From the NCBI GenBank assembly GCA_000961585.1, contig LADN01000069.1:1-64000 (forward strand): a stretch of 64,000 nt of DNA. The letters are read 5' to 3'. The notes under the pieces were generated by a model. The model had not been told where the DNA came from, did not search any database, and was given only the letters and a program-made list of their open reading frames with translations. The position numbers were made by a program, and so were the translations under genes. Position 1 is the first letter of the stretch; each line of letters begins with the position of its first letter. This document shows positions 1 through 64,000 of the stretch, piece by piece. The stretch is from Peptococcaceae bacterium BRH_c4a (GTDB lineage Bacteria; Bacillota; Desulfotomaculia; Desulfotomaculales; Desulfocucumaceae).

Positions 1-467
1 ACTGTCCCCGACAACTGGGTCCCGAGAGCTGCGCTTACGGCCACGCCCATATCGCCGTTGATCAGCTTTTTGGTGTTGAACTCGGTGGTGGTGGCAATGC
101 GGTTGATCTCGGAACTCAGCTGGTCAATTTCCTTTTGGATCTGGGCCCGGTCGGCAGTGGTGTTGGTGTCGTTGGCGGACTGCACGGCCAGTTCGCGCAT
201 CCGCTGCAGGATGGAGTGACTTTCGTTCAGGGCGCCCTCAGCCGTCTGCAGCATGGAGATGCCGTCCTGGGAGTTGCGCACCGCCTGGTCCAATCCACGG
301 ATTTGGCCGCGCATTTTTTCGCTGATGGCCAGTCCGGCGGCGTCGTCACCGGCGCGGTTGATGCGCAGGCCCGAGGACAGTTTCTCCAGCGACTTGGAGG
401 TGATGATGTTGTTGTTGGACAACTGGCGGTAGGTGTTCAGGGCTGCGATGTTGTGGTTGATTCTCAT
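1..467 (-). CDS. hag: flagellin, N-terminal part (runs off the window)
   Basis: Flagellin is the filament subunit, exported through the flagellar type III apparatus. Reading leftward from ATG 465-467, the first 155 residues match the conserved D0/D1 helices: start [16 protein letters not shown], then [18 protein letters not shown] and later [14 protein letters not shown]. The 3' part lies beyond position 1. The start has an AAGGAGG site at 476-482. The gene follows fliW and csrA on the same strand, has its own sigma-D-type promoter and a leader with CsrA-type sites. This is the arrangement of the FliW-CsrA-Hag feedback loop known from Bacillus subtilis. Variable domain and length cannot be judged. 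Confidence 0.96.
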
Positions 468-475
468 AATATCTT

Positions 476-530
476 CCTCCTTGAATTCTTCTCGCCGCAG
501 TCCTTTGCGGCGCTGGGGGCCTTATCCTGT
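476..530 (-). promoter_or_regulatory. candidate CsrA-binding sites in the flagellin mRNA leader
   Basis: On the minus strand the leader holds three GGA motifs: ACAGGAT (524-530), AAAGGACT in the loop of a 6-bp CGCCGC/GCGGCG hairpin (493-512), and the Shine-Dalgarno AAGGAGG (476-482). A GGA in a hairpin loop plus one over the SD is the usual layout of CsrA-repressed leaders, as in B. subtilis hag. Binding is inferred. Confidence 0.72.
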
Positions 531-560
531 CGACCGTCAGAATAAAACCTCCTGCTGTTT

Positions 561-587
561 ATATCGGCGGTCTTTTGTCAGGGTTTA
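561..587 (-). promoter_or_regulatory. sigma-D (sigma-28) promoter of flagellin
   Basis: The minus strand reads TAAA (584-587), 15 nt, then GCCGATAT (561-568), an exact match to the B. subtilis SigD consensus TAAA-N15-GCCGATAT. The -35 box overlaps the csrA stop codon, so flagellin can be transcribed separately from fliW-csrA. The sigma factor itself is encoded at 24588-25331. Confidence 0.9.
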
Positions 588-851
588 GGGCTGCCCGAAC
601 TTTTTGCCCAATTTTTTATCTGTTTCTGCAGGTTTGACCAGGGACCCGAATTCTGCCAGGATGTCCCTGGAAGTGATGGCCTCCATGTTTTCCCGCCGGA
701 TGGCCCGGTAGATCTCACTGCGGTAGACGGCCACCTCCGGCGGGGCCTCGATGCCGATGCGCGCCGTGTCGCCGGCCACCTCCAGCAGCACTATGCGTAT
801 ATTGTCGCCGATATTCAGAGACTGCCCCTTTTTTCTTGACAGTACAAGCAT
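585..851 (-). CDS. csrA: carbon storage regulator / flagellin translational repressor CsrA
   Basis: Small dimeric RNA-binding protein that binds GGA motifs in mRNA leaders and blocks translation. The 88 residues begin MLVLSRKKGQSLNIGDNI and contain EVAVYRSEIYRAI, where the Arg of VxVYR contacts RNA. The C-terminal tail is slightly longer than usual (most CsrA are 60-75 residues). The start ATG directly follows the fliW stop (TAAATG), so the two are translationally coupled. Flagellin lies immediately downstream, which fits the Firmicutes loop in which FliW sequesters CsrA until free flagellin titrates FliW. Confidence 0.97.
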   Translation of the reverse strand: MLVLSRKKGQSLNIGDNIRIVLLEVAGDTARIGIEAPPEVAVYRSEIYRAIRRENMEAITSRDILAEFGSLVKPAETDKKLGKKFGQP

Positions 852-1274
852 TTATCTGTCCTCCGCGGCTGATTTTCCGGCTGTTGCCGGCAGGGGGTGG
901 CGAACGCCGTAGCGCCGGTCGTTCAGTACAACCTGGCGGGCTGTGCCGGTGGCGGTATTCATTGCCACCGGGGCCAGGAGGTTGGCGGTGGCGTTTTTAA
1001 AACCGCGGACGGCATTGACTATGCAGAACACCGCTGCCTGTTCCGGCGCGCCAAAACCCAGGGTTTCGGCTTCCGCGTCCGGCAGGTCGAATTCATAACC
1101 GGGAAACAGCGCAAAGGGGTTTACCAGGATAAATCCAGTGTTTTCATCCTCCAGGGACTGCAGGAAGAAAAAAGGCGAGTCTTCCGACAGGGCGATGAGG
1201 GCGAACCTGGTCAGTTCCAGTGGCAGGCCCGGCAGGCCCGCCGGGAAGGTGAATACCTTTTGTTCCCGAAGCAC
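852..1274 (-). CDS. fliW: flagellar assembly factor FliW
   Basis: FliW antagonises CsrA and is itself bound by cytoplasmic flagellin, coupling flagellin synthesis to secretion. The 140 residues show the family pattern: FPAGLPGLPLELTRFALI near the N-terminus, then FFFLQSLEDENTGFILVNP, then FCIVNA and LLAPVAMN. GTG start at 1272-1274 with a GGAGGG site 5 nt upstream. First gene of a fliW-csrA pair under a sigma-A-type promoter at 1383-1410. The alanine-rich tail past residue 125 is not conserved family sequence as far as I can tell. Confidence 0.95.
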   Translation of the reverse strand: MLREQKVFTFPAGLPGLPLELTRFALIALSEDSPFFFLQSLEDENTGFILVNPFALFPGYEFDLPDAEAETLGFGAPEQAAVFCIVNAVRGFKNATANLLAPVAMNTATGTARQVVLNDRRYGVRHPLPATAGKSAAEDR

Positions 1275-1382
1275 AGTAATCCCTCCAGACTTTAACTCTT
1301 TGAGCCCGGCCTTTTCAACGCTGCCGGGGGGGGCCGCCGCCAGTCATTTTTCCGTGACGATATTGGGCTGCAACTAACCTTA

Positions 1383-1410
1383 ATTATATTTGTCGTTTTT
1401 TTTTGGTCAA
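1383..1410 (-). promoter_or_regulatory. sigma-A promoter of fliW-csrA
   Basis: Minus strand TTGACC (1405-1410), 16-nt A-rich spacer, TATAAT (1383-1388), about 110 nt upstream of the fliW start. This suggests vegetative expression of the regulators while flagellin and fliD use sigma-D. Confidence 0.7.
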
Positions 1411-1468
1411 GGTTAAATTTTCCGGGCAGATTTTCTGCGAAAATAAAAAGATTTTAGTTGCGGCATCT

Positions 1469-1495
1469 TAAGTTTTCAGCTTTTAGATCCGATAA
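1469..1495 (+). promoter_or_regulatory. sigma-D (sigma-28) promoter of fliD
   Basis: TAAGTTTT (1469-1476), 11 nt, then TCCGATAA (1488-1495). This fits the sigma-28 pattern TAAAGTTT-N11-GCCGATAA with three mismatches, counting by position. It lies 33 nt upstream of the fliD ATG, in the divergent gap with fliW. Confidence 0.78.
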
Positions 1496-1527
1496 ATTGT
1501 TTAAACATAAAAAAGCGGGTGTTCTGT

Positions 1528-3108
1528 ATGAGTTCAAATTTACGCATAGGCGGCCTTGCCAGCGGTATTGACATAGACAAAATGGTCAGCGATTTAATGA
1601 AGGCCCAGCGCATGAAGGTGGACAGAATAAAGCAAGACAGGCAGTTGGTGGAATGGCGGCAGGTTGATTACCGTACGGTCAACAGTTCTTTGATGACATT
1701 GAAGAACACGACCTTCAATATGAAATTACAGGGAACCTACCAGGCCAAGTCCGCCACCTCGTCCAATGAGAGCGCCGTCACCGCCGCCGCCGGCAACTCG
1801 GCTGCGCCGGGGATATACAATGTCAAGGTGACTCAACTGGCCCAGGGTGTAACCAAGGGCAGCCAGTCCAAGCTGGCCGAGGAAACAAACTCCGACGGAA
1901 CCACCAAAACTTTGGCCGCCCAGTTCGGGATATCCGGTACCGTCAGTTTTACCCTGGAAGGAAAGTTGGTGGACGGAGCGCGCAAGTCTCAATCCTTTGA
2001 TATTGACACCGGTGCGCACACCGTCAGTTCACTGGTGTCGGAAATCAACAGGCACAGCGACGCATTGGGTATAAGTGCCAGTTATGATTATAACGACAAC
2101 AGATTTTTTCTGACTACCACCGGCACGGGAACGGACTACGGAATTAATGTTGCCAGCGACGCAAAAACTTTTTTGTCTGACGCCAACGGTGACGGAAGCA
2201 ACACATTGAAACTGCTCATCAAGACGGGCGCCCTTTATCAGGGCCAGAACGCAAAGTTCGATTTCGGCGATGTGACGAATATGGAGAGCAAGACCAACAC
2301 CACTACCGTAAACGGTATAACGCTCAACCTTAAACAGGGTGGGGGAGCCACCAGCACCATTTCAGTAAAAAGCGACACCGATGCGGTTTACAATTCTATA
2401 AAAACTTTTATCGACCAGTACAACACCACCCTCGGTTTGATAAACGGTGAACTGTCCGAGGAGCATTACAGAGACTACCTGCCCCTGACGGACGGCCAGA
2501 GGATACAGATGACCGAGACCCAGCAGAAGGAATGGGAAGAAAAGGCTAAAAGCGGTATGCTGCGGAACGACAACTACCTGTCGGGGGCGGCGGGGAAAAT
2601 GCGCACCGTCATCGGCAGTGTGGTGGAGGGCATAACGCCGGTCAGTGTAGACGGTAAAAAAGCAACCCATAACTCCCTGTCCGCCATCGGTATCGTAACC
2701 GGTCTGTATGTCGAAGATGGTAAGCTGTACCTGAAAAATGACGGGGCGGACTTAAAGAAAGCCATAGAGTCGGATCCCGACGGGATCACCAAATTATTTA
2801 CCAACGATTCCACTAAAGAATCGGAGCGGGGGGTCGCCCAGCGTCTTTATGATGAACTGGACGGCGCAGTCAAGGGCATTATTGAAAAGGCCGGGATGCA
2901 GTCTGCCTACAGCCTGTACGATGGCAGCGCACTGGGTAAGAAGTTGTATGACCTTGATAAGCAGATTGCCCGGTGGAATAACCGGCTGAACGATATGGAA
3001 GAACGCTACTGGCGGCAGTTTACCGCCATGGAAAAGGCCGTAAACCGGATGAATGCCCAGAGCGCCTGGTTGTCACAGCAGTTTAGCGGAGATCAAAATA
3101 AAAGTTAA
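1528..3108 (+). CDS. fliD: flagellar hook-associated protein 2 (filament cap) FliD
   Basis: FliD forms the cap that folds flagellin at the filament tip. The 526-residue product has the N-terminal FliD signature (IGGLASGIDIDKMVSDLMKA) followed by a helical segment, a long Thr/Asn/Gly-rich middle (IgG-like domains), and a C-terminal coiled coil ending NRMNAQSAWLSQQFSGDQ. ATG 1528 is chosen over the in-frame GTG at 1519 because it begins directly at conserved sequence; neither has a clear SD. fliS follows 11 nt downstream with an AAGGAGATG-type site, so fliD-fliS-(chaperone) form one unit. Confidence 0.96.
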   Translation: MSSNLRIGGLASGIDIDKMVSDLMKAQRMKVDRIKQDRQLVEWRQVDYRTVNSSLMTLKNTTFNMKLQGTYQAKSATSSNESAVTAAAGNSAAPGIYNVKVTQLAQGVTKGSQSKLAEETNSDGTTKTLAAQFGISGTVSFTLEGKLVDGARKSQSFDIDTGAHTVSSLVSEINRHSDALGISASYDYNDNRFFLTTTGTGTDYGINVASDAKTFLSDANGDGSNTLKLLIKTGALYQGQNAKFDFGDVTNMESKTNTTTVNGITLNLKQGGGATSTISVKSDTDAVYNSIKTFIDQYNTTLGLINGELSEEHYRDYLPLTDGQRIQMTETQQKEWEEKAKSGMLRNDNYLSGAAGKMRTVIGSVVEGITPVSVDGKKATHNSLSAIGIVTGLYVEDGKLYLKNDGADLKKAIESDPDGITKLFTNDSTKESERGVAQRLYDELDGAVKGIIEKAGMQSAYSLYDGSALGKKLYDLDKQIARWNNRLNDMEERYWRQFTAMEKAVNRMNAQSAWLSQQFSGDQNKS

Positions 3109-3119
3109 GGAGATGCAAA

Positions 3120-3503
3120 ATGAGCTTGGCATTGAACCCGTACCTTCAGTACAAGCAGAACGCGGTGCAGGGCGCCAGCCGGGGAGAGCTTACCTTAATG
3201 CTTTATGACGGCTTGGTGAAATTTATCAAGCGGGCTTTAATATCCATGGACCAGAATGATCTTAACGGGTCCCATAATGCTCTTATGCGGTGTCAGGAGA
3301 TTGTGTTCTACCTTAATGACACATTGGATCAGAATTACGATCTTGCTGGAAATCTATCGGCTCTGTATGAATATATGAACCGCCGTCTTGTGGAGGCCAA
3401 TGCTAAAAAGGACAGTCAAATTGCCGGAGAAGTGCTGGAACTGGCAATGGATATGCGTGACACCTGGCAGCATGCCCTAAAGTTGGTCGGAGAGACGGGC
3501 TGA
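3120..3503 (+). CDS. fliS: flagellin export chaperone FliS
   Basis: Cytosolic helical chaperone that binds the C-terminal end of flagellin. The 127 residues carry the family hallmarks: NPYLQYKQNAV at the start, GELTLMLYDGLVKFIKRA in helix 2, and DTWQHAL near the end. Normal length. Directly behind fliD and 4 nt before the next gene. Confidence 0.96.
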   Translation: MSLALNPYLQYKQNAVQGASRGELTLMLYDGLVKFIKRALISMDQNDLNGSHNALMRCQEIVFYLNDTLDQNYDLAGNLSALYEYMNRRLVEANAKKDSQIAGEVLELAMDMRDTWQHALKLVGETG

Positions 3504-3507
3504 TAAA

Positions 3508-3978
3508 ATGGAACTGCACGGCTGTGAGGAAATCTTGCTGCAGAACCTGCTGATATTGCACCGCCGGAAATACAAACTGCTGGAGGAAATGCTGGGGGCT
3601 ACAAAAACAAGATCCGGCTTAAATGAAGCGGGCCAACCGGAGGAAATACTGGCGTTTATTGAAGCCAGGCAGGGTTGTATGGAAAAGGTCGATATTCTAG
3701 ATGCGGAGATAAAAAAGCTTACACTGCGCCTGCATCATCTGGCGGGGGAGGAAGGCCTTGGTGTAAGCGGCAAAATGATTAAGGAACAGCAGCGGTTGTG
3801 CCTGGATCTGGTAGAAAAAATGCAGGAAATGGACCGGCGGCAGAAACCCAAGCTGGAAATGCAAATGTCCAGGTTCAAGGATCTGCGGGAAAAATTAAGG
3901 TTATGCCGACAGACAGTCAACGCTTTTCGCAGAACCCCCTATTTCTCGGAAAGTGTGTTTATTGATAAAAGGAAATAG
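3508..3978 (+). CDS. small helical protein, probable FlgN/FliT-type flagellar chaperone
   Basis: The 156-residue product is almost entirely charged helix, with heptad-like stretches (LLEEMLG, ILDAEIKKLTLRLHHL, LDLVEKMQEMDRRQ). It shares no motif I can assign with certainty. Its place right after fliS, its size and its composition fit a FlgN/FliT-like export chaperone for FliD or the hook-associated proteins. That role is inferred from context. Confidence 0.6.
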   Translation: MELHGCEEILLQNLLILHRRKYKLLEEMLGATKTRSGLNEAGQPEEILAFIEARQGCMEKVDILDAEIKKLTLRLHHLAGEEGLGVSGKMIKEQQRLCLDLVEKMQEMDRRQKPKLEMQMSRFKDLREKLRLCRQTVNAFRRTPYFSESVFIDKRK

Positions 3979-3999
3979 TAAAGGGCGGTATTTTTTGAG

Positions 4000-4052
4000 C
4001 TACGGAGAACACAGGATCTCCGTGTTCTCCGTGATCTCTGTGATCTCTGTGG
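4000..4052. repeat. degenerate 9-nt tandem repeat with hairpin
   Basis: Units close to ATCTCTGTG / TTCTCCGTG repeat four to five times between the chaperone gene and flaG. The first part (4002-4032) is also an 11-bp inverted repeat, ACGGAGAACAC ... GTGTTCTCCGT. Read on the opposite strand it gives a spurious His-Arg-Asp peptide. Confidence 0.75.
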
Positions 4053-4079
4053 CTAAATTTTATTTTGGGGGAATTAAAA

Positions 4080-4439
4080 ATGAAAGTAGAGGGTGTGGGC
4101 AAGTCGGCGCCTGTGGAACCTGTAAGGCCTGACATTGGAAAGACAGCCGGGGACACCAATCTGGGGCTGGTTAGAACGAACCAGGGGGACATAGGACAAA
4201 AGGAACGGCAAGTTAATATCAAGGAAGTTGAAAAAGCCATTGACCTCTTCAATGAGACCATGAAAAGCTATAATACCGAGCTGCAGTTTACTTTGCACAA
4301 TAGTAGCGGGGAGTATGTAGTCAAGATTATAAACACAAAAGATCATACCGTGATCAGGGAAATTCCTCCGGAACGGGTTCTGGACATGGTGGCCCATTTC
4401 AAGAAGATGTTGGGCCTGATTGTGGATAAATTTATTTGA
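4080..4439 (+). CDS. flaG: flagellar protein FlaG
   Basis: FlaG/YvyC family protein linked to filament length control. The 119 residues have a variable N-terminal tail and the conserved C-terminal domain with LQFTLHNSSGEYVVKIINT and TVIREIPPERVLDMVAHF. ATG 4080 is chosen over TTG 4065 because the GGGGGA SD lies between them. Last gene of the fliD cluster, followed by a hairpin. Confidence 0.92.
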   Translation: MKVEGVGKSAPVEPVRPDIGKTAGDTNLGLVRTNQGDIGQKERQVNIKEVEKAIDLFNETMKSYNTELQFTLHNSSGEYVVKIINTKDHTVIREIPPERVLDMVAHFKKMLGLIVDKFI

Positions 4440-4447
4440 TTTCCAAG

Positions 4448-4480
4448 ACCCCCACTTCTATAAGTGGGGGGTTTCTGTTT
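4448..4480 (+). terminator. intrinsic terminator or IS-end hairpin after flaG
   Basis: 9-bp stem CCCCCACTT/AAGTGGGGG (4449-4457/4462-4470) with a T-rich tail, 9 nt past the flaG stop. Because a transposase remnant follows at once, the hairpin could instead derive from an IS200/IS605 end; it could serve as terminator either way. Confidence 0.68.
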
Positions 4481-4593
4481 ATGGGATATCTCAAAGGAAA
4501 GTAAGTACGATTGGGATCAACAAGGATGTGATCCGAGAGTACATCAAGAAGCAGGAAGAAGCGGATCTCATCGAAGATAAGGCAAATCGATAA
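4481..4593 (+). pseudogene. tnpA: IS200/IS605-type TnpA (Y1 transposase) remnant
   Basis: Two fragments of an IS200-family transposase survive in different frames. 4481-4501 gives MGYLKGK, matching the GYLKGKSS segment of TnpA. 4501-4593 gives VSTIGINKDVIREYIKKQ followed by a charged tail and stop, matching the C-terminal 'xSTxGxNxxxIRxYI' end. The roughly 25-30 residues normally between them and the whole N-terminal catalytic half (HUH motif, Tyr) are gone. A non-functional scar. Confidence 0.72.
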
Positions 4594-4607
4594 CCCCTTT
4601 AAGGGGT
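4593..4607 (+). repeat. short palindrome, probable right-end hairpin of the IS200/IS605 remnant
   Basis: ACCCCTTTAAGGGGT begins at the stop of the TnpA remnant. A subterminal hairpin just after tnpA is typical of this IS family. Exact IS ends cannot be set from one copy. Confidence 0.5.
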
Positions 4608-4652
4608 AGCAGGTAAACGTGCCGGCGAGACCGCGCCTTAAGTCGCAGCAGG

Positions 4653-5078
4653 TTACTTGAGGCTGTTTAAATACCTGTCGATCTGACTGTAATATTTGTA
4701 AAATAGTTTTATCGCTATCGGTATGCTTTGATGTACGATTAAGTCATTAATCAGTTCATATTCATGTACCAGAACATTTCTTTCGCCCGTGGCCGGAGCC
4801 AGTTCCCCGGCCAGCCCGGGGGTGATTGCACCATGCTTGGCAAGTTGAATAAATGATGAATAGGCGTCCTGCGGAGGGGGAATATTGTTATCCACCAGTA
4901 TGTGGGCGTTAATATCCGTGGCAACATCCACCGTCAGCTGAATCAGCCTTTCGACAGTTCTGCGGACAAGGAAGTTCTCTTTGTATTCATCGTAAGTGAT
5001 GTCTTTGAGCAGGCCAAGCTCATCTAAATACTGCTTTAGTTTGATAAGCTTTCTCTTTATTACAGCAGCTTTAACCAT
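4653..5078 (-). CDS. hepT: HepT-like HEPN ribonuclease toxin
   Basis: HEPN-domain RNase of the HepT (DUF86) family. The 141-residue helical protein has the catalytic R-x4-H motif at R100-H105 followed by Y107 (ERNVLVHEY), the residue set expected of HepT toxins. It overlaps the upstream nucleotidyltransferase gene by 8 nt, so the pair is translationally coupled. In characterised type VII systems MntA AMPylates HepT near this motif and silences it. The pair sits between flaG and the fla/che operon on the opposite strand, which suggests later insertion. Confidence 0.88.
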   Translation of the reverse strand: MVKAAVIKRKLIKLKQYLDELGLLKDITYDEYKENFLVRRTVERLIQLTVDVATDINAHILVDNNIPPPQDAYSSFIQLAKHGAITPGLAGELAPATGERNVLVHEYELINDLIVHQSIPIAIKLFYKYYSQIDRYLNSLK

Positions 5079-5496
5079 CCTTTAAATCCTCATAGGCCAT
5101 TTTTATATATTTATCTTCCATCCTGTATAGCGGGGCGCAGTCCCAGTGCTTTTTGGCGGACATTACGGCAAAACTGGTAAAAGTGTCTTCTTTATCCTGG
5201 TAAACCGGCTTGCCGTTGCTGGCGGCTTCGAATTGTAACAACGGAGATGCCCTGTGCAAAAAAACAAGCTGTAGATTTCCGCTCCTAAAGTATTTTGCCA
5301 GCTCTGCGAAAAGACACGTAAAATAATTATAGTCCGGCATGAAATACTTTCCATGCACTTTTTCATCCATCAAAATGCCCAAGTCCCAATCGCTGTTCGG
5401 GCGATGTTTGCCGGCGGACCTGGAGCCGAAAAGAACAATCATTTTGATGCCGAATTCCTTTGCTATGGGCTGCAGGTCTTGTCTGTCTTCATTCAT
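5071..5496 (-). CDS. mntA: MntA-like nucleotidyltransferase antitoxin
   Basis: Minimal nucleotidyltransferase. The 141 residues contain VLFGSRSAGKHRPNSDWDLG, that is GSR at 24-26 and the metal-binding D-x-D at D36 and D38, spaced as in MNT antitoxins. The C-terminal part is longer than in the shortest MNT proteins. Overlaps hepT by 8 nt; antitoxin first, toxin second, as usual. Activity as a protein AMPylase is inferred from the pairing. Confidence 0.87.
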   Translation of the reverse strand: MNEDRQDLQPIAKEFGIKMIVLFGSRSAGKHRPNSDWDLGILMDEKVHGKYFMPDYNYFTCLFAELAKYFRSGNLQLVFLHRASPLLQFEAASNGKPVYQDKEDTFTSFAVMSAKKHWDCAPLYRMEDKYIKMAYEDLKDG

Positions 5497-5785
5497 TTAC
5501 AACCTCGGTAATTATTATTGTTTTTTTACAATTATTAATTAAAACTATATCTAGATCATAAACATCATTCCTTTTATGGTCAAGGGAGTAATTTGTATTT
5601 AGTTAGAGCTTTATAAATTTTGAGCATACATCTTCCTGTTAAAAAAAGTAGAAATCTGGAGTATTTTAGAAGGAATAAAGGCGGAAGTTGTAGAATTATA
5701 AGCCTGACAGAGCAGTAAAACATTGGGAAAAGTACTAATATTATTATTTTTCACCAACGATTCTGTGAAATCCGGAGGGATATTG

Positions 5786-6190
5786 ATGAACCTGTTCGAC
5801 AGTCCCGTCATGGTTGCCCTGTCCAGGCAATTGGACTCTTCAGCTCTTACACAGCGCATTATCGCCAACAACGTGGCCAATGTAAACACCCCGGGCTTCA
5901 AAAAGTATTATGTTTCTTTTCAGGACCAGCTCAGGCGCGCCCTGGACTCCAGGGCTCCGGTCCTGGCCACATCGAACCCCCGGCATATTGGCGGTGCGGC
6001 GGATATAAGCCAGGTGGCCCCCCGGGTGGTGCAGGAGAGGGATACTATTATGAGATATGGCCGGAACAATGTTGATATCGACCAGGAGATGGTAAATCTG
6101 GCGGCCAATCAGATTGTTTACGACTTTAGCGCCGGTTCCCTTTCCGGCAAGTTGGGTATTCTGGGTTATGTTATAAGGGGAGGCAGATAA
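5786..6190 (+). CDS. flgB: flagellar basal-body rod protein FlgB
   Basis: Proximal rod subunit, first gene of the long fla/che operon. The 134 residues carry the rod-protein signature near the N-terminus (LTQRIIANNVANVNTPGFK) and the C-terminal MVNLAANQIVYD helix. ATG 5786 is chosen because a GGAGGG site lies 6 nt upstream and the longer frame starting at 5723 adds nothing conserved. The 289-nt gap before it (5497-5785) is AT-rich; I see no convincing promoter there. Confidence 0.96.
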   Translation: MNLFDSPVMVALSRQLDSSALTQRIIANNVANVNTPGFKKYYVSFQDQLRRALDSRAPVLATSNPRHIGGAADISQVAPRVVQERDTIMRYGRNNVDIDQEMVNLAANQIVYDFSAGSLSGKLGILGYVIRGGR

Positions 6191-6193
6191 AAT

Positions 6194-6637
6194 ATGCCTT
6201 TATTTGATTCTTTTGCCATCAGCGCCTCGGGTATGACGTCCAACAGGCTGTGGCTGGACCTGATTACCAACAATATTGTAAACATCAATACCGCCGGCAA
6301 GCCCGGTGATCCGAACCTGCAGCCATACAGAAGGCAGGTTCCGGTGTTTTCTGAACTTCTGGAAGCAACAACGAATTCGGTTCCGGGAAAAGAGCGCTAC
6401 AATCGCATGGGGGTTCACGTTCCCAGGGTTACCGAGGACCCGGCCAGCCCCAGGCTGGTTCACGACCCCAGTCATCCTTACGCCGATGAAAAGGGCTATG
6501 TGGCGTATCCCAATATAAATATCGCCAATGAAATGGTTAACATGATAACAGCCACCAGGGCCTACGAGGCCAGTGTAACCGCTATAAACTCGGCCAAGAG
6601 CATGGCAATGAAAGCACTGGAGATAGGAAGAGGGTAA
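6194..6637 (+). CDS. flgC: flagellar basal-body rod protein FlgC
   Basis: Rod subunit. The 147 residues begin with FAISASGMTSNRLWLDLI, which replaces the common ASGLTAQRLRMDVI form, followed by TNNIVNINTA. The C-terminus has the NIANEMVNMITATRAYEAS block shared by axial proteins. Three nt separate it from flgB. Confidence 0.96.
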   Translation: MPLFDSFAISASGMTSNRLWLDLITNNIVNINTAGKPGDPNLQPYRRQVPVFSELLEATTNSVPGKERYNRMGVHVPRVTEDPASPRLVHDPSHPYADEKGYVAYPNINIANEMVNMITATRAYEASVTAINSAKSMAMKALEIGRG

Positions 6638-6661
6638 TGGCCAGGATGTTGGCATTTAGGG

Positions 6662-6700
6662 TCAGAATCCAGAATCCAGAATTCAGAATCCAGAATAAAA
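6662..6700. repeat. 7-nt tandem repeat (CAGAATC type)
   Basis: Five near-perfect CAGAATN heptamers between flgC and fliE. One of several heptad repeats in the intergenic gaps of this window. Confidence 0.8.
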
Positions 6701-6739
6701 GATATTTAGTGGAGTTCTGGGTCATGGGAGGTTTTGTGC

Positions 6740-7042
6740 ATGATTGTTGCGCCGGCGCCGGTGATTCTGCCGCAGGCAATAATGGGTGCGGATAACAATA
6801 AGAGCCAGGGTGCGGACGGGGACAAGTCCTTTGGACAGATGCTGTTAAATGCTCTGGATAATGTAAACAATGCCCAGGTGAAATCGGATGATATCACCAA
6901 GAAGTTTCTGGTGGGAGATATACAGGACATACACCAGGTAACCATTGCGGCCGAGCAGGCCAGGCTGATGCTGCAGCTGGCTGTTGAGGTCAGGAATAAG
7001 GTTATTGAGGCTTATCAGGAGATCTCCCGGATGCAGGTTTAA
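6740..7042 (+). CDS. fliE: flagellar hook-basal body protein FliE
   Basis: FliE joins the MS ring to the rod. The 100 residues contain KSFGQMLLNALDNVNNAQ and the C-terminal VTIAAEQARLMLQLAVEVRNK-type helix typical of FliE. ATG 6740 is preferred to TTG 6734 because the GGGAGG site sits 9 nt before it. Confidence 0.95.
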   Translation: MIVAPAPVILPQAIMGADNNKSQGADGDKSFGQMLLNALDNVNNAQVKSDDITKKFLVGDIQDIHQVTIAAEQARLMLQLAVEVRNKVIEAYQEISRMQV

Positions 7043-7116
7043 TATTCAGACATTGGTCGTAAGACGTTGGACGTCGGAATAGAAGACATTTGACGACAGT
7101 GAAATGTCCACGAGGC

Positions 7117-7147
7117 TGACGCCTGACGACTGATGACTGACGACTGA
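7117..7147. repeat. 7-nt tandem repeat (TGACGAC type)
   Basis: Four TGACGAC-like heptamers just before fliF. Looser 7-nt periodicity extends back to about 7047. Confidence 0.75.
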
Positions 7148-7162
7148 ATAGGGTGTGGTTAG

Positions 7163-8719
7163 GTGAATTTTAAACAACTTTTGGCCAGGTTCGGTGAAAG
7201 ATGGCGTGCGTTAAATCAAACTCAGAAAGCAATTGCCATCCTGGCGGCGACGGGGGTGCTGGCGGGCCTGATTGTTTTAAATCAGGCGCTTTTCAGGACT
7301 CCTTACGCTCCTTTGTTTACAGGGCTTGATCCGAAAGACGCCGGCACGATAAGCGAAGAGTTGAAGAAGGAAAAAATACCCTATCAGATTACCAACCAGG
7401 GTAAAACAATAGAAGTGCCGGAAAAAATGGTATATGAAACCAGAATAAAAATAGCCAGCAACGGCGCTCTGTACAGCAATGGAGTTGGTTTTGAGCTGTT
7501 TGACCAGAAGAAATTCGGGGTCACCGAATTTGAGCAGCAGGTGGGTTACCAGAGGGCGCTGCAGGAAGAACTGCGCAGGACTATAATTCAGGTGGAGGCG
7601 GTGGAACAGGCCCGGATCCATCTGGTGATGCCGAAAAAAAGTCTCTTCCTGAATGATCAGACCGAGCCCTCGGCTTCCATCGCCCTTAAACTTAAACCCG
7701 CCGTCAAAATCTCCGGTGAAAATGTTAAGGGCATTGTGGAGTTGGTGGCAGGAAGCGTGGAGGGGCTTAAACCGGAAAACATTCACGTAATTGATATGCA
7801 GGGAAATTCCCTTAGCGACGGACTGAAACTGGGGGATAAATCCGCCAGTCTTACCAAGGCCACTGCCGACAGGAATGAGATAAGGCGGGCCTTTGAAAAA
7901 GAGCTGGAAACCAGGGTGCAGGGGATGCTCAGGCAGATACTGGGACCCGGTATGGCGGTGGCCATGGTTACGGCCGAGATCGATTTCGACCAGCAGCAGT
8001 ACAAATCCACCTCCTATGACAGGGGGCAGGTGTTAAGCGAGCACAACATCAGCGAAACCGGCAACGGCCCCGGGGGCGCCGGGGGATCTCCCGGCACCGA
8101 TTCGGATCTGCCGGGCAAAAGCATACCGGCCGCGGGCGGGGGCGGCGGAGGATCCAGTTTTTCAAAGGAGGAAACCACAACCAATTTTCAGGTTCCCGCC
8201 AAGGAAGAAACTGTGGTAAAGGCACCGGGAAGCCCAAAGAGGCTTTCGGTATCGGTGGTGTTGAACGGCAATTATTCCCAGGCTGAGATTCAACAGGTAC
8301 GCGATGTGGTGTCCGCCGCCATCGGGTACAACACCGCCCGGGGGGATCAGATAACGGTCTCCAGTATGGCCTTTGACGATACCGAGAAAAAAGAAATCGG
8401 CGCGGAACTGGCCAAGCAAAAGACAATGGAGGAAGAACGCACCCGAAATGTTACCATGGCCGTGATTGGTTTGTCGGCTTTCGTTCTCCTGGCGCTGGTG
8501 CTGAAATACATTTCCAGGCTGCTCCGTAAAAGGGCCGAGAGGCTGGAAGAGAACAGAAGGCTGGAGGAAGAGGCCAGAAAGCAGGCGCTTCTGGACGCCC
8601 AGGAAGAAAAACTGGAATTTCCAAAGATTGCGTCCAGACAGGATGAGTTGAGGGATATAGCTTCGGATAACCCGGACGGGGTTGCCGAAATTTTAAAACT
8701 CTGGTTAAAGGAGCAGTAA
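7163..8719 (+). CDS. fliF: flagellar MS-ring protein FliF
   Basis: MS-ring subunit in the cytoplasmic membrane. The 518 residues show an N-terminal transmembrane helix (about 24-44), the YscJ-like ring-building domains, a very Gly-rich linker (GGAGG and GGGGGG around 295-325), a second transmembrane helix (about 430-452) and a cytoplasmic tail ending DNPDGVAEILKLWLKEQ, the FliG-binding motif. GTG start with an upstream GGTTAGG. Confidence 0.97.
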   Translation: MNFKQLLARFGERWRALNQTQKAIAILAATGVLAGLIVLNQALFRTPYAPLFTGLDPKDAGTISEELKKEKIPYQITNQGKTIEVPEKMVYETRIKIASNGALYSNGVGFELFDQKKFGVTEFEQQVGYQRALQEELRRTIIQVEAVEQARIHLVMPKKSLFLNDQTEPSASIALKLKPAVKISGENVKGIVELVAGSVEGLKPENIHVIDMQGNSLSDGLKLGDKSASLTKATADRNEIRRAFEKELETRVQGMLRQILGPGMAVAMVTAEIDFDQQQYKSTSYDRGQVLSEHNISETGNGPGGAGGSPGTDSDLPGKSIPAAGGGGGGSSFSKEETTTNFQVPAKEETVVKAPGSPKRLSVSVVLNGNYSQAEIQQVRDVVSAAIGYNTARGDQITVSSMAFDDTEKKEIGAELAKQKTMEEERTRNVTMAVIGLSAFVLLALVLKYISRLLRKRAERLEENRRLEEEARKQALLDAQEEKLEFPKIASRQDELRDIASDNPDGVAEILKLWLKEQ

Positions 8720-8725
8720 AAATAT

Positions 8726-9739
8726 ATGGCAATGCCGGTGAAGCTTAACGGCATACAAAAAGCCGCCATCGTTTTAATAAGCCTGGGGGCGGATCTTTCT
8801 GCAAGGGTCTTGAAAAAGAGCTTTTCCGAAGATGAAATGGAAAAGATAACCGGGGAAATCTCTTTATTTGAAAACATACCCAGGGATGTCCAGAGGGCTG
8901 TGCTGGAGGAGTTTCTGCAATTCTCCCAGGCCCGGGAATACCTTATGAGGGGTGGCTTTGACTACGCCAAGGAACTCCTGGAAAAGGCCATGGGTAATCA
9001 GAAGGCGTTGGAAATTCTTGAAAAAGTATCGGTAAATATACAGAATGTGCCTTTTAGCAGCCTTAGAAAAACTGAGGCCAAACACCTTTTTAATTTTATC
9101 AGGGATGAGCACCCCCAGACTATGGCTCTTATTCTGACCTATCTTCACCCGGAGCAGGCTTCACTGATTCTGGCGGCCCTGCCGCCGGAGCAGCAGGCCG
9201 ACGTGGCCAGAAGGGTTGCCATTATTGACCGTATTGCCCCCGAAGTTATTAAGGAAGTGGAAAAAGTTCTGGAAAGAAAAATGTCCATGATTGTTACCCA
9301 CCATGACCAGAACACCGGCGGCATCAAGACTCTGGTCAATATTCTGAACAGGGTTGACCGTTCCACAGAAAAAACAATTCTGGAAGAGTTGGAAACCAAT
9401 GACCCTGAGCTGGCCGACGAAATCCGCAAGCTTATGTTTGTGTTCGAGGACATTATAAAGCTGCATGACGTTGCCATCCAGAGGGTATTAAGGGAAGTGG
9501 ATCAGAAGGATCTGGCCAAGGCCATGCGCGGTTCCAATGAGGACGTGGCCAACAGAATATACAAAAACATGTCAAAACGGGCTGCAGATATGCTGAGAGA
9601 AGAAATTCAGTTTATGGGTCCTGTTCGTCTGAGGGACGTTGAAGAAGCACAGCAGAGAATAGTGCAGGTAATCAGGCGGCTGGACGAGGCAGGTGAAATT
9701 ATCGTTGCCCGGGGTGGAGAAGATGCTATCGTCCTCTAA
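8726..9739 (+). CDS. fliG: flagellar motor switch protein FliG
   Basis: C-ring rotor protein that meets the stator. The 337 residues contain the EHPQ motif (RDEHPQTMALILTYLHPEQ) in the middle domain and MFVFEDIIKL at the start of the torque-generating C-terminal domain, with charged residues in RVLREVDQKDLAKAMRG. The SD GGAG lies in the end of fliF, 13 nt upstream. Its last 17 nt overlap fliH. Confidence 0.97.
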   Translation: MAMPVKLNGIQKAAIVLISLGADLSARVLKKSFSEDEMEKITGEISLFENIPRDVQRAVLEEFLQFSQAREYLMRGGFDYAKELLEKAMGNQKALEILEKVSVNIQNVPFSSLRKTEAKHLFNFIRDEHPQTMALILTYLHPEQASLILAALPPEQQADVARRVAIIDRIAPEVIKEVEKVLERKMSMIVTHHDQNTGGIKTLVNILNRVDRSTEKTILEELETNDPELADEIRKLMFVFEDIIKLHDVAIQRVLREVDQKDLAKAMRGSNEDVANRIYKNMSKRAADMLREEIQFMGPVRLRDVEEAQQRIVQVIRRLDEAGEIIVARGGEDAIVL

Positions 9740-10493
9740 GATCATAAAGGGGCGGGGAAAAACCCCTGACTGCAGAATACTTGAACTAAGGCACAGTTTT
9801 ATAAAGGAAGTAGCGGATATTGATCAGGAACCGGCTGCTGAGCAGTCAGAACCGGGCCTTGATCCTGCCCAGGCGGCCTCCCGGATCATGGAAGAGGCTG
9901 CGGAAAGGGCTCAGAAAATAGTCTCGGAGGCTGAGACATTTGCTCTGGAAATAAAGGAGAATACTTTAAAAATAGCCGAGGAAGAGGCTGAAAGGATTAA
10001 AAGGGACTCCCGGGAAGAGGGGTTGGCGGAGGGAAGGAAGGAAGCGCTGGCCAGGGCGGCCGCCGACGCTTCATCCATAAGGGACCAGGCCAGGCTGGTA
10101 TTGAGGCAGGCTGAAGAAATAAGAAGGCAGACCATTGATTCCCTCGAGCCGGAAATTTTACAGCTGGCCATTGACATAGCGGAAAAGGTGATTTCAGCCA
10201 ATCTTGCGGTTGAACCCCAGGTTGTTATGGATATAGCCGGGGAGGCCATCGGCATGCTGCACAACAGGGATCAGGTGGTCTTGTTTGTTAATCCGGATCA
10301 GGTTACCCTTTTTCAGGAGAGACGGGAAGAATTGCAAAAACTTATTTCTCCAAAGGGGGAGCTGCATATTATTTCCGACCAGGATATTGGATCCGGGGGA
10401 TGTATTGCCGAAACCGAATACGGAAGGGTTGACGCCAGGCTGGATGAGCGGTGGGACAATCTTCTCAGGGCTCTGAAGGAGTTTGGCCGGTGA
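9723..10493 (+). CDS. fliH: flagellar assembly protein FliH
   Basis: Stator-like partner of the export ATPase FliI. The 256 residues are Glu/Ala-rich coiled coil up to about residue 140, followed by a conserved globular domain (ILQLAIDIAEKVISANL, later ISDQDIGSGGCIAET and DARLDERWDNLL). ATG 9723 has a GGTGGAG site 4 nt upstream and overlaps fliG by 17 nt. Ends in a 4-nt GTGA overlap with fliI. Confidence 0.94.
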   Translation: MLSSSKIIKGRGKTPDCRILELRHSFIKEVADIDQEPAAEQSEPGLDPAQAASRIMEEAAERAQKIVSEAETFALEIKENTLKIAEEEAERIKRDSREEGLAEGRKEALARAAADASSIRDQARLVLRQAEEIRRQTIDSLEPEILQLAIDIAEKVISANLAVEPQVVMDIAGEAIGMLHNRDQVVLFVNPDQVTLFQERREELQKLISPKGELHIISDQDIGSGGCIAETEYGRVDARLDERWDNLLRALKEFGR

Positions 10494-11818
10494 ACCGCGA
10501 TTTAAAGGAAATAGATTTTGAAAAAATACGACGGCGTTTAAAAACAGCCAAATTATTCTACCCCACCGGACAGGTGACTAGGGTAATAGGTCTTACAGTT
10601 GAGGCCAGAGGTATTTCCGCCCGCATAGGCGAGGTGTGCGACATAATTGTGCCCGGGGAACCACTGCCGGTTAAATCCGAGGTGGTGGGATTCCGTGATA
10701 ATAATACTCTTCTTATGCCATTGGGGGAGCTGAGGGGTATTTATCCGGGCTGTACGGTGGTACCCGGCGGAAATTCACATGCCGTCAGGGTGGGACCTCA
10801 TCTGCTGGGCAGGATAGTGGACGGACTGGGTATGCCCATTGATTGGGAGGAACCGCAATGGGACATGGGGGAAGAAATGTCGGTTGACAGTGCCCCGCCC
10901 AATCCCCTTTCCCGGAAAAGGATCACAGATATGCTGGTCACCGGCGTAAGATCCATAGACGGGCTGCTCACTTGCGGCAAGGGACAGCGTCTGGGCATTT
11001 TTTCCGGCAGCGGAGTAGGCAAGAGTACCCTCATGGGAATGATTGCCCGTAACTGCAGCGCCGATATTAACGTCATAGGGCTTATTGGTGAGCGGGGCCG
11101 CGAGGTCAGGGAATTTATCGAAAAGGACCTGGGGGAATCGGGGCTGTCCAGGTCGGTGGTGGTTGTGGCCACTTCGGATCAGCCGGCTCTGGTCAGGTTG
11201 AAGGGAGCCTTTGTGGCCAGCGCCATTGCCGAGTATTTCAGGGATAAGGGTAAGGATGTAATGCTGATGATGGATTCCATTACCAGGTTTGCTATGGCCC
11301 AGCGCGAGGTGGGCCTGGCGGTGGGGGAACCGCCTGCCACCAAAGGTTACACACCGTCGGTATTTGCTCTTCTGCCCCGGCTTTTGGAGAGATCCGGAAT
11401 GGGATTGAATGGTTCCATCACAGCCTTTTACACTGTGCTGGTGGAAGCCGACGATATGAATGATCCCATTGCCGATGCGGTAAGGGGGATTCTGGACGGG
11501 CATATAGTTTTATCCAGGGAGCTGGCGTCAAAATCCCACTATCCGGCCATTGACGTAATGGAAAGCGTCAGCCGCCTGATGCCTGAGATAGCACCTCCGG
11601 AGCATTTCCGAAGGGCCATGCTGATAAAGGAAAAAATGGCCATTTACCGCCAGTCGGAGGATTTAATAAATATAGGGGCCTATGCAAAGGGTTCAAATAC
11701 AAAAATAGATGAAGCGATTAAATGCAATGACTCCATAAATGATTTTCTGAAACAGGATTTGGACCAGGGATTCAGCTTTGAACAAACCCTGGAGGCCCTG
11801 GAAAATATTAAAATGTAA
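10490..11818 (+). CDS. fliI: flagellum-specific ATPase FliI
   Basis: Export ATPase homologous to F1 beta. The 442 residues have the P-loop GSGVGKST at about 172-179, ERGREVREFIEKDL, the Walker B region VMLMMDSITRFAMAQREVG and EPPATKGYTPSVFALLPRL. GTG start inside the fliH stop (GTGA) with GGAG 9 nt upstream; the longer frame from 10451 is rejected. Confidence 0.97.
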   Translation: MNRDLKEIDFEKIRRRLKTAKLFYPTGQVTRVIGLTVEARGISARIGEVCDIIVPGEPLPVKSEVVGFRDNNTLLMPLGELRGIYPGCTVVPGGNSHAVRVGPHLLGRIVDGLGMPIDWEEPQWDMGEEMSVDSAPPNPLSRKRITDMLVTGVRSIDGLLTCGKGQRLGIFSGSGVGKSTLMGMIARNCSADINVIGLIGERGREVREFIEKDLGESGLSRSVVVVATSDQPALVRLKGAFVASAIAEYFRDKGKDVMLMMDSITRFAMAQREVGLAVGEPPATKGYTPSVFALLPRLLERSGMGLNGSITAFYTVLVEADDMNDPIADAVRGILDGHIVLSRELASKSHYPAIDVMESVSRLMPEIAPPEHFRRAMLIKEKMAIYRQSEDLINIGAYAKGSNTKIDEAIKCNDSINDFLKQDLDQGFSFEQTLEALENIKM

Positions 11819-11860
11819 ACTGTTTTTCCGAGTCAGGTTAATTACCGGGGAGGGGAGAAT

Positions 11861-12298
11861 ATGAAAAAATTTTCATTCAGGCTGGAGCCGGTACTGAAAA
11901 ACCGATGGGAAAAAGAGGAAAAGGCAATATTGGAGCAGGCGGCAGCCCAGAGGGAATACAATAAACAGTTGAACCTGCTTGAAAATATCCGCATAAGCCT
12001 CAATAAGGCCAGAGAGACGGTCTTTGGGGGAATGACGGTGGATGACTGCCTGGCCGGAACCCTCTACATAGATTACCTGGATACCTCTCTGACAAGGCAG
12101 GAGAAGGTGGCGGACAACTCTCTGAGGGACCTCGAGAAAAAAAGAAAGGCCGTTATTCAGGCCCGTAAGGACAAGCTGGTGTTGCAAAAACTGAAAGAAA
12201 AGCTTTATGAGAGCCATATACATGAGCTTAATATATGGGAGGCCAAATTAATCGATGATCAGTGCACGGCACTGATTTACAGGCGAGAGGGGGAATGA
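11861..12298 (+). CDS. fliJ: flagellar export protein FliJ
   Basis: Coiled-coil stalk of the export ATPase. The 145 residues start KKFSFRLEPVLKNRWEKEE, the usual FliJ opening, and are helical throughout. ATG with a GGGGAGGGGAGA SD. Identification rests on the start motif, size and position after fliI. Confidence 0.9.
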   Translation: MKKFSFRLEPVLKNRWEKEEKAILEQAAAQREYNKQLNLLENIRISLNKARETVFGGMTVDDCLAGTLYIDYLDTSLTRQEKVADNSLRDLEKKRKAVIQARKDKLVLQKLKEKLYESHIHELNIWEAKLIDDQCTALIYRREGE

Positions 12299-12300
12299 AT

Positions 12301-12330
12301 AAGAACTCAGAATTCAGAATTAAAAACTGA
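12301..12330. repeat. 7-nt tandem repeat (CAGAATT type)
   Basis: Three to four CAGAATT-like heptamers fill the short gap between fliJ and fliK. Confidence 0.65.
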
Positions 12331-12350
12331 ATATGGAAAGGAGGTGTGAA

Positions 12351-13922
12351 ATGAAAGCTGAAGTATTAGCAATATCTTCGGGTTCCAATGTTTCAGTCCT
12401 TAACCAGACCGGGGCGGTCGGCGGAGACCCTATGGGCACAGACTTTCTTATGGCTCTTATGGCCGCAATGATGCCACCCCCTGGAATCATTGCACAGGCG
12501 CCAGTTGGCATGGAATTGTTGGATCAGCAAACCAAAAGCCCTGAGGGCGGAGAAGTTATTAATGTTTCTCCGGGGGTAAACGTGGTTGCGGAAAACGGCA
12601 GAAATGACGTTTTACCTGATTTTATCATGGCTTTCTCCGGGGGCTTGATTACAGAAAGCCGGGCGGAATTAGATTCAGTCAGCCTGGCAACTGATCATTC
12701 CAAGGCTGACAGGATGGCGGCGCCGGTACAACAAGTTTCTATACCCGAAGGCGTGAATTCTGGAGTGTCAGAAACAGCGGATGGCAGTGAAGCTGTAACC
12801 CAGTCCCTGCCATCCGGCAGTGATGGCAGTATGAAAGCGCAGGAAGTCACCATTCCTTTGCCACAAGGCCAGGTTGACAGGGTTGACCAGTTGATCAGTC
12901 CCAAAGAGATTAAAACTCAAATCCCTGAATATGTTCCCGACACTGTTGAAACCCAAAATATCCAGGTAAAGATTGCCATGGCGGAAGATGCCGGAATTAT
13001 TACCAGAAACGCCAAGTTCCCCAGTGTTGAACCTCCCTCAAAAGGACTTGCTGACACCGGTGAAACAAATTGGCAAAGTATCTCCACTAAGACCGGAGAA
13101 GGTGTGGCGGTAGAACGGGTTATAAGCTCCGGCAGCAATTACGGCGGGCAAAACCCCGGGGGTCAGGGTGAAAAAGAAAAGGTAATAATTAATGCCGGTC
13201 AGGATCATAAAAGGGTTACACCCGCTTCAACGTTTATGCAGCAAGATCGGCAAGGGAATGCAGTACCGGCTCAAAATTCAGGGATGCCGGCAAAACAGGC
13301 TGAAAGCGTAGTTACCGAAGGCAGGCCTCTGTTAACCGAAGTCTTTGGCAACCAGGGAGTCCGGGAAAAATCAGAAGAAACGGTCGGCCAGGGAGAAAAT
13401 GCGCAGGGTTTAAGGGCGGAAAATATGGAGCCCGGATCAGGACAGGGGCAGACCCAGGTTAACTCCGGCACTGTGAACATGTCAAACATAACTCCAAGTA
13501 AGTTTCCGTCTGAGGTACTGCCACATTTGATTAATCCGATGCGTACTATAAACGCCGACGGTCGGGTAACGGTAATCAGACTTAAAATGGAGCCGGAAAA
13601 TATGGGTGAAATCAAAATCAGGATCTCTTATGCAAAAGGTAAAATGGCGGCTCACTTTTATGCATCCAGCGGACTGGTCAAAGAAGCCATAGAATGTTCC
13701 CTGCCCCAGTTAAAAGAAACACTGGCTCAGTACAAAGTCGATCTGGGAGAGGCCACCGCCTCTTTGGGACAGGAACAGCGGAATAACGGGTCTGGATCAA
13801 CCGGCTTTGGACATAACGGCAGGATGAAGGGCTTTGCGGGAATGTTCTCAGGCGGGGATTCAGGAGAAAAGTCAGTTTCATCCGGTATGGGAGATGATCA
13901 AAGAATAAATTTACTGATATAA
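12351..13922 (+). CDS. fliK: flagellar hook-length control protein FliK
   Basis: Secreted molecular ruler that switches export specificity. The 523 residues are mostly low-complexity Gly/Ser/Gln/Glu sequence, with the conserved C-terminal Flg_hook domain at about 400-480 (VIRLKMEPENMGEIKIRI, then VKEAIECSLPQLKETL). ATG 12351 follows an AAAGGAGGTG site; the in-frame ATG 12333 lies upstream of that SD. Position before flgD supports the call. Confidence 0.92.
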   Translation: MKAEVLAISSGSNVSVLNQTGAVGGDPMGTDFLMALMAAMMPPPGIIAQAPVGMELLDQQTKSPEGGEVINVSPGVNVVAENGRNDVLPDFIMAFSGGLITESRAELDSVSLATDHSKADRMAAPVQQVSIPEGVNSGVSETADGSEAVTQSLPSGSDGSMKAQEVTIPLPQGQVDRVDQLISPKEIKTQIPEYVPDTVETQNIQVKIAMAEDAGIITRNAKFPSVEPPSKGLADTGETNWQSISTKTGEGVAVERVISSGSNYGGQNPGGQGEKEKVIINAGQDHKRVTPASTFMQQDRQGNAVPAQNSGMPAKQAESVVTEGRPLLTEVFGNQGVREKSEETVGQGENAQGLRAENMEPGSGQGQTQVNSGTVNMSNITPSKFPSEVLPHLINPMRTINADGRVTVIRLKMEPENMGEIKIRISYAKGKMAAHFYASSGLVKEAIECSLPQLKETLAQYKVDLGEATASLGQEQRNNGSGSTGFGHNGRMKGFAGMFSGGDSGEKSVSSGMGDDQRINLLI

Positions 13923-13938
13923 GAAAAGTGGTGATCTT

Positions 13939-14595
13939 GTGGACTCTGCTAAGGCTGCTGAATCTTCTAAATACGGTGTTCCGGACAAAGGACCCAGGAT
14001 ACCCAAAAAAGTACTTAACAAGGAAGATTTCCTCAGTCTGCTGGTTGCCCAGCTAAAAAACCAGAATCCTCTGGAGCCCCAGAGTAACGAAGAATTCATT
14101 TCCACCATGGCTCAGTTTAATTCTCTGGAAACACTGACCTCTCTGGACAAAAGTATAAATTACGGACAGGCCATGTCCATGATGGACAAGCAGGTGACCG
14201 TTCAGGAATTAAATAAGGACCCCATTACAGGGAAGGTGGAAAAAGCAGGTCTGGCAGATGGGAAAGTGGTTGTATTTGTTGGCGGACAAAAGTACAGCAT
14301 ATCCGACGTCAGGGAAATACGCCCCCAGGAGGTGGGACAACAGGCCGTTTCAGGAAGCGAACTTGCTCAGGCGGCGCTTATTATCGGTAAGGAGGTTCTG
14401 CTGGCAAAAGAAAATATCAGCGGGATAGTGGAAAAAGCAGGACTGGTTGACGGGAAAATCAAGATTTATGTAAACGGGACACCTTATGACATATCCGGCA
14501 TCTCCGAAATTAAAAACCCGGTGTCAGGTCAAAGTCAAAGTGGGGCGCCCGAAACGGAGGGTGTAAGCGGTGAAGGTTTACAGCAAGGAGGATAA
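13939..14595 (+). CDS. flgD: flagellar hook capping protein FlgD, with duplicated C-terminal module
   Basis: Hook cap and assembly scaffold. The N-terminal FlgD domain is clear: LNKEDFLSLLVAQLKNQNPL, NEEFISTMAQFNSLE. The C-terminal part holds two tandem copies of a beta module: GKVEKAGLADGKVVVFVGG (about 97-115) and GIVEKAGLVDGKIKIYVNG (about 161-179), each preceded by a V/L-rich strand and followed by a S/D-IS-x-I/V-x-EI turn. Firmicutes FlgD usually carries one such module. GTG start; 26-nt overlap with the next gene. Confidence 0.94.
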   Translation: MDSAKAAESSKYGVPDKGPRIPKKVLNKEDFLSLLVAQLKNQNPLEPQSNEEFISTMAQFNSLETLTSLDKSINYGQAMSMMDKQVTVQELNKDPITGKVEKAGLADGKVVVFVGGQKYSISDVREIRPQEVGQQAVSGSELAQAALIIGKEVLLAKENISGIVEKAGLVDGKIKIYVNGTPYDISGISEIKNPVSGQSQSGAPETEGVSGEGLQQGG

Positions 14596-15013
14596 GATTC
14601 CGGTAATTATTCCCCAACCAGCGGCAGGATTGCACCGTAACAGGGGAGTTGAACCCTCATCGGGGAAGGTTGAATCAGGTTCCGCCGGCAAGGGTACTTC
14701 CGTTAACCCGGTGAATACCTTTGGTGAAATACTGAACGCCGAATTCGAAAAATCAAGGGATCTGAAATTATCGGCCCATGCAGAGCGTAGGCTCAGGGAA
14801 AGAAACGTAATTTTAAACCGGGAAGACATGCAGAAAATAGAAGGAGCCGTTAACAAGGCCGCGGCCAAAGGCTCCAGAGAATCCCTGGTGATATTCGGGG
14901 ATCTGGCTCTGGTGGCCAGCGTGAGGAACAAAACCATTATTACCGCCCTGGAAGGAAAAGACATGAAGGATCATCTTTTCACCAACATTGACAGTGCGGT
15001 GATTGTCAGGTAA
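14570..15013 (+). CDS. flagellar operon protein, TIGR02530 (flg_new) type
   Basis: Conserved protein found between flgD and flgE in many Firmicutes. The C-terminal 85 residues match the family pattern: LSAHAERRLRERNVILNRED, ESLVIFGDLALVASVRN, TIITALEGKDM and FTNIDSAVIV. An N-terminal extension of about 60 residues is rich in Gly/Ser/Pro. Role unknown; hook assembly is a guess from context. GTG start with a GGAGGGTG site, overlapping flgD. Confidence 0.85.
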   Translation: MKVYSKEDKIPVIIPQPAAGLHRNRGVEPSSGKVESGSAGKGTSVNPVNTFGEILNAEFEKSRDLKLSAHAERRLRERNVILNREDMQKIEGAVNKAAAKGSRESLVIFGDLALVASVRNKTIITALEGKDMKDHLFTNIDSAVIVR

Positions 15014-15070
15014 CAGCTGGCCCGAAAAGGAGGCTGTGGGACCGCTGAACGACTGAGGCGGTTGACCAAA

Positions 15071-15126
15071 AGAATACAGGAGACAGAATAAAACCAGATT
15101 CTGACTCCTGACTCCTGTATTCTGAC
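15071..15126. repeat. 7-nt repeat hairpin (ACAGGAG / CTCCTGT type)
   Basis: Heptad units ATTCTGA/CTCCTGA/CTCCTGT in the gap before flgE. The ends AGAATACAGGAG and CTCCTGTATTCT are a perfect 12-bp inverted repeat, so the RNA can fold into a hairpin inside the operon. Confidence 0.78.
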
Positions 15127-15166
15127 ATGCAGTAAAGCCCCAAATTTTAGGTAGGAGGTTAAGATT

Positions 15167-15946
15167 ATGATTAGATCTCTCTTTTCAGGCGTATCCGGGA
15201 TACGTAACCATCAGGTGCGTATGGATACTATATCAAATAACATCGCCAATGTTAACACCACCGGTTTTAAGGCGGCCAGGGCCAATTTCCAGGACAGCCT
15301 CAACCAGACCTTAAGGGGCGGCGGCGCCGGCCGCAATCCAATGCAGGCCGGCACCGGAATAATGGTGGGCAGTATAGGCACCAAGATGGAACAGGGACCG
15401 CTGCAGATGACCGGACGGGCGCTGGATTTGGCCATATCAGGAACAGGTTTCTTCAAGGTCAGCGACGGAACCAACGAATACTATACCCGGGACGGTTCCT
15501 TTTTCATAGACACCAACAACAATATAGTTAACTCCAGTGGGATGAAGCTGCAGAATGACGGGGGCGACATGGTCTTTGACGGCACGGTGGCAAGCCTCAG
15601 CGTGGATAAAGCCGGACTGGTTACGTATTATACCACCGATGACCCCAATACGGCCAACACCGGCCTGTCGATACAGGTCTTCACATTCCCCAACCAGGAG
15701 GGTCTTTCCAAGATAGGCAACAGCATGTATAAATACGACGCCTCGGTAACCGGGGAACCGGAAGCTCATACGCCCGGCAGCGACGGGTCGGGGAACCTGG
15801 AGTCGGGCTTTCTGGAAATGTCGAACGCCGACCTCAGTGAAGAGTTCACCTCAATGATTACCACCCAGCGGGGATATCAGGCCAATTCAAGGGTAATCAC
15901 GGTGTCAGACTCACTTTTAGAGGAATTAATACAACTAAAGAGATAA
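15167..15946 (+). CDS. flgE: flagellar hook protein FlgE (short form)
   Basis: Hook subunit. The 259 residues carry the axial-protein N-terminus (MDTISNNIANVNTTGFKAAR), the DLAISGTGFFKV motif, and the C-terminal EEFTSMITTQRGYQANSRVI block. Length matches the compact hook protein of B. subtilis, and the position after flgD is that of flgE. The family is close to FlgG, so FlgE rests partly on gene order. Start ATG with a GTAGGAGG site. Confidence 0.92.
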   Translation: MIRSLFSGVSGIRNHQVRMDTISNNIANVNTTGFKAARANFQDSLNQTLRGGGAGRNPMQAGTGIMVGSIGTKMEQGPLQMTGRALDLAISGTGFFKVSDGTNEYYTRDGSFFIDTNNNIVNSSGMKLQNDGGDMVFDGTVASLSVDKAGLVTYYTTDDPNTANTGLSIQVFTFPNQEGLSKIGNSMYKYDASVTGEPEAHTPGSDGSGNLESGFLEMSNADLSEEFTSMITTQRGYQANSRVITVSDSLLEELIQLKR

Positions 15947-15956
15947 TTAAATTTTT

Positions 15957-15984
15957 GGCTGCCCGGCCTGTGGGCCGGGCAGCC
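15957..15984 (+). promoter_or_regulatory. strong GC-rich stem-loop between flgE and fliL
   Basis: A perfect 12-bp stem, GGCTGCCCGGCC/GGCCGGGCAGCC with a TGTG loop, 10 nt past the flgE stop. No T-run follows on the plus strand, so it looks like an mRNA-stabilising or processing hairpin, or a pausing site, rather than a terminator. Confidence 0.75.
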
Positions 15985-16002
15985 ATTTAGGGAGAAGGAT
16001 AA

Positions 16003-16503
16003 ATGGCATCCAGAGTCGAAAAAGACAACGACAAAGAAAATGTCGAGGTTTCGGGTAAAAAGAAAAGATCGGGCGTAATGGTAATTATGATGGCGGCGGT
16101 GGGCGCCCTGGTGGCAGGGGGTCTGCTTATGGGGATCATTCTTTATTTCGTGGGTATTCCAGGGGTTATGCCCAAAATGAAGACCACCCCTCCCCCCCAG
16201 TATGAGCTGCTGGAATTGGGAGAGCGGGTTGTGAACCTTTCCGATAGCGGGGGCATGCGCTATCTTAGGGTGAAAATGGTTTTGGAATTTAAGAAAAATG
16301 AAAAGCTTTCCGCCGAGATTAAGGAAAAGCACGCCCCGGTTATGGAGGACGTTTTGCATGTCCTTCGGAGTAAGAACGTTGAAGATATAAGGCCCCTGGA
16401 CAAGGAAGAAAAGGTCAAAACTGAGATCATCAATGCAGTTAACGCCCGCTTAAAAAACGGCAAGGTGGAACGGATTTATTTTACAGATTTCCTTATACAG
16501 TAA
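16003..16503 (+). CDS. fliL: flagellar basal body-associated protein FliL
   Basis: Single-pass membrane protein near the stator. The 166 residues have one transmembrane helix at about 28-50 (VMVIMMAAVGALVAGGLLMG) after a Lys-rich cytoplasmic tail, then the FliL domain with YLRVKMVLEF, a DVLHVLRSKN stretch and the end VERIYFTDFLIQ. Usual length and position. Confidence 0.94.
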   Translation: MASRVEKDNDKENVEVSGKKKRSGVMVIMMAAVGALVAGGLLMGIILYFVGIPGVMPKMKTTPPPQYELLELGERVVNLSDSGGMRYLRVKMVLEFKKNEKLSAEIKEKHAPVMEDVLHVLRSKNVEDIRPLDKEEKVKTEIINAVNARLKNGKVERIYFTDFLIQ

Positions 16504-16522
16504 TTGCGGGGGTAAGGCGAAA

Positions 16523-16894
16523 ATGATGAAGCAGGAGGAAATAATGGAGTTCCTCAACAGGATGTCTGAATCAGACGTTGTGAAGAAGGTTCAGTATCCT
16601 GTCTTTAGTATTCCTAACCCAAAAGATAATATGAAGGTAAGCATAAACTTCATAGATGACATACAGGTAATCATAACCGCTGAGTTGGGCAGGACAACTC
16701 TGAGAATTAAAGATATACTGAAGCTCAGCGAGGGAGCTATAGTGGAATTGGAGCAGCCGGCCGGTGAGACTGCCGAGGTATTTGTGAATGATCAGAAATT
16801 CGGCAAGGGTGAGGTTATAGTCATCGGCAGTAATTTCGGAATAAGGATGGAAAGTGTTAGTCAGAATGAAAAAAAGGAAAGTATTGGTAAGTAA
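16523..16894 (+). CDS. stand-alone FliN-type motor switch (SpoA domain) protein
   Basis: The 123 residues consist of a short leader and one SpoA/FliN domain: VIITAELGRTTLRIKDIL, LSEGAIVELEQPAGE, VFVNDQKFGKGEVIVIGSNF, GIRMESV. It stands where fliM-fliY usually lie in this operon, while full FliM and FliY are at the operon end. It may supply extra C-ring subunits or a FliN for the sorting platform. An ATG at 16544 behind a perfect AGGAGG is an alternative start. Confidence 0.88.
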   Translation: MMKQEEIMEFLNRMSESDVVKKVQYPVFSIPNPKDNMKVSINFIDDIQVIITAELGRTTLRIKDILKLSEGAIVELEQPAGETAEVFVNDQKFGKGEVIVIGSNFGIRMESVSQNEKKESIGK

Positions 16895-16896
16895 AA

Positions 16897-17280
16897 ATGG
16901 ACATGGACTTCTTAGGAGCAGCCATTAGAATAATAATTGCCCTTCCGCTGGTGGCCGCACTGGCGTATTTTTTAATAAAGCACGGTCTTGCCAGGAGGAC
17001 ACCGGCTCCTGGGGGCAAGCGGCGCATGAGGCTTATCGAGCAAATTCCCATCGGGCCTAAGACCTCGTTAAGCCTTGTGGAGGTGGGGGGACACTATATT
17101 TTGCTGGCCCACTCGGACAGCGGCTTTCATGTTATCAGGGAAATGGATGAATTACCCGTTACCGTTCTTCAACAGGATCCTGAAATAATGGACTTTAAGG
17201 AAATGTTTGACAAAATGAAAACAGCGGCCGGCAGTAACCGGTTGCTGGGTAAATACTTATCCCGGAAAGGCAAGGCATAA
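16897..17280 (+). CDS. fliO: flagellar biosynthesis protein FliO
   Basis: Small accessory protein for FliP assembly in the export gate. The 127 residues have an N-terminal transmembrane helix (about 6-27) and the FliO domain: MRLIEQIPIGPKTSLSLVEV and YILLAHSDSGFHVI. Its stop overlaps the fliP start by one base. Confidence 0.9.
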   Translation: MDMDFLGAAIRIIIALPLVAALAYFLIKHGLARRTPAPGGKRRMRLIEQIPIGPKTSLSLVEVGGHYILLAHSDSGFHVIREMDELPVTVLQQDPEIMDFKEMFDKMKTAAGSNRLLGKYLSRKGKA

Positions 17281-18071
17281 TGAATATCAGATCAGCTTTG
17301 CATATTGAAAATATCGGAAGGTGGCGGGCCAGGCAAAATTTCTATACCATGCTGGCCATGGCGGTGGTTGGTCTATTACCGGCTGCGGCTTACGCTCAGC
17401 CTCTGCCGGGAATAGATCTCAGGGTAAACCCTACGGATAGCCCCACCGAAGTTGTGGATAGCGTAAAATTACTGGTTTTGCTAAGTGTGCTGGCCTTGGC
17501 CCCCGCCTTTATTATGATGGTTACCAGCTTTACCAGGATTATCGTGGTGCTTTCACTGCTAAGAGGGGCCATAGGCGTCCCCATGACTCCGCCAAATCAG
17601 GTGCTGATAGGGCTGGCTTTATTTTTGACAGTTTTTATTATGACGCCGGTATATAACCAGATTAATGACAGTGCCATAAAACCGTATATGGAGAACCGCA
17701 TTACCCAGGATCAGGCTATGGAGGAAGCCTACAAACCTCTGAGAACCTTTATGTTAAAGCAGACCAGGGAGAAAGACTTGGCCCTTTTTGTGGCTATTTC
17801 CAAATCCGATCGACCCCGAAGCTCTGAAGACGTGCCCATTTCGGTTCTGGCCCCGGCATATGTGATAAGCGAGCTGAAAACCGCTTTTCAGATTGGTTTT
17901 TTGCTGTATGTTCCCTTTCTGGTAATAGATATGGTTGTGGCCAGCACACTGATGTCCATGGGTATGTTCATGCTTCCGCCGGTAATGATAGCTTTACCGT
18001 TTAAGCTTCTTCTTTTTGTTATGGTTGACGGATGGTATCTGGTGGTTAAGTCCCTGGTGGAAAGTTTCTAA
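17280..18071 (+). CDS. fliP: flagellar export gate protein FliP
   Basis: Core subunit of the FliPQR pore. The 263 residues have an N-terminal signal-like segment ending AAAYAQ, then membrane helices with FIMMVTSFTRIIVVLSLLR, PPNQVLIGLALFLT and the C-terminal SMGMFMLPPVMIALPFKLLL. The family signatures are intact. The ATG overlaps the fliO stop. Confidence 0.97.
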   Translation: MNIRSALHIENIGRWRARQNFYTMLAMAVVGLLPAAAYAQPLPGIDLRVNPTDSPTEVVDSVKLLVLLSVLALAPAFIMMVTSFTRIIVVLSLLRGAIGVPMTPPNQVLIGLALFLTVFIMTPVYNQINDSAIKPYMENRITQDQAMEEAYKPLRTFMLKQTREKDLALFVAISKSDRPRSSEDVPISVLAPAYVISELKTAFQIGFLLYVPFLVIDMVVASTLMSMGMFMLPPVMIALPFKLLLFVMVDGWYLVVKSLVESF

Positions 18072-18136
18072 GATAGCTATAAGCTATAGGCTATTTGAAA
18101 ATTTGTATTAGCTTACAGCTTACAGCTAATAGCTGG
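18072..18136. repeat. 7-nt repeat hairpin (AGCTATA / AGCTTAC type)
   Basis: Heptads AGCTATA AGCTATA GGCTATT on the left and AGCTTAC AGCTTAC AGCTAAT on the right fill the gap between fliP and fliQ. The two arms are largely complementary (TAGCTATAAGCTATA against TAGCTTACAGCTAATAGCT), giving an AT-rich hairpin. Confidence 0.78.
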
Positions 18137-18146
18137 AGATGATATA

Positions 18147-18416
18147 ATGACCGACTCTTTAGTTATTCAAATAGTAAGGGATGCCCTAATGATGGTACTG
18201 GTGATTGCGGCGCCCATACTGGTGGCCGGATTGCTGGTGGGCCTCATAATAAGTATACTGCAGGCCACCACCCAGATACAGGAACAGTCATTAACCTTTG
18301 TGCCCAAGCTTATCGCCGTTCTGGTTTTATTAGTGGTCATGGCTCCCTGGATCATAAATGTTCTGGTGGGTTATACCACAGAACTGTATTTAAAAATACC
18401 ACTTATGGTTAAATGA
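18147..18416 (+). CDS. fliQ: flagellar export gate protein FliQ
   Basis: Two-helix membrane protein of the export pore. The 89 residues show ILVAGLLVGLIISILQATTQ and EQSLTFVPKLIAVL, the standard FliQ pattern. Normal length. Confidence 0.97.
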   Translation: MTDSLVIQIVRDALMMVLVIAAPILVAGLLVGLIISILQATTQIQEQSLTFVPKLIAVLVLLVVMAPWIINVLVGYTTELYLKIPLMVK

Positions 18417-18420
18417 AAAA

Positions 18421-19194
18421 ATGCTTAATTATGAACTGATAGTTACTTTTTTACTGATATTTGCCCGAATAGCATCCTTTATCGTGACCGCCCCTGTTTT
18501 TGGAGGGCAGTACACTCCCGGTCCGGTTAAGGCTGGGATGGCTTTTGTTATTTCATTGGTATTATTGCCTCTGGTTACTCCGCCTCTGCACCAGATGGCA
18601 GGGCTCCTGGGATTTATGCTGGCGGTAATCCGGGAGGTTGGCGTGGGTCTTTTGACCGGGCTCGTTTGTCATATGATTCTGCAGATCCTGAATATACTGG
18701 GGCAGATTTTTGATATGCACGTAGGATTTATGATGGCAAGCTTTTTTGACCCCACTTCGGGGGGCCAGGTGACGCTGACGGCCAAATTTCTCTATCTACT
18801 GGGCACTATTCTGTTTTTTATTATTGACGGACACCACATGCTTCTTTTTGGTATGGCCCGGAGTTTTCAGATTTTACCTCTGGATACCGCTGTTTTTAAC
18901 GGAGGCAGTATCTTTATTATCATACGGGCCTTTGCCAGAATGGTGACCGTGGCGGTGCAGATCAGCGCCCCGATAATTGCCGTGGTGCTTATTGTGGATG
19001 TATGCCTGGGCTTACTGGGGAGAACCGCCCCCCAGATGAATATTTTTATGCTGGGGTTTCCTGTTAAGATTGGAGCCGGTATACTTGCCCTGGCCGTTTT
19101 GGCGCCTCTGCTGGGGATGGTATTCCAATCCCTTTTCAGGATGATGGAAAGGGATCTGTACACCTTGCTGAAGGGGTTGATTCAAAGTGGCTGA
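18421..19194 (+). CDS. fliR: flagellar export gate protein FliR
   Basis: Third pore subunit. The 257 residues have about six membrane segments, with FARIASFIVTAPVFGG near the start and FMLGFPVKIGAGILAL near the end. ATG 4 nt after fliQ; last 8 nt overlap flhB. Confidence 0.95.
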   Translation: MLNYELIVTFLLIFARIASFIVTAPVFGGQYTPGPVKAGMAFVISLVLLPLVTPPLHQMAGLLGFMLAVIREVGVGLLTGLVCHMILQILNILGQIFDMHVGFMMASFFDPTSGGQVTLTAKFLYLLGTILFFIIDGHHMLLFGMARSFQILPLDTAVFNGGSIFIIIRAFARMVTVAVQISAPIIAVVLIVDVCLGLLGRTAPQMNIFMLGFPVKIGAGILALAVLAPLLGMVFQSLFRMMERDLYTLLKGLIQSG

Positions 19195-20254
19195 AGGTGG
19201 TCAGGAAAAAACAGAACAGCCGACCCCCAGAAAGCTGCAGGAGGCCCGCCGAAAGGGCCAGGTGGCCAAAAGCAAGGATTTATCCGCAGCCGTGGTGTTG
19301 ATGGCGGCAGTGACAGTGTTTTTTATCTCCTCGGAAAATGCGGTAACAGGGATGGAAAGACATTTGTCCTGGTACTTCGCCAACTGCATTAGTTTTAACC
19401 TGCCCGACAAACATCTTCCGGGAGTCTTCCTGAAAAGCCTTTTTGATATTTTTTTAATTTTCGCCCCGGTACTATTAGTTTCTGTTTTTTTTGCGGTAAT
19501 GGCAAATGTTGTGCAGACAGGGTTTCTTTTATCCGGCGATTCGCTTATGCCTAAATCGGACCGTCTCAACCCCCTGGAGGGGCTCAAGAAAATGTTTAGT
19601 GTCAACAGTTTGGTAGAGCTGCTTAAGAGTATTCTTAAAGTGGTTGTGGTGGGTCTGGTAAGCTATCTGGTTGCGGTGAAGTATATACCGGAACTTTTGA
19701 TGGTATTCTACAAAAACCCTTCCCAGGAAATGCTGGAGATATTGGACGTTCTCATTGTGGTGGCTGCCGCAGGGGGAGGAGCTTACCTGATACTGGCGGT
19801 GGCGGATTTTTATTACCAGCGTTTTGATTTCCTCAAGTCCATGCGTATGAGCAAGCAGGAAATTAAGGATGAATATAAGCAGACTGAGGGAGACCCCCAG
19901 ATAAAGGGATGGCTGCGCAAAAGACAAAGAGAAATCTCCATGAACAAAATCAGGGAGGAAGTGCCCAGGGCCACAGTGGTTGTAACAAATCCCATTCACT
20001 ATGCGGTGGCCCTCAGATACCAGGAAGGGGTAACCGGCGCCCCCATTGTGATCGCCAAGGGTGCTGGAGACATAGCTTTAAGGTTGAAGGCCATAGCGGT
20101 AAAAAGCAGTGTTCCGGTGGCGGAAAACCCACCCCTGGCCAGGTCACTTTTTCAGCAGGTGGACGTAGGCAGGGAAATACCCGTGGAACTATACCAGTCG
20201 GTGGCCGAGGTTATGGCCATGGTGCTTAAGATTGACAAACGAGGAATTGTGTAA
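19187..20254 (+). CDS. flhB: flagellar export switch protein FlhB (NPIH variant)
   Basis: Export gate component that undergoes autocleavage to switch substrate class. The 355 residues begin GGQEKTEQPTPRKLQEARRK, have four membrane helices, and a cytoplasmic domain. The self-cleavage motif, normally NPTH, reads NPIH (residues 268-271, followed by YAVALRY). The catalytic Asn-Pro pair and His remain, so cleavage is likely but may differ in rate. GTG start overlapping fliR. Confidence 0.95.
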   Translation: MAEGGQEKTEQPTPRKLQEARRKGQVAKSKDLSAAVVLMAAVTVFFISSENAVTGMERHLSWYFANCISFNLPDKHLPGVFLKSLFDIFLIFAPVLLVSVFFAVMANVVQTGFLLSGDSLMPKSDRLNPLEGLKKMFSVNSLVELLKSILKVVVVGLVSYLVAVKYIPELLMVFYKNPSQEMLEILDVLIVVAAAGGGAYLILAVADFYYQRFDFLKSMRMSKQEIKDEYKQTEGDPQIKGWLRKRQREISMNKIREEVPRATVVVTNPIHYAVALRYQEGVTGAPIVIAKGAGDIALRLKAIAVKSSVPVAENPPLARSLFQQVDVGREIPVELYQSVAEVMAMVLKIDKRGIV

Positions 20255-20291
20255 TGGAGGAGACGGGAAATAACTTCCCGGGAGGAACCGT

Positions 20292-22367
20292 ATGCCCCCA
20301 ATAACTGCCACAACTTTTTTTAATAGTATAAAAAGAAATACTGATATGGTGATTGCAGCTATGATCATAGGTATACTGCTTATGATCATTATACCGCTGC
20401 CTCCGGCTGTGCTGGATGTTCTGCTGGTGATCAGCATCAGCATCGGCCTGGTAATACTTCTGATTACTATGTTCACCACAGAACCTCTGCAGTTTTCTAT
20501 TTTTCCGTCGCTGCTACTGGTAACCACCCTTTACCGTCTGGCCCTCAACATATCTTCCACAAGGCTTGTGCTGGGACAGGCCGATGCCGGAGATGTCATT
20601 GAGGCCTTTGGCACCTTTGTGGTGGGGAACAACTATCTGGTGGGATTTGTTGTTTTTATAATAATAACCATAATACAGTTTGTGGTGATAACCAGTGGCG
20701 CCGGCAGGGTGGCCGAGGTGGCGGCCAGGTTTACCCTGGACGCCATGCCCGGCAAGCAGATGAGTATTGACGCCGATTTCAATTCGGGGCTGATCAGTGA
20801 GGACGAGGCCCGGGAAAGAAGGAAAAGGCTTCAGCGGGAGGCGGACTTCTTCGGGGCCATGGACGGCGCCAGCAAGTTTGTCCGCGGTGACGCCATAGCG
20901 GGTATACTGATCACCATTATAAATGTTACGGGCGGTATACTTATAGGGATTCTTCAAATGGATATGTCGGCCACGGAAGCCCTTGATATATATACTGTAC
21001 TGACCATAGGTGACGGACTGGTGGCTCAAATACCGGCGCTGCTGATATCCACCTCCTCCGGTATACTGGTAACCAGGTCCACTTCCGACAGAAGTTTCGG
21101 CGATGATTTGGCCGGTCAGTTTACGCGCTTTCCCAAAGTAATCTTCCTGGTGGCGGGTATTCTGTTCATACTGGGATTGGTGCCGGCCATGCCTAATATG
21201 CTCTTTATGGTGATGGCGGCGGGTTTCGGTTTTCTGGGCTACAACCTGACCAGGACCAATCAGTTGAAGGAGATGGAGCAAAAGGAGACCGCTGCCCGGG
21301 AGAGCACACAGAAGAAAAGGGAGCCCGAAAGTGTGAAAACCTTCTTCCAGGTGGACCCCCTGCAGATAGAGATTGGGTATAACCTTATCCCCATGACTGA
21401 TGAAAGCCAGGGTGGAGACCTTCTGGGCCGGCTGTCGGCCGTGAGACGTCAGTGTGCCGCGGAGATGGGAGTATATGTGCGGCCTATCAGGATCAGGGAT
21501 AATTTGCAACTGCCCGCCAATGGTTATGTTTTTAAGCTTAAAGGAGAGGAAGGCGCTTCCGGTGAGCTCATGCCCGGATACTACATGGCCATGGACCCCA
21601 CCGGAGGCGAGACGGACATTGACGGTATACCCACCAGGGAACCCACCTTCGGTCTTTCCGCCCTCTGGATAAACCCTTCGGAAAAAGACAGGGCCGAGCT
21701 TATGGGGCTGACTGTGGTGGACTGCTCAACGGTTTTGGTCACTCACCTGACGGAATTTGTAAAGGACAATTCTCATGAACTGCTGGGGAGGCAGGAGGTC
21801 AAGGAGCTGCTGGAGGTTGTAAAAGAAAAGAACCCGGCAGTGCTGGAGGATTTAACCCCGGATGTAATTAACCTGGGAGATGTGCAGAAAGTTTTACAGA
21901 ACCTTTTGAGGGAAAAGGTACCCATAAGGGACCTGTCTTCCATAATGGAGGCCGTGGCCGATGGAGTCCGGATGAACAGGGATATTGACTTTCTTACCGA
22001 TCATGTGAGGCAGGCCATCGCCAGAACCATCTGCAGGCAGTACGTTAACAGGGAAAACAAGCTGGAGGTTATAACGCTTCACCCCAGGGTTGAGCAGATG
22101 GTGGCCGATTCCATTCAGTCCACTCAACTGGGTTCATACCCGGTGCTGGAGCCGGGACTGGCCAGACAGCTGCTGGACGCCATCAGGGAAACCACGGACA
22201 AGGTTTCCTTAAAGGGTCTGGCTCCGGTGGTTTTATGTTCTCCCCGGGTGAGGCTGCCCCTTAGAAGATTTACCGAGAGATATCTTCCCGGTCTGGCCAT
22301 ACTTTCCCTGAATGAAATCTCCCCCAGCGTTGAGGTGGAGGCGGTGGGGACGGTGGTTCTGAATTGA
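20292..22367 (+). CDS. flhA: flagellar export gate protein FlhA
   Basis: Large export-gate protein. The 691 residues have about eight N-terminal membrane helices, the FHIPEP signature region (MPGKQMSIDADFNSGLISED, RREADFFGAMDGASKFVRGD as RLQREADFFGAMDG), and a C-terminal cytoplasmic substrate-docking domain. Overlaps flhF by the TTGA junction. Confidence 0.97.
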   Translation: MPPITATTFFNSIKRNTDMVIAAMIIGILLMIIIPLPPAVLDVLLVISISIGLVILLITMFTTEPLQFSIFPSLLLVTTLYRLALNISSTRLVLGQADAGDVIEAFGTFVVGNNYLVGFVVFIIITIIQFVVITSGAGRVAEVAARFTLDAMPGKQMSIDADFNSGLISEDEARERRKRLQREADFFGAMDGASKFVRGDAIAGILITIINVTGGILIGILQMDMSATEALDIYTVLTIGDGLVAQIPALLISTSSGILVTRSTSDRSFGDDLAGQFTRFPKVIFLVAGILFILGLVPAMPNMLFMVMAAGFGFLGYNLTRTNQLKEMEQKETAARESTQKKREPESVKTFFQVDPLQIEIGYNLIPMTDESQGGDLLGRLSAVRRQCAAEMGVYVRPIRIRDNLQLPANGYVFKLKGEEGASGELMPGYYMAMDPTGGETDIDGIPTREPTFGLSALWINPSEKDRAELMGLTVVDCSTVLVTHLTEFVKDNSHELLGRQEVKELLEVVKEKNPAVLEDLTPDVINLGDVQKVLQNLLREKVPIRDLSSIMEAVADGVRMNRDIDFLTDHVRQAIARTICRQYVNRENKLEVITLHPRVEQMVADSIQSTQLGSYPVLEPGLARQLLDAIRETTDKVSLKGLAPVVLCSPRVRLPLRRFTERYLPGLAILSLNEISPSVEVEAVGTVVLN

Positions 22368-23620
22368 AGATAAAAAAGTACATGGTTAAAGACATGCATG
22401 AGGCATTAAAACTGATAAGGGAAGACTTGGGTCCGGATGCGGTCATAATAAGCAATTACAGGCTCCCCCGGAAGGGCCTGCTGGATTTTTTTTCTCCCAG
22501 GATGATGGAGGTTACAGCAGCCGTAGATGACAATAAAAAAACCATTTTTGCAAACCCCAAGAGGTTAATAGATGACAGTCAGCAGAGCGCCGGAAAACTT
22601 CTGCAAATGCTGAAAGAGTTTGACTCTTACGGAGGCAGGAGGGGCCTTTACCGGGATAACAGGGAAGGGTGCGCAGGCCGGCACCAGAATGAGAGCGGAA
22701 TTGCAAAGGAAATCAGACAGTCAGAACTTCCCTTCGACATGATTCTTAAAAATGAAGGTAATTCCCTTATAAATAGAGAAATAGATCAGCAATGGAAAAA
22801 AATACTTGCCAGCCTGGAAATTCAGGAAAGCATTGTGGAAAGCCTGGTTAACGGCCTTCGGTGCGCTTTGGACGATTCCAGGGAGTTGAATGAAAGGCTT
22901 GACACTTACCAGGACTATGAAACTTATCAAACTTTTCTAAGAGGGAAGATTGCAAGGCTGTTGGAGCCGGCCTACAGACCTTCGCCGCAGTATAAAATAC
23001 GTACCTTTGTGGGCCCCACCGGTGTGGGTAAGACGTTAACCATGGCAAAACTGGCCACTCATTTTAAGATTTATGAAGATAAGAAGGTAGCGCTGATTTC
23101 AGCCTTTGATAATGGACACTGCCCAGGGCGCCTGGAATTGCTCCGGCACTACGGCAAAATGGCGGATTCCCCTGTAGAGCGGGCTGATAACCTGGATGAG
23201 CTGGTAAGGTCCATAAATAAACACGTTGACAAGGACATAATTTTAGTGGATACCATGGGAGTGAATTCCAGGAATACCGGTATGATGCTGAGATTAAGCA
23301 ACTTGCTGCAGTCATTGGGAGGCAGTCAGGAAATATTTCTTGTTCTCAGTTCAACTACAAAAGGCAATGATTTGATAAGAATTGCTGCTGATTTTAGAAA
23401 GGTAGGCTATTCGAAGTTGATTTTCACTAAACTGGATGAGACAGAAACCTGCGGTTCTATGCTGAATGTTGTTTGCAGAATGGGCGTACCGGTGGCCTTT
23501 GTAACGTACGGACAAAACGTGCCTGATGACATAGCGGCGGTTAATCCCAAAAAATTGGCCGGCCTTCTGCTGGGAGGAGTTGACCGATATGTGGAACAAA
23601 GCCTCCAGACCCGCTCCTAA
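22364..23620 (+). CDS. flhF: divergent flagellar SRP-like GTPase FlhF
   Basis: SRP-family GTPase that sets flagellar position. The 418 residues begin MKIKKYMVKDMHEALKLI as in FlhF; the P-loop GPTGVGKT is at about 217-224, and TKLDET (about 355) plus GQNVPDDI are intact. Two SRP-GTPase motifs are altered: the expected DTYRIAAVEQL reads AFDNGHCPGRLELL (from about 247), and the expected DTAGR reads DTMGV (from D296). Catalysis or dimer activation may be lost or changed. TTG start inside the flhA stop. Confidence 0.9.
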   Translation: MKIKKYMVKDMHEALKLIREDLGPDAVIISNYRLPRKGLLDFFSPRMMEVTAAVDDNKKTIFANPKRLIDDSQQSAGKLLQMLKEFDSYGGRRGLYRDNREGCAGRHQNESGIAKEIRQSELPFDMILKNEGNSLINREIDQQWKKILASLEIQESIVESLVNGLRCALDDSRELNERLDTYQDYETYQTFLRGKIARLLEPAYRPSPQYKIRTFVGPTGVGKTLTMAKLATHFKIYEDKKVALISAFDNGHCPGRLELLRHYGKMADSPVERADNLDELVRSINKHVDKDIILVDTMGVNSRNTGMMLRLSNLLQSLGGSQEIFLVLSSTTKGNDLIRIAADFRKVGYSKLIFTKLDETETCGSMLNVVCRMGVPVAFVTYGQNVPDDIAAVNPKKLAGLLLGGVDRYVEQSLQTRS

Positions 23621-24506
23621 AATAATAAAAGCCTTTGGTGGCCATCATGTAAATGGGCCGGAGGGCGGAAAAACGGCAAATTGCGCAGGAGCCAGGGTGA
23701 TAGCGGTTTCCAGCGGCAAGGGAGGAGTAGGGAAGACAAGCCTGGTGGTGAACCTGGCCATTACCCTTGCCAGCCTGGGTCAGAGGGTTGTCATATTCGA
23801 CGCCGATCTCGGCCTGGCCAATGCCGAGGTGCTGATGGGGATAACCCCGCCCAATACTCTTTTTGACTGCCTGTACGGGGAAAAGAGTATTGAGGAAATT
23901 ATCATACCGGGACCATCGGGGGTAAAACTGGTTTCAGGAGGTTCTGGTTTTCTGGAACTGGCCAACCTGGACAGCTCAAGGCGCCAGCAGCTTATAGAGT
24001 CACTGGCTTATTTTGACAGGGAGGCCGACTTTCTCATTATTGATACCGGAGCCGGCATCTCCAAAAATGTCCTTGGATTTGTAGCCGCAGCCAACGAGGT
24101 TATTGTGGTGGTCACCCCGGAACCCACGTCGCTGACGGACGCATACAGCCTTATTAAGGTGCTGGCCATGTTTAAGGTGCATTCGGAGGTGATGCTGGTC
24201 ATTAACAAGGCCGGTGACGAAAGGGAGGCCAAGAGGACGGCCCAGAAAATGGAAAATGTAGTCAACCAGTTTCTCCAAATAAGAGTAAGCAGTATTGGCT
24301 GGATAATCGAGGATCGTTTGGTAAGTCAGGCAGTAAAGAACCAGGAACCTTTCAGCATGTTTTATCCTAATAGTCTTCCAGCGCAGAGTATAACAATGAT
24401 TTCCAGGTTTCTGATTACCGGAAGGCAGGAGGCGGGAACCCTTCCCGGGGCCGGTTCAGGGGGCGCCATGGGATTTATCAGGAAGCTGACAAAGTTATTT
24501 GGCTGA
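23589..24506 (+). CDS. flhG: MinD-like ATPase FlhG (YlxH)
   Basis: ParA/MinD-type ATPase that controls flagellar number with FlhF. The 305 residues contain the deviant Walker A SSGKGGVGKTSLVVNLA, VIFDADLGLANAEVLMG and the Walker B-like FLIIDTGAGIS. The N-terminal tail before Walker A lacks the DQAxxLR element that activates FlhF in B. subtilis. ATG 23589 has GGAGGAG 9 nt upstream; 32-nt overlap with flhF. Confidence 0.93.
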   Translation: MWNKASRPAPKIIKAFGGHHVNGPEGGKTANCAGARVIAVSSGKGGVGKTSLVVNLAITLASLGQRVVIFDADLGLANAEVLMGITPPNTLFDCLYGEKSIEEIIIPGPSGVKLVSGGSGFLELANLDSSRRQQLIESLAYFDREADFLIIDTGAGISKNVLGFVAAANEVIVVVTPEPTSLTDAYSLIKVLAMFKVHSEVMLVINKAGDEREAKRTAQKMENVVNQFLQIRVSSIGWIIEDRLVSQAVKNQEPFSMFYPNSLPAQSITMISRFLITGRQEAGTLPGAGSGGAMGFIRKLTKLFG

Positions 24507-24587
24507 CGAGAGGTGTGCCACTTGTTATCTGATTAACAGGCTGACCAAGGTGGAAAATAGCCCGGAAGGCTGATATGGAGTGTCGCC

Positions 24588-25331
24588 ATGGCAGTTGAAG
24601 ATACATGGAAAGAGTATAAGCGCACAAAAAGTGACATCCTCAGAAATCAACTGGTGATGCAGTATCTGTGGATGATAAAATATCTGGCAGGCAGGCTGGC
24701 CATCAGGCTTCCTTCCTTTATGGCCCAGGAGGATCTGGAGAGTTCCGGTGTTTTCGGACTGGTGGAGGCCGTAAAGAAATTTGATCCGGATATGGGCATT
24801 GAATTTGAAGCTTATGCCTACAGGCGCATAAGAGGTTCAATGATTGACGAGATCCGGAAGGCCAACTGGATGCCCCGCAGTACCTGGCAAAAGCTGCAGG
24901 ACTTGAAAGCAGTCAGGGAAAGGCTGGAAACAGAAGGCAGAAACACAGAAGAGAATGCGGCGGACGAGTTGGATATCAGTATAAAAGAATTGAGAAAACT
25001 GGAGTCCCAATATCACAGTGCCTTTGCGGTATCACTGGACGAGACTGTTTCGGCGTATGACGGGGATGTCAAGGTGGGGTTGATGATACAGGACACAGGC
25101 AGTCCCGACCCCTTTGAGATGGTGGCTGAAGAAGAGGGCAAGTTGATTTTGGCCGAGGCGATAGGTTCGCTGCAGGAAAAAGAACAATTGCTGCTGTCGC
25201 TGTATTACCATGAAGGTCTTACCCTTAAAGAGATTGGAAAGGTACTGGAGGTCTCAGAATCCAGGGTGTGTCAGCTGCACGGCCGGGCAATCGTTAAATT
25301 AAGAAAGATTCTGCAGGAAAAATACAGTTGA
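24588..25331 (+). CDS. sigD: flagellar sigma factor SigD / FliA (sigma-28)
   Basis: Directs late flagellar transcription. The 247 residues cover sigma regions 2 (EDLESSGVFGLVEAVKKFD, FEAYAYRRIRGSMIDEIR), 3 and 4 (LSLYYHEGLTLKEIGKVLEV, SESRVCQLHGRAI). The likely targets in this window are the sigma-28 promoters of flagellin and fliD. An FlgM anti-sigma gene is not present here. Confidence 0.96.
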   Translation: MAVEDTWKEYKRTKSDILRNQLVMQYLWMIKYLAGRLAIRLPSFMAQEDLESSGVFGLVEAVKKFDPDMGIEFEAYAYRRIRGSMIDEIRKANWMPRSTWQKLQDLKAVRERLETEGRNTEENAADELDISIKELRKLESQYHSAFAVSLDETVSAYDGDVKVGLMIQDTGSPDPFEMVAEEEGKLILAEAIGSLQEKEQLLLSLYYHEGLTLKEIGKVLEVSESRVCQLHGRAIVKLRKILQEKYS

Positions 25332-25352
25332 TAAGCAGGGGGGGCCAAGGCA

Positions 25353-26132
25353 ATGATCAGGGGTATTTATACCGCCGCCTCGGGGATGGGGATATTACAG
25401 GCCCGTATGGACGCAACATCCAACAACCTGGCCAATGTATCCACCACCGGTTTTAAGCAGGATAAGGTCCGGACCGCTGCCTTTCCGGACTTCATGCTCA
25501 TGGAGAAGGTACAGGTAAATGTAGCCGGACGGCTTATGAGCAATTGGTCCCAGGTGGGGTTAACCAATCAGGGATCTGTAGTTACCGGAGTGACAACCGA
25601 CTTTACCGCAGGGCTTTTATATCAAACTGAAAAGGAAACAGATCTGGCACTTTCAGGGGAGGGGTTTTTCGCCTTCGAGTCTCTGGAAAGTGGTGAAAAC
25701 AGGGTTCTTTATTCCAGGGACGGCGATCTGCACAGGGATGCGGAGGGCTTTTTGGTTAATTCCAGGGGTGACAGGCTGCTGGGGGAGAGCGGGCCGGTAA
25801 GGGTAGGCGCGGGAAATTTTACGGTGAACCCGGACGGGCTGGTGAAAACTGCCGAAAATGAAGAGATAAGGTTGACAGTCGTAGATTTTCCTGATAAAAG
25901 TATACTGGTTAAAGCGGGTAATAATTATTTCAGCGCTCCGTCCGGGGAGGGGTTGGCATTGGCCAATCCGGGCGTTTCACAAAAGTTTCTCGAAAAGTCC
26001 AATGTTGATGTTGCCGGCGAGATGGTGAATATGGTGGAAATAATGAGGGCCTATGAAGCCAGTCAAAAACTTATCCAGGCCCAGGATGATCTTTTGGGAT
26101 CAGCTATAAACCAGGTGGGGACGGTGAGGTAA
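25353..26132 (+). CDS. flagellar rod protein, FlgF/FlhO type
   Basis: Rod/hook-family protein. The 259 residues have the N-terminal MDATSNNLANVSTTGFKQDK motif, DLALSGEGFFAFE, and the C-terminal AGEMVNMVEIMRAYEASQKL block. First of a tandem pair equivalent to flhO-flhP downstream of sigD in Bacillus. FlgF versus FlgG cannot be fixed by motif alone. Confidence 0.88.
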   Translation: MIRGIYTAASGMGILQARMDATSNNLANVSTTGFKQDKVRTAAFPDFMLMEKVQVNVAGRLMSNWSQVGLTNQGSVVTGVTTDFTAGLLYQTEKETDLALSGEGFFAFESLESGENRVLYSRDGDLHRDAEGFLVNSRGDRLLGESGPVRVGAGNFTVNPDGLVKTAENEEIRLTVVDFPDKSILVKAGNNYFSAPSGEGLALANPGVSQKFLEKSNVDVAGEMVNMVEIMRAYEASQKLIQAQDDLLGSAINQVGTVR

Positions 26133-26133
26133 A

Positions 26134-26910
26134 ATGATTGGATCTCTCCGGAGCAGCGCTTCCGGAATCAATGCCCAGCAGGCTCGCCTGGATACAACGG
26201 CCAATAATATGTCTGGATTGAATGCAGATTCCTATAAAAGGCAGAGGGCATCTTTTTCGGATCTGCTATATTCTAAGATATCGGATTCCGGAGGGCCGGT
26301 ATTGCCACCAGGCGAAAAGCCCCTTCAGGGATCAGGATCCCGGGAGGTATTAAATAAAGCTGATTTTGACCAGGGTGATCTCCGGGAAACCGGAAGGGAG
26401 ACCGATCTGGCCATAAGCGGCAGAGGCTTTTTCAAGGTACTTTTACCTGACGGAAGCACCGCCTATACAAGAAATGGAAATTTTAACATTAACGCCGGAA
26501 AGGAACTGGTCACCCAGGACGGGGACAGGTTTTATCCGGAAATTGTGTTGCCTGAGGGCAGCCGGGAAATCACAGTGGATAAAAACGGAAAATTCAGGGT
26601 CAGGGACGCTGAAGGAAATATAACAGACTTGACGGATATTACCATTTATAGCTTTGTAAATCCAAACGGCTTAAGGTCCCTGGGCAAAAGCTTATATGCC
26701 GCCACTGATGCGGCAGGTCCCGAAGAGGAAGGGACACCCGGTGAGGGCGGTTTCGGTGAGGTAATCCAGAAAAATCTGGAATCTTCAAATGTCGATTTGG
26801 CTTCTGAGATGGCTGATATGATGGAGACCCAGCGTAATTACCAGATGAACGCCCGGGCTCTAAAAATGGCCGATGATATGTGGGGAATCGCCAACAACCT
26901 CCGCAAGTAA
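26134..26910 (+). CDS. flagellar rod protein, FlgG/FlhP type
   Basis: Second rod paralogue, 258 residues, starting one base after the previous stop. It has the N-terminal QARLDTTANNMSGLNADSYK form of the rod motif, DLAISGRGFFKV and the C-terminal ASEMADMMETQRNYQMNARA. Probably distal rod. Confidence 0.88.
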   Translation: MIGSLRSSASGINAQQARLDTTANNMSGLNADSYKRQRASFSDLLYSKISDSGGPVLPPGEKPLQGSGSREVLNKADFDQGDLRETGRETDLAISGRGFFKVLLPDGSTAYTRNGNFNINAGKELVTQDGDRFYPEIVLPEGSREITVDKNGKFRVRDAEGNITDLTDITIYSFVNPNGLRSLGKSLYAATDAAGPEEEGTPGEGGFGEVIQKNLESSNVDLASEMADMMETQRNYQMNARALKMADDMWGIANNLRK

Positions 26911-26929
26911 TTCTTTAAGGGGGCAGAGA

Positions 26930-27433
26930 ATGGAACCGGCGGCAAGGTCAAATGTTGAAATACAGGTGGGCATAGCTGATTACAAGATTGCCATGGATCC
27001 TGGCCGGCTGATCACCCTGGGATTGGGATCCTGTGTCGGGGTCAGTCTGTACGACCCGTTATCCAGGTTGGGGGGGCTGCTGCACGTTATGCTTCCGGAC
27101 AGCACACAATTTAATAATGTGACCAAGCCCGCCAAGTTTGCAGACCTGGGTATTCCGCTTATAATAAAGGAGATGCAGAGCCTGGGAGCCAGCCCTGGCA
27201 GGATACAGGCCAAGCTGGTGGGGGGCGCCCAGATGTTCTTAGGTTTGGATGATAAAATGACCCTGAACATAGGTCACCGGAATACCGAAAAGTCAAGAGA
27301 GATACTGAAAAAAATGGGAATCCCCATTTTGGATGAAGAGGTAGGCGGAAACCGGGGAAGAACAATGATTCTGGACACCCGGAACGGACAGGTTACCATC
27401 CGTACTCTGGGCAATAAGTTGAAGGTGATATAG
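26930..27433 (+). CDS. cheD: chemoreceptor glutamine deamidase CheD
   Basis: Deamidates receptor glutamines and is a partner of CheC. The 167 residues contain the catalytic Cys in LGLGSCVGVSLYD (C35) and His in GGLLHVMLP (H52), then KLVGGAQMF. ATG 26930 has an AAGGGGG SD; the longer frame from 26873 overlaps flgG without support. CheC is encoded two genes downstream. Confidence 0.95.
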   Translation: MEPAARSNVEIQVGIADYKIAMDPGRLITLGLGSCVGVSLYDPLSRLGGLLHVMLPDSTQFNNVTKPAKFADLGIPLIIKEMQSLGASPGRIQAKLVGGAQMFLGLDDKMTLNIGHRNTEKSREILKKMGIPILDEEVGGNRGRTMILDTRNGQVTIRTLGNKLKVI

Positions 27434-27435
27434 GC

Positions 27436-28206
27436 TTGGAATTTGATGAGTTTAAAAGAAGGATGCTGGTTAGCTTCAGGCTTGACCTGAACAGTTACAA
27501 GGAAACACAGTTGAAGAGACGTATGGACGGCCTCCTGGCCCGGCAGAAAATAAAAGACTATGCGGATCTTTTGCACTTGCTGACCAGTGACCGTATGGCT
27601 TACCAGACCTTTCTCGACCACCTCACCATCAATGTGTCGGAGTTTTTCAGGGACCCCCACAGGTGGCTGGAACTGGAAAAAAAGATGCTTCCTGAATTAT
27701 TGCAGCCCCGGGGGACAATAAAAATATGGAGCGCGGCCTGCTCCATAGGGGCTGAGCCATATTCCCTCGGGATATTACTGGATGAATTGGGACCCACCCG
27801 GCCGCACCGGCTTGACGCCACCGACATTGATAAAACTATACTGGATACCGCCCAGGCGGGTAGGTATAACCAGGATGCCGTAAGGAGTGTTGGCAAGGAG
27901 AGGCTTTCAAAGTATTTTACCGCTTCGGGGAGCCATTACCTGATTAACGAGAATATCAAAAAAATGGTGTCATACAAAAGACATGACCTGCTAACCGACA
28001 TCTACCCGCAGGGATATGATTTGATAGTTTGCAGAAATGTCACCATATATTTCACCAGGGAAGCCCAGGATAAAATAAACAAGGGTTTTTCCCAATCCCT
28101 GCAGCCTGGAGGATTTCTTTTTATTGGGGGCAGTGAGATGATTTTTAACTACCAGGAGTTGGGACTGGAAAAAATTTCACCCTGTTTTTACAGGAAGAGA
28201 AAATAA
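27436..28206 (+). CDS. cheR: chemotaxis protein methyltransferase CheR
   Basis: Methylates receptor glutamates using S-adenosylmethionine. The 256 residues have the N-terminal four-helix domain, then the SAM fold: IWSAACSIGAEPYSLGILL, LDATDIDKTILD and DLIVCRNVTIYF. TTG start 2 nt after the cheD stop. No cheB is present in the window. Confidence 0.95.
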   Translation: MEFDEFKRRMLVSFRLDLNSYKETQLKRRMDGLLARQKIKDYADLLHLLTSDRMAYQTFLDHLTINVSEFFRDPHRWLELEKKMLPELLQPRGTIKIWSAACSIGAEPYSLGILLDELGPTRPHRLDATDIDKTILDTAQAGRYNQDAVRSVGKERLSKYFTASGSHYLINENIKKMVSYKRHDLLTDIYPQGYDLIVCRNVTIYFTREAQDKINKGFSQSLQPGGFLFIGGSEMIFNYQELGLEKISPCFYRKRK

Positions 28207-28262
28207 CTTTTCTGCAAAATTATGTTTTTTAACCGGAGCATTAATAGGAAAGGATGATGATA

Positions 28263-28889
28263 ATGGCTAATCACCCGGAGTTGTCCTCCACCCACATGGA
28301 CGCTCTACGGGAAATAAGTAACATTGGTATGGGCAATGCCCTTACATCACTGGCGCAGTTGGTCAACAGACGAATAAATATGGATGTTCCGGTGGCCACT
28401 TTTATACCATTTGAGCAGACGGTGGATTTGATAGGTGGATCTGAAGAACTTGTATCATGCGTAAGTATAAGAATAACCGGAGACGTGCCCGGGCTTGTAT
28501 TGTTTGTTTTCAACTGGGAGAGCACTTTAAAGCTGGTTGACATGCTTATGGGGCAGGAACCCGGCACTACAAGCGAACTGGATGAGATCGGTCAGTCGGC
28601 GGTTATGGAGGTGGGTAATGTGCTCACAGGGGCTTTTGTGGGCGCAATATACAGCCTGACAGCCCTGGAAATGAAATCGGCAGTGCCTCTTTTAGCCTAC
28701 GATATGCTGGGAGCCGTTATGACTTCTTTGATGGTGGCCAGCGGCCGGGTGGAAGAACAGGTGCTGTTAATCGAAACGAGGTTGTTTCAGGAACAGGCGG
28801 AGAATAACATAAGCGGACATTTTTTTATGCTGACTGAACCTGGATCAATTGAAAGATTGTTTAACGCTCTTGGGTTATCGATGACCTGA
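28263..28889 (+). CDS. cheC: CheY-P phosphatase CheC
   Basis: CheC-family phosphatase, stimulated by CheD. The 208 residues have both active-site motifs ExxN: LREISNIGMGNALTSL and VMEVGNVLTGAFVGAI. Start ATG 28263 is preferred because AAAGG lies 9 nt upstream; two in-frame ATGs precede it. Confidence 0.92.
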   Translation: MANHPELSSTHMDALREISNIGMGNALTSLAQLVNRRINMDVPVATFIPFEQTVDLIGGSEELVSCVSIRITGDVPGLVLFVFNWESTLKLVDMLMGQEPGTTSELDEIGQSAVMEVGNVLTGAFVGAIYSLTALEMKSAVPLLAYDMLGAVMTSLMVASGRVEEQVLLIETRLFQEQAENNISGHFFMLTEPGSIERLFNALGLSMT

Positions 28890-28917
28890 TAACAGTATAA
28901 GTTTAGGAGGGAATAAT

Positions 28918-29286
28918 GTGGCGATGAGAATCCTGATAGTTGACGACGCTGCTTTTATGAGAATGATGATCAAAAACATCTTACTGAAGAACGGATACGA
29001 AATTGTAGGTGAGGCTGAAAACGGAAAAATGGCGGTTGATCTATACTCGGAAACCAAGCCCGATCTGGTTACCATGGATATAACCATGCCGGAAATGGAT
29101 GGCATCGAGGCGGTGAAAGCCATCAGGTCAACAGATTCTTCCGCCAGCATAATCATGTGCAGCGCTATGGGGCAGCAGTCCATGGTTATGGATGCAATTC
29201 AGGCCGGGGCAAAGGACTTTATTGTGAAACCATTTCAGCAGGACAGGCTTCTTCAGGCAATTGAAAGGGTGCTGACCAGAAAATAG
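28918..29286 (+). CDS. cheY: chemotaxis response regulator CheY
   Basis: Single receiver domain of 122 residues with D9-D10, the phospho-acceptor D54 (TMDITMPEMDG), S82 and K104 (IVKPF). Lies between cheC, which removes its phosphate, and fliM, which binds it. GTG start with GGAGGG 6 nt upstream. Its kinase CheA is not in the window. Confidence 0.95.
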   Translation: MAMRILIVDDAAFMRMMIKNILLKNGYEIVGEAENGKMAVDLYSETKPDLVTMDITMPEMDGIEAVKAIRSTDSSASIIMCSAMGQQSMVMDAIQAGAKDFIVKPFQQDRLLQAIERVLTRK

Positions 29287-29331
29287 GAAACCGGCGGACA
29301 TCTCCTAAAAAAACCTGAGGAGTGTATATGG

Positions 29332-30327
29332 TTGCAGGAAATACTGTCGCAAAACGAAATTGACTCACTATTGGAAGCGCTAACTACGGGTAAGCTTGAT
29401 GTTGAGGAAATTAAACATACGGCCGCTCCCACACCCAGCAAGCCATATGATTTCAGGAGGCCCAACAAGTTCTCCAAGGAACACCTGCGAAGCCTGGAAA
29501 TGCTGCATCAGAACTTTGCAAGGCTCCTTTCCAGCTTTTTTTCAGGTTATTTAAGGGCGTCCATCAACATTGAGGTAGCTTCGGTGGGACAGATGATCTA
29601 TGAGGAATTCATGAGGTCAATTCCCAGCCCCACAGTTCTTACTATATTCCAGTGCAGGCCCCTAGAGGGTGCGGCTATCATGGAAACCAACAGCCAGGTG
29701 GTGTTTCCGCTCATAGACCTGATGTTTGGCGGTCCCGGTACTGCCACCGACAAGACCAGGGAGTTGACGGATATTGAAATTACTGTGGTCAGGAGACTCT
29801 ATCAAAGAGTTTTGGAAAACCTATCGGCAGCCTGGCACGATCTGTATGAAATAGAACCGGAGATTGAAGGAATAGAGACCAACCCCAGAATGCAACAGAT
29901 GTATTCACCTAACGAAGTTGTTGCCCTGATTACTTTTTCGGTATCCATAGAGGAAGAGCCCAGGGGGCTTATCAACCTGTGCATCCCGTATATTGTTCTG
30001 GAGCCGGTTATATCCAGACTTTCAGTAAGACAGCAGTTTATCAGACAGACTGGAGGGCCCAAGGAAGAAGAGGCAAAATGGATTAAACACTGGCTGGGTT
30101 ATTCAAATGTCGGTATGGATGTTATCCTGGGTGAAGCCAGTATCACCATAAGGGATTTTATACAATTGCAGACGGACGATGTATTGATGCTTTCCCGGAA
30201 AATCGATCATGATCTTGAGTTGTACGTGGAGAATGAGCTGAAATTCGGAGTTCAGGCCGGCAGGGTAAATAAAAATCTGGCCGTTCAGGTGGTGGCACTA
30301 ATCGAGGGGGACAGGGACAATGGCTGA
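29332..30327 (+). CDS. fliM: flagellar motor switch protein FliM
   Basis: C-ring protein that binds CheY-P through its N-terminus. The 331 residues begin MQEILSQNEIDSLLEAL, containing the EIDxLL peptide, followed by the CheC-like middle domain (NIEVASVGQMIYEEFMRSIP) and a C-terminal SpoA-type domain. TTG start with GAGGAG 9 nt upstream. Overlaps fliY by 8 nt. Confidence 0.96.
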   Translation: MQEILSQNEIDSLLEALTTGKLDVEEIKHTAAPTPSKPYDFRRPNKFSKEHLRSLEMLHQNFARLLSSFFSGYLRASINIEVASVGQMIYEEFMRSIPSPTVLTIFQCRPLEGAAIMETNSQVVFPLIDLMFGGPGTATDKTRELTDIEITVVRRLYQRVLENLSAAWHDLYEIEPEIEGIETNPRMQQMYSPNEVVALITFSVSIEEEPRGLINLCIPYIVLEPVISRLSVRQQFIRQTGGPKEEEAKWIKHWLGYSNVGMDVILGEASITIRDFIQLQTDDVLMLSRKIDHDLELYVENELKFGVQAGRVNKNLAVQVVALIEGDRDNG

Positions 30328-31585
30328 AAATAAAATGCTGAGCCCGGAAGAGATAGACGCCCTGTTTAACGCCTCCTCTTCGGGTAATTCAGCGGATGAC
30401 TATGGCGGGGAAGCCATGTCGGATTTTATTGAAGAAACCGCAGAAACAGAAACAGACGCCGATAATTTTCTTGATAAAGGCGAGATTGACGCCCTGGGGG
30501 AAATAGGCAATATTTCCATGGGTTCGGCTGCCACCACGCTTTCTGAGCTTCTTCGCCAGAAGGTTAACATCACCAGCCCCCGGGTCAGGCTGATTTCACA
30601 AAGAGAGCTTTTCGAAGGTTTTGAGGCTCCCTATATAATTATACAGGTGGAGTTTACCACCGGCCTGGATGGTTTCAATATACTGGTTATAAGGTTAAAT
30701 GACGCCATGATCATGTCCAACCTGATGATGGGCGGAGACGGCCTTGTGGAGACCGAGGAAATAAGCGAGCTTGAGATAAGCGCAGCTTCCGAGGCCATGA
30801 ACCAGATGATTGGCACGGCCTCAACATCCCTGGCCACCATGTTCGGGCGGCCGGTTAACATTTCACCTCCGGTGACCACCGTGTGGAGCAAAGCTGAAAA
30901 AACCGACTTTATGCTGCCCATCGGGGATGCCGTGGTTATTGTTTCATTTCAAATGAAAATTGGCGACCTGGTTGATACAGAAATAATGCAGGTTTTGAGT
31001 ATAGAAACGGCTAAAAGGGAAGCCGCCCTGCTGTGGCACAACCTTATGGGAACTCCCCTTCCGGAAGGGATGGAGTTTCCGGAACCGCCTTCCTTTGTGG
31101 AGACCGTTACCGGAGAGGGAGAGCCCTGGCTTTCCAAAGACCTTTTGCAGGATGAAAGTCCCGTACCCACCGAAACCAAACAGCAGGCGGCGCCGCCCCG
31201 GGAAACAGCCTGGTCCGTCCCCGCTGCGGCACAGCCGCCTGAACCGGGCTATGCGCCCACTTATCAACCACCGCCCACCCAGAGCGTTAATCTCTCCTTC
31301 CCCGGACTTTCCATCGTGGAACAGCGGAAGATGGAACTTCTGCTGGAAGTTCCCCTGAAGGTAAGCGTGGTGTTGGGACGTACAAAAAGGCCCATTAAAG
31401 AGGTGCTGAACCTTACGCCCGGAGCCATTGTTGAACTTAACTCACTGGTTGACGAACCCGTAGAAGTCCTGGTGAACGGAACTCTGGTGGCCAAGGGTGA
31501 GGTTGTCGTGGTGAACGAAAACTTTGGAGTGCGCATAACAAATATTATCAGCCAGGAAGACAGACTGAAGCAACTGAAGGAATGA
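30320..31585 (+). CDS. fliY: flagellar motor switch phosphatase FliY
   Basis: C-ring protein combining a CheY-P-binding peptide, a CheC-type phosphatase domain and a FliN domain. The 421 residues show MLSPEEIDALF near the start, ExxN motifs in LGEIGNISMGSAATTL and in EAMNQMIGTAS, a Pro/Gln-rich linker (about 260-325), and a C-terminal SpoA domain (VSVVLGRTKRPIKEVLNL, GVRITNII). Last gene of the fla/che operon. Confidence 0.95.
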   Translation: MAENKMLSPEEIDALFNASSSGNSADDYGGEAMSDFIEETAETETDADNFLDKGEIDALGEIGNISMGSAATTLSELLRQKVNITSPRVRLISQRELFEGFEAPYIIIQVEFTTGLDGFNILVIRLNDAMIMSNLMMGGDGLVETEEISELEISAASEAMNQMIGTASTSLATMFGRPVNISPPVTTVWSKAEKTDFMLPIGDAVVIVSFQMKIGDLVDTEIMQVLSIETAKREAALLWHNLMGTPLPEGMEFPEPPSFVETVTGEGEPWLSKDLLQDESPVPTETKQQAAPPRETAWSVPAAAQPPEPGYAPTYQPPPTQSVNLSFPGLSIVEQRKMELLLEVPLKVSVVLGRTKRPIKEVLNLTPGAIVELNSLVDEPVEVLVNGTLVAKGEVVVVNENFGVRITNIISQEDRLKQLKE

Positions 31586-31591
31586 CCCGAC

Positions 31592-31612
31592 CCAGAATTC
31601 AGAACTCAGAAT
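31592..31612. repeat. short 7-nt repeat (CAGAATT type)
   Basis: Three CAGAATT/CAGAACT heptamers directly after the fliY stop. Confidence 0.6.
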
Positions 31613-31644
31613 ATTTTTTGCTGTAGTGCTTTTGGGATATATAA

Positions 31645-31677
31645 AAAACTGCGGAGTGTCAACCTACGCAGTTTTCT
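31645..31677 (+). terminator. intrinsic terminator of the fla/che operon
   Basis: Stem AAAACTGCG/CGCAGTTTT (about 31645-31653/31667-31675) ending in T residues, 60 nt after fliY. Confidence 0.78.
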
Positions 31678-31687
31678 TCATCGTTAA

Positions 31688-32155
31688 GGAAAGTATATAC
31701 CATACTAAAGCATTAAAGTGCTAAATCGTCAAAGCATTTTTATATAGCCCAGAGTTTTTCCGGGGTCACTTGAGGGTCGCTGCATTGTCGCTAATGGGTA
31801 GGTGGAGCGATTTAAGTTCGGCCTGCATAACCTCCTGCTGCAACTGTCTCTAGACTCGGTCGCCAACGGAATGCCGACCATTTTGGAGGTGGGAGGCCAG
31901 AGGTTAGAGGTTAGAAAACTTGCAGGAAATGACCTCAGAGCCATTTCTAGCTTAATCCGATTTCCGACTTCCAACATCTAACCTCCAAATTCGTAGGCTC
32001 GGTCGTTAAGAGACAGTAGCAGCCTCCGGTACATTCCGCACGGACTTAAACCACTCCCCCTCACTGCATGTCACTGTGGGGTCTCTTGAGGGTCGCTTTT
32101 AAGGCAGGCTGTCACAATTCTGTCTCCTGAATTCTGAGTCCTGAGTTCTGTCCCA
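31688..32155 (+). ncRNA. repeat element copy A: candidate structured RNA / non-autonomous mobile element
   Basis: Non-coding element of about 470 nt seen four times in the window (A, B, C in plus orientation, D inverted). A is the longest plus-strand copy. Its core helix pairs GCTGCAACTGTCTCT (31838-31852) with AGAGACAGTAGCAGC (32010-32024), with one A-A mismatch. A variable arm lies inside it, and the 3' domain with CACTGCATGTC and TTGAGGGTCGCTTTTAAGG is nearly invariant. It ends in a 7-nt repeat tail (32117-32151) but, unlike B-D, no terminator. Not matched by me to a known RNA family. Confidence 0.7.
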
Positions 32156-32172
32156 GATGTAGTGCCCGTAAG

Positions 32173-33513
32173 CTAGTCCAGAGAGTTGATCACCAGCCCG
32201 GTGATTAGCTTGGGATAGAAATAGGTGCTTTTTTGGGGCATTTTCTCACCATTGGCGGCTACGTTGGTTACTTCCTCCACCAGTGTGGGATTCATGAAAA
32301 AGGCTATTTGGAACTCACCCTTATCCACCGCAGTCAGGGCTCCTTCTTCTTCCCGGGAGTATGTGATATGGTCACCCCTGGCTCTTTGTTCTTCACCGAT
32401 ACCCAGGCATTCTTCCAATATAAGACTATGTAGTACAGAGACGTCCAATCCCTGCCAGTCCGGTGATTTATCCGCCTGCATAAGTCCAGCCAGTTTATTT
32501 TCATCCTTAAGTGAGGCAATATAGAGTTTTCCACCGAAATAAATCCCGAATACGTGAAGGTGCGGGAGCTGACCTGAATCATCCCGGCTGCGTTGGGAAA
32601 GTTCTTCAAGGAAGGGAGTTAAATTCTCCTTATATGATGCAAAGAGGTATTCTTCCAGTGTAAAATTGCCCTTAAGCTTTTTGGGAAGACTGCTCAAATA
32701 GGATTCTTTTACATTTTTCACCAGCCGGTGGGTGGGTAATACCACCAGACCCGGGTCGTACAGGTTTACCAGAGTCATCATGACAAAATTGTAAGCCTCT
32801 TCGCCAGTAGTTATGCGGCTGGATTTCTCCCTTTCAGCCTTGTAATTAAGAGCGGTTTCGTAGCGGTGGTGGCCGTCGGCTATAAAAATACGCTTATCGG
32901 CCATAAGCTTTTGGACCCTATTGATTGATTCAGAATCCCTCACCACCCAGAGGCGGTGCAGCTCTCCTTTTTCGTCTGTGAATAGAGCGTCCGGAGTCCC
33001 TTTGGCGGCTTCCCTCAGGGTTCTTGTCACGTCTGCCCCGGGATCGGAATAAAGACCGAAAATGGGACTGAAATTGGCCCGGCAGGCCCGCATCAAATCA
33101 AGTCGGTCGGCCTTATGTTTGGGCAGGGTTTGCTCATGGGGAAGGACTATTCCATTTTCGTATGGTTCCAGATGTACGGCGCAAATATAGCCTGACCTTG
33201 TTTTCCGTTCACCGTTAACTGTAAATTCATGATCGTAAAGATATAGGGCCGGATCTGTTTCCGGCGCCAGAACTTTTTTCTCCAGCCAGGCTTTAAAGGC
33301 GTCGGCTGATCTGGTGTATCGGTTGTTATTATCATCGTCCTTCTGGAATGTCTTTCCGTATTCCAGGCGTATTATGTTGTATGGGTTCTTCTCATAGTAG
33401 CGATCCTGGGCCGGAGTGTCAATGACGTCATAGGGAGGCGTCACCACTGCAGCCAGGTTCTCTACTATTTCCGGATTGTAGCGGAGTCCTCTGAAAGGAA
33501 CGATAGTTGCCAT
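32173..33513 (-). CDS. DUF1015 family protein
   Basis: Conserved bacterial/archaeal protein of 446 residues, normal length for the family. It opens TIVPFRGLRYNPEIVENLA followed by VVTPPYDVID, and has the central IADGHHRYETALNY block and a C-terminal YFYPKLITGL. The DGHHR motif recalls ParB-like nucleotide-using folds, but the reaction is not established to my knowledge. ATG with GGAGG upstream. It stands alone on the minus strand between repeat copies A and B. Confidence 0.9.
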   Translation of the reverse strand: MATIVPFRGLRYNPEIVENLAAVVTPPYDVIDTPAQDRYYEKNPYNIIRLEYGKTFQKDDDNNNRYTRSADAFKAWLEKKVLAPETDPALYLYDHEFTVNGERKTRSGYICAVHLEPYENGIVLPHEQTLPKHKADRLDLMRACRANFSPIFGLYSDPGADVTRTLREAAKGTPDALFTDEKGELHRLWVVRDSESINRVQKLMADKRIFIADGHHRYETALNYKAEREKSSRITTGEEAYNFVMMTLVNLYDPGLVVLPTHRLVKNVKESYLSSLPKKLKGNFTLEEYLFASYKENLTPFLEELSQRSRDDSGQLPHLHVFGIYFGGKLYIASLKDENKLAGLMQADKSPDWQGLDVSVLHSLILEECLGIGEEQRARGDHITYSREEEGALTAVDKGEFQIAFFMNPTLVEEVTNVAANGEKMPQKSTYFYPKLITGLVINSLD

Positions 33514-33642
33514 GAAAACTTGCCTCCTGAATATAAAGGCGCCGGAAATGTCTATGGGCCTTCATTTTTTGCCTGTCCTTGATAGATTGTAATATACCTG
33601 GCAGAAAAACACAACAGTATTGGATGTGGGTCCACAGCTATA

Positions 33643-33963
33643 TTACCCTTCCTTACGGGTCCACCTGTTGCTGTCCCGGTACCGGTATTTGGCCATCACC
33701 CTTTTAAAGGCGTCTTCCAGGTCTATATTAAGTGAATTGGCGTAGCATATAACAATAAACAAAATATCGGCCAGTTCCAGCGCCAGGTCGCCCATTGGTT
33801 CTTCAGGCTTTTTGGTTTTTTCACCGAACTGGTGGTTTATTTCTCTGGCCAGTTCTCCAGCTTCTTCGATGAGTCGGGCCAGCATGCTTAACGGAGTCCA
33901 GTAGCCCTCTTCAAACTGGCCGATCCAGGCGTCAACCTCTCTCTGCATTTCCTTGATATCCAT
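33643..33963 (-). CDS. MazG-like nucleotide pyrophosphohydrolase
   Basis: Small all-helical NTP pyrophosphatase fold, 106 residues. Metal-binding motifs are present: LIEEAGELAREIN and, after a loop, LALELADILFIVICYAN. Size and spacing match the single-domain YpjD-type MazG proteins. Likely a house-cleaning nucleotide hydrolase; substrate unknown. ATG with CGGAGGT upstream. Confidence 0.88.
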   Translation of the reverse strand: MDIKEMQREVDAWIGQFEEGYWTPLSMLARLIEEAGELAREINHQFGEKTKKPEEPMGDLALELADILFIVICYANSLNIDLEDAFKRVMAKYRYRDSNRWTRKEG

Positions 33964-34166
33964 AAATTACCTCCGATTTTAATAATCCAATAAACGTCAA
34001 ACAACGTTAATTTTACCTCTTTTTCCCCCTGGCGCGCAAGAGTGTATGCTGTGGACAGGGTGATGATAAAAGGTTTAAGCGCAATATGTGTAAAAGGTCG
34101 CCATGACATAATTAAACTGCCGCTAAAGTATATATTTGGTATATGGGAACGGGGGTGGTTTATATT

Positions 34167-34877
34167 ATGTGGCCTCGCTGGTATATTTTGAACAGAAGGC
34201 GTCTTATGCCCACGGCTGTGATATCCGTGGTGCTGCTTCTTTTTTTATGGGGGATGGCGTCGTTTTTCAGAGGCTTTTCCGGGTCGGAAAAGGAATTGTT
34301 TGATAAGTCCCTGGCCAATACAATGAACTGTTCCAGTTACCGTTATAATGTGGAGGTGAAGCAGGGCGGCAAGGAGACCATCACCTTGGTTGAGGGGGCC
34401 CGCGTGAAGCCTAACCGGGTTCATTTAAAGGGCGCCATGCAGAAATCCCAGATGGAATTTATTCAGATTGATGACAATACATATATGAAGGATCCCTGGT
34501 CCGACAGGTGGTTCACCCTAAAGGGAAATCTGGTGGCGCAGTCCGAGCTGTTCGTTACCGAGTTCAATCCTTTGGGGCTGTTTAACTTTAAGGATGTGCC
34601 CGAAATTAAAAAAACAGGCACTGAAAGAGTGGACGGGGTAAAGACCGTGGTCATTGAGATGAGGCCCAATGTGGCTAACCCTTTCCTTGAACTTAAATAC
34701 ACCGATTTCAAATTCAGGGTATGGGTAGATCCTGATGAGAGGCTGATCAGGAGGGCTTCCATGCAGGCCTACATGCCCGGTGGTTCCGAGGGACTGGTGG
34801 TGGATATGAGATTTTGGGACTTCAACGAGAATATTAAAATATCTCCCCCTCAGGATAAAGGCCTGGAAAAGCAGTAA
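34167..34877 (+). CDS. membrane-anchored protein of unknown function
   Basis: The 236 residues have one N-terminal membrane anchor (about 13-32, AVISVVLLLFLWGMASFF) preceded by arginines, then an extracytoplasmic domain with alternating beta strands (YRYNVEVKQGGKETITLVEG, YMKDPWSDRWFTLKG). The pattern recalls LolA/LppX-like beta folds seen in outer-sporulation or lipoprotein-sorting-like proteins of Firmicutes, but I cannot name a family. ATG 34167 follows a GGGGGTGG site; ATG 34143 is an alternative. Confidence 0.7.
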   Translation: MWPRWYILNRRRLMPTAVISVVLLLFLWGMASFFRGFSGSEKELFDKSLANTMNCSSYRYNVEVKQGGKETITLVEGARVKPNRVHLKGAMQKSQMEFIQIDDNTYMKDPWSDRWFTLKGNLVAQSELFVTEFNPLGLFNFKDVPEIKKTGTERVDGVKTVVIEMRPNVANPFLELKYTDFKFRVWVDPDERLIRRASMQAYMPGGSEGLVVDMRFWDFNENIKISPPQDKGLEKQ

Positions 34878-34879
34878 TT

Positions 34880-34910
34880 GACAGGAGACAGGAGACAGGA
34901 GGCAGGAGTT
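34880..34910. repeat. 7-nt tandem repeat (ACAGGAG type)
   Basis: Four ACAGGAG-like heptamers right after the stop of the preceding gene. Complementary in sense to the CTCCTGT tails of the repeat elements. Confidence 0.8.
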
Positions 34911-35009
34911 GGCCAAGGCATTCCTTATTTGCTTTTCATAATTGGGCCAGTTAATGGGGGTTAAGATTTCATTTATCAATTTCTCTGTGTTATCTGCTAA
35001 ACTAAAATT

Positions 35010-35434
35010 CCCCCCTCATGCATGTCGCTTGAGGGTCGCTGCATTGTCGCTAATGGGTAGGCGGAGCGATTTAAGTCCGGCCTGCATTACCTCCTGCTGC
35101 AACTGTCTCTAAACTCGGTCGCCAACGGAATGCCGACCATTTTGGAGGTGGGAGGCCAGAGGTTAGAGGTTAGAAAACTTGCAGGAAATGACCTCAGAGC
35201 CATTTCTAGCTTAATCCGATTTCCGACTTCCAACATCTAACCTCCAAATTCGTAGGCTCGGTCGTTAAGAGACAGTAGCAGCCTCCGGTACATTCCGCAC
35301 GGACTTAAATCACTCCCCCTCACTGCATGTCGCTGTGGGGTCGCTTGAGGGTCGCTTTTAAGGCAGCCTGTCACCATTCTGGATTCTGGCTTCTGGATTC
35401 TGGATTCCCAAGCGCCCTTCAGGGCGTTTTTTTT
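35010..35434 (+). ncRNA. repeat element copy B with terminator
   Basis: From about 35030 to 35376 it is nearly identical to copy A (31770-32115), including the core helix, variable arm and 3' domain. The 5' end differs: an AGCC-type leader is missing and the start, CCCCCCTCATGCATGTCGC, resembles the 3' domain. The tail has ATTCTGG heptads (35374-35409) and then a terminator hairpin CGCCCT/AGGGCG with eight Ts (35413-35434). Element function unknown. Confidence 0.7.
35412..35434 (+). terminator. intrinsic terminator at the end of element B
   Basis: CGCCCTTCAGGGCG followed by eight T residues, just before the hpt promoter region. Confidence 0.88.
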
Positions 35435-35435
35435 A

Positions 35436-35444
35436 TGGTATAAT
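35436..35444 (+). promoter_or_regulatory. extended -10 promoter of hpt-guaA
   Basis: TGGTATAAT is a perfect extended -10 box (TGnTATAAT), 46 nt before the hpt start. There is no clear -35, as is usual for extended -10 promoters. It abuts the terminator of element B. Confidence 0.55.
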
Positions 35445-35489
35445 GAGATCGGGCAAAAAGCGACACCAAAAATACCGGAGGTGTAAGAA

Positions 35490-36032
35490 TTGCATTCTGA
35501 CTTAAGGGAAATAATGCTCACCGAAGAACAGATATCAGGTAAGGTTAAGGAACTGGCCGGAAGGATTTCCGAGGATTATCAGGGAAATAGTATTTTGGTG
35601 GTTGGCATACTGAAGGGGGCCGTCATTTTTCTGGCGGATCTGGTAAGAAATATAACCATTCCGGTAAGCATTGATTTTATTGCGGTATCCAGCTACGGAA
35701 AGGCCAGTGAGTCATCCGGTGTTGTCCAGATTTTAAAGGATCTGGATCAGATCATTGAGGGCAGGCATGTGCTGGTGGTGGAAGACATAGTGGACACGGG
35801 CCTGACACTGAAGTATCTGTTGGAAAACCTCAGCACCAGAAAGCCGGCCAGCCTTAAAATATGCACCCTGCTGGACAAGCCCACCCGCAGGAAAGCCGAT
35901 GTGGTTCCAGACTACAACGGTTTTACCATACCGGATGAGTTTGTGGTGGGTTACGGACTGGACTATGCTGAGAAATACAGAAACCTCAGGGAAATAGGTG
36001 TTTTGAAACCTGAAATCTATTCCAAGATATAA
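35490..36032 (+). CDS. hpt: hypoxanthine phosphoribosyltransferase
   Basis: Salvages hypoxanthine (and guanine) to IMP/GMP with PRPP. The 180 residues hold the PRPP-binding signature VLVVEDIVDTGLTLKYLL and the family motifs ILVVGILKGAVIFLADL and DFIAVSSYG. TTG start with GGAGGTG 8 nt upstream. Followed 15 nt later by guaA, giving a short purine salvage/GMP unit. Confidence 0.96.
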   Translation: MHSDLREIMLTEEQISGKVKELAGRISEDYQGNSILVVGILKGAVIFLADLVRNITIPVSIDFIAVSSYGKASESSGVVQILKDLDQIIEGRHVLVVEDIVDTGLTLKYLLENLSTRKPASLKICTLLDKPTRRKADVVPDYNGFTIPDEFVVGYGLDYAEKYRNLREIGVLKPEIYSKI

Positions 36033-36047
36033 GCGGAGGTAAGTATA

Positions 36048-37589
36048 GTGAGCCAAATGGCACAGGAAATGGTTATCGTTTTGGATTTCGGAGGGCAGTA
36101 CAGCCAGTTGATTGCGCGGCGGATAAGGGAGTTGAAGGTTTTTTGCGAAATGCTTCCCTATACTACCCCCCTTTCTGAAATAAAAGCTAAAAACCCAAGG
36201 GGAATTGTGTTTTCAGGGGGTCCTTCCAGTGTATATCAGGAGGGGGCGCCCTCCTGCGACCCCGGAATATATGATCTGGGCATACCTGTTCTGGGCATCT
36301 GCTACGGCATGCAGCTAATGGCCCGGCAGATGGGAGGCGTGGTTGGCAGAGCCAACCACAGGGAATATGGAAGGACAGAGCTGCAGGTAATTAGTCATGA
36401 TGACCTGCTGTGTTGCATGGATAGCCGGGAACAGTGCTGGATGAGCCATGGTGACAGGGTTGATGCGGCCCCCGGAGGATTTTTGGTGACTGCCCGTACG
36501 GAACTGTCCCCGGTGGCGGCAATGGCCGATTATAACAGGAAACTGTATGCGGTTCAATTTCACCCCGAGGTGGTGCACACACCCAGGGGGCAGGATCTGC
36601 TGAGGCAGTTTTTGTGCCAGGTGTGCGGCTGTACCGGGAACTGGAACATGGAGTCCTTCATAGATCACTCGGTGGCGGAAATAAAGGCCGGTGTGGGTGA
36701 AGGGCAGGTTCTCTGCGCCCTCAGCGGCGGTGTGGATTCCTCGGTGGCTGCGGTGCTGGTAAACCGTGCGGTGGGCCAAAGGCTTACCTGTGTCTTTGTA
36801 AACCACGGACTCCTGAGAAAGGGAGAGGCTGAGAAGGTGGTTACCACTTTTAGGGAAGACTTTAGTATCCGGCTGGTTTATGTAGACGCCTCCCGTAGAT
36901 TCCAGGAAAAGCTGGCCGGCGTGACCGACCCGGAAAGAAAAAGAAAAATTATAGGTGAAGAGTTTATAAGAGTATTTGAGGAAGAGGCCTCCAAGCTGGG
37001 TAAAATTGATTTTCTTGTGCAGGGAACCCTATACCCGGACGTGGTGGAAAGCGGTACCAAGACGGCGGCGGTAATCAAATCCCACCACAATGTGGGAGGA
37101 CTGCCCGAGAATATGCGGTTTACGCTGGTGGAGCCCCTGCGCTGGCTGTTCAAGGACGAGGTTAGGGTGCTGGGCAAGGAATTGGGCATGCCGGACGAGG
37201 TGGTGTGGAGACAGCCTTTCCCGGGTCCGGGGCTGGCGGTGCGCATCATAGGGGAAATTACCGGGGAAAAGCTGGACCTTTTGAGGGAGGCCGACCATAT
37301 TGTCACCACCGAGATTGAAATGGCCGGTCTGGGCAGGGAGATATGGCAGTATTTCGCCGTTTTGCCGGGACTCCGCAGCGTGGGAGTGATGGGGGACGAG
37401 CGCACTTACTGGCACACCATAGCAATCAGGGCGGTCCTAAGTCACGACGGCATGACCGCAGACTGGGCCCGCATACCCCACGAGGTGCTGGAGAAGATAT
37501 CCGGCAGGATAGTTAACGAAATAAAGGGCATCAACCGGGTGGTATACGATATAACCTCCAAGCCCCCCTCCACCATTGAGTGGGAGTAA
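36048..37589 (+). CDS. guaA: GMP synthase (glutamine-hydrolysing)
   Basis: Converts XMP to GMP. The 513 residues comprise a class I glutamine amidotransferase domain (nucleophile C85 in [14 protein letters not shown] His/Glu), the ATP pyrophosphatase domain with the P-loop [14 protein letters not shown], and the dimerisation domain ending [13 protein letters not shown] start with GCGGAGG. Full length. Confidence 0.98.
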
Positions 37590-37649
37590 GGGGGAAAGGG
37601 TTTGGTTGTTTGATTTATAAGGGTTTTAACCCTTTGGGGTGTTAATTTA

Positions 37650-37704
37650 GGGTATACGATTTCATTAGGCTTTTTGGGTAATCGTATACCCCTGTTTTTG
37701 TTTT
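37650..37704 (+). terminator. intrinsic terminator of hpt-guaA
   Basis: 12-bp inverted repeat GGGTATACGATT/AATCGTATACCC (37650-37661/37680-37691) followed by CTGTTTTTGTTTT. It abuts the 3' end of the convergent fic gene. Confidence 0.8.
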
Positions 37705-37712
37705 ACCGGCTC

Positions 37713-38471
37713 TTAGAAATTTTGAATAGGGGTAGGAAATGGAATGTGCAGCAGCCGCATGATTTCCTTCTGCGTTTCGTACACGCACTCGGCAATGAAA
37801 TCCATAAACGGCCGGTCATCTTTATGTGCTCGCTCCAGCAGGCTGTTATACTCCTGACGCAAAACCGGCGGGATCACAGCCAGCATGTAACCGTCCTGAA
37901 TGAGAGCCGTGTTCATCAGCAGTCTGGAAATTCGACCATTGCCGTCGATAAAAGGATGAATAAATACGAATCGCTTGTGTAACTGAGCTGCGAACTTGAC
38001 TGGGTGATATTTGTCCCGCTTCTCTGCGACCCATTGAAATAGTTTCGCCATCTCCTGCCCGATCAGCTTTGCGTCGCACACTTCATGCTTGGAACCGGTT
38101 ATGAATACAGGGCGGTCACGATAGTGGCCGGCTTCTTTAGTATCTATTCCTGTATAAAACATTCGGTGCATTGTTAGAGCATCAGCCTCGGTGATACGAC
38201 GGCTGCCCAGCAGCGTGAACATAAAGTCATACGCCCGCGCATGCCCCAGCGCCTCAAATGTGTCTTTAAGCGGTTTACCTCCAACAGTCAGCCCATCCTC
38301 CAGAAGCACCTTTGTCTCGCTAATGGTGAGGGTATTTCCTTCCAGAGCATTGCTCGACCAGGTGAGACCAATACGGTAATAGCCCTTTATTTCATTGAGC
38401 AGGTGGCCCTCAAAAGGACGATGCTCATCAATCGACGCCTTGTAGCGGTCGATTTTATCATATAAAGTCAT
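37713..38471 (-). CDS. Fic family protein (putative AMP-transferase)
   Basis: Fic proteins transfer AMP or other phosphate groups to target proteins. The 252 residues contain the full active-site motif HPFIDGNGRISR (canonical HPFxxGNGRxxR) and, near the N-terminus, SSNALEGN, which fits the S/TxxxE(G/N) inhibitory helix of class II Fic. So it is probably autoinhibited. It follows a small HTH gene by 15 nt. Targets are unknown. Confidence 0.93.
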   Translation of the reverse strand: MTLYDKIDRYKASIDEHRPFEGHLLNEIKGYYRIGLTWSSNALEGNTLTISETKVLLEDGLTVGGKPLKDTFEALGHARAYDFMFTLLGSRRITEADALTMHRMFYTGIDTKEAGHYRDRPVFITGSKHEVCDAKLIGQEMAKLFQWVAEKRDKYHPVKFAAQLHKRFVFIHPFIDGNGRISRLLMNTALIQDGYMLAVIPPVLRQEYNSLLERAHKDDRPFMDFIAECVYETQKEIMRLLHIPFPTPIQNF

Positions 38472-38486
38472 TGAGCAATCCCCCTT

Positions 38487-38711
38487 TCAGTATGTGACCT
38501 TTTCGCCGGAAGACATAATAAAGGCCCCCTCATATCGGCAGCCGGCGGCATCCGCAATTTGCTTCAATTCGTCGACAGTGAAACTCTCCCGCTTCATTTT
38601 CTGGCTGAAAGCTTGCGGGCTTTTCCCGGACATTCGTCCGAGTGCGGAAACGCTTATCCCGAGCTTGACACACAGTATTTTAAGCTGTTCAGATACCGTC
38701 ACATTTACCAC
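38487..38711 (-). CDS. small XRE-like helix-turn-helix protein
   Basis: The 74 residues read as a helix-turn-helix protein of the Cro/CI type: SEQLKILCVKLGISVSALGR, MSGKSPQAFSQKMKR, DELKQIADAAGC. Fifteen nt upstream of fic on the same strand, so the pair may be co-expressed and the HTH protein may repress it. GTG start; the SD is weak. Confidence 0.75.
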   Translation of the reverse strand: MVNVTVSEQLKILCVKLGISVSALGRMSGKSPQAFSQKMKRESFTVDELKQIADAAGCRYEGAFIMSSGEKVTY

Positions 38712-38757
38712 TTCTTTCCAGTGTTTTAATTATAAACGAAAACATTTAAAAAATCAA

Positions 38758-39411
38758 TTAATATATTGAGTCCAGGGGGTTAATTCTTTGGGCCAGTGAA
38801 AAAAGATACGGGTAATTACCTTCTAAATAATTCATATATTTTATCCATTGGGAAATAAGGGAGGTGTATGCCCTGGACATATCTTCGGTCAGGTGATCAT
38901 GATCGGCTTCGGAAATATTGTTTAAATCCGGTCTGTATTCTAATTCTTCGGTCAGGTGGAAAACCGCCTGCAGAAGTTCGGTAAATGATTCATGTTCCAG
39001 CAAAGTGGGGTTTTCTAATAGTCTTAGCAGAAACTCCCTTTTATTAAACAGAAAATCGTTCAGCCCTTGCAGATCTCCTCTTCGGCTGTCCGGTTGGCTG
39101 CGGCCGGCCAGTTTATCCTCCTTGCTAAAGGTGGATAAGCATGTTATAAGATCGGTACCCGCTTCACTGAAAAAGGCCCCTATAACCATGTTCAGTTTTT
39201 CCCTCATGACTGTTTTTTCCCTATGGCTGATTACCTTGTGAATTATCATTGATACCAGTAATACCTCAATGGGAAGAAAGGCTATGTCTCCCATCAAGTA
39301 AATAAAAATATGCCGGGCATCTCTGAAAATTGCGTAGTGGGCCAGATAGAAAAGGGCGGAGACTAAAATCAGACAGATTCCCAGGATAATATACCAACTG
39401 TGGCGCTTCAT
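38758..39411 (-). CDS. conserved membrane protein of unknown function
   Basis: The 217 residues start KRHSWYIILGICLILVSALF with a first membrane helix (about 5-25) and a second at about 38-58 (IFIYLMGDIAFLPIEVLLVS), followed by a soluble helical domain. ATG 39411 has GGAGGTG upstream, which rules out the longer frame to 39465. I do not know the function. Divergent from the purine operon. Confidence 0.75.
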   Translation of the reverse strand: MKRHSWYIILGICLILVSALFYLAHYAIFRDARHIFIYLMGDIAFLPIEVLLVSMIIHKVISHREKTVMREKLNMVIGAFFSEAGTDLITCLSTFSKEDKLAGRSQPDSRRGDLQGLNDFLFNKREFLLRLLENPTLLEHESFTELLQAVFHLTEELEYRPDLNNISEADHDHLTEDMSRAYTSLISQWIKYMNYLEGNYPYLFSLAQRINPLDSIY

Positions 39412-39448
39412 AAGCTTCACCTCCGGATAAATGTTAAGCCATAAAATA

Positions 39449-39477
39449 TTGACACCTAATAACACTCTTGTTATGAT
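39449..39477 (+). promoter_or_regulatory. sigma-A promoter of the purine operon
   Basis: TTGACA (39449-39454), 17-nt spacer, TATGAT (39472-39477). The predicted start is about 10 nt before the riboswitch aptamer. Confidence 0.88.
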
Positions 39478-39495
39478 ACAATTGATTCAGAGAAA

Positions 39496-39701
39496 GTGTG
39501 CCTCAGGGTTCCGGCCCGCAGCTTACATGCGGGCGGCAAGGTCCGAGCGGCACAGGCTCCTTTAAAGCGCACGCCTGATCAGTGGAAGTACTTTAAAATC
39601 CGAGGCGTGTGTATAAAGGCGCAACACCGGTAGGGGTAAAAGCCCAGGCGGCAGGTTTCTCTTTTTAGAGTAAACCCGTATGTCCGGGCTTTTTGATTTT
39701 A
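39496..39701 (+). promoter_or_regulatory. ykkC-class riboswitch, most likely PRPP-sensing, with terminator
   Basis: The leader contains the ykkC core: CAGGGTTCCGG (from 39503), AAGGTCCGAGCGGCAC (39538-), then CAACACCGG and GGGGTAAAAGCCCAGGCGGCAG (39622-39654, given in parts). A long accessory stem (GCACGCCT/AGGCGTGT) lies between. Downstream, AGGTTT can pair with AAACCC, and CCCGTATGTCCGGG followed by TTTTTGATTTT (39675-39700) is an intrinsic terminator. ykkC subtype 2b riboswitches sense PRPP and control purine operons; position before purE favours that subtype over the guanidine or ppGpp ones. No tandem guanine aptamer is seen. Confidence 0.83.
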
Positions 39702-39768
39702 TCACGGTATGATTTAACTGTGAATGTTTATAATACCGGAAAAACGAAATGTTGGAGGAATATCTTGA

Positions 39769-40287
39769 ATGGACAAAGCCTTGGTTGGAATAGTTATGGG
39801 CAGTGACTCGGACCTTCCTGTTATGAAAGAGGCGGCTGATATTCTGGATGATCTGGGGGTTGCTTGCGAAATAATCATTTCTTCCGCCCACCGTGCGCCG
39901 GATAAAACCGCAGAATACGCCCGCTCAGCCGCCGGCAGGGGGCTTCAGGCAATTATTGCCGGGGCCGGCGGGGCGGCCCACCTTCCAGGGGTGATTGCCT
40001 CCCTCACTACTTTGCCGGTTATCGGAGTACCCATAAAATCCGGCCCTTTAAACGGGGTGGACGCTCTTTACGCCATTGTCCAGATGCCGGCCGGAATACC
40101 GGTGGCCACCGTGGCCATAAACGGGGCTAAAAATGCCGGCATACTGGCGGCTCAGATTATAAGTTTGAAAGATGAAGCCGTCAGGCGCAGGTTTGAAAAG
40201 TACAAGTCCGGACTGGCCCGGCAGGTGGAGGAAAAGAACGCCCGCCTGGGGTCCCTGGGCGTCGAAAACTACCTGGCCGGGAAGTGA
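39769..40287 (+). CDS. purE: N5-carboxyaminoimidazole ribonucleotide mutase PurE
   Basis: Carboxylation step of IMP synthesis. The 172 residues contain GIVMGSDSDLPVMKEAADIL and ISSAHRAPDKTAEYA. Length and motifs fit the class I mutase, which needs PurK; no purK is in the operon. ATG with TTGGAGGA upstream. First gene of the pur operon. Confidence 0.96.
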   Translation: MDKALVGIVMGSDSDLPVMKEAADILDDLGVACEIIISSAHRAPDKTAEYARSAAGRGLQAIIAGAGGAAHLPGVIASLTTLPVIGVPIKSGPLNGVDALYAIVQMPAGIPVATVAINGAKNAGILAAQIISLKDEAVRRRFEKYKSGLARQVEEKNARLGSLGVENYLAGK

Positions 40288-40323
40288 ATTGAAAAGCATC
40301 TATGTTGGGAGTGGAGGATTGCA

Positions 40324-41616
40324 ATGATTGAACGCTATACCCTGCCTGAGATGAAGAGAATCTGGTCCCAGGAAAACAAGTACAGGAAGTGGCTGGACGT
40401 TGAGATTTACGCCTGTGAGGCCATGGCCGAACTGGGGCTGGTACCGCCTGAGTCCTTGAAAATCATAAAGGAAAAGGCCGATTTTACCGTTGATCGGGTG
40501 GATGAGATTGAGGCTGTAACCAACCACGATGTAATCGCCTTTTTGACATGTGTTGCCGAGTACGTTGGGGAGGATTCCAAGTACATACACATGGGGCTGA
40601 CTTCATCGGACGTGCTGGATACCGCCCTGGCCGCCCAGATGAAAGAGGCCGGCGAGATGATCCTGTCCAGGCTTAGGGAACTGCGCCCGGTACTGTTGGA
40701 AAGGGCTGCGGAGCACAGGAACACTGTGATGATGGGAAGAACCCACGGAGTTCACGCCGAGCCCATCACCTTCGGTCTTAAGATGCTGCTTTGGGCCTCG
40801 GAGACCGACCGTAATATCGAGAGAATGGAGAGGGCGCTGGAGTCCGTAAGCGTGGGTAAAATATCGGGGGCCGTGGGCACATACGCCAATATTAACCCGG
40901 CCATTGAGGCTCACGTATGCCAAAGATTGGGTTTAAAGCCTGCCGCCATATCCACCCAGGTGGTGCAAAGGGACAGGCATGCCGAATTCCTTTCAACCAT
41001 GGCCATAATTGGAAGTTCCCTGGAGAAGTTTGCCACTGAAATCCGCAGCCTGCAGAGAACGGAGATATTGGAGGTCGAGGAGTATTTTGCCAAGGGTCAG
41101 AAGGGATCGTCCGCCATGCCGCACAAACGCAACCCTATAACAGCCGAGAGGATAACCGGAATGGCCCGCCTCCTTCGGGGGAATGCCCTGGTGGCCATGG
41201 AAAACGTGGCCCTCTGGAATGAGAGGGACATTTCCCACTCTTCGGTGGAGCGGATAATCCTGCCCGACAGCACCACTGCATTGGACTACATGCTTTACAA
41301 GTTTACCGCCATGATCAAAAACCTCCTGATTTACCCGGAAAACATGATCAAGAATTTGAATCTCACCGGCGGGCTGCTTTTCTCCCAGCGGGTGCTGCTA
41401 ACCCTGGTAAACAAGGGGCTGACCAGGGAAAGGGCCTATGATCTGGTGCAGAGAAACGCCATGGAGTCATGGAAGACCGGGAGTAATTTCCAGGAGCTGC
41501 TTCACCGGGACGCCGAGGTAGCCTCCATACTGAGCGCTGAAGAGATTGACGGGCTGTTTGACTATAGTTATCATCTGGGCAGAGTGGATGAAATATATCA
41601 AAGATTTGGACTGTAG
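40324..41616 (+). CDS. purB: adenylosuccinate lyase
   Basis: Cleaves SAICAR and adenylosuccinate. The 430 residues carry the fumarase-superfamily signature [27 protein letters not shown] and [14 protein letters not shown]. Full length, second gene of the operon. Confidence 0.97.
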
Positions 41617-41679
41617 AAAGAGTCTTTCACCAGGGATCCCATCTGTCAGTCAATATAAAATATACGGAGGAGATCGCCG

Positions 41680-42384
41680 ATGCTGAAGAAGGAAATGTTT
41701 TACGAAGGAAAGGCCAAGAGAGTTTATGTCACCGATGAACCCGGAAAATATCTGGTGGAATTTAAAAATGACGCCACCGCCTTTGACGGTAAAAAGAAAG
41801 GGACCATTGACAACAAGGGGATGCTGAACAATAAAATATCAGTCTTATTTTTTAAACTACTGGAGGAAAAGGGTATCAAAACCCACTTTATAGAGGCGGT
41901 GAGCGATACCGAGATGCTGGTCAGATCCCTGGAAATAATTCTGGTGGAAGTGGTGGTGCGCAATATCGCCGCCGGAAGCCTGGCCAAGAGGATAGGTATG
42001 GAGGAGGGAACAACCCTTCCGGCTCCGGTGGTGGAGTACTATTACAAAAGCGACGCACTGGGAGATCCTCTGATCAACAACTCTCACATTGCGGTGCTGG
42101 GATTGGCCACTCCGGAACAGATGGAGGTCATGAAGGAAACCGCCCTTAAAGTAAACGGCGTGCTGAAGGATTTTTTAACCGGTAAAAACATCGATCTGGT
42201 TGATTTTAAGCTGGAATTCGGCCGGCACGGAAACGAGATACTGCTGGGAGATGAAATTTCCCCGGATACCTGCAGGTTCTGGGACAGCCAAACCAGCGAG
42301 AAACTTGACAAGGACCGCTTCCGCAGGGATCTGGGCAACGTGGAGGGGGCTTACCGGGAGGTATTTAAAAGAATACAGGCGTAA
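41680..42384 (+). CDS. purC: SAICAR synthetase
   Basis: Joins CAIR and aspartate. The 234 residues show [40 protein letters not shown] and the [12 protein letters not shown] signature. ATG behind CGGAGGAG. The next gene is purF only 23 nt away, where many Firmicutes have purS-purQ-purL. Confidence 0.97.
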
Positions 42385-42407
42385 GCCGTCCAGTATGGGG
42401 GGAAGAC

Positions 42408-43862
42408 ATGAGAGCCAGCGGAGGGTTTTCTACGGTGAACATGCCGGAAAACAGAATAGAGAAACCAGACAAGCCCAGGGAAGAATGTGGAATTTTCGGG
42501 GTTTACGGTAAAAATATGGATGTGTCCAGAATTACCTATTACGGCCTGTACGCCCTCCAGCACAGGGGTCAGGAGAGCGCGGGCATAGCTGTTTCCGACG
42601 GTAAAAAGGTAATGCTGCACAAGGACATGGGACTTGTGCCCGAGGTGTTCAGCCAGGAACAGCTTGACAAGCTGAAGGGACACATAGCCATCGGGCATGT
42701 GCGCTATTCCACCACAGGTTCCAGCCATCCCATAAATGCCCAGCCCCTGGTGTTCAGATATGCCAAGGGGACCTTGGGTCTGGCTCACAATGGCAATATA
42801 ACCAATATATGGGATTTGCGCTCTCAACTGACATCTACCGGATCGGTGTTTCAGTCTACCACCGACAGCGAAGTTATTGTAAACCTGGTTGCCAGATACA
42901 GCCAGAACACCCTGGAAGAGGCCCTGGCCAAGTGCATGATTGACGTCAAGGGGGCCTACTCACTCTTACTAATAACAGAAACCAGCCTTATTGCGGTCAG
43001 GGACACCTATGGCTTCAGGCCTCTGAGCATTGGAAAATTGGGTGACGGGTATGTTGTGGCCTCGGAGTCCTGCGCCCTGGATACCGTGGGCGCCACCAAA
43101 CTGCGGGATGTCGGACCCGGGGAAATCATAATTATTAACGATAAGGGCATTAGGTCTATTAGGGCACTTTCCTCACGTAAAAAGGCCCACTGCATTTTTG
43201 AGTATATTTATTTCGCCCGTCCGGACAGCGAGATGGACGGCTTTCAGATCAGCCAGGTAAGAAGGGAAATGGGCCGGCAATTGGCCAGGGAGTATCCTGT
43301 GGATGTGGATATAGTCGTTGCCGTTCCGGATTCGGGGACCACGGCGGCCAGAGGCTATGCCGACGAATCCGGAATACCTTTTGAAGAGGGGTTGATGAAA
43401 AACCGGTATATAGGGCGCACCTTCATACAGCCCAGTCAGGATATGCGGGAGATGGGTGTAAGGCTGAAGCTCAACCCCATGAAACATGTGCTGGAGGGCA
43501 AAAGGGTGCTGATGGTGGATGATTCCCTGGTCAGAGGGACTACCAGCAGCAAGATTGTTAAAATGCTCAGGGACTGCGGGGCCAGGGAGGTTTACCTGTG
43601 CCTCAGTTCTCCCCCGGTGGTTAAATCCTGCCACTACGGTATAGACACCTCCAATGAAAGTGAGTTGGTGGCCGCCCAGAAGTCAGTGGAGCAGATTAAA
43701 AATCTCATTGGGGTAGACGGGCTGTACTACCTGAGCCTGGAAGGGCTGCTGAACATTTTCGCAAAGGACCGGGATAACTTTTGTACAGCCTGTTTCAACG
43801 GGGATTACCCGGTGGAGATAGCGAAACCTGGAAATTCCGGCAAATTTATGCTGGAATGGTAA
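42408..43862 (+). CDS. purF: amidophosphoribosyltransferase
   Basis: First committed step of purine synthesis, using PRPP and glutamine. The 484 residues have a 26-residue propeptide before the N-terminal nucleophile C27 (EECGIFGVYG). Cysteines for a [4Fe-4S] cluster, as in the Bacillus-type enzyme, are present in KAHCIFEY, KSCHYGID and FCTACFNGDYP. The PRPP loop is VLMVDDSLVRGTTSSK. Cluster assembly and propeptide cleavage are inferred from the family. Confidence 0.97.
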   Translation: MRASGGFSTVNMPENRIEKPDKPREECGIFGVYGKNMDVSRITYYGLYALQHRGQESAGIAVSDGKKVMLHKDMGLVPEVFSQEQLDKLKGHIAIGHVRYSTTGSSHPINAQPLVFRYAKGTLGLAHNGNITNIWDLRSQLTSTGSVFQSTTDSEVIVNLVARYSQNTLEEALAKCMIDVKGAYSLLLITETSLIAVRDTYGFRPLSIGKLGDGYVVASESCALDTVGATKLRDVGPGEIIIINDKGIRSIRALSSRKKAHCIFEYIYFARPDSEMDGFQISQVRREMGRQLAREYPVDVDIVVAVPDSGTTAARGYADESGIPFEEGLMKNRYIGRTFIQPSQDMREMGVRLKLNPMKHVLEGKRVLMVDDSLVRGTTSSKIVKMLRDCGAREVYLCLSSPPVVKSCHYGIDTSNESELVAAQKSVEQIKNLIGVDGLYYLSLEGLLNIFAKDRDNFCTACFNGDYPVEIAKPGNSGKFMLEW

Positions 43863-43889
43863 ATTATAATACTAAAGAGGGTATCACTG

Positions 43890-44933
43890 ATGGAAGGCAA
43901 TGAGAAACTGACTTACGCCTCGGCCGGGGTAAACATAGAAGCCGGTAACAAAGCCGTTGAACTGATCAGAAAATCTGTCAAAAGCACCTTTCGGTCGGGT
44001 GTTCTGACGGATATAGGCGGCTTCGGGGGGCTATTCGCCCTGGATCCCTCCCGTTACCTGGAGCCGGTGCTGGTTTCCGGAACCGATGGGGTGGGGACAA
44101 AGCTCCGGGTGGCCATTATGATGAACAGACACCATACCATCGGCATTGATGCAGTGGCCATGTGTGCCAACGACGTACTGGTACAGGGGGCCGAGCCTTT
44201 ATTTTTCCTGGACTATCTGGCCGTGGGCAGGCTTTTGCCCGAAAAGGCGGCCATGATCGTTGAGGGGGTGGCCGAGGGCTGCCGAAGGGCCGGATGTGCC
44301 CTCATCGGCGGGGAAACCGCCGAGATGCCGGGTTTTTATGGCGAAGATGAATATGATATCGCGGGATTCGTCGTTGGGGTAGTGGATAAATCGAAGATTA
44401 TAGACGGATCGGCCATAAGACCTGGTGACGTTATGCTGGGGATAACCTCCTCTGGCCTTCACAGCAACGGTTTTTCCCTTGTCCGCAAGACACTGTTCGA
44501 GATAGCCGGTTATGGTGTGGAAACACACATTGAAGAGTTAGGCCGCACGCTGGGAGAGGAATTGCTGGAACCCACCAGAATTTATGTGAGACAGGTTCTT
44601 CCTCTTTTGAACCGGTACTGTATAAAGGGCATGGCCCATATCACCGGCGGCGGTCTGACCGAAAACATCCCCCGGGTGCTGCCGGATGGTACTGCCGTGG
44701 TCATTGACAGGAAATCCTGGCAGGTTCCCCAGATATTTAACATTATCCAGAGACTGGGCAGGATAGACCATGGTGAAATGCTGAAAACATTCAACATGGG
44801 TATAGGACTGGTTATGTTTGTTTCAGGTGAGCAAGCCGGAGGGGTTATTGAGTACATCCGGGCTCAGGGCGGCGAGGCCCTGGTCATGGGAGAAGTGGTG
44901 GCATCCCCTGATAAATGTGTGACCTATAAGTAA
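43890..44933 (+). CDS. purM: AIR synthetase (phosphoribosylformylglycinamidine cyclo-ligase)
   Basis: ATP-dependent ring closure to AIR. The 347 residues contain [43 protein letters not shown] and [16 protein letters not shown]. Its substrate FGAM comes from PurSQL, which is not encoded in this window. Confidence 0.97.
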
Positions 44934-44950
44934 TATGAGGTGAGATACCG

Positions 44951-45583
44951 GTGAAAAAGCTTAGGGTGGGAGTTCTGGCTTCCGGAAGGGGCTCTAATCT
45001 GCAGTCCATCATAGACCACTGTGAAAGCGGGGCCATTCCTGCCATGGTGGCCGTGGCGGTCAGTGACAGGGGAGATGCCTTCGCCCTGGAAAGGGCCAGG
45101 AATCACGGTATACCAGCGGTGCATATTCATCCCCAGTATTACGCCGGCCAGGAGGAATATGAGAGCAGGATAGTCCTGGAAATGCAGGAATACGGGGTTG
45201 ATTTAATCTGCCTGGCGGGTTATATGCTATTGGTGGGAAAGGCGCTGCTGGAGGCGTTTCCGGGCCGGATAATGAACATACACCCGGCCCTGCTGCCTTC
45301 CTTTAAGGGGCTGCACGCCCAGGGGCAGGCCGTGGAATACGGGGTTCGATTCAGCGGCTGTACCGTTCACTTTGTGGATCAGGGCGTGGACACAGGCCCC
45401 ATAATACTTCAGGCAGTGGTGCCTGTGTACCCGGAAGATCTGGAAGATGACCTGTCCGCCAGGATATTGGAACAGGAGCATGTCATTTATCCAGAGGCGG
45501 TCAGGTTGTATGCCGAGGGTCGGTTAAGGGTTGACGGCAGGAAGGTTTATATCTTGCAGGATGGAAAAAGAACGATGAGGTGA
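44951..45583 (+). CDS. purN: glycinamide ribonucleotide formyltransferase PurN
   Basis: 10-formyl-THF-dependent formylation of GAR. The 210 residues contain [14 protein letters not shown], the signature [16 protein letters not shown] and the catalytic region [19 protein letters not shown] start. Stop overlaps the region before purH. Confidence 0.96.
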
Positions 45584-45591
45584 ACCGAGTT

Positions 45592-47130
45592 ATGGGTAAG
45601 AGAGCGATGATCAGCGTATCTGACAAGACTGGCGTGGTGGAGTTTGCGTCGGGCCTGATTAAAATGGGGTTTGAAGTGGTGTCCACCGGCGGAACGGCCA
45701 AAACATTGAGGGAAGCGGGTGTTCCGGTAACGTATATAACCAGAGTCACAGGATTTCCCGAAATACTGGATGGCCGGGTGAAGACGCTGCACCCGGCAGT
45801 TCACGGCGGGATACTGGCCAGGCGCACTGAAGATCATAAGGATCAACTGGAAAAGCAGGGGATAGGTTTTATCGACCTGGTGGCCGTCAATCTTTATCCC
45901 TTCAGGCAGACGGTGTCAAAGCCCGGTGTCACCCTGGAGGAGGCCATTGAGAATATTGATATAGGCGGACCGGCCATGGTGCGGGCGGCGGCTAAAAACC
46001 ACAGGTACGTGCTGGTGGTGGTAAACCCCGAAAGGTATGGAGACATTCTGAAGGCCCTGGAGGGCACAGAGGTGGACTATCAGTTCAGACTGGGTCTGGC
46101 CAGGGAGGCCTTCGCCCATACTGCGGTTTATGACACGGCCATAGCTTCATATCTGGAGGGGATAACCGGCGGAGCTGAACTATTCCCTGAGATATTGAGC
46201 AAACCCTTTAATCTGGCGCAGGTACTGAGGTACGGTGAAAACCCACACCAGAAAGCTGCCTTTTACAGGGATCCCGCATCGGTGGGGGCTTCGGTGGGAT
46301 CTGCCAGGCAGCTGTCGGGAAAGGAACTTTCCTATAACAATATACTGGATCTTAATGCAGCCCTGGAGTTAGTAAGGGAGTTTTCAGACCCGGCGGCTGT
46401 GGTAATAAAACATAACAATCCATGCGGCGCAGCCTGCGCGGAGAGCATAAGCCAGGCATACAGGCTGGCCTTTGAGGGCGATCCGGTTTCGGCCTTCGGA
46501 GGGATTGTGGCCTGCAACCGTGAAGTTAACGGGGACGCAGCCGGTCAGATGGCCGAAACATTCCTTGAGGCCGTTATAGCTCCTTCTTTTACCACAGAGG
46601 CACTGGAAATACTGGGTAAACGCTCCGGGCTGCGCATACTGGAGACCGGCAGCCTGGACGGGCAGTCAGGGGATATTCTTGATATCAGAAAGGTAAACGG
46701 AGGTCTTTTATTACAGGAGACTGACCGTAAACTGCTGGACCGGGACCGTATGGAGGCTGTGACAACTGTAAAGCCGGACCCGGCTGACCTGGAAGAGCTG
46801 GTATTTGCCATGACGGTGGTAAAGCATGTCAAATCAAACGCCATAGTGGTCACCAGGAACCGCCAGCTTATAGGTGTGGGGGCCGGACAGATGAACCGGG
46901 TGGGGTCGGCCGGAATAGCCCTGAACCAGGCCGGAGATCGCGCCAGGGGAGCTTACCTGGCCTCGGACGCCTTCTTCCCCTTTGCTGATACCGTGGAGCT
47001 GGCCGCCGGGGCAGGGATCAAGGCCATTATACAGCCGGGTGGCTCTGTCAGGGATGAGGAGTCGGTAAAGGCTTCGGAAAAGCACGGTATAATAATGGTG
47101 ACAACCGGGTTCAGGCATTTTAAACACTAG
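45592..47130 (+). CDS. purH: bifunctional AICAR transformylase / IMP cyclohydrolase
   Basis: Last two steps to IMP. The 512 residues begin [18 protein letters not shown] (cyclohydrolase domain) and continue with the transformylase domain ([13 protein letters not shown], the KLR-type region, and the end [19 protein letters not shown]). ATG 45592 is chosen because GAGGTG lies 10 nt upstream; GTG 45580 overlapping purN is an alternative. Confidence 0.97.
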
Positions 47131-47253
47131 GAGGCTGTTGAAAAAGTCCATCTGCGGCGTTGCGGCGGCGGCTTCAATGCTCAACGTACAAGGAGTACGC
47201 CTCCGCTTGAAGCCTTGCCGCGCCTTGCATCTGGAGCTTTTTGAACAGCCTCC
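47130..47253. mobile_element. long inverted-repeat element (MITE/REP-like) between purH and purD
   Basis: A 124-nt imperfect hairpin beginning at the purH stop. Outer arms are GGAGGCTGTTGAAAAAG and CTTTTTGAACAGCCTCC (one mismatch); inner arms include GGCTTCAA/TTGAAGCC around GTACAAGGAGTAC. No ORF. It separates purD from the rest of the operon. Confidence 0.78.
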
Positions 47254-47367
47254 GGTTGTAGTCGAATAAGTACTTTGTTGACCTCTTAATATAGTTTTGC
47301 AACACTCTCCTAGGGACGGTAATTATGGGTTTGGTTAGGTTATTGGTTATTGCGGAGGTTTAATTAC

Positions 47368-48669
47368 ATGAAAATTCTGGTGGTGGGCGGCGGGGGGCGG
47401 GAGCATGTCCTTTGCTGGAAGCTTAAACAAAGCCCCCGGGTGTCAAAAATATACTGCGCTCCGGGAAACGCAGGAATTGCCGGAGTCGCGGAATGTGTCA
47501 ACATTGAGGTCTCGGATATAAAGGGACTGGTGGATTTCGCCCTGCGGCAAAAAACAGACCTCACCGTGGTGGGGCCGGAGGACCCCCTCAACAGGGGTCT
47601 GGTGGACGCTATGGAGGAACAGGGGCTGAGGGTATTCGGACCCAGGGCCTCTGCCGCGGCACTGGAAGGAAGCAAGGCGCTGGCCAAGGGCATAATGGCC
47701 AAATATGGCATTCCCACTGCGTCTTATGCCTCCTTTGAAAGCCTGTCAGAGGCCGAGGAACATATAAGACAGTTAAAGTCTCCCTGCGTGGTTAAGGCCG
47801 ACGGCCTGGCCGCCGGCAAGGGGGTAATAGTGGCCATGACCGAGGAAGAGGCCCTGGGCGCCGTCAGGCAGATAATGGGCCAAAGGGCCTTCGGCAGTGC
47901 CGGGGACCGGGTGGTGGTGGAAGAAATGCTTATTGGTGAGGAATTAAGCGTTCTGGCCTTCACCGACGGGGAAACTGTCATTCCCATGATGCCGGCCCAG
48001 GATCACAAGCAGGTTTATGACGGGGACAGGGGGCCCAACACCGGGGGCATGGGAGCCTACGCCCCGGCCCCTGTATGCACCGGGGAAATATACAGTTTTG
48101 TTCTGGAAAAGGTGCTGTATCCAGTGGTAAAGGCCATGGCCGCCGAGGGAAGACCTTATAAGGGGGTTATTTACGCCGGAATGATGATAACCGACCAGGG
48201 TCCCAAGGTGCTGGAATTCAATACCCGCTTCGGAGATCCCGAGGCACAGCCGGTTCTGATGATGCTGAAAACCGACCTGGTGGATATAATGGAGTCTGTA
48301 ATAGACGGCAGGCTAAAGGAAATTAAGGTGGAATGGCAAAAGGGATCCTCGGTGTGTGTGGTCATGGCCTCCGGGGGATACCCCGGAGAATACACAAAAG
48401 GCATGGAGATACACGGCCTTGAGGATGTTCCCCAGGGGGTAACAGTATTTCATTCCGGCACAGCCTTGAAGGACGGCAAAACGGTGACCTCCGGCGGAAG
48501 GGTGCTGGGAGTGACAGCCGCCGGGGAGGATATTCCCACTGCCATAGCTATGGCATACAGGGGAGTGAAGGCCATCAGCTTTGAGGGGATGCAATACCGC
48601 AGGGATATAGGACAGAAAGCGGTAGGGCGGGGGCGTTGCCGGCTAAGGAAAGGGGACACACCTCTCTAA
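47368..48669 (+). CDS. purD: phosphoribosylamine-glycine ligase
   Basis: Makes GAR from phosphoribosylamine. The 433-residue ATP-grasp enzyme contains VVGGGGREHVLCWKL, VKADGLAAGKGVIVA and the signature RFGDPEAQPVL. Homologues end close to RRDIGxRA; here the protein continues about 18 residues (VGRGRCRLRKGDTPL end) into an inverted-repeat sequence. ATG 47368 is behind GCGGAGG. The distance from purH suggests it may also be transcribed separately. Confidence 0.95.
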   Translation: MKILVVGGGGREHVLCWKLKQSPRVSKIYCAPGNAGIAGVAECVNIEVSDIKGLVDFALRQKTDLTVVGPEDPLNRGLVDAMEEQGLRVFGPRASAAALEGSKALAKGIMAKYGIPTASYASFESLSEAEEHIRQLKSPCVVKADGLAAGKGVIVAMTEEEALGAVRQIMGQRAFGSAGDRVVVEEMLIGEELSVLAFTDGETVIPMMPAQDHKQVYDGDRGPNTGGMGAYAPAPVCTGEIYSFVLEKVLYPVVKAMAAEGRPYKGVIYAGMMITDQGPKVLEFNTRFGDPEAQPVLMMLKTDLVDIMESVIDGRLKEIKVEWQKGSSVCVVMASGGYPGEYTKGMEIHGLEDVPQGVTVFHSGTALKDGKTVTSGGRVLGVTAAGEDIPTAIAMAYRGVKAISFEGMQYRRDIGQKAVGRGRCRLRKGDTPL

Positions 48670-48702
48670 CGTGACTGCCTCTGGGGGTCGGAGGAATGTC
48701 CC
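48652..48702. repeat. inverted repeat across the purD stop
   Basis: GGGGACA (48652-48658) and TGTCCCC (48696-48702) flank the end of purD. This looks like a short inserted repeat that supplied the present stop codon. Confidence 0.5.
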
Positions 48703-48740
48703 CGATGCTTAGACGGTGGAATACAGGAGACAAAATAATG

Positions 48741-49108
48741 TATACTTATCCTCCGGCTGCAACTGTCTCTAGACTCGGTCGCCAACGGAATGCCGACCAT
48801 TTTGGAGGTGGGAGGCCAGAGGTTAGAGGTTAGAAAACTTGTAGGAAACGACCTCAGAGCCATTTCTAGCTTAATCCGACTTCCAACTTCCAACATCTAA
48901 CCTCCAAATTCGTAGGCTCGGTCGCCAAGAGACAGTAGCAGCCTCCGGTACATTCCGCACGGACTTAAATCACTCCCCCTCACTGCATGTCGCTGTGGGG
49001 TCGCTTGAGGGTCGCTTTTAAAGTATGCTATCACCATTCTGGATTCTGGCTCCTGGCTTCTGGATTCCGCCGTCTGCAAGACGGCAACGCCCGTTAGGGC
49101 GTTTTTTT
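48741..49108 (+). ncRNA. repeat element copy C with terminator
   Basis: 5'-truncated copy beginning CTTATCCTCCGGCTGC, a form shared with copy D. Core helix GGCTGCAACTGTCTCT / AGAGACAGTAGCAGCC. The variable arm is close to A and B but with separate point changes. The invariant 3' domain is followed by 7-nt repeats (49034-49068), a CCGTCTGCAAGACGG hairpin and a terminator. The minus strand of this arm, as in copy A, yields a spurious ORF. Confidence 0.7.
49086..49108. terminator. bidirectional terminator at the end of element C
   Basis: ACGCCCGTTAGGGCGT followed by Ts on the plus strand. It also lies 3' of the convergent glucosaminidase gene on the minus strand, though without a strong T-run in that direction. 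Confidence 0.8.
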
Positions 49109-49111
49109 ACA

Positions 49112-49747
49112 CTAATTTCCAAGATACCTGATCAGGTTGTCGATGATAACGGCGACCTCATAGCGGCTGGCCGGGGAATCACCGTTAAATCTCCCGTCCT
49201 CATAACCGGTGATTATTCCGGCTGTCTTCAACCTGGCTACGGACGGGGCCGCCCAGTGCCCGGCCGGCACATCCGGAAAAGGCGATTGGATGTCATGTTG
49301 ATCAAGTCTGTATTCTTCAATTATTCTAATCAGCTTTGAGGCGTATTCCGGGTCGGTGGCATATCCCAGTGACTGAAGGCTCTTCGCGGCCTCACTGTAG
49401 CCGGAAGCTTCCCTTACCGGCCTATACCTCTCGGAAAGCAGAAAGCTGTTATGGTCTTCAATGCTTTCCTCCCAGCTATGGTAGGCCCTGAATTCAGTTT
49501 CCACCGTGACCAGCTTGCCGTCCTGGAATTCACTGGTGTCGGATCGCACTGATCCGGCGGGGCCTTGGCCCTTAAGGCCGAACAGGTTGTGGCTGTTTTT
49601 TCCGGTGTACTTATCCACGGGTATGAAATTGCCCCATCCGCTTTCCAGAATAGCCTGGGCAATGGTGATACTGGCAAATATCCCGTGCCTTTGCTGGAAG
49701 TAGCGGGCCGCCGGAGCAACGGTACCAATAAATTCCTCTGGTTTCAC
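49112..49747 (-). CDS. glucosaminidase-SLH protein without signal peptide
   Basis: Predicted peptidoglycan N-acetylglucosaminidase. The 211 residues have a GH73/FlgJ-like domain (about 5-150: SITIAQAILESGWG with the catalytic Glu, NLFGLKGQG, YHSWEESIEDHNSFLL) and one C-terminal SLH domain (FPDVPAGHWAAPSVARLK, GIITGYEDGRFNGD). No N-terminal signal peptide is visible, so release may use lysis, another route, or flagellar export as for FlgJ. GTG start with GAGGTG. Confidence 0.9.
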   Translation of the reverse strand: MKPEEFIGTVAPAARYFQQRHGIFASITIAQAILESGWGNFIPVDKYTGKNSHNLFGLKGQGPAGSVRSDTSEFQDGKLVTVETEFRAYHSWEESIEDHNSFLLSERYRPVREASGYSEAAKSLQSLGYATDPEYASKLIRIIEEYRLDQHDIQSPFPDVPAGHWAAPSVARLKTAGIITGYEDGRFNGDSPASRYEVAVIIDNLIRYLGN

Positions 49748-49919
49748 ATACTCACCTCGATTACAATAATGTTTTCGGATTTGTTAATCCAGTATATTGG
49801 TAAAGCATCTTAACTGTGATAATCTTTTGTTGCGGGATGGGCAGCGGTGCCGGGCGCTTTTTGTGTGCCGGATATGATAAAATACTTGTAGATGGCGGCA
49901 AGGAATATGGAGGGGTTTT

Positions 49920-51614
49920 ATGTTGGATATAATTATCAGGGTAAATATGTCATCCCTGGAAGTGACCATGGAAAAGCTGCCGGAAGGATACCGCAACCTG
50001 TCCGGCAGGGGGCTTACTTCCAGAGTGGTGGTGGATGAGGTTAATCCCGGAGCAGATCCCCTGGGCCCCCGGAATAAGCTGGTATTGGCCTGCGGTTTGC
50101 TGGCAGACTCCGGGGTTTCCAGTTCCGGGAGGTTGTCTGTGGGAGCCAAAAGCCCGCTGACCGGAGGGATAAAGGAGAGCAACGCAGGGGGTATAGCCGC
50201 CTATAAGATGGCCAGACTGGGTATCAGGGCCATTATTGTGGAAGGAATGTCCCAAAACGGCCATCAACACGTGCTGGTGCTGGACAAGAATGGCGGCAGT
50301 TTAAGGCCCGGCGGCGATTTGTCCATGCTGGGAGTTTATGATAAGGCGCAAAGAATATATGATCAATATGGCAAAAAAGTGGGGGCTGTGATCATCGGCC
50401 CGGCCGGGGAGAGGCGGCAGGTCACAGCGGGTATCACCAATAACGATCCCTCGGGGCACCCCGGACGCTATTGCGGCAGAGGCGGCCTGGGGGCCGTTAT
50501 GGGGTCAAAGGGACTGCTGGCGGTGATACTGGATGATACCGGGGCCAGTCCCGTCGGACCCGTAAGAAGAGATCAGTTTTTGAGCCGGGCAAAACAGATA
50601 GCCCGCTGGATAAAAGAGACTCCCCAGACCGCCGAGGTGTTCCCCAAATACGGGACGGCGTCCATGCTTGACACAACCGATGCCATAGGGGGGCTGCCCA
50701 CCAGGAACTTTTCAACGGGCACATTTGAAGGGGCGGAAAAAATAAACGGATATGCTCTCCACAACACCATTGTTGCCAGGGGAGGGCAGGGAACTCCCAC
50801 CCACTCCTGCATGCCCGGCTGCCATATAAAATGTTCCAATGTCTTTCCCGGAAGGGACGGCAATGCCGTGGTCTCCCCCTTGGAATACGAGACCATCGGG
50901 ATGGTGGGGGCCAACTGCGGAATTGACGACCTGGATGTGATAGCCAGGATCAATTATTTATGCAACGATTACGGGGTGGACACTATAGAGGTGGGATGCG
51001 CCCTGGCCGTGGCTATGGAGGCCGGGTTGATGCCCTTTGGGGATTCCGGGGCCGCCCTGGCTGCGGTGGAGGAAATGGCAAAGGACACCTTCCTGGGGAA
51101 AATTATAGCCTCCGGGGTGGTAACGGCGGGGAGGGTTCTGGGTGTCCAAAGAGTCCCGGCAGTAAAGGGACAGGGCATGCCGGCCTACGACCCCAGGGCC
51201 GTAAAGGGCACGGGGGTGACGTATGCCACATCTCCCATGGGGGCCGACCACACCGCCGGGAATACCGTAAGGCTAAACATAAGGCACAGTCAGAGGGAGG
51301 GACAGGTCAGGGCATCCCGGGACGCCCAGCTGGGAATCGCCCTCATGGATTGCCTGGGGCTTTGCGTGATGCTGGTGACCGCCCTGAAGGACAGGGGATT
51401 GCTGGCGGAACTGGTATCCAGCCGTTTTGGCCGCAATGTCACCCTGGAGGTCCTTTTAGACATGGCCCGGGAGACACTGGATATTGAAAGGGCTTTTAAC
51501 AGGGGGGCGGGATTAACTGCTGCCCATGACCGGCTGCCCGAGTTTTTTTACCACGAGACAAACCCGGTGAGCGGTACGGTTTTTGATATAAACAGGGAGG
51601 ACCTGGAACAATGA
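49920..51614 (+). CDS. aor: aldehyde ferredoxin oxidoreductase (tungsten/molybdenum bis-pterin)
   Basis: Oxidises aldehydes to acids with ferredoxin. The 564 residues follow the AOR pattern: LSVGAKSPLTGGIKESNAGG, CGRGGLGAVMGSKGL, and the [4Fe-4S] cysteines C297, C301 and C305 (CMPGCHIKC) with a further Cys at C482 (DCLGLC). Slightly shorter than archaeal AOR (about 605). The next gene is a MoaD-like protein with 4-nt overlap. Substrate is unknown. Confidence 0.94.
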   Translation: MLDIIIRVNMSSLEVTMEKLPEGYRNLSGRGLTSRVVVDEVNPGADPLGPRNKLVLACGLLADSGVSSSGRLSVGAKSPLTGGIKESNAGGIAAYKMARLGIRAIIVEGMSQNGHQHVLVLDKNGGSLRPGGDLSMLGVYDKAQRIYDQYGKKVGAVIIGPAGERRQVTAGITNNDPSGHPGRYCGRGGLGAVMGSKGLLAVILDDTGASPVGPVRRDQFLSRAKQIARWIKETPQTAEVFPKYGTASMLDTTDAIGGLPTRNFSTGTFEGAEKINGYALHNTIVARGGQGTPTHSCMPGCHIKCSNVFPGRDGNAVVSPLEYETIGMVGANCGIDDLDVIARINYLCNDYGVDTIEVGCALAVAMEAGLMPFGDSGAALAAVEEMAKDTFLGKIIASGVVTAGRVLGVQRVPAVKGQGMPAYDPRAVKGTGVTYATSPMGADHTAGNTVRLNIRHSQREGQVRASRDAQLGIALMDCLGLCVMLVTALKDRGLLAELVSSRFGRNVTLEVLLDMARETLDIERAFNRGAGLTAAHDRLPEFFYHETNPVSGTVFDINREDLEQ

Positions 51615-51838
51615 TCAAGGTGACTTATCGGGTGAATGTTCCCTGGATGCCGGCCCAAAAGGGAGTAGTCGGCCTAGTAAGCGCACCCACCGTGAAAGAA
51701 CTGCTCAGAAATATAGGATTTGAAGCAGAACAGCACTATAATGTTTTGGTGGCGGTAAACGGAACGAACAGGCTGCCGGAGGATTTTCTGGAAGAGGGGG
51801 ACCATGTGGTTATTCTTCCAGCCCTGTGCGGGGGCTGA
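51611..51838 (+). CDS. MoaD/ThiS-family sulfur carrier
   Basis: Beta-grasp sulfur carrier of 75 residues ending VVILPALCGG, with the terminal Gly-Gly required for adenylation and thiocarboxylation. Overlap with aor suggests a role in making the pyranopterin cofactor for this enzyme. MoaD-like pairing with AOR is common in Clostridia. Confidence 0.9.
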   Translation: MIKVTYRVNVPWMPAQKGVVGLVSAPTVKELLRNIGFEAEQHYNVLVAVNGTNRLPEDFLEEGDHVVILPALCGG

Positions 51839-51853
51839 GAATATGTTCCGGGT

Positions 51854-51876
51854 AAAAAAACGCCCTAACGGGCGTT
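51854..51876 (-). terminator. intrinsic terminator at the end of element D
   Basis: Minus strand ACGCCCGTTAGGGCGT followed by Ts, identical to the terminator of element C. Confidence 0.85.
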
Positions 51877-52300
51877 GCCGTCTTGCAGACGGCGGAAGCC
51901 AGGAGCCAGGAGACAGGAGACAGAATGGTGACAGCCTGCCTTAAAAGCGACCCTCAAGCGACCCCACAGCGACATGCAGTGAGGGGGAGGGGTTTTAGTC
52001 CAGGCGGATGTTCCGGAGGCTGTTATCTGGCTCTTGGCGACAGAGCCGTACGGACTGCCGAACCGGCTGCAGGACGCAGCCGGAAGCCGGAATCGACGCA
52101 AGGACGCGGCGTTGGAGGCGGTCGGCAGTCCGTTAGGCGACGAGCTTAGAGCCAGTTCAGCCGGAGGATAAGCAGATCGGACTCAAACCCCTCCACCGGC
52201 CACAGAGTGACCCAATAGCGACCCCGGAAAAACTCTGGGCTTGCATAAAAATGCTTTGGTGCTTCAGCGCTTTAATGTTTTAATATGGCATATACTTTCC
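51854..52300 (-). ncRNA. repeat element copy D (inverted, divergent) with terminator
   Basis: Minus-strand copy sharing both ends with copy A (GGAAAGTATAT at the 5' end, 52288-52300) and the invariant 3' domain, but with a different inner arm of about 100 nt. Its core helix reads CTGGCTCT/AGAGCCAG where A-C read CTGTCTCT/AGAGACAG, a compensatory T-A to G-C change. In the arm, CGGACTGCCGA pairs perfectly with TCGGCAGTCCG. It ends in 7-nt repeats, a CCGTCTGCAAGACGG hairpin and a terminator (51854-51876). The rest of the 51839-52556 gap shows nothing else I can name. Confidence 0.7.
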
Positions 52301-52556
52301 TATACCAAGAAAAAACATTGTCATCATGATCAAACCCTGACCAGGGCCGGAGATGCCGGGGCCATGGGGCTGAATGCTAAAAGGCCTCTATTGACAGGCG
52401 GAAGAACCGGGGTGGGTAGGTCTATATGACAGTATCCACCCCTTAAAAAATAGATGAAGGCAGGACAAGATTCCTGATGATATAATTGATTTGGATGCAC
52501 TGCAAATAGATTTTAATATGTTGATTTCGCAATGCTTTTAAAGGAGGTTGTAAGCA

Positions 52557-53063
52557 GTGACACTGATTCGTGAGGCCGAGCTGCCGGGCCTGGGAAAAAA
52601 ATATCAGTTCAACCTGGAAAACGGTGAGCAGATGGTGGTGATCATCCATGATGACGGGACAAGGGAGATCTATTACTTTACCGAGGACGGAGACGAACCA
52701 TTGGCCGCCGTCAGCCTCTCCGACCAGGAGTCCCGCCAGTTGGGGTCAATAATAGGGGGGGCCTTTTATCAGCCCCGATCACTGGAAAGGCTGGACGCCG
52801 CCATATCAGGATTGCGCATAGAATGGCTGAAGGTGCGCACAAAATCTGAAATAGCCGGTAAGAGCATAGGTGATCTGGGTCTCAGGAAAAACCACGGCAT
52901 CATAATAATCGCCGTTATGGAGGATAGGGGCGGGGGACTCCCGGAAACTGCGCATATCAATCCCGGCCCGGGTTATGTTTTTGAGCCGGGCCATACTGTC
53001 ATAGCCGCCGGCAGGTCTGATAAAATAAGAGGGTTTGAGAAAATGTTCGGGGGATCTCCTTAA
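52557..53063 (+). CDS. khtT: KhtT-like regulatory subunit of a K+/H+ antiporter
   Basis: Cytosolic regulator of a CPA2 antiporter. The 168 residues have an N-terminal domain starting EAELPGLGKKYQFNLENG and a C-terminal RCK_C (TrkA-C) domain (about 85-165: VRTKSEIAGKSIGDLGLRKN, VFEPGHTVIAAGRSDKI). In Bacillus KhtT this domain binds c-di-AMP. GTG start with a perfect AAAGGAGG. The stop overlaps the start of the transporter gene. Confidence 0.92.
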   Translation: MTLIREAELPGLGKKYQFNLENGEQMVVIIHDDGTREIYYFTEDGDEPLAAVSLSDQESRQLGSIIGGAFYQPRSLERLDAAISGLRIEWLKVRTKSEIAGKSIGDLGLRKNHGIIIIAVMEDRGGGLPETAHINPGPGYVFEPGHTVIAAGRSDKIRGFEKMFGGSP

Positions 53064-54268
53064 TGGTGCCCGATGTTGTATTAAACACCGGCCTCGCCTT
53101 CATCTTCATCAGCGCCGCAACCATTTTAGCCGCCCGCATAAATTTCTCCTCAATACCTTTTCTTATCTTTCTGGGCATGATGGTGGGTCCCCATGGCCCC
53201 GACCTTGAAATATTTTCATTGAAAATAATTTCCGATACCGAGTCCTTGGAACTTCTCTCCAGGCTGGGTGTTTTACTGATGCTATTCTACCTGGGACTGG
53301 AGTTTTCAGCCGGAAAACTTGCCCAGTCGGGAAAAAGCCTGTTCAAAAGCGGTATGGCGTATGTCGCGCTGAATTTTGCCAGGGGTCTGGGCTTTGGTTG
53401 GATATTTTTCGATTCATGGGCTGAGGCAATGGTGGTGGCGGGAATAACCGGTGTTTCCAGCAGCGCCATAATCACCAAGCTGCTGGTTGACCTGAAAAGG
53501 ACGGCCAATCCGGAAACCGAGCTTATACTGGGCATAATGGTTTTTGAGGATGTGTTTATCGCGGCCTATCTTTCTGTGCTGTCTGGAATTATGGCTGTGG
53601 GCAGCTTGAACATCTTGAATACCGTTGTTAACGTCCTGTTAATATTTGCATTGATAATATCCACAATTACCTTTGGCCGCCATATGGGCAGGGTATTGGA
53701 GGAAAGACTAAAATTCAGGAATGCTGAAACCTTCGTGGTGGCCATATTTACAATGCTGTTGATGGCCGGGGTGTTTACTGAGAGGCTTCACGTGGCCGAG
53801 GCCATAGGGGCGCTGCTGCTGGGGCTGGTACTGGCCGAAACGACTCATAATAACAGGATAATACAGATGATCATCCCCTTGAGGGATTTGTTCGGGGCCA
53901 TGTTTTTCTTCTCCTTCGGCATGGCTATAAACTGCAGATCCTTCAGTGAAGTGGCGCTGGTGGCGGCCGCTGCCGTTATAATGACCATTTTGGGAAATAT
54001 CGCCGCCGGTTATATAGCTTCCGGGTTATCCGGCTATAAAAAGAGAAGGGCTGCCAATGTGGCCTTCACCATTATGGCCAGAGGAGAGTTTTCCATAATT
54101 ATAGCCAGCTTTGCAGTTTCAGGCGGGCTGGACGCCAATCTCTCCGCCTTTGCGGCCCTTTATGTGGTCACACTGGCCTTTATCAGCCCGTTTCTGGCAA
54201 AGAATACAAAATTTTTTCATGATACCTTTGAAAAGGCCGGGAATTATTTAAAGCTTCCCGGCGGATGA
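53063..54268 (+). CDS. khtU: K+(Na+)/H+ antiporter, CPA2 family (KhtU-like)
   Basis: Membrane antiporter of 401 residues with about 12 helices, starting PDVVLNTGLAFIFISAATIL, and with FLGMMVGPHGPDLEIF, GITGVSSSAIITKLLVDL and HVAEAIGALLLGLVLAETTH. TAATG overlap with khtT shows they act together. Probably potassium efflux coupled to proton uptake. Confidence 0.92.
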   Translation: MVPDVVLNTGLAFIFISAATILAARINFSSIPFLIFLGMMVGPHGPDLEIFSLKIISDTESLELLSRLGVLLMLFYLGLEFSAGKLAQSGKSLFKSGMAYVALNFARGLGFGWIFFDSWAEAMVVAGITGVSSSAIITKLLVDLKRTANPETELILGIMVFEDVFIAAYLSVLSGIMAVGSLNILNTVVNVLLIFALIISTITFGRHMGRVLEERLKFRNAETFVVAIFTMLLMAGVFTERLHVAEAIGALLLGLVLAETTHNNRIIQMIIPLRDLFGAMFFFSFGMAINCRSFSEVALVAAAAVIMTILGNIAAGYIASGLSGYKKRRAANVAFTIMARGEFSIIIASFAVSGGLDANLSAFAALYVVTLAFISPFLAKNTKFFHDTFEKAGNYLKLPGG

Positions 54269-54269
54269 G

Positions 54270-54308
54270 GCCCCAAAGAACCTTAAACCGACAGGGGGCT
54301 TTTTTTAA
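54270..54308 (+). terminator. intrinsic terminator after khtU
   Basis: GCCCC (54270-54274) and GGGGC (54295-54299) with a 20-nt loop and seven Ts. Confidence 0.6.
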
Positions 54309-54337
54309 AATCTGGTCTTATCATAGGAGGTATTTCA

Positions 54338-54373
54338 ATGGCTGTGTCGAAAATTTTCCTGACCAGTTTTTAA
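54338..54373 (+). CDS. 11-residue ORF upstream of the his regulator
   Basis: ATG with a near-perfect AGGAGG 7 nt upstream encodes MAVSKIFLTSF and stops. No His codons, so it is not a classic his attenuator peptide. It sits between inverted CTGGTC (54312-54317) and GACCAG (54361-54366) and just before the TTAACATGTTAA palindrome. It could be a leader peptide or a dead gene start. Confidence 0.4.
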   Translation: MAVSKIFLTSF

Positions 54374-54381
54374 CATGTTAA
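54370..54381. promoter_or_regulatory. candidate operator upstream of the TrpR-like regulator
   Basis: Perfect 12-bp palindrome TTAACATGTTAA, 40 nt before the regulator start. A near-identical palindrome lies before hisD. Confidence 0.55.
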
Positions 54382-54421
54382 TAAGGGAAATAATAAAAAA
54401 AATAAACCAGGAGGCATTTAT

Positions 54422-54727
54422 ATGGAGTATAAGGGGAAACTTAGGGACCACCCTCTGGACAGGCTGTTCGAGGCCGTTCTGACCCTGGAGAATACAGATG
54501 AGTGCTACAGTTTTTTTGAGGATCTATGCACCGTGGCAGAAATAAAATCAATGGCCCAGCGCTTCGAGGTTGCCAAGATGTTGGACGAGGGCAACAGAAC
54601 CTACGGTGAAATAATGACCGGCACCGGAGCAAGCACGGCCACCATAAGCCGGGTTAAAAAGGCGCTGAATTACGGGGCGGATGGCTATAAGCTGGTGCTG
54701 GAAAGGATAAAGAACACTGAAGGATAG
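54422..54727 (+). CDS. TrpR-like regulator, YerC/HisR type
   Basis: Small DNA-binding protein of the YerC/YecD (TrpR superfamily) type. The 101 residues contain FFEDLCTVAEIKSMAQRFEV, ML.EG..TY as MLDEGNRTYGEIMTGTGAST and ATISRVKKALNYG, the helix-turn-helix. Located 70 nt before hisD, so it is probably the histidine operon regulator and may be autoregulated. AGGAGG upstream. Confidence 0.9.
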   Translation: MEYKGKLRDHPLDRLFEAVLTLENTDECYSFFEDLCTVAEIKSMAQRFEVAKMLDEGNRTYGEIMTGTGASTATISRVKKALNYGADGYKLVLERIKNTEG

Positions 54728-54738
54728 GCAAAATTATA

Positions 54739-54767
54739 TTGACTGCAGGCAGGAAATATATTAACAT
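54739..54767 (+). promoter_or_regulatory. candidate promoter of hisD
   Basis: TTGACT (54739-54744), 17-nt spacer, TAACAT (54762-54767). The -10 overlaps the palindromes, so a bound repressor would block it. Confidence 0.5.
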
Positions 54768-54780
54768 ATTAATATATTAA
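54761..54780. promoter_or_regulatory. candidate HisR operator before hisD
   Basis: Two overlapping 12-bp palindromes, TTAACATATTAA (54761-54772) and TTAATATATTAA (54769-54780), with 8-nt spacing. The first differs by one base from the palindrome before the regulator gene. Confidence 0.58.
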
Positions 54781-54797
54781 CGCTTTAACTGGGTGAA

Positions 54798-56327
54798 ATG
54801 TTGAAAATGGGGTTGGAAAGTGTGATCAGGGTACTGGAGGCACAAGAGGCCCGGGTTTTATTTTGTAAGAGGTCCGGTGAAAGGGATAGGGAACTGGAGG
54901 ACCTTGTATCGGGTATAATTGATTCGGTTAGGGCCGAAGGTGATTCGGCCCTCTGTAGTCTAAGCGGTAGTTTGGACGGATACCCCCTTGCGGAGGAACA
55001 AATAAGGGTTGCAGATGAGGAAATAGAGCAGGCCGTGAAAGCGGTGGATCCGGAGTTTATGCGGGCGCTAAGGGAAGCCCGGGATAATATCCGGGTCTAT
55101 CATGAAAAGCAGGCGGCCAGGTCGTGGTTTGACTGCGGCAGGGAAGGTGTGGTGCTGGGGCAATTAGTCAGGCCCCTGGAAAGGGTGGGAATCTACGTTC
55201 CCGGAGGAAAGGCCAGCTATCCCTCCTCTGTATTGATGAACGCCATACCGGCCAGGGTGGCCGGAGTACCGGAAATCGCCATGGTTACTCCCCCGGGCAG
55301 AGATGGCGCTGTTAGCATATATACCCTGGCTGCGGCAGCCGAGGCCGGTGTTACCGAGGTATACAGGATTGGTGGAGCCCAGGCGGTTGCGGCGTTGGCA
55401 TACGGCACTAAAATCATCAGGCGGGTGGATAAGATAGCCGGACCTGGAAACAGGTACGTTACCATGGCCAAGAGGCTGGTGTTCGGCGCTGTGGATATTG
55501 ACATGCTGGCGGGACCCAGCGAGATACTGGTGGTGGCTGATGATTCCGCCAATCCGGCCTATGTGGCGGCAGACATGCTCTCTCAGGCCGAGCACGACCA
55601 AATGGCGGCCGTGCTGCTAATCACTCCGGAGAGGGATCTGGCCCGCTCTGTGGTCTCCGAGTTGGAAAGGCAAATGGGGCTTCTGGGAAGGCAGGCGATC
55701 GCCTCCAGGTCGGTTTCCGACTATGGCGCCATTGTTATAACCGGCAGTATCGAGGAGGCCGTTGATCTGGCCAATACTTTTGCTCCGGAACACCTGGAGC
55801 TGGCGGTGAGGGATCCCTTCAGCCTGTTGGGCCGTGTCAGGGCTGCCGGGGCGGTTTTCCTGGGACACTATACTCCTGAGCCCGTGGGAGATTATCTGGC
55901 TGGACCCAGTCATGTACTTCCCACAGGCGGTACCGCAAGGTTCTTCTCTCCTCTGGGTGTGGATCAGTTTATCAGGCGGACCAGCGTTATATCATACAGC
56001 CGGAAGGCCCTGGAAAGGGAGTCCGGGAGTATAATCAAACTGGCCACAGCCGAGGGGCTGGATGCCCATGCCAGATCGGTGGAGATAAGAATGAAGCAGG
56101 AGCTGCCCAGCCTTCAGAAGAAACCGGGGTATGACGAGGGAGACGAGGTAAATATCGGCAGGTACGATGTAATACAGGAAATAGACACGGGAATCGACCG
56201 GCCCCGGAACCGGAGGGATTTACCGGCGCTGACCGGTATTCCCGGGATTACCGACAGGTTGGGCGCAGGATGGAAAGGCATTCCGGACATAAAAAAACCG
56301 GGGGGAGGTAATGGAGCCAATGGGTGA
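54798..56327 (+). CDS. hisD: histidinol dehydrogenase with C-terminal extension
   Basis: Zn-dependent NAD enzyme for the last two steps of histidine synthesis. The 509 residues contain RVGIYVPGGKASYPSSVLMN, IAGPGNRYVTMAK, SQAEHDQMAAVLL and GPSHVLPTGGTARF. Homologues end near 430 with HARSVEIR, reached here at about 430. A further 78 residues, rich in Gly, Asp, Arg and Pro (for example DVIQEIDTGIDRPRNRRD), follow up to the hisC start. The tail is unlike any domain I know. SD is weak. Confidence 0.94.
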   Translation: MLKMGLESVIRVLEAQEARVLFCKRSGERDRELEDLVSGIIDSVRAEGDSALCSLSGSLDGYPLAEEQIRVADEEIEQAVKAVDPEFMRALREARDNIRVYHEKQAARSWFDCGREGVVLGQLVRPLERVGIYVPGGKASYPSSVLMNAIPARVAGVPEIAMVTPPGRDGAVSIYTLAAAAEAGVTEVYRIGGAQAVAALAYGTKIIRRVDKIAGPGNRYVTMAKRLVFGAVDIDMLAGPSEILVVADDSANPAYVAADMLSQAEHDQMAAVLLITPERDLARSVVSELERQMGLLGRQAIASRSVSDYGAIVITGSIEEAVDLANTFAPEHLELAVRDPFSLLGRVRAAGAVFLGHYTPEPVGDYLAGPSHVLPTGGTARFFSPLGVDQFIRRTSVISYSRKALERESGSIIKLATAEGLDAHARSVEIRMKQELPSLQKKPGYDEGDEVNIGRYDVIQEIDTGIDRPRNRRDLPALTGIPGITDRLGAGWKGIPDIKKPGGGNGANG

Positions 56328-57399
56328 CAGTTTTGACCCCGGAAGGCTGAAAAGACAGGATTTGAATGGGATGGAGCCCTACGACGCATATTACGCGCCG
56401 GGGGTAATCAGGCTGGACGCCAATGAAAATCCCCATGATTTTCCCGCTGAGGTGAGGGAATACATGGTTTCCCGGATGGAGCCCCAGTTTTTTGGGCGTT
56501 ATCCTGACTCTATGGCCAGGGAACTGGTACGCGACCTGGCCTCATTTTTTGCTGTGGGTACAGAAAACATAATGGTGGGAAACGGTTCTGACGAGCTTAT
56601 ACTTAATATAATGCTGGCCTTTGGGGTAGGCAGAAAGGTGCACATAGCCTCCCCAACATTCTCAATGTACGGCATTCACGCCAGGGTGGCTGGCGCCGCG
56701 CCGGTTAACGTGCAGAGGGATCAGGACTTCGAGGTTGATGTGGAGGCCATGATCAGGTCGGCCGGGGAAGAGCCTTCTGTAATAATAATATGTAATCCCA
56801 ACAATCCCACCGGAACTGTTACCAGTCCGGAAGACATAGCCGCCCTGGCCGGATCGGTCAATTCACTGGTGGTGGTGGACGAGGCCTATATAGAATTCGG
56901 CGGGCAGTCCTGTATTCCGCTTTTGGATAAATACCCCAATCTGATGGTGCTGAGGACATTCTCCAAGGCCTTTGGGCTGGCCGGAATGAGGGTGGGCTAC
57001 CTGCTGGCCTCTCCGGAAGTGGTGCGGGAGCTGATGAGAATAAAGCAGCCTTTCAATGTTAATTCATTTTCCCAGATGGCGGCCCGGGCTGTTCTGAAAT
57101 TCAGGAGTCTTTTTCAGGATAGTATAGGGCGGATCATTATTGACAGGAAAAATTTGGAGCAAAATCTAAGGCAGATACCCGGAGTAAAGGTCTACCCCAC
57201 TGTGGCAAATTTTCTTTTTTTCAGTACCGGGGCTCCGGCCGGTGAGGTATATCGGGGCCTTCTGGAAGAGGGAGTAATGATAAGATTTATAGGCGTCCCC
57301 GGCAGGGGGGATTACTTAAGGGTTTCTGTGGGCACAGAAAGAGAAAACAATATTTTTATTGATAAGCTTAAGTCTGTTCTGGCTGCGCCTAAATTTTAA
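56320..57399 (+). CDS. hisC: histidinol-phosphate aminotransferase
   Basis: PLP aminotransferase of 359 residues. Motifs: IRLDANENPHDFP, GNGSDELILNIMLAFG, NPNNPTGT, VVVDEAYIEF and the PLP lysine in TFSKAFGLAGMRVGYL. ATG 56320 is preferred because the GGGGAGGT site ends 10 nt upstream; ATG 56311 lies only 1-2 nt past that site. Overlaps hisD by 8 nt. Confidence 0.95.
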   Translation: MGDSFDPGRLKRQDLNGMEPYDAYYAPGVIRLDANENPHDFPAEVREYMVSRMEPQFFGRYPDSMARELVRDLASFFAVGTENIMVGNGSDELILNIMLAFGVGRKVHIASPTFSMYGIHARVAGAAPVNVQRDQDFEVDVEAMIRSAGEEPSVIIICNPNNPTGTVTSPEDIAALAGSVNSLVVVDEAYIEFGGQSCIPLLDKYPNLMVLRTFSKAFGLAGMRVGYLLASPEVVRELMRIKQPFNVNSFSQMAARAVLKFRSLFQDSIGRIIIDRKNLEQNLRQIPGVKVYPTVANFLFFSTGAPAGEVYRGLLEEGVMIRFIGVPGRGDYLRVSVGTERENNIFIDKLKSVLAAPKF

Positions 57400-57481
57400 A
57401 ATGATGCAGGAAATAATACAATGGTGGAAAATAAAGATTGTTATATGCATATCAAGTTTGGCCATGGATGGGGTTTTGTAA

Positions 57482-58069
57482 TTGTTTGAAAGAAAGTCAA
57501 TATTTGAAAGAAAAACCGGTGAAACCGACATAAAGGCGGTCCTGGACCTGGACGGTCAGGGAAAGGTTAAATCAGCCACCGGAGTAGGCTTCTTTGACCA
57601 CATGCTGGACCTCCTGGGAAGGCATGCCGGCTTCGACCTGGAACTGGATGTCAGGGGAGATCTGGAGGTGGATGCCCACCACACCATTGAGGATGTGGCC
57701 ATATGCATGGGCCGGGCACTGAAGAAAAGCCTGGGGGAAAAAAGAGGCATTAACCGCTACGGGCATGTTATACTGCCCATGGATGAGGCGCTGGTGATGG
57801 TGGCCCTGGACCTGAGCGGACGCGGTTATCTCGGGCTGGATGCTTCATTTGGCGCATCCCGGGTGGGTGACATGGATACCGAGCTGGTGGAGGAGTTTCT
57901 AAGATCCTTTGCACTGAACGGGGAATTAACCCTTCACGTCAGGGTTCTGTCCGGGAGAAACACTCACCATGTTATAGAGGCCATATTCAAAGGACTGGCC
58001 AGAGCCCTGAAAATGGCCGTTACCCGCTGCGGGGGAGAGGAGGTGCCGTCCACAAAGGGTGTTTTATGA
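57482..58069 (+). CDS. hisB: imidazoleglycerol-phosphate dehydratase
   Basis: Mn-dependent dehydratase, 195 residues, monofunctional. Metal-binding motifs GFFDHMLDLLGRHAGFDL, DAHHTIEDV and GRNTHHVIEAIFKGLARAL are intact. TTG start at 57482; the upstream SD is weak. Confidence 0.95.
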   Translation: MFERKSIFERKTGETDIKAVLDLDGQGKVKSATGVGFFDHMLDLLGRHAGFDLELDVRGDLEVDAHHTIEDVAICMGRALKKSLGEKRGINRYGHVILPMDEALVMVALDLSGRGYLGLDASFGASRVGDMDTELVEEFLRSFALNGELTLHVRVLSGRNTHHVIEAIFKGLARALKMAVTRCGGEEVPSTKGVL

Positions 58070-58131
58070 AATACTGAGGGAGAGTAAAAGTTTATTTTTT
58101 TTGTTTTGTTTATATATGGAGGGTGCTAATT

Positions 58132-58743
58132 TTGATCGCCATCATTGATTATGGTATGGGTAACCTGCGCAGCGTTGAAAAAGGTTTTGAAAAAGTGGGG
58201 GTAAAGGCCAGGGTGGTAACCGACCCGGCCGAGGTTGACCGTGCCGAAGGGGTTGTGCTTCCGGGGGTGGGGGCCTTTGCCGAGGCCATGGAAAATTTAA
58301 AGAATACCGGCATGGATGAGGCCGTTAAGAAAGCCATAAGGGAAGGACGCCCCTTTCTGGGTATTTGCCTGGGTCTTCAATTGCTTTTTGAGGCCAGTGA
58401 GGAGTGGGGGCACAGCCGGGGACTGGGTATTTTTCCGGGACTGGTCAGAAGGCTTCCCGAACTGCTCAAGGTGCCTCACATGGGCTGGAATCAGGTTAAA
58501 TTTATGGGTGAACACCCTATTTTGAAGGATGTGCCCGACAATTCAGCATTCTATTTTGTGCATTCCTATTATGTAGACCCTGAGCAGGACGCCATCAGGG
58601 CCGGGATTACCGATTATGGTATGCAGTTTACATCGGCCGTGGGCTATGAAAATGTTTTTGCTATTCAGTTTCACCCGGAGAAGAGTAGTACCCTTGGTCT
58701 GCGAATACTGCGGAATTTTGGGGGGATTGTTGAGAAATGTTAA
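58132..58743 (+). CDS. hisH: imidazole glycerol phosphate synthase glutaminase subunit HisH
   Basis: Class I glutamine amidotransferase, 203 residues. Nucleophile C79 in FLGICLGLQLLFEAS, and the catalytic His/Glu in IQFHPEKSS. TTG 58132 is chosen since GGAGGGTG lies 6 nt upstream and MIAIIDYGMGNL is the usual opening. Works with HisF, encoded two genes downstream. Confidence 0.95.
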   Translation: MIAIIDYGMGNLRSVEKGFEKVGVKARVVTDPAEVDRAEGVVLPGVGAFAEAMENLKNTGMDEAVKKAIREGRPFLGICLGLQLLFEASEEWGHSRGLGIFPGLVRRLPELLKVPHMGWNQVKFMGEHPILKDVPDNSAFYFVHSYYVDPEQDAIRAGITDYGMQFTSAVGYENVFAIQFHPEKSSTLGLRILRNFGGIVEKC

Positions 58744-59483
58744 TATTTCCTGCTATTGATATTCGTGAGGGACGTTGTGTGCGCCTGGTGGAAGGCCGGC
58801 CTGACATGGAGACGGTTTATTCCGATGATCCTGCCGCCATGGCCAGGCTGTGGCAGGACAAGGGCGCCCGCTGGCTGCATGTGGTGGACCTGGACGGGGC
58901 CTTCAGCGGTTCTCCCAAAAATATTGATGTAATAAAGAGAATCAGGGAGACAGTCAGTATTCCAATACAGGTGGGGGGCGGCATACGAGACCTGAAAGTA
59001 ATCGAAAACCTGTTGGGAATGGGTATCAACAGGGTTATACTGGGAACAGTGGCCATAAACGACCAGGAGATGGTGGCCTCGGCCTGTGCAGAATACGGAG
59101 AGGCAGTGGTGGTGGGCATAGATGCCAGGGACGGAAAGGTGGCCATAGAGGGTTGGGGGGTCACCGCTGAAAAGGATGCCCTGGATCTGGCTGTGGAAAT
59201 GAAGGGTATAGGTGTACGGAGAATTATATACACAGACATATGGCGGGACGGAACCCTAAAAGGCCCCAACGTTGAAGCCGTCAGGGATATGGCCGGCCGG
59301 GCCGGGGTAAAGGTGATAGCCTCCGGGGGAATAAGCACACTGGATGATCTCCGGTCCATAAAAGGACTGGAGCGCCTGGGTGTGGAGGGTGTAATCGTGG
59401 GCAAATCACTCTATGCCGGCACGGTGCTGCTGGAGGATGCCCTTGCCCTGGCTGACGTGGGACTGGAGGAAAATGTGTGCTGA
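58737..59483 (+). CDS. hisA: phosphoribosylformimino-AICAR-P isomerase
   Basis: TIM-barrel isomerase of 248 residues: [46 protein letters not shown] and [15 protein letters not shown]. Overlaps hisH by 7 nt and hisF by 7 nt. Confidence 0.96.
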
Positions 59484-60235
59484 CCAAAAGGATAATACCC
59501 TGCCTTGATGTTACCGGGGGCCGGGTTGTCAAGGGCACCAATTTTGTTAACCTGAGGGATGCCGGCGACCCTGTGGAGCTGGCCGCATTTTACGACCTCG
59601 AGGGGGCCGATGAGCTGGTGTTCCTGGATATAACGGCTTCTTGCGAGGGCAGGAAAACAGTTCTGGATATGGTATACCGGACGGCGGGCGAGGTTTTTAT
59701 ACCGTACACCGTCGGTGGCGGTATCAGCACCCTGGAGGATATCAGGCAGATGCTTTCGGCCGGGGCCGACAAAGTCTCCATCAACACGGCGGCTGTCAAA
59801 GACCCCGGACTGGTGGGCCGGGCCTCGGCCCGCTTCGGCAGTCAGTGCATAGTGGTGGCCATTGACGCCAGGAGATCGGGGCCAGACCGGTGGGAGGTTT
59901 ATATCCACGGGGGCAGGACCTCCACCGGAATAGATGCCCTGGAGTGGGCCCAAAGGGTGGAATCCCTGGGCGCCGGAGAGATATTGCTGACAAGCATGGA
60001 CAGGGATGGCACCAAGGATGGTTACGACCTGGAACTCACCCGCGCCATATCCGGATCGTTAAAAATTCCGGTTATTGCCTCCGGGGGAGTGGGAACCCTT
60101 GAACACATCGTTTCAGGGCTCACAGAGGGTGCGGCCGACGCCGCCCTGGCGGCTTCAATATTTCACTTCGGTGAGTACAGCATAAAAACAGTTAAAGAAT
60201 ACCTGAGAGACAGGGGAGTCCCCGTCAGAATTTAA
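59477..60235 (+). CDS. hisF: imidazole glycerol phosphate synthase cyclase subunit HisF
   Basis: TIM-barrel cyclase, 252 residues. [18 protein letters not shown] has the catalytic Asp, then [33 protein letters not shown] and [16 protein letters not shown] start inside the end of hisA. Confidence 0.97.
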
Positions 60236-60286
60236 GCCGGGAATTGGTGATAGGTAGTTGGCGAGAGAATTGGGGGTTTATGGCAG

Positions 60287-60694
60287 TTGCCTTTTGATAT
60301 TGACTCATTAAAATTCAACGAACAGGGGCTTATTCCGGTCATCGTCCAGGATGTGGACACCGGGTCGGTGCTGATGTTGGCCTATATGAACCGGGAGGCC
60401 CTGGAAAAGACCCTGGAGAGCCGGGAAACCTGGTTTTGGAGCAGGAGCCGGCAAAAATTCTGGCATAAAGGCGAGACATCGGGAAATACCCAGAAGGTAA
60501 AGGAAATATATTATGACTGTGACAGGGATACCCTCCTGGTGAAGGTGACACAGCGGGGAGCCGCCTGCCACGAGGGGTATTTCAGTTGTTTTCACAACAG
60601 TATAGAATCCGATGGGCAAGTGGTCACCGTGGGTGAAAAATATTTTGACCCGGAAAAGGTGTACGGCAATACCAAAGTCATCGGAGAAAAATGA
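60287..60694 (+). CDS. hisI: phosphoribosyl-AMP cyclohydrolase
   Basis: Zn/Mg enzyme opening the purine ring. The 135 residues have [32 protein letters not shown] and [14 protein letters not shown] with metal-binding Cys residues. HisE is not fused, and no hisE follows. TTG start. Confidence 0.95.
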
Positions 60695-60781
60695 TACTAT
60701 GGAATTTATGCCGGTCAAGCTGATTTATATTAATTATAGATGATGTTGCCGCTCCCAGACCGATCCCGAAGGCATGGCAAA

Positions 60782-60814
60782 CGGCTGTCAGTACGACAGA
60801 GCCGGCAGTTTTTT
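60782..60814 (+). terminator. intrinsic terminator of the his operon
   Basis: Stem CGGCTGTC/GACAGAGCCG (with a 2-nt bulge) followed by CAGTTTTTT, about 90 nt after hisI. Confidence 0.75.
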
Positions 60815-60836
60815 ACCGGAAACAAAAAGCTCGTCC

Positions 60837-60898
60837 TTTCACCCTTTCCGGCCATCGATCATATAGTATCGGTGAGCTAAAAAAGGAAAGGGGTGAAA
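60837..60898 (+). promoter_or_regulatory. RBS-masking inverted repeat before the next gene
   Basis: TTTCACCCTTTCC (60837-60849) pairs with GGAAAGGGGTGAAA (60885-60898), 13 bp with one bulge. The right arm is the Shine-Dalgarno of the gene at 60904, so folding would hide it. Confidence 0.68.
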
Positions 60899-60903
60899 GA
60901 AAG

Positions 60904-61380
60904 GTGAAAATCGCGGTGGAAATTTATGCTGAAAAGCCGCTGAATATCAAGGACGGAGCATACTTTAAAACTGCGCTTATGGCCATGGGCCGGATTGTGG
61001 AAGGTTCGGAGGGGACCGACAGTTTTGGTTTTGCTTCTGTGGTCATCAGTGAAAAGCGTGTGGCGGGACTGGGAAGGGACTTTGTTTACACCCTGGCATC
61101 CTTTCCGGCCGGAATGGGTGCAATTGAAGCAAGGCCCGGCGCATATTTAAACCTTGCAGATATTCCGGAGGACATTACCCTGGATATTGAGACAAATCTT
61201 ATACTGGACCAGGGTATACTGGCCGATGTCCTTGGGGTGCGGCTGATTGGGGCACAGGGAAAAAGCGTGGATATTCCCCTGTGCCGCCCGGATGTTCCCG
61301 TCTGGTGGCAGGGAAGGGGGAAATACACCATACCGCTTTATGGCCTCCTGCGGTCCAGAATTCTACAGGCGGTTTCTTAA
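60904..61380 (+). CDS. protein of unknown function
   Basis: The 158 residues form a soluble mixed alpha/beta protein without membrane segments or signal peptide. It starts KIAVEIYAEKPLNIKDGAYF and has EARPGAYLNLADIPEDITLD and VPVWWQGRGKYTIPL. I do not recognise a family. GTG start with GGGGTG 8 nt upstream, inside a potential hairpin. Monocistronic, between the his terminator and a convergent membrane protein. Confidence 0.7.
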   Translation: MKIAVEIYAEKPLNIKDGAYFKTALMAMGRIVEGSEGTDSFGFASVVISEKRVAGLGRDFVYTLASFPAGMGAIEARPGAYLNLADIPEDITLDIETNLILDQGILADVLGVRLIGAQGKSVDIPLCRPDVPVWWQGRGKYTIPLYGLLRSRILQAVS

Positions 61381-61398
61381 TTAAAGAAAAGATAAAGC

Positions 61399-61430
61399 AG
61401 AAAGCACGGTTCGGTGAGACCGTGCTTTCT
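61399..61430. terminator. bidirectional terminator
   Basis: AGAAAGCACGGT ... ACCGTGCTTTCT inverted repeat between convergent genes, with A/T flanks on both sides. Confidence 0.8.
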
Positions 61431-61456
61431 GCTTTCGGTTACTGCGGGAGTCCTGA

Positions 61457-62581
61457 CTATATGAAAAAGCGGGAAAGTAAGGCTGCCACCAGTCCGGCGG
61501 TCAAAACCCTCATTACTGCTCCCAGTACCGCAGCACCCATGGCCTCCTTCTCGTTCAAATCGGTACAGCCGGCCCATACCGCCGGGATTTGCCCGAAAAT
61601 GACAGAGAAGGGAAAACCGGAACAGGCCAGCACAAAGGATCCGATGACCATTTGAGGAGCGATGGCTGCCGGGTTTGCGGCTACAGCGGCCTTCAGCATA
61701 CCCATAGCCAGCGTGGGGGAAACCAGTATGGTAATTATTCCGGTGTCGGGGTGGATGGAAAAGGCGGAGAGCATGGCTGTAAGTGCATTTTTGATTGGAG
61801 CCCAGTATCCCAGGAAATCCAGCCCGCCTATAATTGCATAAATAACCACACCGGCCGGGATAATCAGTAAAAACAAAAGCTCCGCTCCCTCCCGGGCGGC
61901 CCCGAAAATAGTGGGAAGGGCCGCGGTTTTGGGGGTAAACTGGGGCAGCTCGTCCAGTTTGACCGCCTTTGTCTGGCGGTATATGGTAAGGCGAAGGAGC
62001 GGCGGAACCAGTACCAGCGGAAGAAACACAGCAATGACAATAACCGGAAAAACCTTGATGCCAACGGTAGTCATAGCCAAAAGTCCCAGCATGAGGGTGG
62101 AGAATGACTGCTGGGATTGAACCATGGTGGCGATGGCGATTTTCTGCTCATCCTTGGTGGCCCCTGCTTTTACCAGTATGGGGCCGGCTATCCGGCCGGC
62201 GGCGTTGATGTCTCCCAGTATGTTGTAGACTGCGGGTATCACGACGGCGGAGTTTACCCTGAAATATTTCATGATGGGGACAAATATCCTGATTAATGCG
62301 TCGGTGAAACCGAGCCTCTCCAGGATCCGCCCGATCATAACGCTGACGATGATGGCCACGCCCACATAGGAGGGAGACCAGACCCCATTGTTCCAATTAC
62401 CGAAGATAAAAACTTTGAATATGGTGTAGGCATTGTTTACCATAGCGTCAAAAATACCGGCAATCACATTGGGTTTGAAAAACAAGCCAATTAATGACAA
62501 TACCACCAGACTGATACCCACATATTCAACCTTGATCATGGTCCTCTTTTCGGGGGTTGGACTGCTTTCAAGGTTTGACAT
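61457..62581 (-). CDS. nucleoside-recognition (GATE) domain membrane protein
   Basis: Membrane protein of 374 residues with about eight helices and two Gate-domain halves (VSVMIGRILERLGFTDALIR, NILGDINAAGRIAGPILVKA, and later SPTLAMGMLKAAVAANPAAI). Related in architecture to SpmA/SpmB and nucleoside transporters; its substrate is unknown. Begins 17 nt after the NIF3-family gene, so the two form an operon. Confidence 0.85.
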   Translation of the reverse strand: MSNLESSPTPEKRTMIKVEYVGISLVVLSLIGLFFKPNVIAGIFDAMVNNAYTIFKVFIFGNWNNGVWSPSYVGVAIIVSVMIGRILERLGFTDALIRIFVPIMKYFRVNSAVVIPAVYNILGDINAAGRIAGPILVKAGATKDEQKIAIATMVQSQQSFSTLMLGLLAMTTVGIKVFPVIVIAVFLPLVLVPPLLRLTIYRQTKAVKLDELPQFTPKTAALPTIFGAAREGAELLFLLIIPAGVVIYAIIGGLDFLGYWAPIKNALTAMLSAFSIHPDTGIITILVSPTLAMGMLKAAVAANPAAIAPQMVIGSFVLACSGFPFSVIFGQIPAVWAGCTDLNEKEAMGAAVLGAVMRVLTAGLVAALLSRFFI

Positions 62582-62598
62582 CGGTTTTTCCTCCTTTA

Positions 62599-63618
62599 TT
62601 ATTCATTTTTCAACAGGAAATCGTCTGCAATCATTCCGGCATAAGACTGAATAGCTTCGGATCCGAAGGACTTAAGGGGTGTTGAGGTATAGCGTTCACG
62701 GAACAAAACCACTTCCACGCCGGGCAGCAGCCTCTGAAGGGCCATGGCCAGCGGCAGGCCGTTTTCAAATATCTCCAGGGCATGTGAATTTCCCACCAGG
62801 AAATTCATACCCAGTTCCCTGGCCTTGTCGGTTAAGGGATGCCCATCGGGAACCCGGCTGATGGAGGCAAGCAGGGTATCCACCTCGGGATGCTCCCGGA
62901 CTGCCTGCTCAAGATGGGCTGGCGTAAAGCCGGTGTGGGGAAAAATGTGAAGAACTGTTTCCACCTTGCTGTCCGTGGACCCGCATAATATCTTGCCGCC
63001 GGTGACTACGTTGGTTTCCTCCACATTGACGCAGTTTCGCACATCCCTCTCGGCTTTCAGCATACAGCGATCTTCTTCCATACACATGAGGTTGTCCAGG
63101 CGGGAGAGAATGTCACCCAGGGTCTTGACCTCGGGCAGGGCTTTCCCCACATACATTATGTTGCCCGGAATCCCGCCGTAGGCTATTTCAACCCGGAAGG
63201 CCCGGTGTCCGTGCAGGTAGGACAGCCCGGGATGCAGTCCGTGAAAAGCCTCGTGCAGCTCAAAGGCGGCAATGTTATACAGGCCCAGATAAGTTTTCAT
63301 GGTTACTCCGCCGCAGTTAGCGGCATCGGCAATGGGATGGTGGGCAACAATAGCGTCAACTCCGGTTGCCCCGGCCAGTTCAATGGCTACCTCGGTCAGG
63401 GTCATCAGAACGGCCAGTTTCTGTACCGTCTGACCCGGGCATCCGAACACAAGGCCGGGGATTTCAGTGACTTCCTTGCCAGGAATGCCGGAAGATTTCA
63501 CAACCACAAAGGGGTTTTTCCCGGAGAATAAATCTGTGAGTCCTGACGGCACCCTCCCGCCGGTAATGGTATTAAGGGCACGCACGATGTCTTCCACGGC
63601 GGTTTTTCTGTTGTCCAT
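62599..63618 (-). CDS. NIF3-family (DUF34) dinuclear metal protein
   Basis: NIF3-like metal-binding protein of 339 residues. It has VDAIVAHHPIADAANCGG with the metal-binding His pair and a downstream NSHALEIFENG in place of the usual C-terminal GxxH motif. The middle part is longer than in YqfO-type proteins. ATG 63618 is preceded by GGGGGAG. Function unsettled; pairing with a GATE transporter may point to metal or nucleotide-linked transport. Confidence 0.83.
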   Translation of the reverse strand: MDNRKTAVEDIVRALNTITGGRVPSGLTDLFSGKNPFVVVKSSGIPGKEVTEIPGLVFGCPGQTVQKLAVLMTLTEVAIELAGATGVDAIVAHHPIADAANCGGVTMKTYLGLYNIAAFELHEAFHGLHPGLSYLHGHRAFRVEIAYGGIPGNIMYVGKALPEVKTLGDILSRLDNLMCMEEDRCMLKAERDVRNCVNVEETNVVTGGKILCGSTDSKVETVLHIFPHTGFTPAHLEQAVREHPEVDTLLASISRVPDGHPLTDKARELGMNFLVGNSHALEIFENGLPLAMALQRLLPGVEVVLFRERYTSTPLKSFGSEAIQSYAGMIADDFLLKNE

Positions 63619-63706
63619 TTTTAACTCCCCCATAAATAATGTTTGGTCCTCCCTGTTATTTTTCTACCCTCCTTTCTTTTGTGCTTTAAGACCCAGCGGT
63701 TACGGC

Positions 63707-63860
63707 CTGAAAGCAAAAAAGCCGCCGGTTTAAAGGCTGATGCATAGACATCAACCCTTAAACCGACGGCTTTCTGGGTTCCATTAAGGCTCCCGCAACC
63801 TGATCGGCCCGAGCGCTCCCGATCGGTATTTTTCCGGGGATTAGGCGGAAAAATACCTGA
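63707..63860 (-). promoter_or_regulatory. structured leader with terminator upstream of the NIF3-GATE operon
   Basis: On the minus strand: a 12-bp hairpin GGTATTTTTCCG/CGGAAAAATACC, a second stem GATCGG/CCGATC around GAGCGCTC, a GGTTGCGGGAGCC segment, then a long terminator hairpin (AAAGCCG.CGGTTTAA paired with TTTAAACCG.CGGCTTT) with a T-run, ending about 90 nt before the NIF3 start. It looks like a riboswitch or attenuator, but I could not match it to a known class. Confidence 0.55.
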
Positions 63861-63906
63861 CTTCAGCAGCACAATACCTTTTAATTTTACAATTTAAATT
63901 TCCTTT

Positions 63907-64000
63907 TTATCCTTCAGTAAGCGGCTCATAAAGAACCGCAACAGTAGCGGCAACCTCGTGTTCAGGGTCATAGTCCTTAAGGACCGTTTTGATTTTTAAC
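63907..64000 (-). CDS. C-terminal end of an unrecognised protein (partial)
   Basis: The minus strand is open from the window edge to a TAA at 63907-63909, giving LKIKTVLKDYDPEHEVAATV followed by AVLYEPLTEG. Only 30 residues are visible, too few to assign a family. Confidence 0.6.
   Translation of the reverse strand, partial: LKIKTVLKDYDPEHEVAATVAVLYEPLTEG

What the first reader, a model, noticed from the sequence alone, without database searches (positions are those of the whole stretch)
39496..39701. PRPP-type (ykkC subtype 2b) riboswitch ahead of purE
The leader has the ykkC core (CAGGGTTCCGG, GGTCCGAG, GGGGTAAAAGCCC), an unusually long accessory stem, and a terminator with a plausible antiterminator. 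Association with purEBCFMNHD fits PRPP sensing, and purF uses PRPP. The tandem guanine aptamer found in some species is absent.
Basis: partly seen in the sequence, partly recalled or inferred. Interest (0 to 1): 0.72.

Follow-up and report, generated by a model that had tools for sequence, protein, structure and literature searches.

The report
PRPP riboswitch before purine operon
The leader of this bacterium's purine-synthesis operon carries an RNA switch of a known kind that probably turns the operon on when the precursor PRPP piles up; it is an ordinary new example that standard annotation misses because one of its stems is unusually long.

Summary
The leader at 39489-39694 contains a complete ykkC-fold aptamer (RF00442, 40.6 bits, E 4.9e-6, but below the gathering score of 63), a strong promoter upstream, and an overlapping terminator. 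Eight pur genes follow (purE-B-C-F-M-N-H-D). It is the only ykkC RNA found in the genome, and no purine (guanine/adenine) aptamer was found.

I built three models from relatives sorted by downstream gene. The leader scores 88.1 bits with the 2b (PRPP) model, 43.4 with the ilvE-linked 2a (ppGpp) model and 15.2 with the guanidine-I model. The published diagnostic bases are present: C at position 49, G at position 96, a P0 helix, A5/G6 and A103-G104-G105. The aptamer's P3 and P0 3' strands lie in the terminator's 5' arm, so ligand binding should permit readthrough (an ON switch).

The long P2 stem is a length variant: it ranges from about 14 to 174 nt among relatives. In two same-genus genomes a dispersed REP-like palindrome lies inside P2. 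Binding of PRPP was not and cannot be tested here. Verdict: new member of a known kind, low novelty.

The parts
39449..39477 (+). sigma-70-type promoter: TTGACA, 17 nt, TATGAT (11 of 12); transcription start inferred near 39484
   Evidence: the same promoter arrangement stands at the same place in relatives L103, L104 and L105
39489..39495 (+). P0 5' strand (AGAGAAA; 39495 = A5 of the crystal structure, 39496 = G6)
   Evidence: aptamer-only minimum-energy fold pairs 39489-39495 with 39656-39662; base roles from PMC6031431
39497..39554 (+). P1 (39497-39502 with 39549-39554), enclosing P1a/P1b with the conserved AGGGTTCC and GGTCCGAG; G48 = 39547, C49 = 39548
   Evidence: P1 pairs in 423 of 426 cells over 71 distinct class members, with positions varying and mostly still paired
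39556..39622 (+). P2, the long accessory stem (2 + 6 + 10 pairs and a large apical loop)
   Evidence: folds at -26.8 kcal/mol; not repeated elsewhere in the genome
39625..39647 (+). P3 region: C75 = 39625, C77 = 39627, GGG 39634-39636 with CCC 39643-39645, G96 = 39647
   Evidence: cmscan alignment, class alignments
39653..39662 (+). A103-G104-G105 (39653-39655) and P0 3' strand (39656-39662)
   Evidence: base roles from PMC6031431
39638..39694 (+). intrinsic terminator (hairpin 39638-39693, T run 39690-39694); its 5' arm contains the 3' strands of P3 and P0
   Evidence: -26.2 kcal/mol alone; 63 of 71 class members predict the same overlap
39769..40287 (+). purE, first gene of the controlled operon
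   Evidence: TIGR01162, 207.2 bits over cut-off 149.6
40324..48669 (+). purB, purC, purF, purM, purN, purH, purD, downstream genes of the operon
   Evidence: each above its NCBIfam cut-off

Best explanation
It is a single (not tandem) PRPP riboswitch, ykkC subtype 2b, that controls the purEBCFMNHD operon by transcription termination. When PRPP is low, the 3' strands of P3 and P0 are taken up by the terminator hairpin at 39638-39693 and transcription stops before purE. When PRPP accumulates (purine demand not met by PurF), it binds the pocket made by P3, P0, G48/C49 and G96, holds those strands in the aptamer, and RNA polymerase reads through. Shown by computation: aptamer, promoter, terminator, overlap of the two folds, class assignment, gene context. 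Inferred: PRPP as ligand and the ON direction, both by homology to tested members. The long P2 is inferred to be a peripheral extension without an essential role.
For: RF00442 match over the full model. Three-class contest: 88.1 (2b), 43.4 (2a), 15.2 bits (I), with the window's family held out of training. Pyrimidine at position 49 and G at 96, where the ilvE-linked 2a set has A at 96 and the efflux-linked guanidine-I set has A at the 46/49 position, as published (PMC6031431). P0 pairing and the four-way-junction fold appear in the unconstrained aptamer fold. Terminator-containing fold -86.0 against aptamer-forced fold -77.3 kcal/mol, so OFF is the default without ligand. Operon identity. The same RNA stands before purE in dozens of related loci, including same-genus and same-family genomes. 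Direction and ligand of tested members: PMC5912903.
Against: Score below the Rfam gathering cut-off. Four family-level departures from the wider 2b consensus: an extra base between P1 and P1a (CCTCAGGG), G for A in the P3 loop (GGGGTAAAAG), a linker one base shorter (AGGCGGCAGG), and the long P2. The first three recur in close relatives, and the extra base and short linker also in other 2b members, so they do not look like decay. No binding or expression data. The RNAalifold structure used for model R1 does not reproduce the known aptamer fold, so R1 works mainly as a sequence profile.
Confidence: 0.93

Rival explanations
1. A ppGpp riboswitch (ykkC subtype 2a) that happens to lie before purE.
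For: 2a and 2b share nearly the whole consensus and both fit the window (43.4 bits with the 2a model). The window's linker is one base shorter than in most purE-linked members, and 2a members sometimes lack a base in this region.
Against: G96 is present; all 13 ilvE-linked 2a sequences have A there. The 2b score is 44.7 bits higher. The short linker also occurs in 2b members before purE, purine permeases and BMP nucleoside-binding genes.
Confidence: 0.03
2. A guanidine-I riboswitch.
For: The only Rfam family matched carries that name.
Against: C, not A, at the marker position. 15.2 bits with a guanidine-I model built from efflux-linked relatives, E 0.023. A purine operon is downstream, not an efflux pump.
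Confidence: 0.01
3. A ykkC-fold aptamer whose specificity has drifted in this family to another ligand (for example another nucleotide precursor), helped by the altered linker and P3 loop.
For: The three core departures co-occur in window, L103, L104 and L105.
Against: The ligand-contacting bases that could be mapped are conserved (the weakly conserved A101 falls in the shortened linker), and the downstream genes are unchanged.
Confidence: 0.03

Closest known systems
PRPP riboswitch, ykkC subtype 2b (Sherlock et al. 2018, PMC5912903; structure PMC6031431), singlet form as before purB of Heliobacterium modesticaldum
   Same: Aptamer fold with P0, C49, G96, A5/G6, A103-G105; transcription terminator overlapping P3/P0; purine operon downstream; no guanine aptamer.
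   Different: P2 of 67 nt, one extra base between P1 and P1a, G in the P3 loop, linker one base shorter than in most purE-linked relatives.
ppGpp riboswitch, ykkC subtype 2a
   Same: Same fold, P0 tails and pyrimidine at 49.
   Different: 2a relatives have A at 96 and sit before ilvE (branched-chain aminotransferase).
Guanidine-I riboswitch, RF00442
   Same: Same scaffold; the only Rfam model that matches.
   Different: A at the 49-equivalent, no conserved P0 tails, efflux genes downstream.

Membership tests
ykkC-fold RNA (RF00442) | significant covariance-model match over the full model | tested here: met
   40.6 bits, E 4.9e-6, model 1-107; below the gathering score 63, probably because of the P2 insert and class differences (inference)
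PRPP riboswitch (2b) | pyrimidine at position 49 (A in guanidine-I) | tested here: met
   C at 39548
PRPP riboswitch (2b) | G at position 96 (over 97% in 2b, not G in 2a) | tested here: met
   G at 39647, aligned to C75 at 39625
PRPP riboswitch (2b) | P0 helix formed by the two tails, with A5, G6, A103, G104, G105 | tested here: met
   39489-39495 pairs with 39656-39662; bases at 39495, 39496, 39653-39655
PRPP riboswitch (2b) | scores better as 2b than as 2a or guanidine-I | tested here: met
   88.1 against 43.4 and 15.2 bits
PRPP riboswitch (2b) | purine-synthesis genes downstream | tested here: met
   purEBCFMNHD
PRPP riboswitch (2b) | expression platform in which the aptamer's P3/P0 competes with a terminator (ON switch) | tested here: met
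   mutually exclusive folds share 39638-39662; the ON direction is inferred
PRPP riboswitch (2b) | selective PRPP binding | not testable with these tools
   needs in-line probing, dialysis or a termination assay
ppGpp riboswitch (2a) | position 96 not G | tested here: not met
   G at 39647
guanidine-I riboswitch | A at the position equivalent to 49 | tested here: not met
   C at 39548
tandem guanine-PRPP riboswitch | guanine aptamer next to the PRPP aptamer | tested here: not met
   no purine aptamer in the leader or genome

The most novel reading that the evidence does not exclude
In this family the extended P2 stem has become a landing site for dispersed palindromic elements and may have gained a second role (folding timing or a second input), so that the switch is a modified PRPP sensor rather than a plain one.
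Probability: 0.05. Interest if true: 0.45.

Novelty: new member of a known kind. Interest (0 to 1): 0.18.

Why it matters
It proposes the control of this operon and shows that default Rfam scans miss PRPP riboswitches with long P2 stems: this one lies 22 bits under the cut-off, and two same-genus genomes with clear copies (L104, L105) gave no match at all in the family search. The comparison also lists purine permease, BMP-type nucleoside-binding and probable adenine deaminase genes behind the same RNA in related Firmicutes; the words permease and adenine deaminase do not occur in the main text of the founding paper.

Tried and rejected
Default Rfam scan: nothing. Weak hits STnc260, mir-4889 and WT1-AS_7 rejected as chance: all far below their gathering scores, two of them on the other strand and two from eukaryote families. 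The idea that the short linker makes this a ppGpp switch was rejected after reading the downstream genes and position 96 in relatives. The idea that the window's P2 is a mobile repeat was rejected: unique in the genome apart from a 19-base chance match. The long P2 of a Pelotomaculum relative is also not repeated in its genome.

Full report
What is there. The purE leader contains, in order, a promoter (TTGACA, 17 nt, TATGAT; 39449-39477), an aptamer (39489-39662) and a terminator (39638-39694), followed by purE at 39769. Rfam RF00442 matches 39491-39652 over its full length with 40.6 bits, E 4.9e-6. It is the only match in the 3.5 Mb genome. It lies under the gathering score, so the default scan is empty. 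Folded alone and without constraints, the aptamer sequence takes the architecture published for the PRPP aptamer: P0 (39489-39495 with 39656-39662), P1, P1a/P1b, P2 and P3 around a four-way junction (PMC6031431).

Which ligand class. ykkC RNAs fall into guanidine-I, 2a (ppGpp), 2b (PRPP) and the unsolved 2c and 2d (PMC5912903). I collected relatives from 80 genomes of the same order or nearer and from a pattern scan of named genomes, and sorted them by downstream gene. Those before efflux genes that look like the SMR family (read from sequence, not scanned) carry A at the marker position. Those before ilvE (aminotransferase class IV) carry A at position 96. Those before purE, purK, Xan_ur_permease or BMP genes carry G96. 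The purK label was also read from sequence. The pattern itself required AGGCGG, so G96 is built into loci L032-L087; the loci were found without that condition and show the same split. The window has C49 and G96.

Three covariance models were built from 24, 13 and 10 sequences with no member of the window's own family. The one exception is that guanidine-I row L006 comes from a genome of that family, which cannot favour the 2b result. The window scored 88.1 (2b), 43.4 (2a) and 15.2 bits (guanidine-I). A 2a sequence outside the training set, L093, was placed correctly (85.6 against 114.1), as were the 2b sequences outside it with long P2, for example L057 (104.4, 66.9, 23.8) and L103 (90.8, 62.9, 21.8). 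Two RNAs of another type (L100, L101; a NUDIX gene confirmed behind L101) score modestly with every model and resemble the orphan 2c type. For L104 and L105, whose P2 is interrupted, all models score low (32 bits or less) and do not decide the class. Caveat: the automatic structure of R1 is not the true aptamer fold, so R1 acts largely as a sequence profile.

Is the structure real. Over 71 distinct class members P1 pairs in 423 of 426 cells. Three of its six positions vary, and nearly all variants stay paired, by changes such as T-A to C-G and G-C to A-T. In 63 of the 71 the predicted fold downstream pairs the 3' strand of P3 with a later stretch, and 46 of these have at least four U in a row close behind.

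How it works. The terminator takes up 39638-39662, which includes the 3' strands of P3 (39643-39645) and P0. For the window leader the terminator-containing fold is -86.0 and the aptamer-forced fold -77.3 kcal/mol. Without ligand the operon should therefore be off; ligand binding during transcription should hold P3 and P0 and allow readthrough. For a homologous singlet this has been shown in vitro (T50 40-90 uM) and in B. subtilis (PMC5912903). For this sequence it is inferred. All eight downstream pur proteins pass their NCBIfam cut-offs. No purine aptamer was found in the genome, so the tandem logic gate is absent.

What is unusual. P2 is 67 nt long here; the stretch between P1 and the CACC motif ranges from about 14 to 174 nt among relatives. 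Within the same genus, L104 and L105 carry in P2 a palindrome (GGGGACATTCCT ... GTGTCCCC) that has dozens of relatives in those genomes (54 and 42 matches counted; not every candidate was scored, so the counts are rough) and 27 in the window's genome, one of them at 48646-48706. This suggests that the tip of P2 tolerates insertions. The window's own P2 is not repeated. Window, L103, L104 and L105 also share an extra base between P1 and P1a, G in the P3 loop and a shorter linker. Because the P3 loop docks into P1a in the crystal structure, the first two might be coupled; L038 has the extra base with the ordinary loop, so the coupling is not strict.

Verdict. Observation confirmed, interpretation supported, PRPP binding untested. 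An ordinary new member of the PRPP riboswitch class with a long P2.

Noticed in passing
window 31841-32102, 35100-35361, 48760-49021: A dispersed, apparently non-coding repeat of about 260-300 nt with about 40 long copies (92-98% identical) in this genome, three of them in the window; two flank the stretch from hpt-guaA to purD. Nature unknown.
   Followed up: partly
window 48646-48706: REP-like palindrome (GGGGACA...TGTCCCC) overlapping the last codons of purD (stop at 48667-48669); the PurD family match ends at residue 425 of 439, so the last residues may come from the repeat.
   Followed up: partly
L104 (leader at about 1149-1399), L105 (minus strand, about 2296-2584): The same palindrome family sits inside the P2 stem of the purE PRPP riboswitch in two same-genus genomes; in L105 P2 has grown to about 174 nt.
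   Followed up: partly
L106 (about 1268-1408): A same-family genome of 1.6 Mb has a strongly altered purE riboswitch: the CACC of the pocket is not recognisable and the terminator arm is changed. It may be decaying or respecialised.
   Followed up: no
L011, L013, L017, L024, L027, L077, L079, L087, L139, L140: 2b-type RNAs before purine permeases (PF00860), BMP/PnrA-type nucleoside-binding proteins (PF02608) and probable adenine deaminase (read from sequence): an uptake and salvage regulon beside the synthesis genes.
   Followed up: partly
L100 (384-515), L101 (1115-1247, minus): ykkC RNAs resembling the orphan 2c type; L101 lies before a NUDIX gene, ligand unknown.
   Followed up: no
window 38758-39465 (minus): A 235-residue membrane-like protein divergent from purE with no Pfam match.
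   Followed up: no
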